Origin: Caulobacterales bacterium
Lineage (GTDB): Bacteria; Pseudomonadota; Alphaproteobacteria; Caulobacterales; Caulobacteraceae
Direction: 5' to 3'
DNA length: 42,305 nt
NCBI GenBank assembly: GCA_947475655.1
Contig: CANJOB010000006.1
Coordinates: 1-42,305, forward strand
The notes beneath the pieces are model-generated. The model was given only the letters and a program-made list of their open reading frames with translations, searched no databases and had not been told where the DNA came from. The first letter of the stretch is position 1, and each line of letters opens with the position of its first letter. Shown here piece by piece: positions 1 to 42,305 of this stretch. A program made the translations under genes and the position numbers.

Positions 1-132
1 GGCGGCGGCCGCCAGCGGTTTTCGACGCGGCCGTCGAACTCACTTTGATCTGCGCAAAACAATTGCACGCCGCGTCAATCCCAGGGCGCGCGCCGCTGGA
101 CTGTGACCGGATCGTGACCGGATTGACCCGCC
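1..132. other. Left edge, no gene recognised
   Basis: No supported coding region. The short ORFs that begin here are compositional shadows. A near-perfect 11-base tandem direct repeat (GTGACCGGATC then GTGACCGGATT) lies at about 103-124, just past the stop codon of the minus-strand dehydrogenase. No function can be assigned. Confidence 0.4.
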
Positions 133-1080
133 CTAGACGACCCGGTCACCCGGCTCCCCGCCGTCGACCACGGCGGCGACGTTCTGCAGCGCCCGCATGG
201 CCATGGCGGTGCGGGTCTCCAGGGCGCCGCTGCCCCGGTGCGGGGTGAGGAAGGCGTTGGGCAGGTCGCGCAGGCGCAGGTCATAGGCGGGCTCGGCGGC
301 GAACACGTCCAGGCCGGCGGCGGCCAGCTGTCCGGACTTCAACGCCTCGATCAGCGCGTCCTCGTCGACCAGGCTGCCTCGGCCGATGTTCACCAGCACC
401 GCGCCGCGCGGCAGCAGGGCGATGCGTTCGCGCGTGATCAGCGGAACGCCCGATCCCGGCGCGGCCAGGCTCAGCACGTCGGTGTGGGCCAGCATCTCGT
501 CGAGGCTGGCGTAGTAGGTCGCGCCGCCTTCCAGCTCCGGCGGCAGGCGGTTGCGGTTGTGGTAGATGATCTTCATGCCGAAGCCCTTGGCGCGGCGGGC
601 GATGGCCTGGCCGATGCGGCCCATGCCGACGATGCCCAAGGTCCGCACGCTGACGTCGAGGCCGAGCAGTTCGTTGAAGCCGAAGCCGCGCCGCCAGCCG
701 TCGGCCATCACCTGCGCCATCTCCTTGCCGCGGCGGCAGGCGCCCAACATCAGGAACAGCGACATGTCGGCGGTGGCGTCGGTCAGCACGTCGGGGGTGT
801 TGCTGACCCAGATTCCGGCGGCCTTGGCGGCGGCAAGGTCGATATGATCGAAGCCGACGCTGGCGGTGGCCACCAGCTTCACGGACTTCGGCATCCGTTC
901 GAAGTGTGCCGCCGTCACCTTGCTGACGAACACCACGATCGCCTCGGCTTGTTTGGCGGCGGCGGCGTCGATGGCGGCGTCGATGTCGCCCTCAGCGACG
1001 ATCTGGACGTCGAAGCGTTCCTTGGCGAAGGCCACCGCGGGGTCGGTGAACGAGGTCGCGATCACGACGGGGTGCGGCAT
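133..1080 (-). CDS. D-isomer-specific 2-hydroxyacid dehydrogenase (glyoxylate/hydroxypyruvate reductase-like)
   Basis: This 315-residue cytoplasmic enzyme should reduce 2-keto acids such as glyoxylate or hydroxypyruvate with NAD(P)H; the exact substrate is not readable. The NAD-binding Rossmann motif is GIVGMGRIGQAIARR at about residue 150. The family's catalytic Arg, Glu and His appear in NIGRGSLVDE, DVFAAEP and LTPHRGS. The start was set at the ATG of MPHPVVIATSF because a GGAGGAG ribosome-binding site sits just upstream and the length fits the family. The ORF track's 625-aa version reads out of frame back through the neighbouring permease and should be ignored. The TauE/SafE permease lies 74 bases upstream on the same strand, so the two may be co-transcribed; an organic-acid link between them is inference. 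Confidence 0.92.
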   Translation of the reverse strand: MPHPVVIATSFTDPAVAFAKERFDVQIVAEGDIDAAIDAAAAKQAEAIVVFVSKVTAAHFERMPKSVKLVATASVGFDHIDLAAAKAAGIWVSNTPDVLTDATADMSLFLMLGACRRGKEMAQVMADGWRRGFGFNELLGLDVSVRTLGIVGMGRIGQAIARRAKGFGMKIIYHNRNRLPPELEGGATYYASLDEMLAHTDVLSLAAPGSGVPLITRERIALLPRGAVLVNIGRGSLVDEDALIEALKSGQLAAAGLDVFAAEPAYDLRLRDLPNAFLTPHRGSGALETRTAMAMRALQNVAAVVDGGEPGDRVV

Positions 1081-1154
1081 GGCAGGCTCCTCCAGGCGGC
1101 GGCGGCCGCTCCATTCCGCAGGCTGTTTAACCTTCACCGGGAAGGCGTCAAAGC

Positions 1155-1907
1155 CTAACTGCCGTAGGCCTTCCAGAAGAAGGCGGCGGTCATGCCGCTG
1201 GCGACCACGAGGGTCACGACGCGCACCAGCGCCGGGTCGAGCCGACGGCCCAGGTGCGCGCCGCTGTAGCCGCCGATCAGGGCGGCCGCCATCATGATCA
1301 GCCCGTGCCGCCAGTCGATGATGCGGGCGATGGCGAACATCAGGATGGCCACGGTATTGGCGGCGTTGACCATCAGCATGCGCGGCCCGGTCAGGGCCTT
1401 GATCTCGCCGCCGTCGAGCAGGCTCCACGCCGCCAGCATCATCAGCCCGACGCCACCGCCGAAATAGCCGCCGTAGATCGACAGCGCCATCTGCACCGAC
1501 AGGATGATCGGCGCATTGCCGTGCACCCGCCCCTGCAGGGCGACCCCGACCTTGCGCCCGAACGCCAGGGTCACGGTGGCCAGCAGCAGCAGCCAGGGCA
1601 GGATGCTGTCGAACACACGCGACGGCGTCCACAGCAGCAACAGGCTGCCGACCAGCCCGCCCGCCAGGCTGACGATCAGCAGCGGCCGCACCCCCAGGCC
1701 GCAGACCCCGCCCATCTGCTTGCGGTAGACCCAGGCGCCGGCCAGGCCCGCCGGATAAAGCGCTGTGCTGCTTGTGGCGTTGGCGATCACCGAGGGCACG
1801 CCCGCCGTGATCAGGGCCGGCAGGGTCACGAAGGTCCCGCCGCCCGCCAGGGCGTTCATGAACCCGGCCAGCAGGCCGGCCCCGGCGATCAGCAGCGTCG
1901 AATCCAT
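1155..1907 (-). CDS. TauE/SafE family sulfite/organosulfonate exporter-like permease
   Basis: A 250-residue inner-membrane protein, almost entirely hydrophobic, with about eight membrane segments. Both family repeats show the Gly-rich signature: GFMNALAGGGTFVTLP near the N-terminus and SIYGGYFGGGVGLMM about midway. Members export sulfite, sulfoacetate or other small anions, but the substrate cannot be told from sequence. Length matches the family (about 250). It lies upstream of the 2-hydroxyacid dehydrogenase on the same strand, suggesting joint transcription, possibly moving a related organic anion (inference). Confidence 0.9.
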   Translation of the reverse strand: MDSTLLIAGAGLLAGFMNALAGGGTFVTLPALITAGVPSVIANATSSTALYPAGLAGAWVYRKQMGGVCGLGVRPLLIVSLAGGLVGSLLLLWTPSRVFDSILPWLLLLATVTLAFGRKVGVALQGRVHGNAPIILSVQMALSIYGGYFGGGVGLMMLAAWSLLDGGEIKALTGPRMLMVNAANTVAILMFAIARIIDWRHGLIMMAAALIGGYSGAHLGRRLDPALVRVVTLVVASGMTAAFFWKAYGS

Positions 1908-2029
1908 CCCGCACTATCGGGCGGCGGCCGCCGGGGGCCCAAGCTGAATTTTCGACGCCGATGAAACTTAACCACGCGAGGCCCGTTTCAGTGGGGTCGA
2001 AGGGACCCATTCCCTACAGGAGATTTCCT

Positions 2030-2473
2030 ATGCGCATGAAACTCGCCCTGGGCCTCGCGGCCCTTACCCTGGCTGTCGCCGGGACCGCCGCGGCCCAGCC
2101 CCGTCCCTACGGCGACCGTGACCGCGACGGCGTGCCGAACGCCGCCGACCCCTACAACAACAACCGTGGCCCCGGCCAGGGCGGCCCCTACGGCGACCGC
2201 GACCGCGACGGCGTGCCCAATGCCATCGACCCCTCCACCGGCCGTCCGTTCGGCGACCGTGACCGCGACGGCGTGCCGAACGCCTTCGACAACCGCGATA
2301 ACCGCTGGGACAACCGCTGGGGCCGCCCGGTCGGGCCGCCGCGCTACTGGGCCCGGAACCAGAATTGGAACCGCCACGTCCGGCTCTGCTACGAGCGCTA
2401 CCGCACCTACAACCCGCGCACCGACTCCTACGTCGTGCGCCGCGGCGTGACGGCCCGCTGCCGCCTCTACTAG
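2030..2473 (+). CDS. Secreted protein with thrombospondin type 3-like calcium-binding repeats
   Basis: A 147-residue exported protein. The ATG at 2030 follows an AGGAG ribosome-binding site and opens a clear signal peptide (MRMKLALGLAALTLAVAGTAAA, cleavage near AAAQP). The mature part starts with three copies of a DRDRDGVPNAxD motif. Its alternating acidic residues match thrombospondin type 3/EF-hand-like calcium loops, so calcium binding is inferred. The C-terminal half is rich in Trp, Arg, Asn and Tyr and has two Cys residues that could form a disulfide. A hairpin terminator follows at once, so it is probably monocistronic. The longer ORF starting at 1961 would bury the signal peptide and is rejected. 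Function is unknown; small RcnB-like periplasmic proteins are an alternative grouping for the basic C-terminus. Confidence 0.8.
   Translation: MRMKLALGLAALTLAVAGTAAAQPRPYGDRDRDGVPNAADPYNNNRGPGQGGPYGDRDRDGVPNAIDPSTGRPFGDRDRDGVPNAFDNRDNRWDNRWGRPVGPPRYWARNQNWNRHVRLCYERYRTYNPRTDSYVVRRGVTARCRLY
2105..2284 (+). repeat. Three DNA-level copies of a ~39-base calcium-loop repeat
   Basis: Units beginning near 2105, 2186 and 2246 share the core GGCGACCGTGACCGCGACGG with only synonymous-looking changes. The spacers differ in length. The high nucleotide identity suggests recent duplication within the gene and could permit copy-number change. Confidence 0.75.
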
Positions 2474-2496
2474 AGCCCGGCGAATATCGATTTCGG

Positions 2497-2530
2497 GAAA
2501 GGGCTCGCGGGCGACCGCGGGCCCTTTTTC
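2497..2530 (+). terminator. Rho-independent terminator (probably bidirectional)
   Basis: AAAGGGC and an inner CGCGG pair with CCGCG and GCCCTTT around a GCGA loop, followed by a T run (CCCTTTTTC). It lies between the calcium-repeat gene and the convergent CMD-family gene and can serve both strands. Confidence 0.8.
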
Positions 2531-3118
2531 TTAGGTCCCGGCGAGCGGCGGAATGTCCAGCCCGTCCGTGCGGCTCCGCGCCACATTCAGCGTCATGGCC
2601 AGCAGGCCATAGTAGCCGCAGATGCCGATCAGGTCGATCAGCCCAGCCTCGCCCAGGGCCTTGGTGGCGCGGGCATAGAGAGCGTCGTCGACCTGCTTGG
2701 TGCGCCAGAGCTGCTCCAGCACCTCATAGACGACGGTCTGGTCCTCGCTCATCGGCGCCGGCCGCCGGCCCTCGGCGATGGCGTTGATGATGGCCTCGGG
2801 GAGGCCGGCCCGCACCGCCGGCGGGCGATGGGCCTCCCATTCATAGGGCTGGTTCCACTCGCGGGCGGTCAACAGGATCGCCATCTCGCTCAGCGAATTG
2901 GGCAGGTGGCTGTTGTAGCGCAGGTACTGGCCCATCTGGTGGGCGCGCAGCATCATCTCCGGGCTGCGGATCAGCGGCCAGAACGGCCCGCTCAGGGGCA
3001 CGCCGCGGGCGCGCTTGAACTCGGCCTCGGCAGCCTTCTGCGCCTCGGACAGCGCCTCGGGCGCCAGGGGTGGGAGCCGCTCCGGCCCCGGTCCGCCGCC
3101 CCATCGTTTGATGGCCAT
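2531..3118 (-). CDS. Carboxymuconolactone decarboxylase (CMD/AhpD-like fold) family protein
   Basis: A 195-residue, soluble, mainly helical protein. The centre (SEMAILLTAREWNQPYEWEAH then a run to EGRRPAP) matches the CMD family, where members are gamma-carboxymuconolactone decarboxylases or AhpD-like peroxidase partners. The CxxC redox pair of AhpD is absent (Trp and Glu stand in the region), so a disulfide-reductase role is unlikely. The His in WEAHRPP is probably an active-site residue, by analogy. The substrate is unknown and no aromatic-degradation genes are nearby. It is convergent with the calcium-repeat gene. The start MAIKRWGG is the first ATG and fits the family length. Confidence 0.85.
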   Translation of the reverse strand: MAIKRWGGGPGPERLPPLAPEALSEAQKAAEAEFKRARGVPLSGPFWPLIRSPEMMLRAHQMGQYLRYNSHLPNSLSEMAILLTAREWNQPYEWEAHRPPAVRAGLPEAIINAIAEGRRPAPMSEDQTVVYEVLEQLWRTKQVDDALYARATKALGEAGLIDLIGICGYYGLLAMTLNVARSRTDGLDIPPLAGT

Positions 3119-3218
3119 GTTCCCCTCGCCTCCCTAACCCTTACGGAAGGGGTAGCGGAATAGGCCGGGGTTTCAAGCCCTTGACGATACGGGCAGCGGC
3201 TTTGGCTTCCGGCGCGGG

Positions 3219-3860
3219 TTAGGGCTGGCGGTGGAACTCGCCGTCGAAGGCGATGGTCACCGCGTCGCCGATACCGCCGCTACGGGCCATGCCGAAGTCG
3301 GCCCGGCTGATTTGGGTCTTGGCGCCGAAACCGATGATCGTCGCCTTGTCGTTGACGATCTCGCCGTTGAAAGTGGCGTCCATGGTCACCGGTTTGGTCA
3401 CGCCCAGGAAGGTCAGATCGCCGGTCACCTTGGCGGTGCGCGGGCCGGTCAGCTCGACCTTGGTCGACTTGAAGGTGATCTGCGGGAACTTCAGGCCGTT
3501 CAGGAACCGGTCGGCCTTGCGGACCTCGTCATCCCAGCCGGCGAAGGGGCGCTCGGGGTGGGCCTTCTTGTAGTCGCCGGTGACCGCGTAGTCGGTGACG
3601 ACCGACATCGGGTCGATGGTCGCCTGCACGCTCGAGGCCGCCAGGTTGGCCGGGTTCAGATTGATGGTCACGTCGTACTTGGTGAACTTCGCCAGGTAGT
3701 GGGAGACCCCGGTATGGATCAGGGACCAGGTCAGGAAGGCGTGGGTGGGCTCGAGCTTATAGACGCCGGCGGCAGCCTTGACCGGCGCCTGGGCGGCGGC
3801 GGGCAGGCAGATCGCCATCACGGCGACCGCGACGCAGGGCAACAGAGTCTTTTTGATCAT
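3219..3860 (-). CDS. YceI family periplasmic lipid-binding-like protein
   Basis: A 213-residue exported protein with an N-terminal signal peptide (MIKKTLLPCVAVAVMAICLPAAAQA). The mature region is a typical YceI lipocalin-like beta barrel: YKLEPTHAFLTWSLIHTG at the start, FKSTKVELTG in the middle and GDLTFLGVTKPVTMDA near the end. YceI proteins bind isoprenoid-type lipids such as polyprenols in the periplasm; the in vivo ligand here is unknown. The length (about 190 mature residues) is normal. It is divergent from the secreted cupin gene, with about 170 bases between them that could hold both promoters. Confidence 0.93.
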   Translation of the reverse strand: MIKKTLLPCVAVAVMAICLPAAAQAPVKAAAGVYKLEPTHAFLTWSLIHTGVSHYLAKFTKYDVTINLNPANLAASSVQATIDPMSVVTDYAVTGDYKKAHPERPFAGWDDEVRKADRFLNGLKFPQITFKSTKVELTGPRTAKVTGDLTFLGVTKPVTMDATFNGEIVNDKATIIGFGAKTQISRADFGMARSGGIGDAVTIAFDGEFHRQP

Positions 3861-4030
3861 GACGTTCCCGCTCTCTCTGGCGCGGCTTTGAAGCGCGCTC
3901 GGTTATTCACGAGCCTACCCCTACCGGCATGCGACGGCGGCGGCGGCGTCTCGCTTATAGACCGACGAACCGGTAAGAGAGAACGGAATATCCCGTCATA
4001 AAAAACAAAGCCCGTTAGCGGAGAAAACCC

Positions 4031-4480
4031 ATGCGCGTCCTGATCCCTGCCCTGGTGGCCGCCGCCCTCGCCCTGCCCGCCGCCGCCCAGGCGCCCGCCG
4101 CGCCGGCGGCCCCGGTCCCGCCCAAGACGTTCACCAGCGCCGCCGAGGTGCAGTCCATCATCGCCGCCGCCAAGGCTCGGCGGAAGGACGAGCCCACCAT
4201 CAGCACCCCCCTGATGCGCTCGGGCTCCCATGCGTCCAACATCGAATACCGCGCCTCCGCCGGCCCCGCCGCCATCCACCCGGACAGCGAGATGTTCTAT
4301 GTGGTGGAGGGCGCCGGAACCATGACCACCGGCGGCCGCATCGTTGACCGCGCCATTGTCGACGGCTCTTCGCGCAGGATCGCCAAAGGCGACTTCCTTC
4401 TGGTCCCGCCCGAGACACCGCACCAGGTCACCGCCGTCGAGGGATCTGTGTCGCTGATGGCCGTGCGCGTGCCGAAGTAG
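4031..4480 (+). CDS. Secreted small cupin-domain protein
   Basis: A 149-residue protein with a signal peptide (MRVLIPALVAAALALPAAAQA) and then a single cupin beta barrel. The cupin metal-site motifs are partly visible: HPDSEMFYVVEGAGTMTTGG for motif 1 and KGDFLLVPPETPHQVTA for motif 2, including PxxxPH. This suggests a metal-binding fold, but the reaction cannot be read. GGAG lies about 10 bases before the ATG. It is divergent from YceI and 31 bases upstream of the DUF488 gene, with which it may be co-transcribed. Confidence 0.88.
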   Translation: MRVLIPALVAAALALPAAAQAPAAPAAPVPPKTFTSAAEVQSIIAAAKARRKDEPTISTPLMRSGSHASNIEYRASAGPAAIHPDSEMFYVVEGAGTMTTGGRIVDRAIVDGSSRRIAKGDFLLVPPETPHQVTAVEGSVSLMAVRVPK

Positions 4481-4511
4481 CCACGCTTGGCGCGGCGCCT
4501 ACGCTCCCCAT

Positions 4512-4946
4512 ATGCGGGCGATGAGCAAGCTCTTCACCATCGGCTATGAGGCCAAGACCCAGTCGCATCTTATCGATGAGTTGAAGGCCGCGGGGGTCGA
4601 GGTGGTCGTCGACGTCCGCGCCATCGCCGCCTCGCGCCGCGCCGGCTTCTCCAAAACCGTCCTGGCGGCCAGCCTGGCGGCGGAAGGCATCGACTATGTG
4701 CACCTGCGCGCTCTTGGCACGCCCAAGGCCGGGCGCGAGGCCGCCCGCAAGGGCCGCATCGCCGAAATGCACGAGATCTTCGAAGGCCAGCTGGCCGAGC
4801 CGCAGGCCCAGATCGAACTGGCCCGCGCCACGGAAATCGCCGGCGAACGCAAGTCCGCCCTGCTGTGTTTCGAGGCCGACGCCTGCGGCTGCCACCGCGC
4901 CTTGGTGGCGAAGCGGATGGGCGCCTTCGAGGTGGTCGACCTCTAG
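4512..4946 (+). CDS. DUF488 domain-containing protein
   Basis: A 144-residue soluble protein of the DUF488 family. It opens with KLFTIGYEAKT and VVVDVRAIAASRRAGFSK, the usual N-terminal motifs, and ends with LLCFEADACGCHRALVAKRM, which carries the conserved Cys-x-His pair. Family members are of unknown biochemical function; a nucleotide-linked role has been suggested for relatives. An alternative start at 4521 (MSKLFTIGY) is equally plausible, since neither ATG has a strong ribosome-binding site. Its TAG stop overlaps the TAG stop of the convergent membrane-protein gene inside one CTAG palindrome. Confidence 0.88.
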   Translation: MRAMSKLFTIGYEAKTQSHLIDELKAAGVEVVVDVRAIAASRRAGFSKTVLAASLAAEGIDYVHLRALGTPKAGREAARKGRIAEMHEIFEGQLAEPQAQIELARATEIAGERKSALLCFEADACGCHRALVAKRMGAFEVVDL

Positions 4947-5266
4947 CGGCGCGGGCGCACGCCCGCCGAGCTGATGAAGGTCACGGCGCCGGCCATCGCC
5001 AGGTCACGCAGCAGGCGCAGGCCGAACTTGGGCGCTTCCTCCTGCGGCTTTTCCTGATGGCTACGGTGCAGCCCGGCCATCAGCCCAGCCGAGATTCCCA
5101 GGAACACCAGGGCAAGCAGGCCGGACGCCAGGTAGGTCGGCAGCACCAGCCGCAGCGCCTCATAGACGCTGAACGCCCCGGCCACCGCCGCGACGCCGAG
5201 GCACACCGCCAGGGCGACGGTGGCGACCACCTGGGAAACCACGGCGGCGATCATCGGCTTGAACAT
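4943..5266 (-). CDS. Small membrane protein, phage-holin/YqjE-like family
   Basis: A 107-residue protein with two strongly hydrophobic stretches (about residues 8-30 and 45-66) and a charged C-terminal region (HRSHQEKPQEEAPKF). This layout matches the YqjE/holin-superfamily proteins often found beside DUF883 (YqjD/ElaB-like) genes, and a DUF883 gene ends directly before this start (its TAG abuts this ATG). The pair is probably one stress-related, inner-membrane operon. The holin name reflects fold similarity only; there is no phage context here. Confidence 0.75.
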   Translation of the reverse strand: MFKPMIAAVVSQVVATVALAVCLGVAAVAGAFSVYEALRLVLPTYLASGLLALVFLGISAGLMAGLHRSHQEKPQEEAPKFGLRLLRDLAMAGAVTFISSAGVRPRR

Positions 5267-5536
5267 CTAGCGGCGGGCGGCCAGGCCGATCAGCAGGCCG
5301 ACGGCGCCGGCGATGGCCACGGCCTTCCACGGCTCCTGTTCGACGAAATCGCGCACCTTGACGACGACTTCCTCGCCCATGTCCACGGCCTCGTCGAAGC
5401 TCTTCTGGCTCAGGCCGGTGAACTCTCCGAAGCGGCCGTTCAGCTCGGCCCCGATGCCGCCCAGGGCGGCGCTCGCGGCGCTCTCGGCCTTGCCGGCCTG
5501 TTTGGCGGCGCCCTTGGCTTTGGTGGCTGCAGTCAT
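5267..5536 (-). CDS. DUF883 (YqjD/ElaB-like) membrane-anchored protein
   Basis: An 89-residue protein: an Ala/Lys/Gly-rich N-terminus, then an amphipathic helical segment, and a C-terminal transmembrane helix (WKAVAIAGAVGLLIGLAARR). The last feature, preceded by VRDFVEQEPWK, is the hallmark of YqjD/ElaB proteins. These are C-tail-anchored inner-membrane proteins, some of which bind ribosomes in stationary phase. The start is the ATG of MTAATKAKG; the 700-aa ORF on the track is mostly antisense to ligD and false. It is divergent from ligD, with candidate stress promoters for both in the gap. Confidence 0.85.
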   Translation of the reverse strand: MTAATKAKGAAKQAGKAESAASAALGGIGAELNGRFGEFTGLSQKSFDEAVDMGEEVVVKVRDFVEQEPWKAVAIAGAVGLLIGLAARR

Positions 5537-5596
5537 TTGAAAACTCCCCACGGCTCGCGCGGACCCCATGTCCGCCGCGATGGCGATCATTGCATC

Positions 5597-5621
5597 AATC
5601 CCCGGCGCAAGGTGAAGTTCC
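5597..5621 (-). promoter_or_regulatory. Weak EcfG-type promoter candidate for the DUF883 gene
   Basis: On the minus strand GGAAC is followed after 16 bases by GATT. The -35 matches the alphaproteobacterial general stress sigma consensus (GGAAC, then CGTT after 16-17 bases), but the -10 has only its TT. Low confidence on its own; the stress-type gene downstream makes it plausible. Confidence 0.3.
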
Positions 5622-5629
5622 AGCGCCCC

Positions 5630-5656
5630 GGAAACAGTTGGGGCTCCAGAGTCGTT
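5630..5656 (+). promoter_or_regulatory. Candidate EcfG-type (general stress sigma) promoter of ligD
   Basis: GGAAAC, a 17-base spacer, then CGTTGA, about 25 bases before the ligD ATG. This resembles the GGAAC/CGTT pattern of EcfG/SigT/RpoE2. The ligD ribosome-binding site (CGGAGG) follows. Placement and spacing are good, but one -35 base is off. Confidence 0.5.
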
Positions 5657-5680
5657 GAAACCTCTCGGAGGCAACCCAGA

Positions 5681-7018
5681 ATGGCGACACGCAAACTGGC
5701 CCGTTATCAGGAGATGCGGGACTTCGGCAAGACGGCCGAGCCCTCCGGCCGCGGCGCCAAGGCCACCGCCTCCCCGCGCCTGCGCTTCGTCATCCAGAAG
5801 CACGCGGCCACCCGCCTGCATTACGACCTGCGCCTGGAATACGAGGGGGTGTTCAAGTCCTGGGCGGTGACGCGGGGGCCTTCCTACAACCCGCACGACA
5901 AGCGCCTGGCGGTGGAGGTCGAGGACCACCCGCTCGACTACGGCGACTTCGAGGGCTCGATCCCCAAGGGCCAGTACGGCGGCGGCACGGTGCTTTTGTG
6001 GGACCGCGGCTACTGGGCGCCCGAGCCCGGTGTCGACATCGAGAAGGCGATGAAGAAGGGCGACCTGAAGTTCGTCATGGAAGGCGAGCGGATGCGCGGA
6101 AGCTGGGTGCTGGCGCGGATGAAGCGCCGGCCCGGCGAGAAGCGCGACAACTGGCTGATGATCAAACACAAGGACGAGTTCACGGTCGAGCAGCAGGAGG
6201 AGCTGGGCCCTCGCGACGATCCCTCCATCGCGTCGGGCCGCACCATGGCGCAGATCGCCGCCGGCGGCGGCAAGGGGCCCACGCCGTTCATGACGGCGAA
6301 GGCCGGCAAGGCCGACGCGGTGTGGCAGAGCCACCGCAACGACAACTCCACGGCCGCCGCCGCGCCCAAGGTCGCCAAGGCCAAGCCCGCAGCGAAGACA
6401 AAGCCGAAGACGAAGCCCGCCGAGGCCATGCCGCGCTTCATCGCGCCGCAGCTGTGCAAATTGGTCGACCGCCCGCCGCAGGGCGGCGGCTGGGCGCACG
6501 AGATCAAGTTCGACGGCTACCGCATGCAGCTGCGCGTCGAGGGCGGCGCGGCGCGCCTCTCCACCCGCAAGGGACTGGACTGGTCCGATAAGTTCGCCGA
6601 GATCGTCGACGACGGAGCCGCGCTCGACGATGCGATCATCGACGGCGAGGTGGTGGCGCTGGACCACAACGGCTCGCCCGATTTCGCCGCCCTGCAGGCG
6701 GCCATCTCCAGCGGCGACACCGACGATCTTGTGTTCTTTGTCTTCGACCTGCTGTTCGAGCGCGGCGAAGATTTGCGCGCTCTGCCGCTGTCGGAGCGCA
6801 AGACGCGGCTCAAAGCTTTGATCCCGGCCCGTCACGCGCGGCTGCGCTACGTCGATCACTTCGTCACGGGGGGCGACGCGGTGCTGCAGTCGGCCTGCCG
6901 CATGGAGCTGGAGGGGATCGTCTCCAAGAAACTGGACGCGCCCTATCATTCCGGCCGCAGCGAGAGCTGGACCAAGGCCAAGTGCCGCGCCGGGCACGAG
7001 GTGGTGATCGGCGGCTGA
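5681..7018 (+). CDS. ligD: LigD N-terminal piece: 3'-phosphoesterase plus ligase catalytic domain
   Basis: A 445-residue open piece starting at MATRKLARYQ, with CGGAGG about 10 bases upstream. Residues 35-150 form the 3'-phosphoesterase domain (HYDLRLE with His47, then EDHPLDYGDFEG and IPKGQYGGGTV). A Lys/Ala/Pro-rich linker (about 225-245) leads to the ATP-dependent ligase domain with nucleotidyl-acceptor Lys276 in EIKFDGYR, then DGEVVALD and later GIVSKKLDAPY. The piece stops right at the end of the nucleotidyltransferase subdomain, before the OB fold, so it should be able to take AMP but is unlikely to seal DNA well. The 717-aa ORF beginning at 4865 has a false N-terminal extension. Confidence 0.85.
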   Translation: MATRKLARYQEMRDFGKTAEPSGRGAKATASPRLRFVIQKHAATRLHYDLRLEYEGVFKSWAVTRGPSYNPHDKRLAVEVEDHPLDYGDFEGSIPKGQYGGGTVLLWDRGYWAPEPGVDIEKAMKKGDLKFVMEGERMRGSWVLARMKRRPGEKRDNWLMIKHKDEFTVEQQEELGPRDDPSIASGRTMAQIAAGGGKGPTPFMTAKAGKADAVWQSHRNDNSTAAAAPKVAKAKPAAKTKPKTKPAEAMPRFIAPQLCKLVDRPPQGGGWAHEIKFDGYRMQLRVEGGAARLSTRKGLDWSDKFAEIVDDGAALDDAIIDGEVVALDHNGSPDFAALQAAISSGDTDDLVFFVFDLLFERGEDLRALPLSERKTRLKALIPARHARLRYVDHFVTGGDAVLQSACRMELEGIVSKKLDAPYHSGRSESWTKAKCRAGHEVVIGG

Positions 7019-7078
7019 ACCACCACGGGAAACGCCTTCCGCTCGCTGATAGGCGGGGTCTATCGCGACGGCAAGCTG

Positions 7079-8278
7079 GTGCATGTGGGCCGGATCGGCA
7101 CGGGCTTCGGCCGCGAGAAGGTCGATGTCCTGCTGCCGAAACTCAAGGCCCTGGAGACCGACAAGAGCCCGTTCGAGGCCGGCGCGCCGAAGAAGGCGCC
7201 GGGCGTGCATTGGGTCAAGCCGCGGCTGGTGGCCGAGATCCAGTACGCCGGATTCACCGGCGACGGCTCCCTGCGCCAGGCGTCGTTCAAGGGCCTGCGC
7301 GAGGACAAGCCGGCCTCGGAAGTCGAGGCCGAAACGCCGGCGCCGGCCGAGACCACGCCGCTCGCCCAACCCACCCCCGGCAAGGCCGGGTCAGCCAGCG
7401 TCATGGGCGTCGCCATATCCAAACCCGACAAGCCGCTGTGGCCGCATGCGCACGACGGCAAGCCGGTGACCAAGCTCGACCTGGCCCGCTATTTCGAGGC
7501 CGTGGCCGGCCACATCATGCCGCACATCAAGGGCCGCCCCTGTTCGATCATCCGCGTGCCGGACGGCATCGGCGGCGAGACCTTCTTCCAGCGCCACGCC
7601 GCGCGGGGAACGAGCGCCCTGTTCGACGAGGTGGAGGTCTTTGGCGACCACAAGCCCTACCTGGTGCTGAACCGCGCCGAAGCGCTGATCGCCGCCGCCC
7701 AGATCGGCGCCGCCGAACTGCATCCGTGGAACTGCCAGCCCGGTCAGCCGGAGGTCCCCGGCCGGCTGGTGTTCGACCTCGACCCGGCGCCGGACGTCTC
7801 GTTCGAACAGGTGATCGAGGGCGCCCGCGAGGTGCGCGACCGCCTGGAGGAGCTGGGGCTGGTCAGCTTCGCCAAGACCACCGGCGGCAAGGGCCTGCAT
7901 GTGGTCACGCCGTTGAAACCGTCGAAGATCGACTGGAAGACCGCCAAGGCCTTCGCCCGCGAGGTCTGCGCCCGCATCGCCGCCGACAGCCCCGACCGCT
8001 ACCTGATCACCATGGCCAAGAAGGACAGGGGCGGGCGCATCTTCCTCGACTACCTGCGCAACGACCGCATGAGCACGGCGGTGGCGCCGTTCTCGCCCCG
8101 CGCCCGCGACGGCGCCACCGTGTCCTGGCCGCTGAACTGGGCGCAGGTGAAGGCCGGGCTCGATCCGAAGAAATACACCATCCGCACCGCGCCGCCCCTG
8201 CTGGCCAAACTGACCGCCTGGGAAGACTACTGCGACAGCGAGCGCGACCTGGCGGCGGCGATCAAGCGGCTGGGGTGA
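7079..8278 (+). CDS. ligD: LigD C-terminal piece: ligase OB fold plus polymerase/primase domain
   Basis: A 399-residue open piece in the same frame as the N-terminal piece, with GTG (7079) as the first possible start. It begins in the ligase OB-fold ([10 protein letters not shown], then [20 protein letters not shown]). After an Ala/Pro-rich linker comes the archaeo-eukaryotic primase-type polymerase domain from about [10 protein letters not shown]. The metal-binding Asp pair is in VFDLDPAP and the fold continues through [13 protein letters not shown] and [20 protein letters not shown]. There is no convincing ribosome-binding site, so whether it is translated alone is uncertain. If it is, it would resemble the free LigD-type polymerases of other bacteria. 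Confidence 0.75.
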
Positions 8279-8357
8279 ATCCTGGCGACAGGGCCGAGTC
8301 GCTCTGAAACAACGGAATTGAGCCCGCCCCTATCGCGGCGGCGGCGCGGAGGGGGCG

Positions 8358-9611
8358 ATGTTCGAACTAACCGGCTACCACGCCTTGCTGGCGGTGCTCG
8401 GCGTCGCGGTCATCCTGGCCTACTGGCTGCCTCGGTTCTTCTCCGGCCGCGAACCGGCCGCCTCCGCCCTGCTGATCGGCCTGGGCGCCCTGCTGTTCAA
8501 CTGGGCCCCGGAAGCGCGCACGGCCCTGGACCCGCTGACCTCGCCGCACGGCTGGGAGATCGCCAGCGAGCTATGCCTGATCTTCGGCCTGTTCGGGGTC
8601 GGGCTGCGAATCGACCGCCTGGCCAATCTGCAGCGCTGGCTGCCGACCCTGAGACTGCTCATCTTCGCCATGCCGCTGACGATCCTGGGCGTGGCGGTGC
8701 TGGGGCGCGAAGTGGCGGGCATGACGCTCGGCGGCGCCCTGCTGCTCGGCGCGGTGCTGGCGCCGACAGACCCGGTCCTGGCCAGCGACGTGCAGGTCGG
8801 CCCGCCCACCGAGGGTGGCGAACACCCGGTCCGCTTCACCCTGACGACGGAAGCGGGGCTCAACGACGGCCTGGCCTTCCCGTTCGTGCACCTGGCCCTG
8901 GCCGTCGCCGCCACGGGATTGATCACCGGCGGCGTGGTCACCGAGTGGCTCTGGCGCGACGTGGCCTACCGCATCGTCGTCGGCGCCGCCTGCGGCATCG
9001 CCATCGGCTGGCTGCTGAGCCAGACCCTATTCCGGTTTCCGCGTGAGAACGCCCTGGCCAAAACGCAGTCGGGCGTGTTCGCCCTGGCCGGCGTGCTGGT
9101 CTGCTACGGCGCCACCGAGCTGGCCGAGGGCTACGGCTTCATCGCCGCCTTCATCGCCGGCCTCACCCTTCGCCGGGTCGAATCCACGCACGAATTCCAT
9201 ATCCGCCTGCATGACTTCTCCGAGACCATCGAGCATGCCCTGACCGCCATGCTGCTGATCGCCTTCGGCGCGGTGATGCCGGGCTTGCTGACGCACCTGG
9301 ATTGGGTCAGCGCCGTCATCGGCCTGGGCCTGATCTTCGTGCTTCGGCCCGCCATCGGCTGGGTCTCGCTGCACGCGACCCTGCTGAGGGGACGGCGGCG
9401 GATGATCGTCGCCGCCTATGGCGTGCGCGGCATCGGCTCGATCTACTACATGGCCTACGCGGGCAGCCACACCGACTTCAAGAACGAGGCCGAGCTGTGG
9501 GCGATCGTTGCCTTCACCATCCTCGTCTCGACCGTGGTGCACGGCTTCACGGCGGCCATCGCCGTCGAGAAGGCGACTGGGCGGAGCGCAGCCGAGGACC
9601 CGGCGGGCTAG
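8358..9611 (+). CDS. CPA1-family cation:proton antiporter (NhaP-like)
   Basis: A 417-residue inner-membrane protein with about 12 membrane segments. It carries the CPA1/NhaP signature LAPTDPVLASDVQVGPP and the ion-site ND pair in TTEAGLNDGLAFPF. It should exchange Na+ or K+ for protons, aiding pH and salt tolerance; cation choice cannot be read. The length is shorter than antiporters with a cytosolic tail, and it ends right after the last membrane segment. The ATG has a strong GGAGGGGG site. It lies between ligD and ku, and its stop shares a CTAG palindrome with the stop of ku, so the two are convergent. Confidence 0.9.
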   Translation: MFELTGYHALLAVLGVAVILAYWLPRFFSGREPAASALLIGLGALLFNWAPEARTALDPLTSPHGWEIASELCLIFGLFGVGLRIDRLANLQRWLPTLRLLIFAMPLTILGVAVLGREVAGMTLGGALLLGAVLAPTDPVLASDVQVGPPTEGGEHPVRFTLTTEAGLNDGLAFPFVHLALAVAATGLITGGVVTEWLWRDVAYRIVVGAACGIAIGWLLSQTLFRFPRENALAKTQSGVFALAGVLVCYGATELAEGYGFIAAFIAGLTLRRVESTHEFHIRLHDFSETIEHALTAMLLIAFGAVMPGLLTHLDWVSAVIGLGLIFVLRPAIGWVSLHATLLRGRRRMIVAAYGVRGIGSIYYMAYAGSHTDFKNEAELWAIVAFTILVSTVVHGFTAAIAVEKATGRSAAEDPAG

Positions 9612-10477
9612 GACGCGCGCTTGCGCGGGGCGGACTTCCTCGGCGCGGCCTTCTTCGCCGCTGTCTTGCGGCGCGGCGCGGCGGCTTCGCCACGGCGGGC
9701 GCCGCCTTCGCCGAGGCTGCGGCGCAGCGCTTCCATCAGGTCGCCCACTTCTTCCTGCTCCGGCTCCTTGGCGGTCACCATGCGGCTGGCGGATTTCTCC
9801 TTGGACTTGATCAGGGCGCGCAGCGCTTCCTCGTAGTGGTCCTTGAACTCGCTCGGCTCGAACGGACCTTCCTGCTGCTGGATGATCTTGGCGGCGATAT
9901 CGATCATGTTCTTGTCGGCCTTGATCGCCGGGATGTCGTCGAACACCGAGTCCGGGTCCTTGATCTCGTCATAGGACCGCAGCGTATAGGCCAGCAGGCC
10001 CTTGCCGCGCGGCTCCATGGCCAGCAGCCGCTCGCGCTGGTGCATGACCACGCGGCCGAGCGCGATCTTGCCGGCCTTCTCCATCGCCTCGCGGATCACG
10101 GTGAAGGCCTCCACCGCCACCTTGCCGTCGGGGACCAGATAGTAGGGGTCGTTCCAGTAGATGCGGTCGATGTCGGCGGCGTCGACGAAGCGGTCGATGT
10201 CGATGGTGCGGGTGCTCTCCAGCCGCACGTTGTCGATCTCTTCCGGCGTGACCACCACATAGCGGTCCTTCTCGATCTCGTAGCCCTTGACGATGTCAGC
10301 CCGGTCTATGGGGCCCAGGTCGGGGTCGGTCGGGATCATGCGGATGCGGTTGTGGGTCTGCTTGTGCAGCATGTTGAAACGCACGTCCCCGCCACTGGCG
10401 ACGGCCGTGTACAGGGCCACCGGACAGGAAACGAGCGAGAGGCGCAGGTGGCCCTGCCAGGTGGGACGCGCGGCCAT
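9608..10477 (-). CDS. ku: Ku protein, non-homologous end-joining DNA end-binding factor
   Basis: A 289-residue bacterial Ku. It forms a homodimeric ring on DNA ends and recruits LigD. The N-terminal signature WQGHLRLSLVSCPVALYTA and HKQTHNRIRMIP, then GYEIEKDRYVVVTPEEI and NDPYYLVPDG, are typical of the Ku core (about residues 5-250). The C-terminus is a Lys/Arg/Ala tail (KTAAKKAAPRKSAPRKR), as in Ku proteins that can thread onto DNA. The start was set at MAARPTWQG with AAGGAG upstream; the track's 531-aa version has a false extension. Its promoter region is shared with the histidine kinase. Confidence 0.95.
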   Translation of the reverse strand: MAARPTWQGHLRLSLVSCPVALYTAVASGGDVRFNMLHKQTHNRIRMIPTDPDLGPIDRADIVKGYEIEKDRYVVVTPEEIDNVRLESTRTIDIDRFVDAADIDRIYWNDPYYLVPDGKVAVEAFTVIREAMEKAGKIALGRVVMHQRERLLAMEPRGKGLLAYTLRSYDEIKDPDSVFDDIPAIKADKNMIDIAAKIIQQQEGPFEPSEFKDHYEEALRALIKSKEKSASRMVTAKEPEQEEVGDLMEALRRSLGEGGARRGEAAAPRRKTAAKKAAPRKSAPRKRAS

Positions 10478-10502
10478 ACGGAGACTCCTTTGCGAATGGC
10501 TT

Positions 10503-10527
10503 GAACGCATTACGGCCACTAGCGTTC
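10503..10527. promoter_or_regulatory. Palindromic, possibly bidirectional EcfG-type promoter between ku and the histidine kinase
   Basis: GAACGC at 10503-10508 and GCGTTC at 10522-10527 are inverted copies. As a result both strands read GAAC, 16 bases, CGTT, which is the spacing of alphaproteobacterial EcfG/SigT promoters. The minus-strand copy sits about 27 bases before the ku ATG, with AAGGAG between; the plus-strand copy sits about 40 bases before the kinase ATG. The first G of the GGAAC -35 is C or T here. A repressor operator is the alternative reading. Confidence 0.5.
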
Positions 10528-10567
10528 GGTAGCTTGACCATAAAGAGCGCTTGCGCGGGATCGGCGC

Positions 10568-13447
<2,880 letters not shown>

Positions 13448-13454
13448 GCTCTAC

Positions 13455-13564
13455 CGCTCACCCCGGCGAATGCCGGGGCCCACACCATACGGCGCGGAAG
13501 ATTCAGGACAGACGACAAGCTCGGTGATTTGTCATCTGGGTCCCGGCATTCGCCGGGATGAGTG
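13455..13564. repeat. Paired REP-like palindromes between convergent genes
   Basis: Two inverted copies (13455-13482 and 13537-13564) each contain the hairpin core CCCGGCGAATGCCGGG, a 6-bp stem with a GAAT loop, and together they form a larger inverted repeat with a 54-base centre. This core resembles short dispersed palindromes common in alphaproteobacterial intergenic DNA. It fills the gap between the kinase stop and the glycerate kinase stop, so it may protect or end both transcripts. Confidence 0.8.
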
Positions 13565-13565
13565 G

Positions 13566-14888
13566 TTAGGAAACGACCCCGATCACGAGGTCCATCACGT
13601 TGGTCCCGGTCGGACCGGTGACGTGCAGGTCGCTTAAGCGCGCGAAGAAGCTGTTGGAATCGTTGTCGGCCAGGGCGGCGTCCAGGTCGAGCCCGGCCGC
13701 CACGGCCCGCTGGGCGGTCGAGCCGTCGGCGAAGGCGCCGGCCGCTTCCGTGGGGCCGTCGGTGCCATCGGTGCCGGCCGCTAGCAGGGCGGCGCCCGCC
13801 TCGGCCGCCAGCAGCTTCGCGGCGACCAGGGCGAATTCCTGATTGCGCCCGCCGCGGCCCTCGCCGGTCACCTTCAGGGTGGTTTCCCCCGCCGACAGCA
13901 ACACCGTGGGCGGCCCGCCCGCGCGGCGGCGGGCGGCGGCGGCTCTCAAGGCCGCGACGAAGCCGGCGGCGGCGGCATGGGTGTCGCCATCCATGTGGGC
14001 GTCGACGACCTCAACCGCGAAACTCAGGGCCTTGGCCCGCGCGGCGGCGGCGTCCACCGCCGTGCCGCTGTCGGCCAGCATCAGCACCTTGGTCGGAGCG
14101 GCGGCCACGGCCGGCGGCGTCTGGCGCAGCCGCTCAAGGGCGGCAGCGGGAATCTGGTCGGCGATGCCGTAGCGCCGCAGGACAGCCAGGGCCTCGCCCG
14201 GCGCGGCGCCGTCGGGCAGGGTCGGGCCGGAGCCGATCATGGCCGGGTCGTTGCTGGGCACGTCGGACACCAGCAGGGTGACGCTCTGGGCCGGCGCGAT
14301 GGCGCGGGCCAGCCCGCCGCCCTTCAGACGCGACAGCCGTTTGCGGACCGTGTTCATCTCCTCGATTGTCGCGCCCGAGCGCAACAGCAGGCCGGTTACC
14401 GCCGCCTCGTCCGCCAGGGTCAGGCCCTCAGCCGGCGCGGCCAGCAGTGCCGAGGCGCCGCCGGTCAACAGCACGAACACGCGGTCATCGGGGGAAAGCC
14501 CCTCGACCGATTCCAGCATGGCCTGAGCCCCCGCCTGGCCGGCGGCGTCGGGAATGGGGTGGCCGCCCTCCAGGCTCTGGATGCAGCGCAGCGGCATGCC
14601 ATGGCCATGCTTGACCACGATCACCCCGCCGTCGATCCGATCCCCCAGCACCGCCTCCAGGCCCGCGGCCAGGGAAGCGGTCGCCTTGCCGGCGCCGACC
14701 ACCAGCACCCGCCCGCCGCGCGGCAGGTCCCAGCGCAGGTGCGTGTCCCCGTGCGAATAGTCCCAAACCTCGCCGTCCAGCCGGGAGCGGGCCGCGATCA
14801 GGCGTTCGCCCTGCACCGCCTGCAGGGCGGCGGTGAAGACATCCGCCAACACCGCGCGGGGCGCCATGGCTTGGGGAGAGTTGGTCAT
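13566..14888 (-). CDS. Glycerate 2-kinase, MOFRL family
   Basis: A 440-residue cytoplasmic enzyme that phosphorylates D-glycerate to 2-phosphoglycerate with ATP, feeding glyoxylate or tartronate-derived carbon into glycolysis. It shows RVLVVGAGKATASLAAGLE near residue 60, VFVLLTGGASALLAAPAEG in the middle, NTVRKRLSRLKGGGLA and LVSDVPSNDP, then the C-terminal MOFRL domain ending LAAGTDGTDGPTEAAGAF. The length is typical of GckA/TtuD. In this window glyoxylate can arise from allantoate breakdown and a glyoxylate-reductase-like gene lies at the left end, so a metabolic link is conceivable but not shown. It is convergent with the histidine kinase. Confidence 0.93.
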   Translation of the reverse strand: MTNSPQAMAPRAVLADVFTAALQAVQGERLIAARSRLDGEVWDYSHGDTHLRWDLPRGGRVLVVGAGKATASLAAGLEAVLGDRIDGGVIVVKHGHGMPLRCIQSLEGGHPIPDAAGQAGAQAMLESVEGLSPDDRVFVLLTGGASALLAAPAEGLTLADEAAVTGLLLRSGATIEEMNTVRKRLSRLKGGGLARAIAPAQSVTLLVSDVPSNDPAMIGSGPTLPDGAAPGEALAVLRRYGIADQIPAAALERLRQTPPAVAAAPTKVLMLADSGTAVDAAAARAKALSFAVEVVDAHMDGDTHAAAAGFVAALRAAAARRRAGGPPTVLLSAGETTLKVTGEGRGGRNQEFALVAAKLLAAEAGAALLAAGTDGTDGPTEAAGAFADGSTAQRAVAAGLDLDAALADNDSNSFFARLSDLHVTGPTGTNVMDLVIGVVS

Positions 14889-15000
14889 CGGCGGTCCTGC
14901 GGTCGGAGCGAAAACGAGCTACACCTTGTCTGGCGGCCTGTCTCCCCGCGACATCACGCGCCACAGTCTGGCCGTGACCAGGATGCTAGATCGACACCTC

Positions 15001-15582
15001 ATGCCCGTCCGCCCGCTCATCGCTGTTATCGCCGTCCTGGCCCTGGCGGGCGCCGCGCAGGCCCAGCCTTCCAGGAGTGCGGCCGCCAAGGCGCCCGCGC
15101 CTGACACGCCCGTCGTCGTCGCCGGGGTGGCGGTGATCGCCACCGACCCGCCGCAGGTGGTCGCGACCTTCCCGGCCAGCGACGCCGAGGTCGCGCCGGG
15201 CGTGCTGGTGCTGAAGATTGTGTTCGACCAGACCATGACGCCGGATTCCTGGAACTACGCCAAGACCGCCGCCGGCGACTATCCGTCGTGCCTGGGCACG
15301 CCGCGGCTGCTGGCCGACGGCAAGACCTTCGTGCTGCTGTGCACCGCCGCCGCGGGCAAGCGTTACGGCGTGGCGATCAACATGGTGGAGCCGGGCGACG
15401 AGGCCAAGGCTTTCGTCAACGCCGGCGACCGGCGCTCGCCGCCGTTTGAGCTGGCCTTCAGCACCCGGATCGGCGACCCGGTGCGCACTGTCAAGGACGC
15501 CATGAAGGCGGCGGGGTTGGGCGGTCTGGACATGCCGGTGGAAAGCATGGGCGCCTTCGTGCGGCCCGCCGCCCTGCCTTAA
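15001..15582 (+). CDS. Secreted protein with bacterial Ig-like domain
   Basis: A 193-residue exported protein with a signal peptide (MPVRPLIAVIAVLALAGAAQAQ). The mature part has a Big_5/Ig-like pattern, with VVATFPASDAEVAPGVL and LKIVFDQTMTPDSWNY, and a pair of Cys residues (SCLGTP and LLCTAAAG) that may form a disulfide. The remaining C-terminus is acidic-to-neutral and unrecognised. Function is unknown. An upstream in-frame ATG at 14983 would add six residues; the 15001 start gives a cleaner signal peptide. Its TAA stop shares a TTAA palindrome with the convergent broken small gene. Confidence 0.72.
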   Translation: MPVRPLIAVIAVLALAGAAQAQPSRSAAAKAPAPDTPVVVAGVAVIATDPPQVVATFPASDAEVAPGVLVLKIVFDQTMTPDSWNYAKTAAGDYPSCLGTPRLLADGKTFVLLCTAAAGKRYGVAINMVEPGDEAKAFVNAGDRRSPPFELAFSTRIGDPVRTVKDAMKAAGLGGLDMPVESMGAFVRPAALP

Positions 15583-15803
15583 GCCGCGTGGCTTAGACGG
15601 CTGCGGAAACCGGACCAGAAGGCGCGGAAGTCGCGCGCGGCGGCCTCGTCGTCGATCATCACATCGGCGGCCGGGGCGTCATCCTTGAAGGTCGCGACGA
15701 TGGCGGGAAGCACGCCGTCGGGACGGGTCTCGGCGAAGCTCTAGGCGGCGGTGCGCAGGCGTTCGATCTTGGCCGCGCTGCGCAGGGGCAGGGTGATTTG
15801 CAT
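15579..15803 (-). pseudogene. Small hypothetical gene interrupted by an in-frame TAG
   Basis: The ATG at 15803 has a good GGAGA site 6 bases upstream and opens MQITLPLRSAAKIERLRTAA, then meets TAG (15741-15743). The same frame continues without another stop for 53 codons (SFAETRPDGVLPAIVATF to SGFRSRLSHAA) and ends in TAA at 15579. Reading the TAG as a changed GAG (Glu) gives a coherent 74-residue protein with a predicted helical, acidic end. It is too short for the ORF track to show whole. The product is not recognised. It lies downstream of phoU on the same strand. Confidence 0.55.
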
Positions 15804-15937
15804 GGCGGGTCTCCATCGGCGCCCCCTGCTAGCCGCCTCTTGCGACAGGTCGCGGACGTTTGAGCGACCGGGCTGTGGCGGAATCGCCGTCCGCCGCGCC
15901 GGACTGCACCGGCGTGGGAAGAAATTTTCGCGAACCG

Positions 15938-16630
15938 CTACTGCAGCGCGTCCCATTTGGGGCGCGTGGCGCCCGGGATCGGGTCGCCGGTGATCTGGTA
16001 ATGCACCAGTTCGGCGATGTTGGTGGCGTGGTCGCCGATGCGCTCCAGGTTCTTGGCGATGAACAGCAGATGCGTACTGGCGGTGATGGTGACCGGATCG
16101 CCCATCATGAAGGTCAGCAGTTCGCGGAACAAGGCGTCGTACTGCTGGTCGATCTCCTCGTCGCGGCGCCAGACCTGGGCCGCCAGTTCGATGTTCTTGT
16201 CGCGTGACGCTTCCATCACCTGGCCCAGCCGCGCCACGACCAGCTGACCCATACGCTCGACCGATCCCGTGGCCGGGCTGCGCAGCTTGGCGCCCGACAT
16301 GACCAGGGCGCGTTTGGCGATGTTCTTGCCTAGGTCGCCGCAGCGCTCGAGGTTGCCGGCGATCTTCATGGCCGAGATGACGTCGCGCAGGTCGACGCTG
16401 ACTGGCTGGCGCAGGGCGATCAGCTTCACCGCCGCCTGTTCGATCCCCGCCTCGGCCAGGTCGAGTTCGGCGTCGCCATCGATCACCCGTTCGCCCAGGG
16501 CCGTGTCGCCCGAGACCACCGCCTTAACGGCGTCACGCACCTGCGCCACCGCCAGTCGGCCCATGCGCGCCGTCTCGGCGCTCAGGAACGCCAGCTCCTC
16601 ATCGTAGGCCTTGACGGTGTGTTCCGACAT
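15938..16630 (-). CDS. phoU: Phosphate signalling protein PhoU
   Basis: A 230-residue helical cytoplasmic protein of two similar three-helix bundles. The family's metal-binding acidic patterns appear in each half (SAMKIAGNLERCGDLGKNIA and FIAKNLERIGDHATNIAE). PhoU links the PstSCAB transporter to the PhoR kinase and holds the Pho response off when phosphate is plentiful. It lies 23 bases after pstB on the same strand, as the last intact gene of the operon. The phoB gene that often follows is not in this window. A GGAGA ribosome-binding site precedes the ATG. Confidence 0.96.
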   Translation of the reverse strand: MSEHTVKAYDEELAFLSAETARMGRLAVAQVRDAVKAVVSGDTALGERVIDGDAELDLAEAGIEQAAVKLIALRQPVSVDLRDVISAMKIAGNLERCGDLGKNIAKRALVMSGAKLRSPATGSVERMGQLVVARLGQVMEASRDKNIELAAQVWRRDEEIDQQYDALFRELLTFMMGDPVTITASTHLLFIAKNLERIGDHATNIAELVHYQITGDPIPGATRPKWDALQ

Positions 16631-16653
16631 CGCCGGTCTCCTTCAGATAGGGC

Positions 16654-17481
16654 TCAGCCGAAGCGGCCCGAGATGTAGTCCTGCGTGCGCTTGGCGCGAG
16701 GTTTCAGGAACATTTCCGAGGTCGGGCAGAACTCGATCAGGCGCCCCAGGTACATGAAGCCGGTGTTGTCGGAGATGCGCGCCGCCTGGCCCATGTTGTG
16801 GGTGACGATGACGATGGTGAAGTCGCGCTTCAGTTCGCTGATCGTCTCCTCCAGTTTGGCGGTGGAGATCGGGTCGAGCGCCGAGGCGGGCTCGTCCAGC
16901 AGCAGCACTTCGGGTTCGACCGCGATGCCGCGCGCCACGCAGAGGCGCTGCTGCTGACCGCCGGAGAGGCCCAAGCCGGACGTCTGCAGCTTGTCCTTCA
17001 CCTCGTCCCACAGGGCGGCGCGGCGAAGCGCCGTCTCGACCACCTGATCCATCTCCGCCCTGGACTTAGCGTGATAGAGGCGCACGCCGAAGGCGACGTT
17101 CTCGTAGATCGACATCGGGAAGGGGGTGGGCTTCTGGAACACCATCCCGACCTTGGAGCGCAGGCCGGCGATGTCCTTCTCGGCCAGGATGTTCTTGCCG
17201 TCGAGCAGGATTTCCCCCGTTGCCTTCTGGCCCGGATGGAGATCGTACATGCGGTTGAAGGTGCGCAGCAGGGTGGACTTGCCGCAGCCGGACGGGCCGA
17301 TCAGGGCGGTGACGCTGTTGCGCGGGATCGCCACGTCGAGGTCGAAGATCGTCTGGTTCTTGCCGTAGAAAAAGCTCAAGGCGCGCGTGCGCAGCTTGAC
17401 CGTTTCCGGCGGCGGCTCGGTGATGAAGGCGTCGGCCTGCGCCTGCAGGGCCTCGGGGGATGCGATGTCGGGCAGGGTCAT
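16654..17481 (-). CDS. pstB: Phosphate ABC transporter ATP-binding protein PstB
   Basis: A 275-residue ATPase that drives PstCA phosphate import. Walker A is GPSGCGKST, the Q-loop is [17 protein letters not shown], the signature [16 protein letters not shown], Walker [14 protein letters not shown] and the switch His is in [13 protein letters not shown]. The C-terminus [10 protein letters not shown] is the usual PstB ending. The start is the ATG of [10 protein letters not shown], whose ATGA overlaps the stop of pstA; it adds an unremarkable 25-residue lead. The 483-aa ORF on the track includes a false extension antisense-like through pstA. Confidence 0.97.
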
Positions 17482-18320
17482 TGACGGTGCGATCCGCGCG
17501 CCGCGATGACGCGGCCGATGATGTTGGCGGCCAGGACGGCCAGAGCGATCAGCAGGGCGCCGGCCCAGGCCAGGCGGCGCCAGTCGTCGTAGGCACTGAG
17601 CGCGTACTGGAAGATCACCGCCGGCAGGCTGGCGATCGGTTGGCTCATGTCGAGGCTGAAGAACTGGTTGTTGAGGGCGGTGAACAGCAGGGGCGCGGTC
17701 TCGCCGCTGATGCGGGCGAATCCGAGCAGGGCGCCGGTGAGCAGGCCGCCGCCGGCACCGCGCCAAATGATCTTGCGGATGGTGATCCAGCGCGGCGAGC
17801 CCAGGCCCATGCCGGCCTCGCGCAGCTCCTTCGGCTGCAGGCGCAGGATGTCCTCGGTCGTGCGCGTCACCACCGGCGCGGCCAGCAACGCCAGCGCCGC
17901 GGCGCCGGCCCAGCCGGAGAAGCCGTGCAGAGGCCGCACCATGATCTCGTAGATGAACAGCCCGACCAGGATCGACGGCGCGGCCAGCAGCACGTCGTTG
18001 AGGAAGCGGATCAGATGGCCGTAAGCGCTGTCGCCGCCGTACTCGGCCAGGTAGGTGCCGGCCAAGAGCCCGACCACCACGGCGATGACCATGGCCGCGG
18101 CGCACATCATCAGCGAACCCATGATGGCGTTGCTCAGACCGCCCTCGGAACCGGGCGCCGGAGTCGACTTGGTGAAGATGTTCAGGTCCAGCCCGCCCAG
18201 CCCCTGGCGCAGCAGGGAATACATGATCAGGCCTAGCGCGGTGAGCGCCAGGGCGGTGGCGATGAAACAGGCGCCGACGAAGAGGGCGTTGGCGGCGGTG
18301 CGGCGGAAGCGTCGGCCCAT
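17478..18320 (-). CDS. pstA: Phosphate ABC transporter permease PstA
   Basis: A 280-residue inner-membrane permease with about six membrane segments, forming the channel with PstC. The binding-protein-dependent transport loop is [19 protein letters not shown] followed by [17 protein letters not shown]. The short N-terminus [22 protein letters not shown] leads into the first membrane helix, and a periplasmic loop follows ([17 protein letters not shown]). Its stop overlaps the pstB start by four bases (ATGA), and it starts 10 bases after the pstC stop, so translation is probably coupled. Confidence 0.96.
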
Positions 18321-18330
18321 GCTGTGCTCC

Positions 18331-19260
18331 CTAGTACTTGCGCGCCCGCGCCAGCAGCAGACGGGCGATGGCGAGGACAGTGAAGGTGATGATGAACAGC
18401 ACCAGGCCCAGGGCGGTCAGGGCGGCGGTGTGCATCTCGCCGGTGGCCTCGGTGAATTCGTTGGCGATGGTCGAGGCCAGGGTCGAGCCGCTGTCGAACA
18501 GGGACGTCGGCAGGCCGTGCGCGTTGCCGATGATGAAGGTCACCGCCATGGTCTCGCCGAGCGCGCGGCCCAGCCCCAGCATGATGACGCCGACCGCGCC
18601 GCTGCGCACATAGGGGATGGTGACCGAGCCGACCACCTCCAGCGGGGTGCAGCCGATGCCGTAGGCGCTCTCGCGCACCTGCGGCGGCACGGTGAGGAAC
18701 AGCTCGCGGAACACCGCCGCCATGTAGGGCAGGATCATGATCGCCAGGATCAGGGAGGCGGTGAAGATGTTGGCGCCGTTGGGCACGCCGTTGAAGATCG
18801 TCTCCCAGATCGAGCCGGGCGGGATGACGTAGAGCATCGGGATCTGCACATGCTCGGCGAACCAGGGCGCCAGCACGAACAGGCCCCACATGCCGTAGAC
18901 GATGGAGGGGATGCCGGCGAGCAGCTCGACGGCGATGGCGATGGGCCGCGCCAGCATGCCGGGGCAGAACTCGACCAGGAAGATCGCCACACCGGCGGCG
19001 ATGGGTAGGGCCAGGGCCAAGGCCAGGGCCGAGGTGATCAGGGTGCCGGCGATCGGCCCGGCGGCGCCGTAGACCTCGGTCACCGGATTCCAGGTGGTGT
19101 CGAAGAAGAAGCCGATGCCGAACTTGGCGAAGGCGGGCCAGCCGCCGATCAGCAGGGATGCCACCACCCCGGTCAGGGCCGCCAGCAGAAGCGTGGCCGC
19201 CGAAACGCAGGCGTAGCGGAAGATCGGGTCGAAGGCCGCGCCGCGCGATTGCTTGGTCAC
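18331..19260 (-). CDS. pstC: Phosphate ABC transporter permease PstC
   Basis: A 309-residue inner-membrane permease, partner of PstA, with about six membrane segments. Family marks include FFFDTTWNPVTEVYGAAGPI, AVELLAGIPSIVYGMWGLF and the ATPase-contact region GLGRALGETMAVTFIIGNA. The start is a GTG (VTKQSRGAAFDPIF) since no ATG fits before the first membrane helix and upstream sequence is the pstS/pstC gap; the track's 500-aa ORF is an extension through pstS in another frame. It lies 26 bases after pstS. Confidence 0.95.
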   Translation of the reverse strand: MTKQSRGAAFDPIFRYACVSAATLLLAALTGVVASLLIGGWPAFAKFGIGFFFDTTWNPVTEVYGAAGPIAGTLITSALALALALPIAAGVAIFLVEFCPGMLARPIAIAVELLAGIPSIVYGMWGLFVLAPWFAEHVQIPMLYVIPPGSIWETIFNGVPNGANIFTASLILAIMILPYMAAVFRELFLTVPPQVRESAYGIGCTPLEVVGSVTIPYVRSGAVGVIMLGLGRALGETMAVTFIIGNAHGLPTSLFDSGSTLASTIANEFTEATGEMHTAALTALGLVLFIITFTVLAIARLLLARARKY

Positions 19261-19286
19261 TGTCTCGGTTCCGGTGGATGGGCCGC

Positions 19287-20324
19287 CTAGCCGGCGGTGT
19301 AGAGGGCCTTGCCGGCGGCCTTGATCTGGCTCGCCCACTGGCGGCGGACCAGGGTCTTCACCGCCGCCGGCATGGGCACGTAGTCGAGGGCGGCTGCCGA
19401 GGCGTCGCCGCTTTTGTAGGCCCAGTCGAAGAACTTCAGCACCTGCTGGCCGGTGATGGCGTTGGCCTGGGTCTTGTGCACCAGGATGAAGGTGGCGGCG
19501 GTGATCGGCCAGGTGTTCGCCCCCGGCTGATCGAGCAGCAGCATGTAGTTGCCCGGCGCCTTGGCCCAGTCGGCGCTGGCGGCGGCGGCGGCGAAATTGG
19601 CCGCCACCGGCTGCGGGTACTGGCCGGCCTTGTTCTGCACCAGGACGTAGGTGGCCCTGTTCTGTTTGGCGTAGGCGTATTCGACGTAGCCGATCGAGCC
19701 GATGGTCTGTTTGACGAAGGCGGAGACGCCGTCGTTGCCCTTGCCGCCAAGGCCCACCGGCCACTGCACGGCGTCGTTGGCGCCGACCTGCTTGGCCCAG
19801 GCCGGGCTCTTCATCGACAGGTATGAGGTCCACTGGAACGAGGTGCCTGAACCGTCGGAGCGGTGCACCACGGTGATCGGCAGGTTGGGGAAGCGCACCC
19901 CCGGGTTGAGGGCGGCGATGCGCGGATCGCTCCAGCGCTTGACGCCGCCGAGGTAGATGTCGGCCAGCAGGGCGCCGGTCAGCTTGATCTGGCCCGGCTT
20001 CATGCCCGGCAGGTTCACGATCGGCGTCACCCCGCCCATGACCATGGGGAACTGGTACAGGCCGGACTTGTTGAGCTCATCGACCTTCAGCGGCTTGTCG
20101 GTGGCGCCGAAGGCCACGGTCTTGGCCTGGATCTGCTTGATGCCGCCGCCCGAGCCGATGGCCTGGTAGTTCAGGCCCGTGCCGGTCTGGGCCCGATAGG
20201 TTTCCGCCCACTTGGCGTAGACCGGAGCCGGGAAGGTCGCGCCGGCGCCGGAGATGTCGGCCGCGCTCGCGGCCGAGCCGATCACGAGGGCGGCGCCGAG
20301 GGCGGCGGCGAGGGTCTTGAGCAT
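19287..20324 (-). CDS. pstS: Periplasmic phosphate-binding protein PstS
   Basis: A 345-residue exported protein that captures phosphate for PstCAB. The signal peptide (MLKTLAAALGAALVIGSAASA) is followed by ADISGAGATFPAPVYAKWAE. Phosphate-loop marks are YQAIGSGGGIKQI, GATDKPL and VHRSDGSGTSFQWTSYL. Two ATGs are adjacent (20327 and 20324); the second has the better spacing from GGAG. It is the first gene of the operon and has a three-repeat Pho box about 60-90 bases upstream, so it should be induced by PhoB when phosphate is low. Confidence 0.97.
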   Translation of the reverse strand: MLKTLAAALGAALVIGSAASAADISGAGATFPAPVYAKWAETYRAQTGTGLNYQAIGSGGGIKQIQAKTVAFGATDKPLKVDELNKSGLYQFPMVMGGVTPIVNLPGMKPGQIKLTGALLADIYLGGVKRWSDPRIAALNPGVRFPNLPITVVHRSDGSGTSFQWTSYLSMKSPAWAKQVGANDAVQWPVGLGGKGNDGVSAFVKQTIGSIGYVEYAYAKQNRATYVLVQNKAGQYPQPVAANFAAAAASADWAKAPGNYMLLLDQPGANTWPITAATFILVHKTQANAITGQQVLKFFDWAYKSGDASAAALDYVPMPAAVKTLVRRQWASQIKAAGKALYTAG

Positions 20325-20382
20325 CATATTCTCCACGAGGGACGGGTTCCGCCCCTCAGGGCCGGAGCCGTAGGGGGGATAT

Positions 20383-20411
20383 ACAACAGCTATGTGACAC
20401 TCATCTGACAG
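20383..20411 (-). promoter_or_regulatory. Pho box (PhoB binding site) for pstSCAB-phoU
   Basis: On the minus strand the half-sites CTGTCAG, GTGTCAC and CTGTTGT recur at an exact 11-base period (starting at 20411, 20400 and 20389), separated by AT-rich tetramers ATGA and ATAG. This is the canonical PhoB direct-repeat layout, and it faces pstS. Confidence 0.88.
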
Positions 20412-20642
20412 TTTGGCCGGCGGAGGCCCGGTCATCCACAGGCATTCCGTGCGCCAGCGCCAAGCCTGTACCGCCCTGGCGAGCATGTTTTTCGGCCGCC
20501 TGGCCGGGCCGGCGGGAGACTACGCGCCCCGACAGGCGTCACGCTCAGCGCTTCAGGGCGCCAGCTCGCGAAGAGGCATATCATACCGTCGACTTGACCA
20601 CGCGGCCAACGACGAGGGCGGCCTGTGGGGGCAGTGGCGCTT
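20412..20642. other. Gap between pstS promoter and upstream gene, nothing recognised
   Basis: Together with the pstS promoter this makes about 315 bases without a gene. Beyond the Pho box I see no supported coding sequence, terminator or repeat; the short ORFs here have no ribosome-binding site or family resemblance. Confidence 0.4.
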
Positions 20643-21449
20643 CTAACCGCCGGCCCCGGCTGGGGGCGCCGGGAACGGCCGCTCGACCACGAAGGTGATG
20701 GCCGCATCCGTCGCCGCGATCACCTTGATCACCGCCCCGCCGGCCGACACCCGGTCCCCCGCGGCCAGGTCATGCGTCAGCGTGGTTTCCCTGGCCGGCC
20801 GGCCGCCCGACAGCTCGCGGTGGATCAGGGAGAGCGTGTTCCCGGAGACTCCGCCATAGACCAGCTCCTGGCCGGCGCCGACCGGGCCGCCGTCGGCGCA
20901 GACGGTGTGGCCGATCACGGCGTCGCTGACGATGATGTCCTCGGCGGAATTGCCCCAATAGAGGTGCGAGATCAGCTTGGTCCTGTCGTCGACGGGGACC
21001 AGGAAATAAATCCCGATCGGCTCGGGGCCCGCCTTGCCGCCATAGTCCACGCGCGCGCCGGGATGGATGTAGACCTCCTGCACCTCGTTCTTGAACGTGA
21101 CCAGCGGTCCGGCCGGCACGATCACCTGGTAGCGGTTGCGGCCCTTGCCGGCGGAAAAGGTGAAGGGGCCGCTGATCGAGGACACCAGGTCGGTCATGGT
21201 CCAGCGACCGCGCCACATCATCACGGCCCCGGGGGCGGCCCGGGACCATTCGCCGACCATGGGCGCGGAATGCTCCATCGGGCCGAGGCTGACCGGGATC
21301 GTCAGGTCGGGGCCCGGAAGCTTGAGGTCCTTGCACTGTTGCGGAAGCGCCGGGGCGGATGCCGTCTGCGCCAGGGCGCCGGTGGCGAAACAACAGAACG
21401 CGAGGATCAGCAGCGTCCGCCGTAGATCGGGATTCTTCAAATAATCCAT
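20643..21449 (-). CDS. Secreted protein of unknown function
   Basis: A 268-residue exported protein. The N-terminus MDYLKNPDLRRTLLILAFCCFATGALAQ is a signal peptide cleaved near ALAQ. The ATG at 21449 was chosen for this; the track's start at 21482 is a TTG with no better site. The mature protein is mostly short beta strands (PFTFSAGKGRNRYQVIVPAG, VYIHPGARVDYGG, SHLYWGNSAEDIIV), with Cys residues at the start and middle. I do not recognise a family; a beta-sandwich or cupin-like fold is possible. It is divergent from a TonB-dependent receptor gene that has a Pho box in the shared 243-base gap, so it may respond to phosphate too (inference). Confidence 0.7.
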   Translation of the reverse strand: MDYLKNPDLRRTLLILAFCCFATGALAQTASAPALPQQCKDLKLPGPDLTIPVSLGPMEHSAPMVGEWSRAAPGAVMMWRGRWTMTDLVSSISGPFTFSAGKGRNRYQVIVPAGPLVTFKNEVQEVYIHPGARVDYGGKAGPEPIGIYFLVPVDDRTKLISHLYWGNSAEDIIVSDAVIGHTVCADGGPVGAGQELVYGGVSGNTLSLIHRELSGGRPARETTLTHDLAAGDRVSAGGAVIKVIAATDAAITFVVERPFPAPPAGAGG

Positions 21450-21587
21450 CGCACTGAAGTCTGGTCCTTTCGCCCTCCCCAAGGCTAGACCCGGAATCGT
21501 ATACGAACTTCGCCGCGGCTATCTACCTCGGCCGACACGATTTTCCCGTTAAGGATTTCGTCACACGCCGGCGGCTTTTCCACCCGG

Positions 21588-21616
21588 CTGTAATGAAACT
21601 GTCATCTTACCCTCAC
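21588..21616 (+). promoter_or_regulatory. Pho box upstream of the TonB-dependent receptor
   Basis: Half-sites CTGTAAT (21588), CTGTCAT (21599) and a weaker CCCTCAC (21610) repeat at an exact 11-base period with spacers GAAA and CTTA. The central site is a perfect consensus half-site. It ends 76 bases before the receptor ATG and also lies in the promoter region of the divergent secreted-protein gene. Confidence 0.82.
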
Positions 21617-21692
21617 AGAACGGTCTTTTCCGCCCGGTATGCGACCCCCAGCCCGTCGGAGACACGGCGGTCGCTGCTAAGGGGATATCCAA

Positions 21693-24122
21693 ATGACCAC
21701 CATTCGCCATAGGGCGGACATCCGCGCGCGCCTGCTGTTGGGCAGCGCGCTGATCGCGCTCACCGCTTCGCCCGCCTTCGCCCAGACCGAGACGCGCCCG
21801 GCCTCCAACGGCATTTCGGAAGTCATCGTCACCGCGACGAAGAGCGCCACCAACCTGCAGCGGACCCCGATCGCGATCTCGGTCATCGCCGCGGCCGACA
21901 TGGAATCGCGCCACGTCGAAAGCCTGCTGAACCTCGCCGACGGCGCCCTGCCCTCCCTGCGCGTCGCCACCTTCGAAGCCCGCCAGTCGGCCCTGACCGT
22001 CGGCATCCGCGGCATCGTGCCGTTCGACGCTAACCAGACCGCCCGCGACCAGGGCGTCGGCGTCTATATCGACGGCGTGTACCTGGGCCGTCAGCAAGGC
22101 CTCAACGCGGCCCTGTTCGACGTGCAGCGCATCGAAGTGCTGCGCGGCCCGCAAGGCACGCTGTTTGGGCGCAACACCGAAGGCGGCGCGCTCAGCATCG
22201 TCACCAAGCAGCCGACCGGCCAAATGGGCGGCCGCCTCACCGTCGGCGCCGGCAACTACGGTTCCTACGGCGCCGAAGTGCACCATGACTTCCCTGAGTT
22301 CGCCAACATCGCGGTCAAGGTCGACGCCCTGGTCCAGCACCAGGACGCCTTCGTGAAGAACCCGAAGGATGGCGAGGCCGGCTGGGGTCAGTACCACCGC
22401 CGCGGCGGCCGGATCACCGCCCTGTGGACTCCGACCGACGACTTCAACGCCGAGTTCTCCTTCGACATCGCCAAGGATGAGAACACCCCGTTCTACAGCC
22501 AGCTGCTGAGCTTCAACCCCTACGGCAAGCGCGTCCGCACCCTGGCGGAGGTCACCGCCACCGCCACGGCCCCAGCCGGCACGATCAATCCGCTGCCGGC
22601 CCTGATCAAGGTCCACAGCTCGCGTCAGAACGTCTCCGACGTCGGCGCCGTGCAGCAGCCGAGCGTCGACGACACCGGCGGCGCCGCCGCCACCCTGAAG
22701 TGGAACGTCAACGACAATCTGGAGCTGCGTTCGATCACGGCCGCCCGCGCGGTCGGCACCAACCAGTGGGACAACTCCGGCATCGCCAGCCGCAGCATCT
22801 TCGCCCCGAACGCCACCTTCGGCCGTTACAGCCTGTCCGACCTCTATCAACGTCAGTTCAGCCAGGAGTTCCAGGCGGTCGGCAAGTTCAGCGACCAGCT
22901 GACCTACGTCGCCGGCATCTACTACTTCAAGGAACACGCCAAGGAATCGGCCGCGACCCCGCTCACCAACCAGTGGAACGCCGACGGCACCGCCTACACC
23001 ATCCGCAGCTCGGCCGGCACCTCCAAGGCCGCCGCCGGCACGGCGGGCTGGGAATATTCGAGCCGGTTCCTGACCCGCGCCAGCCAGGCCGACACCACCA
23101 GCATGGCGATCTACGGCCAGGCCACCTACACCCCGGCGTGGATGGAAGCCCTGCACCTGACCGTCGGCGGACGTATGACCGACGACAAGCGCGACGGCAC
23201 GCTCTACGTCGTCAACAGCCGGGCGACGAACTTCAAGTTTGACTACGATGACAGCCGTTTCGACCCGCTGGTCAACCTGTCCTACGACGCGGCCGACGGC
23301 ATCAACCTCTATGCCAAGTATTCGACCGGCTTCCGCGCCGGCGGCGCCAACGCCCGTTCGGCGACCTTTACCGCCTTCAAGCCCGAAGAAGTGAAAGCCT
23401 ATGAACTGGGCGCGAAGATGGACCTGCTGGACCGTCGCCTTCGCGTGAACCTGGCAGCCTACGCCATGGATCGCGCCGACACCCAGATCGACTTCGACAA
23501 CGTCGATACCACGATCGGCAGCCCCACCATCGGCGCGCACACCGAGGAAACCCGCAACGCGCCGGGCAAGTCGAAAATCCGCGGCTTCGAAGCTGAACTG
23601 ACCTTCAAGCCGATCGACGCCATGACCGTGGGCCTCAACTACGCCTACACGGACGTGAAGGTCCCGGCCGCGCCGTTCCCCTTCACCGGCAACGTCGACG
23701 TTCCGGTCGGCACGCCGTTCCCGGTCAACGTGGTCTACACCCCGCCGAACGCGGCCTCGGCCTATGTCGACTATGAAATGCCGGTCGGCGCCCTGACCTT
23801 CCGCAGCCACATCGACGCCAACTACGCCGACGCCCAGTATTCGTTCCAGACCGAGTTCGCAGATGTGTCGCCGACCGGGAAGCTGGTCCGCAACGTCCAG
23901 CAAAAGGGCGACAAGAGCTTCATCGTCAACGGCTATGTCGCCCTGGCTGACATCGGCAACGCCGGTGATGGCGCCACGGCGACCCTCTCGTTCTGGGCCC
24001 GCAACCTGCTGGACGAGACCTACGTCTACCGCGTCTCGGTCGCCAACCGCGGCACGATCGGCGACTACGGCAACCTCAACCCGCCGCGCACCTTCGGCGT
24101 CGAGCTGAAGGTCCAGTACTAA
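21693..24122 (+). CDS. TonB-dependent outer-membrane receptor, probably phosphate-regulated
   Basis: An 809-residue outer-membrane active importer, energised by TonB. A signal peptide (residues 1-29, cut near AFAQ) is followed by the TonB-box region ISEVIVTATKS, then the plug domain (about 40-160; RIEVLRGPQGTLFGRNTEGGALSIVTKQP) and a 22-strand-type beta barrel that ends LNPPRTFGVELKVQY with a C-terminal aromatic residue. AAGGGG precedes the ATG. The substrate is unknown. The Pho box upstream indicates induction in phosphate limitation, as known for several TonB receptors of Caulobacter, so a phosphorus-containing ligand is likely (inference). A hairpin terminator follows directly. Confidence 0.95.
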   Translation: MTTIRHRADIRARLLLGSALIALTASPAFAQTETRPASNGISEVIVTATKSATNLQRTPIAISVIAAADMESRHVESLLNLADGALPSLRVATFEARQSALTVGIRGIVPFDANQTARDQGVGVYIDGVYLGRQQGLNAALFDVQRIEVLRGPQGTLFGRNTEGGALSIVTKQPTGQMGGRLTVGAGNYGSYGAEVHHDFPEFANIAVKVDALVQHQDAFVKNPKDGEAGWGQYHRRGGRITALWTPTDDFNAEFSFDIAKDENTPFYSQLLSFNPYGKRVRTLAEVTATATAPAGTINPLPALIKVHSSRQNVSDVGAVQQPSVDDTGGAAATLKWNVNDNLELRSITAARAVGTNQWDNSGIASRSIFAPNATFGRYSLSDLYQRQFSQEFQAVGKFSDQLTYVAGIYYFKEHAKESAATPLTNQWNADGTAYTIRSSAGTSKAAAGTAGWEYSSRFLTRASQADTTSMAIYGQATYTPAWMEALHLTVGGRMTDDKRDGTLYVVNSRATNFKFDYDDSRFDPLVNLSYDAADGINLYAKYSTGFRAGGANARSATFTAFKPEEVKAYELGAKMDLLDRRLRVNLAAYAMDRADTQIDFDNVDTTIGSPTIGAHTEETRNAPGKSKIRGFEAELTFKPIDAMTVGLNYAYTDVKVPAAPFPFTGNVDVPVGTPFPVNVVYTPPNAASAYVDYEMPVGALTFRSHIDANYADAQYSFQTEFADVSPTGKLVRNVQQKGDKSFIVNGYVALADIGNAGDGATATLSFWARNLLDETYVYRVSVANRGTIGDYGNLNPPRTFGVELKVQY

Positions 24123-24143
24123 ACCCTACACCCTACGGAAGAT

Positions 24144-24176
24144 GGGGGCGACGCCGCGAGGCGCCGCCCCTTTTTC
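24144..24176 (+). terminator. Rho-independent terminator of the TonB receptor gene
   Basis: GGGGCG-A-CGCC pairs with GGCG-C-CGCCCC around a GCGA loop, with a single A/C mismatch, followed by TTTTTC, 21 bases after the stop codon. Confidence 0.85.
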
Positions 24177-24247
24177 TTGCGCCCTAGTCTTTCGATCAGC
24201 CCTCGGAAGGCTGAGCTCTCCCTGGGGACCCACCGTCCATCCGCAAA

Positions 24248-24282
24248 GAAAAAAGGGCCGCCCGGAGGGGCGACCCTTTTCT
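24248..24282. terminator. Bidirectional terminator between receptor and dctA
   Basis: GGGCCGCCC and GGGCGACCC form a stem (one C/A mismatch) around GGAG. A-rich sequence lies on the left and T-rich on the right, so it works for both strands, notably for dctA reading leftward. Confidence 0.75.
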
Positions 24283-24304
24283 TTCGTTGCGACAATCACT
24301 TGTC

Positions 24305-24351
24305 GCCGCTGCGAAGGCCTAGCCCTTGGCGGGCTTGGCCTTCGCAGCGGC
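24305..24351. repeat. Perfect 15-bp inverted repeat around the dctA stop codon
   Basis: GCCGCTGCGAAGGCC (24305-24319) and its exact complement GGCCTTCGCAGCGGC (24337-24351) flank a 17-base loop that contains the dctA TAG and final codons. One arm is coding, the other is 3' untranslated. No T run follows, so RNA stabilisation or attenuation is more likely than plain termination. Confidence 0.7.
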
Positions 24352-25683
24352 CTTGGCGCGGGGCTTGCGCGGCTCCCGGGTCGACTGTTCGACGATCGGC
24401 TTGTCCGCGGCTTCCAGCGCCTCCACGAAGGCCGGGCCGCGCTTGAGTTCGCGGTTCAGCACCGTCCGGTCCAGTTTCTTTTCCCAGGCGGCGACCACCA
24501 GGGTGGCGACGCCGTTGCCGGTCAGGTTCACCATGGCGCGGCACTGGCTCATGAAGCGGTCGATGCCCACCAGCACCGCCAGGGCGGCGACCGGAACGTC
24601 CGGCACCACCGCCAGGGTGGCGGCCAGCACGATGAAGCCCGCGCCGGCGACGCCGGTGGCGCCCTTGGAGGTCAGCATGGCCACGATCAGCAGGGTGGCG
24701 ATCTGGGTGGCCGAAAGGTGGGTGTTGGTTGCCTGGGCCAGGAACAGGGTGGCCAGGGTCATGTAGATGTTGGTGCCGTCCAGATTGAAGCTGTAGCCGG
24801 CCGGAATCACCAGGCCGACGACGGGCTTGTCGGCGCCCAGACGCTCCATCTTCAGCATCATCTGCGGTAGCACCGTCTCCGAGGAGCAAGTGCCCAGCAC
24901 GATCAGCAGTTCTTCGCGGATGTAGGCGAGGAATTTGAGGATCGAGAAACCCGACAGCCAGGCCACCGCGCCCAGCACCACCAGGACGAAGACGATGGAG
25001 GTGATGTAGAACACGCCGATCAGGGCGGCCAGCTTGACCAGCGAGACGAGGCCGAACTTGCCGAGGGTGAAGCCCATCGCGCCGAATGCCGCCAGGGGCG
25101 CGACCTTGACGATGATGTTGATCATGCCGAAGAAGATCTTCGAGACGTCCTCCAGCGCGTGGCCGATCCTCTCGCCGAGCGGGCCGAGGCGGACCGCGAC
25201 GACGCCGACGAAGACCGCGATCACCAGGGTCTGCAGGATGTCGCCGTCGGCCAGGGCGCCGAAGAAGCTCGTCGGCACGAGGTGCATGATGTAGTCGATC
25301 GGCTTCATCTCGGCCGCCTTGCCCACATACTGGGCGGCGATGGCCGGATCGAGGGTCGCCGGGTCGATGTTGAAGCCCGTGCCGGGGTGGAACAGGAACG
25401 CGGCGCCGATGCCGATGAAGAGGGCGAAGGTCGAGACGACCTCGAAATAGATCAGGGCCTTGAGCCCCACCGACCCGAGCGCCTTGAGGTTGCTCATGTG
25501 CGCGATGCCCGCCGCGACGGTGCAGAACACCACGGGGGCGATCACCATCTTGACGAGGTTGATGAAGATGTCGCCGAGCGGCTTCAGGGCCACGCCGACA
25601 TCGGGCCAGAGCACGCCGACGATAGAGCCCAGGATGATCCCGATGATCACCTGCATATAAAGTGGTTTTACGAAACGCAGCAT
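24319..25683 (-). CDS. dctA: C4-dicarboxylate transporter DctA (DAACS family)
   Basis: A 454-residue inner-membrane symporter for succinate, fumarate and malate, driven by cations. Family marks include [19 protein letters not shown], the serine-rich hairpin [14 protein letters not shown] and the substrate-site run [17 protein letters not shown], then [12 protein letters not shown] and [14 protein letters not shown]. The C-terminal tail is an Ala/Lys-rich low-complexity stretch ([15 protein letters not shown]). The ATG of [11 protein letters not shown] fits the family start. Upstream are a possible promoter (TTGACG, then TTATAA after 19 bases) and a perfect 16-base palindrome. Confidence 0.95.
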
Positions 25684-25791
25684 CGCCCCCTCCGAACCCC
25701 AAGCCGCGCCGCTTTCAGGCGCTTATAACCGCTATAGAGCACGCCTCCGTCAAAGCGAAGGCGCATTTCGCCCGCCATTGCTGGGTCTTCC

Positions 25792-25807
25792 AGAGAAACG
25801 TTTCTCT
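25792..25807. promoter_or_regulatory. Perfect 16-bp palindrome upstream of dctA, operator candidate
   Basis: AGAGAAACGTTTCTCT is a loop-less perfect palindrome with an AACGTT core, the type bound by LacI-family dimers. It lies 109 bases from the dctA ATG, about 40 bases upstream of a possible -35, and 15 bases past the SDR stop codon. No LacI-type regulator is in the window. Confidence 0.45.
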
Positions 25808-25821
25808 ATAACACACGCGCC

Positions 25822-26745
25822 CTAGGGCGGTGGCCAGTGGAACACCTCCGCCTGGCCTTCAAGGCCGTAGAACTGTGCCGAAAGTTCCGGCAGGGCCCGC
25901 TCGGCGATGGATTGCGGCGTCCAGCCGTTCTCGTCGATCACGCTGCCCAGCGGCCGCGGCTGGCTCATCAGGATGATCTCGTTGCCGCGGGCGACGAAGA
26001 CCTGGCCGGTGACATCCTTCGTGGCCGGAGCCGCCAGGGCCACGGCCAGCTGCGCCACCTGGTCGGGCCGCATGCGCGCCTTCATCTGCTCGACCCACTG
26101 GGCGTTGGCCTTGTCGGCCTGGTCGATGGGGATGGTGTCGATCATCCGCGTCCAGGCGAAGGGCGAGACCACATTGCTGCGCACGCCCTTGGCCTTGCCC
26201 TCCATGGCCAGGATGCGGGAGAGGCCCGCGACGCCCATCTTGGCCGCGCCATAGTTGGTCTGGCCGATCTGGCCGACCAGGCCGCTGGTCGAGCTGAAGA
26301 ACACGAACGCCCCCTCGCCCTGGTCGCGGAAATAAGGCGTGGCGGCGCGGGCCAGGTTGAAGGCGCCGCCCAGGTGCACCCCGACCACCGCGTCCCAGTT
26401 CTCCGGGTCCATCTTGTGCAGCATGCCGTCGCGCAGGAAGCCGGCCGGGTTGATCACCGCGTGCAGTCCGCCGAATTCACCTATGGCCTGGGCCACCATC
26501 GCTGAGGCGGCGTCGCGGTCGGCGACGCTGTCGGTGTTGGCCACCGCCTTACCTTGCGTGGCCTTGATCTCAGCCACGGTCTGCTCGGCGGGGCCGGCGC
26601 TGGCGCCCTGGCCGGAAACGGCGACGCCCAGGTCGTTGACCACGACGCTCGCCCCCTGCGCCGCCGCCAACAGCGCGCAGGCCTTGCCGATGCCGCCGCC
26701 CGCGCCGGTGACCAGCACCACCTTGCCTTCGAGAACCCGAGTCAT
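25822..26745 (-). CDS. Short-chain dehydrogenase/reductase (3-hydroxyacyl-CoA dehydrogenase-like)
   Basis: A 307-residue cytoplasmic SDR. The NAD(P)-binding motif is VTGAGGGIGKAC at residues 12-25, with VVVNDLG after the second strand, favouring NAD. The catalytic triad is visible as Ser in FFSSTSG and Tyr-x-x-x-Lys in NYGAAKMG. The sequence style resembles the SDR half of peroxisome-type multifunctional hydratase-dehydrogenases, so a beta-hydroxyacyl-CoA substrate is possible. The ATG at 26745 was chosen for its GGAG site; the TTG at 26757 is less likely. It lies 49 bases after xdhC on the same strand, so it may be at the tail of that operon, with no clear link to purines. Confidence 0.9.
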   Translation of the reverse strand: MTRVLEGKVVLVTGAGGGIGKACALLAAAQGASVVVNDLGVAVSGQGASAGPAEQTVAEIKATQGKAVANTDSVADRDAASAMVAQAIGEFGGLHAVINPAGFLRDGMLHKMDPENWDAVVGVHLGGAFNLARAATPYFRDQGEGAFVFFSSTSGLVGQIGQTNYGAAKMGVAGLSRILAMEGKAKGVRSNVVSPFAWTRMIDTIPIDQADKANAQWVEQMKARMRPDQVAQLAVALAAPATKDVTGQVFVARGNEIILMSQPRPLGSVIDENGWTPQSIAERALPELSAQFYGLEGQAEVFHWPPP

Positions 26746-26794
26746 GTCCGCTCCCAACTAAGGGGGCGCATGAGGCAAATCCGGGCGGCCGCCG

Positions 26795-27784
26795 TCAATC
26801 CCCGGCGTCGAGCCGCATCAGCAGGTCCGCCGCCACGGAGACGGCGATCACCTCCGGGTCCTTGCTGCGCATCAGCTGCGGCGCCCCGATCGGGCAGGTC
26901 AGGCGCGAATCATCGAAGCCTTCCTGGCGCAGGCGGCTGACGAACCGGGCCCGCTTGGTCAGGGAGCCGATCAGGCCCAGGTAGGCGAAGCCGCCGCCGG
27001 CGATCGCGGCGCGGGTCAGGGCGTAGTCGAGGGCGTGGTCGTGGGTCAGCACCAGCAGGTGCGCATCCGGCGGCGGGTTGGCGGCGAGGATTTCCATCTC
27101 TTGCGGGCTTCGCAGCGTCGCCCCGGTCAGGTCCGCCGCCTCGGGGCGGCTGTCGTACCAGTGCAGGCGCACGGCCAGGGGTTTCAACGCCCGGGCGATG
27201 GCGGCGCCGACATGGCCGGCCCCGAACAGCAGCACGTCGGCGCGGGCCGGCCGCACATGCTCGACCAGCAGGTCACCCGGCGCGGGGCGGGCGCCGCGCG
27301 CGGACGCGGGGGCACCGCCGAGGCTCACCCCGGACGCGTCGGGCGCGTCGGCGGCGGCGCTGACCGTCTTCGTCAGCTTGGCGTCCTCGAACCGTGTGCC
27401 GATGTCGAAGGCGCGTCGGGCGTCGAGCCGGTCAAGCGCTTCACCCAGCCAGGCGGAGTCTTCCACCCCCTCGATCAGCAGCCGCACCCGCCCGCCGCAG
27501 CACTGCTGCAGCAGGGGCCCAAGCGGATAGTCCTGGATAGCGAAGCGCGCGCCGGCGGCCAGCATGGCCCGCGCCTGGCCTGCGGCGAGGAATTCCAGGT
27601 TGCCGCCGCCGATGGTGCCGGCCTGGCCCTCGCCCCACACCGCCATCTTCACCCCCGCCTCGCGCGGGGCCGAGCCTTCGGTGGCCAGCACGGTGACCAG
27701 GGCGGCGGCATCGCCGGCCTGTGTCCGCGCCAGCGCGCCCTTCGCCCATTCTAGAGAAAGAGGGGCGCGCGCCAACTCAGCCAC
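26795..27784 (-). CDS. xdhC: Xanthine dehydrogenase accessory protein XdhC
   Basis: A 329-residue cytoplasmic chaperone that binds molybdenum cofactor, favours its sulfuration and delivers it to XdhB. The N-terminal part has GSAPREAGVKMAVW, GTIGGGNLEF and LLQQCCGGRVRLLIE, with the paired Cys typical of XdhC. The C-terminal Rossmann-like part has VLLFGAGHVGAAIARAL and LVLTHDHALDYAL, then LGLIGSLTKRARF. The start is a GTG that overlaps the xdhB stop by eight bases (GTGGCTGA). Confidence 0.94.
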   Translation of the reverse strand: MAELARAPLSLEWAKGALARTQAGDAAALVTVLATEGSAPREAGVKMAVWGEGQAGTIGGGNLEFLAAGQARAMLAAGARFAIQDYPLGPLLQQCCGGRVRLLIEGVEDSAWLGEALDRLDARRAFDIGTRFEDAKLTKTVSAAADAPDASGVSLGGAPASARGARPAPGDLLVEHVRPARADVLLFGAGHVGAAIARALKPLAVRLHWYDSRPEAADLTGATLRSPQEMEILAANPPPDAHLLVLTHDHALDYALTRAAIAGGGFAYLGLIGSLTKRARFVSRLRQEGFDDSRLTCPIGAPQLMRSKDPEVIAVSVAADLLMRLDAGD

Positions 27785-30095
27785 GGGCCCGCGCCTTCAA
27801 ATCCTCGACCGCCATCAGGATGCGCTCCGGCGTCGCTGGGGCGTCGAGGCGCGGCGCAAGCTTTCCATCCGCCACGGCGGCGACCGCCTGGCCGATGGCA
27901 CAGAAGGCGGAGATGGCCAGCATCAGCGGCGGCTCGCCCACCGCCTTGGAGCGGTGCACCGTTTCCTCGACGTTGCGGCCGCCCTTCCACAGTTCGACGT
28001 TCATGACGGCGGGCCGGTCGCCGCAGGTGGGAATCTTGTAGGTCGAGGGCGCGTGGGTCTGCAGGCGGCCGTCGCTGCTGAACACCAGTTCCTCCGTGGT
28101 CAGCCAGCCCAGGCCCTGGATGTAGCCGCCTTCCACCTGGCCCAGATCGATGGCCGGGTTCAGCGATTGGCCGGCGTCGTGCAGGATGTCTGCGCGCAGC
28201 ACCTTCATCTCGCCGGTCAGGGTGTCGACGATCACCTCGGTCGCCGCCGCGCCGTAGGCGAAGTAGTAGAACGGTCGGCCCGTGTGCGTGGCGCGATCAT
28301 AGTGAATCTTCGGCGTGGCGTAGTAGCCGGTGGCGGACAGGGAGACTCGGCCGATATGGGCCGCGCGGCAGAAGTCGCCGAACGCGATCAGGTCTTTTCC
28401 CGCGCGCACGCCTTGAGGCGTGAACGCCACGTCGCTCTCCGCGCAGTTCCATTTCTTTGCCGCGAACGCCACGAGCCGCGCCTTGATGGTCTCCGCCGCG
28501 TTCAGCGCCGCCATGCCGTTGAGGTCGGCGCCCGACGACGCCGCCGTGGCAGAGGTGTTTGGGACCTTGTCGGTGACGGTCGATGTCACCTTCACGCACG
28601 CGAGGTCGACCTGGAAAGCGTTGGCGACGATCTGCGCCACCTTGACCATCAACCCCTGGCCCATTTCCGTGCCGCCGTGATTGATCAGGATCGAACCATC
28701 GGCATAGAGGTGCAGCAGGGCGCCGGCCTGGTTGAGATGGGTGGTGGTGAAGGAGATGCCGAACTTCACGGGCGTGAGCGCCAGGCCGCGCTTCAGGTAA
28801 GGGCTTCCGGCGTTGAAGGCGTCGATTTCAGCCCGCCGCGCGCGGTAGCCGCACGCGGCTTCCAGCTCATCGATCAGCTGCGGCGCGACATTGTCCTCGA
28901 CCGTCTGGTGGTAGGGCGTCATGTCGCGCCCCGGCCCGCCGTAGAGATTGCGGATCCGCACGTCGAGCGGGTCAAGCCCGGTGGCGAAGGCGACCTCGTC
29001 CAACGCCCGCTCGATGGCGATCATGCCCTGCGGCCCGCCAAACCCGCGGAACGCGGTGTTGGAGACGGTGTGGGTGCGGAAACGGTCGGAAGTGATCTTC
29101 ACCGTCGGCAGGAAGTAGCAGTTGTCGACGTGGAACATGGCGCGGTCGTTGATCGCGAACGACAGATCTACCGTGCAGCCGCAGCGCGACGCCAGGTCCA
29201 TGCTCACGGCGGTCAGAGTCCCGTCGCCCTCGAAGCCGACGTCGAATTCCGCTTCGAAATCATGCCGCTTGCCGGTCATGACCATGTCCTCGTCGCGGTC
29301 GGGCCTGCACTTGGCGGGACGCCCGGTCTTCGCCGCCACCAGGGCCACGGCGGCGGCGAACAGGGCCGGCTGGGTTTCCTTGCCGCCGAAGCCGCCGCCC
29401 ATGCGGCGCACCTCGATCGTCACGGCGCTGTGCGGCAGGTGCAGAACATGCGCGACCAGATGCTGCACCTCGCTGGGGTGCTGGGTCGACGACCATATGT
29501 GCATGTCGCCTTCGCGCGGCGTGGCCATGGCCACCTGGCCTTCGAGATAGAAATGGTCCTGGCCGCCGATGGCGAAACCGGCCCTCAACCGGTTCGGCGC
29601 GTGCGCCAACCCGGCCTCCGCCTCGCCGCGCCGCATAACCTGGGTCGCCTCCAGGGTCAGCCCCATCGCGCGCGCCTGGGCGATGGTGACTGCGTGCGGC
29701 AGGATTTCGTATTCGACCGCCGCCTTGGCCGCGGCGGCACGCGCCTGTGCGGCGGTCTCGGCGGCGACGGCGAACAGGCTCTGGCCGACGTAGGTGACCA
29801 CTCCGTCGGCGAACAGCTTGTCCTCCTTGATCACCGGGCTGACGTCGTTGTCGCCGGGAATGTCGGCGGCGGTCAACACACAGACGACGCCGGGCGAGGC
29901 GCGCACGGCGGTCAGGTCCATGCGGACGATCCTCGCATGCGCCTTCTTGCTCATCGCCAGGTGGACGTGGAGCAGGCCCGGCGGTTCGGGCAGGTCGTCG
30001 ATATAGATCGCGGCGCCGGAGACATGCCGCGCGGCGCTGTCATGCGGGGCGTCGGTATGCACGCCGCGCAGGATGGGCTCGCTGGAGTCAGCCAT
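27777..30095 (-). CDS. xdhB: Xanthine dehydrogenase, molybdopterin-binding large subunit XdhB
   Basis: A 772-residue cytoplasmic subunit that hydroxylates hypoxanthine and xanthine to urate. It opens with the typical [21 protein letters not shown]. Moco-contact loops include [13 protein letters not shown] and [20 protein letters not shown], and [19 protein letters not shown] follows. The catalytic Glu is in the final [19 protein letters not shown]. The length matches bacterial XdhB. The ATG overlaps the xdhA stop by eight bases (ATGGCTGA). The 858-aa antisense ORF on the plus strand is a shadow. Confidence 0.97.
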
Positions 30096-31533
30096 GTTCG
30101 AGCACGCGGGTTTCCACCGCGCCCGCCTGGCTCTCGATGAAGGCCTTGCGCAGCAGATTCTGCGCCGCGAGCATGCGGTAGGCCGCCGAGGCGCGCATGT
30201 CGCTCAAGGGGGTGAAGTCTCGCGCCAGCGCGGCAGCGGCGATCTCCACGGTCTCCGCAGTCCACGGCTTGCCGATCAGCACGGCCTCGCAGGCCGGCGC
30301 GCGTTTGGGTGTCGCCGCCATGCCGCCAAAGGCGATGCGCGCCGAGCGCACCGTCCCGCCGACGATCTCCAGCGCGAAGGCGGCGCACAGGGCGGAGATG
30401 TCCTGATCGAACCGTTTGGAAATCTTGTAGACCTTGAACAGCACGCCGGGTTTCGGCGGCGGCGCGATCACAGCCTCGACGATCTCGTCGGCGGCGCGGT
30501 CCTGTTTGCCGTAGGCGAGGAAGAAATCCTCCAGCGGCATGGTCCGTTGCGTATCGCCCCGGCGCAGCACCAGGCTCGCCCCGGCCGCGATCAGGGCCGG
30601 CGGCATGTCGCCGATCGGCGAGCCGTTGGCGATGTTTGCGCCGATGGCCCCGGCGTTGCGCACCTGCACCGAGCCAAGCCGCCGCATCATGGCGCCCAGG
30701 TCCGGATACATCTGCGACAGCGCGTTGAGCGCCGCCGCATAGGTCACCGCCGCGCCGATACGAAGACCGCCGTCCGCCTCGCGCGTCATGGTCTTCAGCT
30801 CCGCCACTTCCGACAGGCTGATCACCGTCTCCAGCGCGCGCCGCTGCTTGGTCACCCAAAGCCCGACGTCGGTGGCGCCGCAGACGAAGGTAGGGTTCGG
30901 ATAGGCAGCCGTCGCCTGCGCCAGTTCGTCCAGGTTGCGCGGGGTGATCCAGCGGCGCGTCATACCGGCCAGGGCGTCTTCGTATTCAAGGCTGAGCATG
31001 CCTGGCGCCAGCGCCTTCAGGCCCTCGGCCACATCGGGCGCCGTTTCAGACGGCGTCGCCTCCGCCGCGGCGATGATCGGGCCGTAGCCGGTGCAGCGGC
31101 ACAGGTTCCCCGCCAGCACCTCCGCCACTGGCGCATCCGTTCCGCTCGCCCCCACCGCGCGGCCATACAGCGACATGATGATGCCCGGCGTGCAGAAGCC
31201 GCACTGCGAGCCGTGATGGTCGACCATGGCCTGCTGCACCGGATGCAGAGTGTCGGCGGTCCCGAGGCTCTCCACCGTCATCACCGCCTTGCCGCGCAGC
31301 ATGGGCGCGAACTGGATACAGGCGTTGACCGCGCGCCAGCGCACGCCGCTCTCGTCATCGGCGAGATCGCCGACCAGCACCGTGCAGGCGCCGCAGTCGC
31401 CCTCGGCGCAGCCTTCCTTGGTCCCGGTGCGGCGCAGGTCATTGCGCAACACTTCCAGCACCGTGCGCGTCGGATCGATCCCGCGCAGGTCTCGCGCCTC
31501 GCCGTCAAGCAGGAAGCGCACCACGTCAGTCAT
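30088..31533 (-). CDS. xdhA: Xanthine dehydrogenase, FAD and 2Fe-2S small subunit XdhA
   Basis: A 481-residue subunit that carries electrons from the Mo centre to NAD. Residues 1-165 hold two 2Fe-2S domains: [16 protein letters not shown], then [14 protein letters not shown] and [12 protein letters not shown]. From about residue 190 comes the FAD-binding domain ([35 protein letters not shown]), then the C-terminal CO-dehydrogenase flavoprotein-like domain. The start at 31533 ([11 protein letters not shown]) is preferred over 31545 because it gives an eight-base overlap (ATGACTGA) with puuE, the same arrangement as the next two junctions. Confidence 0.96.
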
Positions 31534-32452
31534 GGGCGGCGCCATTGGGCGGATGCTCGGCCAGCCAATGCCGCGCGATATCGATGCGCCGCGCGAACCA
31601 CACGCCGCTGTGGCCCTGGGCGTAGTCGATGAAGCGCTTCAACGCCGCCATCCGCGCCGGACGGCCGACGATGCGGCAGTGCAGGCCGATCGACATCATC
31701 TTCGGCGCCGTGGAGCCCTCGGCGTACAACACGTCGAAGGCGTCCTTCAGATAGCTGTAGAACTGGTCGCCGCTGTTGAAGCCCTGCGGCGCGTTGAACT
31801 TCATGTCGTTGGCTTCCAGCGTGTAGGGCACGATCAGCTGGTGCTTGCCGTGGCGCGTGTCGTAGTAGGGCAGGTCATCGGCGTAGGAATCGGCGTCGTA
31901 GAGAAAGCCGCCCTCCTCCACCACCAGCCGCGCGGTGTTGGGGCTGGTGCGGCCCTGGTACCAGCCCAGCGGCCGCGCGCCGGTCAGGCGGGTGTGGATC
32001 TCGATGGCCTTGGCCATGTGCTCGCGCTCGACGCTCTCGGGAAGGTGCTGGTAGTTGATCCAGCGGTAGCCATGGCTGGCGATCTCCCAACCCGCGCTCA
32101 TCATCGCCTCGACGGCGGCGGGGTTGCGCTCCATTGCCATGGCCACCCCGAACACGGTCACCCGCACCCCGGCGGCGGTGAACAACCGGTGCAGCCGCCA
32201 AAACCCGGCGCGCGAGCCGTATTCGTACAGGCTCTCCACCTGTGGCGAACGCATATCCTCGATCGACGGCCCGCCGACGATGTCGGACAGGAAGGCCTCG
32301 GACCCGGCGTCGCCGTGCAGCACGCTGCTTTCGGCGCCTTCCTCATAGTTGAGCACGATCTGCACGGCGATCCGCGCCCCGCCGGGCCAACGCACCGCCG
32401 GCGGATGGGCGCCGTAGCCAATCAGGTCGCGGGGATAGTCGCCAGTCGTCAA
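31526..32452 (-). CDS. puuE: Allantoinase PuuE (polysaccharide deacetylase-like)
   Basis: A 308-residue cytoplasmic enzyme that opens the allantoin ring to allantoate. It belongs to the NodB-like deacetylase fold rather than the classic amidohydrolase allantoinases. Marks are [62 protein letters not shown] and the late [17 protein letters not shown]. The start is TTG (32452) with AAGGA about 10 bases upstream; no ATG fits before the conserved N-terminus. It heads a puuE-xdhA-xdhB-xdhC transcript, divergent from the GlcG gene. Confidence 0.95.
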
Positions 32453-32645
32453 GCTTCAGTGTCCTTGCAGCGGGGGGCCGATCATGGCGCGAAAACCAGC
32501 CTTGCACAGCCGAAGCCTAATCCAGCTTGAGGAATTTACGAAAACTGCCGCCGGAGCGCCCTTGCGCCCGCCTTCATTGCCTGCTGCATTCCCCGGCGCA
32601 CGGGCCGCAACCCCAAGAGCCCCAAAGAGCCCCGAGGAAAAACCC

Positions 32646-33158
32646 ATGACCAAGATCGTCCCCCTCGCCGCCGGCCTGGCCGCGGCCCTGATCGCCGGCG
32701 CCGCCCTGGCCCAGGCTCCCGCCGCCCCGCCAGTCCCCGCCGCGCGCGGTCCCGGCCTGGCGCTCAGCATGGAGGCCGCCCAGGCGGCCATCGCCGCCTG
32801 CAAGGCCAAGGGCTTCAATGTGGGGGTCAGCGTCATCGACAGCGGCGGGGTGATCCGCGCTCTGCTGGCTGGAGACGAAGCCCGGCCCCGCGCCGTGTCG
32901 TCCTCGACCGAAAAGGCGACCATGGCGCTCAAGACCGGCCAGGTCACCTCCGTCGCCTGGGCCCGCACCCAGAAGGAGCCGGCCTATGCCGCGGAGGTCG
33001 CCGCCGACAAGACGCTGAACGCCCGCCCGGGCGGCGTGCCCCTGCGGGTCGGCAATACCCTGGTCGGCGCCATCGGCGTCGGCGGCGCCATGCCCAGCGA
33101 AGTCGACGAGGAATGCGGCCAGGTCGGCGCGGCGAAGATCGCCGGCCGCCTCAAATAG
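32646..33158 (+). CDS. Secreted GlcG/HbpS-family heme-binding-like protein
   Basis: A 170-residue protein with a signal peptide (MTKIVPLAAGLAAALIAGAALAQA). The rest is a single GlcG/HbpS domain: SMEAAQAAIAACKAKGFNVG, VSVIDSGGVIRALL and a C-terminal GGVPLRVGNTLVGAIGVGG. Relatives bind heme or sit beside oxidation operons, but a role here is unknown. GAGGA lies about 9 bases before the ATG at 32646; the longer 32484 ORF would remove the signal peptide. It is the only plus-strand gene inside the ureide block and is convergent with the BASS transporter, leaving two bases between the stops. Confidence 0.88.
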   Translation: MTKIVPLAAGLAAALIAGAALAQAPAAPPVPAARGPGLALSMEAAQAAIAACKAKGFNVGVSVIDSGGVIRALLAGDEARPRAVSSSTEKATMALKTGQVTSVAWARTQKEPAYAAEVAADKTLNARPGGVPLRVGNTLVGAIGVGGAMPSEVDEECGQVGAAKIAGRLK

Positions 33159-33160
33159 GT

Positions 33161-34183
33161 TTAGTCGACCGCCGCCGTTTCGGTCTTCGCGACGGCGGCG
33201 GCGATGCGCTCGGTCTCGGCGCCGTAGCGCCGCGCCAGCACCGCGCACAGCATCAGCTCTATCTGGTGATAAAGCATCAGCGGCAGGATCAGCGCCCCGA
33301 CCATCGGCGCTGGGAATAGCACGCCGGCCATCGGCACCCCGGTCAGCAGGCTTTTCTTGCTGCCGCAGAAGACGATCGAGATACGGTCCTCACGCGAAAA
33401 GCCCAGCGCCTTGCCGCCGAAGACGGTCGTGGCCACGAGGGTGGCCAGGATCGCCGCGTCGAGCACAACCACCCACGCAAGGTCGGCGCCCGTGAGCTTG
33501 CCCCAGATGCCGCCGACCACCGCCGCGCTGAAGGCGGTATAGACCACCAGCAGGATCGAGCCGCGGTCGACGATGAACATCACGTTCTTGAGGCGGTTGA
33601 GCAGGCCGGTCAGCAGCGGCCGGCACAGATGCCCCAGCACGAACGGCAGCAGCAGCTGCACCGATATGCCTTTGATCGCGTCCAGGGCGCCCGGCCCCTG
33701 GCCCGATCCGCCGCCGCCCGTGTCCATCGCCATGTGCACCAGCAGCGGGGTGATCAGAATGCCGAGCAGATTCGACAGGGTGGCGCTGCAGATCGCCGCC
33801 GGCACATTGCCGCCGGCGATGGCGGTGAAGGCGATCGACGACTGCACGGTGGAAGGCAGCAGGCACAGGTACAGCACCCCGGCCAGGATGATGTCGTCGA
33901 CGAACGGCCCCATCACCCAGCGCGTGCCCAGCCCCAGGATGGGATAAAGGATGAAGGTGGCGGTCAGCACCACCAGGTGCAGGCGCCAATGGCCGATGCC
34001 GGCGATCACCGCCTGGCGCGACAGCTTGGCGCCGTGGAGGAAAAACAGCAGGGCGATGGCGAAGTCGGTGACATAGCCCATCACCACAGCCGTCTGGCCG
34101 CGGCACGGCAGCACGCTGGCCAGGATCACCGTGGCGATCAGGAACAGGATGAACCTGTCCATCGTCTTGAGGAAATTCAGCAT
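33161..34183 (-). CDS. Bile acid:sodium symporter (BASS/YfeH-like) family transporter
   Basis: A 340-residue inner-membrane protein with about ten membrane segments. It fits the YfeH-like SBF branch: TDFAIALLFFLHGAKLSRQA early, YLCLLPSTVQSSIAFTAIAGGNV in the crossing region, SATLSNLLGILITPLLV, and FCGSKKSLLTGVPMAGVLF near the C-terminus. Substrates of this branch are poorly known. The ATG shares one base with the uraH stop (TGATG), so it is translated with the urate genes; import or export of a ureide or a related anion is an inference from this linkage only. Confidence 0.88.
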   Translation of the reverse strand: MLNFLKTMDRFILFLIATVILASVLPCRGQTAVVMGYVTDFAIALLFFLHGAKLSRQAVIAGIGHWRLHLVVLTATFILYPILGLGTRWVMGPFVDDIILAGVLYLCLLPSTVQSSIAFTAIAGGNVPAAICSATLSNLLGILITPLLVHMAMDTGGGGSGQGPGALDAIKGISVQLLLPFVLGHLCRPLLTGLLNRLKNVMFIVDRGSILLVVYTAFSAAVVGGIWGKLTGADLAWVVVLDAAILATLVATTVFGGKALGFSREDRISIVFCGSKKSLLTGVPMAGVLFPAPMVGALILPLMLYHQIELMLCAVLARRYGAETERIAAAVAKTETAAVD

Positions 34184-34518
34184 CACCCGCCCCGGTAGAC
34201 CGAATAGCCGTAGGGGTTGATCAGAATCGGCACGTGGTAATGCGAAAGGTCGCCGCTGATTAAAAAACGCACGGGCGCCTGGTCGATGAACAGATCGCCC
34301 TCCAGCCCGCGCCCGCGCTGATAGGCCCCGATCTCGAACAGCAGTTCATAGACGCCGGGATCGAGGTTTTCCGCCAGCACGCCGCGACCGCCTTCGTCCA
34401 GGGCCACCGCGCCAAGGTCGGCCGGCTGAGGCGACAGACGCGATAGGGCGACCTTCATGCCAGCGGCGCCGTGGCCGCGCATGGTGTCGAGCGCGTGGGT
34501 GGTCAGCTTGGCGCTCAT
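34183..34518 (-). CDS. uraH: 5-hydroxyisourate hydrolase (transthyretin-like)
   Basis: A 111-residue cytoplasmic enzyme that hydrolyses 5-hydroxyisourate to OHCU, the second step of urate degradation. It has LTTHALDTMRGHGAAGM with the catalytic His, then LSHYHVPILINPYGYSVYRGG; the ending YRGG is a variant of the family's YRGS tetrapeptide. Length is standard. It overlaps puuD by four bases (ATGA) upstream and the BASS gene downstream. Confidence 0.96.
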   Translation of the reverse strand: MSAKLTTHALDTMRGHGAAGMKVALSRLSPQPADLGAVALDEGGRGVLAENLDPGVYELLFEIGAYQRGRGLEGDLFIDQAPVRFLISGDLSHYHVPILINPYGYSVYRGG

Positions 34519-35699
34519 TGCGTCTTGGCTCCGGCCTTGATCCAGGCGCCCAGATCGGCGCGCTCCTGATCGGTCATCTTGGTCTCATTGCCCAGCGGCA
34601 TCGAGGTGCTCGCGACGGCCCGTTCAAAGATCTTGGGCGCATACTTCACCATTTCCTCGGTCGTGTCATACGACGTGCCGTTGGGCGCCATGGGAATGCC
34701 CTTGTGGGTCGGCGTCGCGCTGTGGCAGGCCAGACAATGCTTGTCGATGATGGCGCGAGCTTCACTGAAGCTCACATCCCGGGCCGGACCGCGCGGGGCG
34801 CCGGTGAAGGCCGAGATCACGGCGGTCGTGTAGATCAACATGAAGGCGTAGAAGAGAAATTCCATCCGGACCTTGCCGAAGTGGCGCAGGCTGAAGAAGT
34901 GCCGGATGGACACTCCCGCCGCGCCGAGCATGGCCAGCAGCAGCCAGGCCAGCTTATGGCTGGTGACCATCGGATAGTGGTTGCTGATCATGATGAACAG
35001 CACCGGCAGGGTCATGTAGTTGTTGTGGACCGAGCGCTGCTTGCCCATGGCGCCCAGCCGCGGATCGGGCGTTCCCCCCGCCAGCATCGTTTTGACGATC
35101 TTGGTCTGGTTGGGGATGATCACGATGAAGACGTTCCCGACCATGGCCGTGCCGATGATGGCGCCCACATGGATGAAGGCGCCGCGGTCGGTGAAGATAT
35201 GCGTCAGGGCGTAGGTCGCGGCGGTGAGGCAGGCGAACCAGATCACGCCGAAGACGCGCGGGTTCCGGCCCAGGGGTGAGCGGCAGATCGCTTCATAAAC
35301 GGCCAGCCCGCCGAGGATGAACCCGAGACCGGTCAGGATCGCCTGCGGCTGGGTCAGGGCCATGCGCGCGCCGTCGATCAGGTAGATCGGCGCCTGCCAA
35401 TAGTAGAGCACGATGAGCAGGGCGAAGCCCGACAGCCAGGTGGTGTAGGCCTCCCACTTGAACCAGTGCAGGTGGCCCGGCATCTGCGGCGGGGCATTGA
35501 GGTACTTCTGCGAGTGGTAGAAGCCGCCGCCGTGGACCGCCCACAGCTCGCCCTTGACGCCCTCGCGCGGCGGGTCGGGTTCGGCGAGGTTGTTATCCAG
35601 CCAGACAAAGTAGAACGACGCGCCGATCCAGGCGATGCCGGCGGTCAGGTGCAGCCAGCGGATCGACAGGTTGAGCCAGGCAAGTAAGTCGGGATTCAT
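34515..35699 (-). CDS. puuD: Urate hydroxylase PuuD, membrane-bound with cytochrome c domain
   Basis: A 394-residue inner-membrane protein that oxidises urate to 5-hydroxyisourate, passing electrons to the respiratory chain instead of making peroxide. Residues 1-300 form the urate oxidase N-terminal (DUF989) domain with about eight membrane segments and many His residues (LHLTAGIAWIGASFYFVWLD, GGGFYHSQKY, RSVHNNYMTLPVLF). The C-terminal part is a cytochrome c domain with heme motif CLACH and probable axial Met in STSMPLGNETKMT. It overlaps uraD and uraH by four bases each, in a urate-to-allantoin gene set. Confidence 0.95.
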   Translation of the reverse strand: MNPDLLAWLNLSIRWLHLTAGIAWIGASFYFVWLDNNLAEPDPPREGVKGELWAVHGGGFYHSQKYLNAPPQMPGHLHWFKWEAYTTWLSGFALLIVLYYWQAPIYLIDGARMALTQPQAILTGLGFILGGLAVYEAICRSPLGRNPRVFGVIWFACLTAATYALTHIFTDRGAFIHVGAIIGTAMVGNVFIVIIPNQTKIVKTMLAGGTPDPRLGAMGKQRSVHNNYMTLPVLFIMISNHYPMVTSHKLAWLLLAMLGAAGVSIRHFFSLRHFGKVRMEFLFYAFMLIYTTAVISAFTGAPRGPARDVSFSEARAIIDKHCLACHSATPTHKGIPMAPNGTSYDTTEEMVKYAPKIFERAVASTSMPLGNETKMTDQERADLGAWIKAGAKTQ

Positions 35700-36214
35700 T
35701 GCGCCAGGTCTCCCATGCGCAACTGAACGATCATTCCGACCTGGGCCAAGGCCGCCTCGAACTCCGTCTCGGGCTCATGGCCGAGACGCGCCTGCATGGC
35801 GCTGAAGATCGACGCGCGGTCGTGCAGGCGCACGCAGATGATGAAAGGAAAGCCGAAGCGGTCGCGATAGGCGCGGTTGAGCGCATGGAAGCGCGCATAC
35901 TCCTCGGCGGTCAGGCGATCGAGACCAGCGGACGCCTGTTCCTTGGCCGAATCCTCGGTCAGCCCCTCGGCCTGCGCCACCTTGTCAGCCAGTTCGGGGT
36001 GCGCGCGCAGCAGGGCGAGCTGGTCGTCGGGCGCGGCTTCGGCCAACACTTTCATGAAGGCGCCGTGCAGCGCGGCGGCGTCCGCGAAAGGCGCGTAGCG
36101 GTAAGCGCGCTCCGCCACCCAGGGCGAATGCTCGAACAGATGGCCAAAGCGCGCCATGAATCCGGCTTCGTCCAGCTCGGGCACGGGTACATTGGAAAGA
36201 TCAGGCGGAGTCAT
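35696..36214 (-). CDS. uraD: OHCU decarboxylase
   Basis: A 172-residue cytoplasmic enzyme that decarboxylates 2-oxo-4-hydroxy-4-carboxy-5-ureidoimidazoline to S-allantoin. Family marks are FGHLFEHSPWVAERAY (catalytic His), LLRAHPELADKVA, LTEDSAKEQASAGLD and YRDRFGFPFIICVR. The length is normal. Its start and stop overlap the neighbouring genes by ATGA on both sides, so it is firmly in the operon of the amidohydrolase, puuD and uraH. Confidence 0.96.
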   Translation of the reverse strand: MTPPDLSNVPVPELDEAGFMARFGHLFEHSPWVAERAYRYAPFADAAALHGAFMKVLAEAAPDDQLALLRAHPELADKVAQAEGLTEDSAKEQASAGLDRLTAEEYARFHALNRAYRDRFGFPFIICVRLHDRASIFSAMQARLGHEPETEFEAALAQVGMIVQLRMGDLAQ

Positions 36215-37356
36215 TTGCGATACGTCTCGGCCAGCTTGTCGACAAAGGCGCTCATGGCCGCCACCGCCGCGCCGCAGTCGCCGGGATCGACGCTCTCGGC
36301 GGAATTGTGGCTGATGCCCTCGGCGCAGCGGATGAACAGCATCGAGACCGGACAGAGCGGCCCCAGCACCATGGCGTCGTGGCCCGCGCCACTGAGCATG
36401 CGGAAATCGCCCTGGCCGGTGGTCGCCACCGCCTCGGCCAGCAGGCCGCTCAATTTGGGATCGCAGGGACAGCCGGCCAGGTCCTGCATCTGCACCACCT
36501 CGACCTCCAGCCCGCGGTCGGCGGCGATCTTGGCCAAGGCCGCCTTCACCGTCTCGGCGGTGGCGTTGCGGAAGGCGCGGTCGCCGGCGCGCAGGTCGAT
36601 GCCGATCTCCGTGGCGCCGACGATGACGTTGAAGGCGCCGGTCGAGGGCAGGATGCGCCCCACCGTGCCGACCATGTCGCCGCCGGCCTCGCGGCAGATG
36701 CGCTCCACCGCCAGCACCGCCTCAGCGGCGGCGGCGAGGCTATCCTTGCGCAGCCGCATCGGCGTGGTGCCGGCATGCCCCGCCACGCCCCGATAGGTGG
36801 CCTTTATCCTGAGCTGGGCGGCGATGGCGGTGACGACGCCGAGCGGCAGTTCTTCGGCCTCCAGCACCGGGCCCTGTTCGATATGGGCCTCTAGATAGGC
36901 GAATACCTCGCCCGGGGCCCGCTTGGCCGTGGACGCCCGCTTCGAGTCGAGGCCGAAGTCCTCCAGCGCCTGGGCCAGGGTGACGCCTCGGCTGTCGGTG
37001 AGGTCCAGCGCCGCGGGGTCGACTCCCTGCACCAGGGCGCGGCTGCACAACATCGACTGCGGGAAACGCGAGCCCTCCTCGTCGCCGAAGCCGATCACCT
37101 CGACGGCGAAGGGTAGCCGCCGCCCGGCGTTGTGCAGCGCCTGCACCGTCTCTATCCCCAGCATCACCCCCAGCGGCCCGTCGTAGCGGCCGGCATCGTG
37201 AACGCTGTCGATGTGCGAGCCGATCAGCAGGGCCGGGGCGCCGGGCTCCGCGCCCTCATAGCGGCCAAGCAGGTTGCCGATGGGATCGAGGTGAACGGCC
37301 ATGCCGGCATGCTCCATCCAGCCGCTGACCACGTCCAGGGTGCGGGCGTGGGCCAC
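36211..37356 (-). CDS. Open remainder of allantoate amidohydrolase (M20 family)
   Basis: The 381-residue open part from a GTG (37356) lacks about 42 residues of the native N-terminus. It keeps the metal ligands and catalytic marks: GSHIDSVHDAGRYDGPLG, GFGDEEGSRFPQSM with the Glu pair, the dimerisation domain with YRGVAGHAGTTPM, and GAGHDAMVL then GISHNSAESVDP near the end. The GTG has no strong ribosome-binding site; whether translation restarts here is unknown. Relatives act on allantoate, N-carbamoyl-amino acids or ureidoglycine; the neighbours favour allantoate. Confidence 0.8.
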   Translation of the reverse strand: MAHARTLDVVSGWMEHAGMAVHLDPIGNLLGRYEGAEPGAPALLIGSHIDSVHDAGRYDGPLGVMLGIETVQALHNAGRRLPFAVEVIGFGDEEGSRFPQSMLCSRALVQGVDPAALDLTDSRGVTLAQALEDFGLDSKRASTAKRAPGEVFAYLEAHIEQGPVLEAEELPLGVVTAIAAQLRIKATYRGVAGHAGTTPMRLRKDSLAAAAEAVLAVERICREAGGDMVGTVGRILPSTGAFNVIVGATEIGIDLRAGDRAFRNATAETVKAALAKIAADRGLEVEVVQMQDLAGCPCDPKLSGLLAEAVATTGQGDFRMLSGAGHDAMVLGPLCPVSMLFIRCAEGISHNSAESVDPGDCGAAVAAMSAFVDKLAETYRK

Positions 37357-37482
37357 GGTCAGGTAGGGTCGGAACAGGATGCCCTCCTCCTAGCTGAACG
37401 GCGCGGCCCCCAGCTGGTCGCAGCGGGCCACCGCCCGCCGTCCCGCCTCGCCCTGCGCCGTCGTCGCCAGCATCGTGCTCAT
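36211..37482 (-). pseudogene. Allantoate amidohydrolase gene with an in-frame TAG near its start
   Basis: The full frame starts at ATG 37482 (MSTMLATTAQGEAGR, with AGGACAGG just upstream) and runs to a TGA at 36211, 424 codons. TAG at 37390-37392 interrupts it at codon 31, inside the conserved N-terminal stretch RCDQLGAAPFS-stop-EEGILFRPYLT. A Glu codon (GAG) or similar would restore it by one base change. The product would be the Zn/Mn M20-family enzyme that takes allantoate toward ureidoglycolate. The rest of the protein looks fully conserved, so the lesion is recent or an error. It heads a run of four-base overlaps with uraD, puuD and uraH, so loss of translation could have polar effects. 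Confidence 0.78.
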
Positions 37483-37605
37483 CCTGTCCTGCCCGGACCG
37501 CCCACTCTGCACAAAGGCGCCGCTTTCCGCGACAGCGGGCCGGATATTATTTCGCGAAGGACTTTCCTGCTTGGCGAACAGACGATCCTGCTATGGATAG
37601 CCCCC

Positions 37606-39189
37606 ATGCTCCACACCACCCGCAGCCGGCGCGGCATGGCCGTTTCCCCCCATCACCTGGCCAGCCAGGCCGGGCTTTCCGTGCTCAAGGAGGGCGGCGG
37701 CGCCGTCGAGGCCGCCGTAGCCGTCGCCGCGACCCTGGCCGTGGTCTATCCGCACATGAACAGCCTGGGCGGCGACAGTTTCTGGGTCGTCACCCGCCCC
37801 GGGCACGAGCCGGTCTATGTCGATGCCTGCGGTCGCGCCGGGGCAGGCGTGAACCTCGCCCTTTACCGCGACCAGGGCCTCAGCGCCGTGCCCTGGCGCG
37901 GTCCGTTGGCCGCCAACACCGTGGCCGGAACCCTGTCGGGCTGGGCCGCCGCGCTCGCCGCCGCCCCTTCCCGCCTGCCGCTGGCGCGGCTGGTCGAACA
38001 GGCCATCGGCCATGCCCGCGACGGGGTGGTGATGACCGAGAGCTTCTCCGACACCCTGGGCGCCAAGCGCGCCGAGCTGGAGGGCGCGCCCGGGTTCGCC
38101 GACCTCTACCTGCCGGGCGGCGCGGTCCCGCAGCCAGGGACGGTGCTGCGCCAGCCGGCCCTGGCGACGACGCTGGAGCGGCTGGCCGGGGACGGGCTGG
38201 GCGACTTCTACCGCGGCGGCCTGGCCCGCGACGTCGCCGCCGACCTCGCGGCCGCCGGTTCACCCATCACCCTGGCCGACCTCGAGGCGCACCGGAGCGA
38301 GACCACCGTCCCCCTGCGGCTGCTCCTGGCAGACGCCACCCTCTACAACAGCCGCCCTCCGACCCAGGGCCTGGCGTCGCTGATGATCCTGGGCCTGTTC
38401 GACCGGCTGGGGTTGAAGGAGGCGGAGGGCTTCGACTACCTGCACAACATCGTCGAGGCGACCAAACAGGCGTTCCTGGTCCGCGACCGATATGTGGGCG
38501 ATCCGGCCTACATGACCATCGACCCGCAGGCCCTGCTGGACGACGAGGCCGAATTCGACCGCATGGCCGCGCGGATCGACCCCAAACGCGCCCTGCCCTG
38601 GCCGCAGCCGCCGTCGGCCGGCGACACGGTCTGGTTCGGGGCCATCGACAGCGAAGGCTGCGCGGTGAGCGCCATTCAAAGCACCTATTTCGAGTTCGGC
38701 TCCGGCGTGGTCTCCCCCAGCACCGGCATCGTCTTCCAGAACCGCGGCGCCAGCTTCAGGATCGCCGAGGACGGCTGGAACGCGCTCAAGCCCGGACGCA
38801 AGCCGTTCCACACCCTCAACCCCGCCCTGGCCCAGTTCGACGATGGCCGGACCATGGTCTATGGCGCCATGGGCGGCGAGGGACAGCCGCAGAGCCAGTC
38901 GGCGATCTTCACCCGCTACGCCCGTTTCGGTCAGACCCTGCAGCAGGCGCTGACCGCTCCGCGCTGGCTGCTGGGGCGCACCTGGGGCGAGGAGAGCGTG
39001 ACCCTGAAGCTGGAGGACCGCTTCGACCCGGCGGTGGTCCAGGCCCTGCGCAACGCCGGCCACAACGTCGAACTTCTGGCCCCCTTCACCGCCACCATGG
39101 GACACGGCGGCGCCCTGGTGCGCCACGCCGACGGAACCTTCGAAGGCGCCGCCGACCCGCGCAGCGACGGGGCCGTCGCCGCCTGGTAA
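37606..39189 (+). CDS. Gamma-glutamyltransferase-family amidohydrolase, HpxW-like candidate
   Basis: A 527-residue Ntn-hydrolase precursor. It has HHLASQAGLSVLKEGGGAVE and HMNSLGGDSFWVV in the large-subunit part, then the maturation/catalytic Thr341 in GDTVWFGAID, followed by SAIQSTYFEFGSGVVSP and GAMGGEGQPQSQ. Cleavage before Thr341 would give the active heterodimer. There is no signal peptide, so it is cytoplasmic, unlike classical Ggt. In Klebsiella the related HpxW hydrolyses oxamate at the end of allantoin use; the purine context here makes that the best guess, but a glutathione or cyclic-amide role is possible. It is divergent from the amidohydrolase gene. Confidence 0.88.
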   Translation: MLHTTRSRRGMAVSPHHLASQAGLSVLKEGGGAVEAAVAVAATLAVVYPHMNSLGGDSFWVVTRPGHEPVYVDACGRAGAGVNLALYRDQGLSAVPWRGPLAANTVAGTLSGWAAALAAAPSRLPLARLVEQAIGHARDGVVMTESFSDTLGAKRAELEGAPGFADLYLPGGAVPQPGTVLRQPALATTLERLAGDGLGDFYRGGLARDVAADLAAAGSPITLADLEAHRSETTVPLRLLLADATLYNSRPPTQGLASLMILGLFDRLGLKEAEGFDYLHNIVEATKQAFLVRDRYVGDPAYMTIDPQALLDDEAEFDRMAARIDPKRALPWPQPPSAGDTVWFGAIDSEGCAVSAIQSTYFEFGSGVVSPSTGIVFQNRGASFRIAEDGWNALKPGRKPFHTLNPALAQFDDGRTMVYGAMGGEGQPQSQSAIFTRYARFGQTLQQALTAPRWLLGRTWGEESVTLKLEDRFDPAVVQALRNAGHNVELLAPFTATMGHGGALVRHADGTFEGAADPRSDGAVAAW

Positions 39190-39211
39190 GGGGCGACGGC
39201 CGCGTTACGGA

Positions 39212-42070
39212 TCAGAACTTGAAGCGGACGCCCGCCACGAAGCGGCGGCCGATCTGGTCATAGATCGCCGGGTTCGAACTGAAGAAGTTCACCGACGAGA
39301 TCTGCGGCGCCCACGGCGGCGCCTGATCGAAGACGTTCAGGATGTTCAGGTAAGCCGTCCAGTCACCGCCGCTCGGACCGTCGAAGTCGTAGCTGATGCT
39401 GGCGTCGTGATAGACAATGGCGGCGACGGTGTTGTCGTCGATATCCACGCCCTTGACGAACGTCGTGTCATACTTGCCGCCGTTCAGCAGGCGAGCGCGC
39501 CAAGTGACGCCCCACTTGTCCTGCTTGTAGGCCGCGTCGAGCGAGGCGGTCCACTTCGGCTGGTCGTATTGCCCTGCGCGGTCGATCATCGCCGATCCGG
39601 GGGTGGTGGTGCTGTTCTCGAACGCCCGGCCGCCCAGGAAGCGGATAGCCATGTTGCCGCGGTAGACCGGGAAGCGGTAGGAGGCTTCGAAGTCGATGCC
39701 GCGGTTGACCAGGCTGCTCAGGTTCAGATTGAACTGAGTCCAGTTCACGACCGCGTCGGAGATCGACGAAATCGTGGCGCACACCGTCGGGTTCTTGTCG
39801 ATCAGGCACTGGTTAAGCGCGACCTGTTGCGACAGGAAGCCGATCGCGCCGGCGATTTCGATCTTGTAGTAGTCGACCGAGGCGAGGAAGCCCGGCAGGA
39901 AGGTCGGCTGCAGCACCACGCCGTAGCTGATGGTGTCGGCCACTTCCGGCTTGAGGTTCGGGTTGCCGGCGTTCAGCAGGCCCTGCATGAACACGCCGCG
40001 ATTCGTCAGCGGATTGTTGACGACGATGCCGTTGTTGCCCACGCCGCTGGAGAACAGCTCACCGACGTTTGGCGCGCGGATGTCGCGCGAACGCGTCACC
40101 CGGAACCGCACGTCCTCGACCGGCGACCAGGAAGCGCCGAGCTTCCACGTCGTCACCGCGCCGCTGGTGCTGTAGTCGGTGCGGCGGACCGCGCCGTTCA
40201 CGTCGAGGCTGTCGAAGAACGGACGGTCTTCAACGATCGGCACGTTGAGTTCGGCGAACACTTCCCTCACCGAATATTTGCCGGCGAACGGCGCGCCGTT
40301 GCCGAACGTCCAGCCGCCCTGGCGTCCCACCAAGGTGGCCGGGAAGCCGCGGATGTTGCCGGCCGCGAGAATCCGCGGCGCAACGGCGTCGGTGACTTGC
40401 GTGGCCTCCTCCCGGCGGTACTCGCCGCCGAAGGCGATCGCGACGGGAGACGCCCAAAGGCTGAAGAGATTGCGCCGTGCGTCCAGGGAGACGACGTCCT
40501 GGATGTATTCCAGCTCGCGCCAGTGAGTGCCGCGCCAATAGCCCGCGACTTCGTCGCTGGACGCGCCTTCACCGAAGGGATTGAACGGCACACAGCCGGG
40601 GTTTTCGCCAAACAGGAAGGTGGAGCGGCAGACGATCTGGCCGGCCGGGTTGCGGATGGTGTCGATGGACGCGAAGTACTTCACGACGTCGGCATTGTTG
40701 CGGTTATCCACGCGCCAGGTGCTTTGGCCGTGGGTGTAGTAGGCGTTGAAGTTGAACCCGGAGATCTCGCCCTTCAGGCCGCCCGCAAACCGGTTCACCT
40801 TCACGGTCGTGTCGATCATCAGCTCGCCGCCCTCGGAATCGTAGCGGCCCATCACGAAGGACGTGAGGCGGTTCTGATCCATCAGCGCGGCGACCGGGGC
40901 CGGCATGAAGGGGTTGTCGCGAAAGATCGTCGGCGCCCCGGCGGTGGTCGGGTGATAGACGTCGAACTGGAAGGCGGAGAGGTTTTCCGAACCGTGTGAA
41001 ATCTCACCGAAAGCGGTGATCTCGGGCGTGATGTCATATTCGCCGTGAACGAAGACGTTCACGTTCGGCTTCATCGCCGAACCGGCGCCGACGCGGATCA
41101 GGTCGCCGTTGCCGCCGAGCTGAGAGTTGGATCCCACATACCCCGGCACGCCGAAGTCATGCTGGAAGGTCGAACCGTCCGGGCGGAAACGAAGACCGCG
41201 CAGCGGGCCGGCGACGACAAGGCCGCCGAAGGCGCCGGTCGAACCGCGGATGTTGTCGGCGCGGCGGCGGCGCGGCGTCGCGCCGGCCGGATCGACGATG
41301 CCGTCGATGGAGCCGAACTGGGTCCAGGGCCGGCTGCCGCGGAAATTCACGCCCAGATTGTTGAGCCGGTAGTAGTCGGCCGACGCGATGATGCGGGCGC
41401 GGCCGTCCAGCAGCGATTTGCCGTAGGCCAGCTCGACCTTGAAGTTCTCGTAGTCGTTTCTGGAAGAAATGCCGCCTTGGAACTCGCCCTTGAACCCGGT
41501 GAAGCGTGTGTTCAGGACAAAGTTGACGACGCCGGCGACGGCGTCGGAGCCGTAGGCCGCCGAGGCGCCGCCGGTGACGATGTCGACCCGCTCGACCAGC
41601 GCGCTGGGGAAGTTGTTGACGTCCGGAACCCCGAACTGGTTGGTCGGCACCGACCGGCGTCCGTCCAGCAGCACCAGCGTCCGCGCCGGGCCCAATGCGC
41701 GGAGCGAAAGCAGGTTGCTGCCCGCGCCGCCGTTGTTGGCGCTGAGCACCGTCGCGGTCGATTGCGCCGACCCTTTCAGCTGCGGCAGGGAGTTGAGCGA
41801 CTCCGCCAGGGTGTTCGGATTATAGTTCTTCAGGTTCTCAGCGGTGATGACCGTCAGGGGCGTCGGCGCCTGGGCGCCGTTCGTCACCGCGCGCGAACCG
41901 GTCACGACGATCTCGGATACCGCGCCCGCTTCCTGCGCGCTTGCAGCCCCGGCGATCATCAGCGCCAGGACTGATCCCGCCGTGAGAAGAGGGCGGCGGT
42001 AGGCGTGGGCCCCGGCAGGCTTTCCGGCCGGGTTGCTGGACGCTTTACGGTATTGCATTGCCTTGTTCAT
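39212..42070 (-). CDS. TonB-dependent receptor of the purine/ureide cluster
   Basis: A 952-residue outer-membrane active importer. An extended N-terminus (about 45 residues) ends in a signal peptide (GSVLALMIAGAASAQEA). Then come the TonB-box-like SEIVVTGSRAV, the plug (LNSLPQLKGS, LLDGRRSVPTNQFG, VDIVTGGASAAYGSDAVAGVVNFVL) and a long barrel closing with IGRRFVAGVRFKF, a C-terminal Phe. GGGAGGA precedes the ATG. This is the large Oar-unrelated type often used for sugars or other organic nutrients. Its place next to the ureide genes suggests uptake of urate, allantoin or a nucleoside (inference). It is convergent with the HpxW-like gene (22 bases between stops). Confidence 0.93.
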   Translation of the reverse strand: MNKAMQYRKASSNPAGKPAGAHAYRRPLLTAGSVLALMIAGAASAQEAGAVSEIVVTGSRAVTNGAQAPTPLTVITAENLKNYNPNTLAESLNSLPQLKGSAQSTATVLSANNGGAGSNLLSLRALGPARTLVLLDGRRSVPTNQFGVPDVNNFPSALVERVDIVTGGASAAYGSDAVAGVVNFVLNTRFTGFKGEFQGGISSRNDYENFKVELAYGKSLLDGRARIIASADYYRLNNLGVNFRGSRPWTQFGSIDGIVDPAGATPRRRRADNIRGSTGAFGGLVVAGPLRGLRFRPDGSTFQHDFGVPGYVGSNSQLGGNGDLIRVGAGSAMKPNVNVFVHGEYDITPEITAFGEISHGSENLSAFQFDVYHPTTAGAPTIFRDNPFMPAPVAALMDQNRLTSFVMGRYDSEGGELMIDTTVKVNRFAGGLKGEISGFNFNAYYTHGQSTWRVDNRNNADVVKYFASIDTIRNPAGQIVCRSTFLFGENPGCVPFNPFGEGASSDEVAGYWRGTHWRELEYIQDVVSLDARRNLFSLWASPVAIAFGGEYRREEATQVTDAVAPRILAAGNIRGFPATLVGRQGGWTFGNGAPFAGKYSVREVFAELNVPIVEDRPFFDSLDVNGAVRRTDYSTSGAVTTWKLGASWSPVEDVRFRVTRSRDIRAPNVGELFSSGVGNNGIVVNNPLTNRGVFMQGLLNAGNPNLKPEVADTISYGVVLQPTFLPGFLASVDYYKIEIAGAIGFLSQQVALNQCLIDKNPTVCATISSISDAVVNWTQFNLNLSSLVNRGIDFEASYRFPVYRGNMAIRFLGGRAFENSTTTPGSAMIDRAGQYDQPKWTASLDAAYKQDKWGVTWRARLLNGGKYDTTFVKGVDIDDNTVAAIVYHDASISYDFDGPSGGDWTAYLNILNVFDQAPPWAPQISSVNFFSSNPAIYDQIGRRFVAGVRFKF

Positions 42071-42176
42071 CTGTCCTCCCCTTGCTCTGACGCCGGACGT
42101 TGCCGGTTAGAGCTGCGAATCCGAGTTGGCGCATGCGGCCAACATTGGATTCAGCCGTGTACGTCGTCAGATGTTT

Positions 42177-42305
42177 TGAGACAGTTGGGGTTCGGATTTA
42201 GCGGAGAGTGGACCTCATCTGGGGTTGATATTTAGGCGGCGATTTTGCGGTGCTGCAAGCGCCGATGTTCGATGGTCTGGCGTTTGATGTGGGCCCGCTG
42301 GCGCA
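42177..42305. mobile_element. Probable end of an IS3-family insertion sequence (cut by the window edge)
   Basis: The last 129 bases hold a partial transposase-like C-terminus and, just beyond its stop, a run starting TGAGACAGTTGGGG that may be the terminal inverted repeat. The other end lies outside the window, so the boundary and any target duplication cannot be checked. It sits 107 bases upstream of the receptor start. Confidence 0.45.
42232..42305 (-). CDS. Partial transposase C-terminus (IS3-family-like)
   Basis: Only 23 codons and a TAA are present, on the minus strand: RAHIKRQTIEHRRLQHRKIAA. From memory this basic ending (IKRQTIE...RRLQHRK) matches the C-terminus of IS3-group transposases from alphaproteobacteria. 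The gene's 5' part is off the window. Too short for certainty. Confidence 0.5.
   Translation of the reverse strand, partial: RQRAHIKRQTIEHRRLQHRKIAA

Follow-up and report, generated by a model that had tools for sequence, protein, structure and literature searches.

A probable EcfG-type promoter of ku conserved in Caulobacteraceae and self-complementary beside a divergent hybrid histidine kinase gene

Introduction

Bidirectional promoters that arise from sequence symmetry have reportedly been described in bacteria by Warman et al. in 2021, work cited in PMC12340889. Within the Alphaproteobacteria, the end-joining gene ku has been connected to the general-stress sigma factor EcfG: in Sphingomonas melonis, ku is EcfG-dependent and the same table lists a CGAAC promoter (PMC6599016), and in Sphingopyxis granuli ku-ligD is placed within the direct EcfG regulon, with AAC as the near-invariant core of EcfG sites and GGAAC and GCAAC as the commonest -35 elements (PMC7083833). 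The stress kinases that feed PhyR are of the HWE/HisKA2 type (PMC12148442).

Here we analyse a self-complementary site between ku and a divergent hybrid histidine kinase gene in a window of 42,305 nucleotides, the whole stretch of DNA under study, from a Caulobacterales bacterium (GenBank assembly GCA_947475655.1, contig CANJOB010000006.1). An initial annotation had read this palindrome as an EcfG-type promoter on both strands, through which one site would co-induce both genes. As set out below, its sequence and a link to ku that is conserved across Caulobacteraceae make it very probable that the site serves ku as a general-stress promoter.

Results

The site lies between divergent genes at promoter-like distances

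The left arm GAACGC (10503-10508) and the right arm GCGTTC (10522-10527) are separated by 13 bp, and GAAC-N16-CGTT is matched on the plus strand at 10503-10526 and on the minus strand at 10527-10504, exactly as the initial annotation had it (Table 1). The symmetry is limited to the 6-bp arms, the whole 25 bp agreeing with their own reverse complement at 14 of 25 positions. Because these inverse, overlapping elements sit between divergent ku and kinase genes, the arrangement has the layout of a symmetry-based bidirectional promoter. The sensible distance to each gene that had been claimed is also found: 26 nt from the -10 element to the ku start codon and 41 or 77 nt to that of the kinase, depending on whether its ATG is at 10568 or at the alternative position 10604, which has the better Shine-Dalgarno sequence. 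The ku start (ATG at 10477) is conserved, with AGGAG at a normal distance.

Table 1. Features of the ku-kinase intergenic region (positions in the window).
Feature	Position	Strand	Basis or remark
Self-complementary site GAACGC-N13-GCGTTC, overlapping candidate EcfG-type promoters	10503..10527	both	
ku promoter, -35 core GAAC, preceded by C (CGAAC)	10524..10527	-	pattern match and family conservation at ku
ku promoter, -10 CGTT, 16-nt spacer	10504..10507	-	pattern match and family conservation; predicted ku transcription start near 10496-10498
Putative kinase promoter, -35 core GAAC, preceded by T (TGAAC)	10503..10506	+	pattern match; some homologous kinases alike in distance
Putative kinase promoter, -10 CGTT, overlapping ku -35	10523..10526	+	pattern match; predicted start near 10533-10535
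ku Shine-Dalgarno AGGAG	10485..10489	-	overlaps the sole nearby GANTC (10483-10487)
ku, non-homologous end-joining protein	9608..10477	-	Pfam PF02735; NCBIfam TIGR02772 over cut-off
Hybrid histidine kinase: PAS domains, HisKA, HATPase_c, receiver	10568..13447	+	domain matches; start perhaps 10604

A Pfam search of the kinase gave no match to an HWE or HisKA_2 domain and found HisKA (PF00512) instead. Its adjacency to ku is unique to the window genome among 51 loci (0 of the 50 others). In the window, ku and ligD do not share a transcription unit. Upstream of ligD, which starts at 5681, lies an imperfect EcfG-like motif (GGAAAC-N17-CGTT, 5632-5656) with a GANTC inside it at 5649-5653; no shared motif upstream of ligD was conserved in relatives. 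An apparent frameshift at 7015-7079 parts the ligase portion of ligD from the polymerase portion, and a DUF883 (ElaB-like) gene (5267-5539, minus strand) is divergent to it. In several genomes of the same genus (L384-L392), ku directly follows an otsA-like gene, named from its sequence, for trehalose-phosphate synthase, a typical stress gene; for genus g1, where such a gene lies before ku, no EcfG promoter was found immediately upstream of it in the stretches examined.

Position and conservation at ku raise the site above chance

The palindrome by itself is at chance level and unremarkable, since 6-bp arms with a 13-nt gap occur 31 times in the window against 22-30 times in 10 shuffles. Over the whole window, GAAC-N16/17-CGTT has 3 matches versus 1.9 expected, and GAACG-N15/16-CGTTC has 1 versus 0.12. 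Across the window organism's own genome, GGAAC-N16/17-CGTT shows no overall enrichment (33 against 32), so genome counts are uninformative here and position is informative.

The site stands out from chance through where it lies and how it is conserved at ku, not through its symmetry. We examined 160 nt of upstream sequence for each of 86 Caulobacteraceae ku genes. GAAC-N16/17-CGTT is present at 53, a figure that does not stand for independent events because the 86 sequences are kin, and yet their spacers, flanks and neighbouring genes differ. In every case the distance from the end of the match to the ATG is 23-53 nt. Dinucleotide shuffles gave a mean of 0.43 and a maximum of 3 matches, and the reversed pattern gave 0; conservation in relatives, the check suggested along with the initial annotation, thus came out in favour of the element. 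When GCAAC is counted too (the [GC]AAC form), the motif is found at ku in 13 of 14 genera, and the closest ku relatives carry GCAAC in place of GAAC. In other families of the Alphaproteobacteria, 9 of 29 ku genes are preceded by the strict motif, as GGAAC or GCAAC.

The ku promoter is a variant of the EcfG type

The window genome, an incomplete draft assembly (83% complete), encodes nepR, the start of ecfG as a fragment at the contig end and a divergent phyR, all on contig C81; in this draft, the receiver part of phyR contains an in-frame TAG (L067, 1225-1227). The nepR/phyR intergenic region of the same genome has GGAAC-N16-CGTT in both directions. The EcfG promoters of nepR and phyR point in opposite directions, and in some species GGAACCGGTTCC brings two -35 elements into head-to-head overlap (L233, 1764-1829).

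On the ku strand, the AAC core, the 16-nt spacer and CGTT are all present, with CGAAC standing where the canonical element is GGAAC; the -35 on the kinase strand, TGAAC, likewise departs from GGAAC. The same trait runs through the family: at 48 of the 53 Caulobacteraceae ku promoters GAAC is preceded by C, T or A, while nearly every nepR/phyR site has G there. We file the ku promoter as an EcfG-type variant and not as a canonical member. Recognition by EcfG is the best reading of the site, though the promoter may be a weaker one or may answer to a different sigma factor.

Some homologous kinases carry the same motif

Upstream of homologous kinases, the motif occurs in 7 of 69 cases (8 of 70 with the window), 126-169 nt before the equivalent of residue 27, the window distance being 144 nt. 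Shuffles yielded a mean of about 0.8 and a maximum of 5, and the reversed control 0. GGAAC or GCAAC is found in 6 of the 8 motif-bearing upstream regions, the window counted. The other 62 homologues, the closest one (L069) among them, are without the motif. A second promoter at the site, serving the kinase, is therefore a plausible proposal with moderate support from sequence comparison, weaker than the ku reading. The claim of a promoter on both strands is strongly supported for ku, by conservation and by published work on other Alphaproteobacteria in which ku depends on EcfG (PMC6599016, PMC7083833), and moderately supported for the kinase strand.

Symmetry follows mostly from the spelling of the promoter

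Read on the opposite strand, CGTT becomes AACG, and the -35 core GAAC and the -10 CGTT are therefore nearly reverse complements of each other, so that the promoter becomes symmetric once GAAC is followed by G and CGTT by C. Of the 53 Caulobacteraceae ku promoters, 35 have the G next to GAAC and 14 the C next to CGTT; 7 are symmetric, versus about 9 predicted from the column frequencies. Four of the six other symmetric ku promoters appear to have a codirectional upstream gene. We conclude that the self-complementarity comes mostly from the way in which promoters of this class are spelled.

We rejected the idea that self-complementary EcfG sites form a genome-wide class after a count over 40 genomes, in which GGAACG-N15/16-CGTTCC is not enriched (17 sites versus 51 matches of the reversed control). 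We preferred this count to one in the window organism's own genome, where GAACG-N14/15-CGTTC gave 11 sites versus 4, nearly all within open frames and with spacers of 15-16 nt, not 16-17.

The proposal of a single evolved bidirectional site that co-induces ku and the kinase is not supported by these comparisons, given that symmetry arises at about the expected rate and mostly without a divergent partner, that the two genes adjoin in one genome among the 51 loci and that symmetric sites are unenriched genome-wide. Moreover, each -35 shares bases with the -10 of the opposite promoter, and two promoters at this site would therefore compete and not fire together.

GANTC pairs flank many ku promoters in relatives

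GANTC, the methylation site of CcrM, is methylated in a replication-dependent way. Of 58 ku promoters of relatives, 29 have it directly behind the -35, 30 directly behind the -10 and 20 at both places; at the GGAAC sites of nepR/phyR loci the count is 0 of 77, and the background is 0.0013 per base. The spacing of GANTC pairs peaks at 20 bp, both in Caulobacteraceae, where the pairs at ku are spread over five genera, and in a second alphaproteobacterial family, f14 (loci L354-L383). The region upstream of ku at locus L018 is one example of a promoter flanked by such a pair. The window ku promoter is without the pair, its one nearby GANTC falling in the ku Shine-Dalgarno region; relatives often carry GGAGTC in that region as well.

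In Caulobacter, the position of GANTC relative to the -10 and -35 has been linked to when in the cell cycle a gene is transcribed (PMC4287350). Against this background, a ku promoter that senses replication can be put forward as a testable hypothesis. Our literature search found no paper that joins CcrM, GANTC and end joining, nor one that joins GANTC and EcfG. We tentatively suggest, at rather less than even odds, that a GANTC-flanked ku promoter, shared by Caulobacteraceae with one or more further families of the Alphaproteobacteria, sets end joining by both stress and replication, and that the window copy is a derivative which lost the pair and kept GAACG and CGTTC, and hence became self-complementary.

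Discussion

The reading that we favour, with a probability of about 0.78, is an EcfG-type ku promoter with a second reading toward the kinase that possibly drives some transcription, the two directions competing. Under stress, NepR would release EcfG, which would then recognise the minus-strand CGAAC and CGTT; ku transcription would begin about 20 nt before the ATG and yield more end-joining protein. The opposite-strand reading points to the divergent hybrid kinase and may give some stress-induced kinase transcription. A single polymerase would occupy the site at any one time, either direction being possible and the two in competition. The window would thus hold a conserved ku promoter, symmetric by happenstance, beside a type of gene that is sometimes under the same motif, and both directions may be used. 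Weighing against this reading are the departure from GGAAC on both strands, the in-frame TAG in phyR, the lack of the motif at most kinase homologues and the GCAAC of the closest ku relatives.

The strongest competitor, to which we give a little under an even chance, is that the site serves ku alone, the kinase being transcribed from elsewhere and its apparent promoter an accident of symmetry. This would fit the near-expected frequency of symmetric ku promoters and their mostly codirectional upstream genes, the confinement of the kinase-ku pair to the window genome, the weakness of TGAAC as a -35 and the many kinase homologues without the motif. However, several homologous kinases have GGAAC-N16-CGTT at a closely similar distance, far more often than shuffles do, and a simple scan of 10300-10800 gave no sigma-70-type promoter from which the kinase might otherwise be read.

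Other readings concern what binds the site. That a different ECF sigma factor with a preference for GAAC and CGTT recognises the promoter is unlikely: the first G of GGAAC, present at nepR/phyR sites, is indeed missing from nearly all Caulobacteraceae ku promoters, but ku in other families has GGAAC or GCAAC, CGAAC is among the EcfG targets listed in one study (PMC6599016), and ku depends on EcfG where this was tested (PMC6599016, PMC7083833). Alternatively, the dyad could be the operator of a dimeric regulator, such as one that responds to damage, which would suit the perfect 6-bp arms and has a parallel in Caulobacter, where the 20-bp pseudo-palindrome of DriD controls a bidirectional damage promoter (PMC12340889). 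We consider it very improbable, since the columns conserved at ku are GAAC and CGTT with a spacer of 16 or 17, which suits a sigma factor, whereas the outer arm bases vary. DriD itself was rejected, its consensus ATACGAC-N7-GTCGTAT differing from the site.

With an EcfG-type promoter at ku, control of end joining by EcfG would likely extend to most of the sampled genera of Caulobacteraceae, the family to which a model organism of cell-cycle research belongs. The locus also illustrates how ECF promoters of the GAAC/CGTT class can turn bidirectional by two base changes. The GANTC pairing at ku may be more novel than the symmetric site, and it raises the question of whether methylation, and with it replication state, decides when an error-prone end-joining protein is made; if so, end joining would depend on whether a sister copy exists for recombination.

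Set against known systems, the window site resembles the promoters of EcfG (sigma-T, RpoE2) in its AAC core, its 16-nt spacer, its CGTT, its location just upstream of the gene and the presence of an EcfG system in the genome; it differs in having CGAAC and TGAAC in place of GGAAC and in being readable on both strands. Sphingomonas melonis ku and Sphingopyxis granuli ku-ligD offer the same gene under the same promoter class. However, the S. melonis ku -35 is GGAAC, S. granuli has ku-ligD where the window has ku and ligD apart as transcription units, and the window ku has a divergent kinase that the available parts of the two studies do not mention. The EcfG-feeding kinases PhyK and Pak are of the HWE/HisKA2 type, whereas the kinase beside ku is a HisKA protein and so falls outside that group. 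As in the symmetric bidirectional promoters reportedly described by Warman et al. 2021, symmetric elements would here permit transcription both ways from one site; in contrast to them, the window holds a predicted ECF promoter, in which the -35 of one strand overlaps the -10 of the other.
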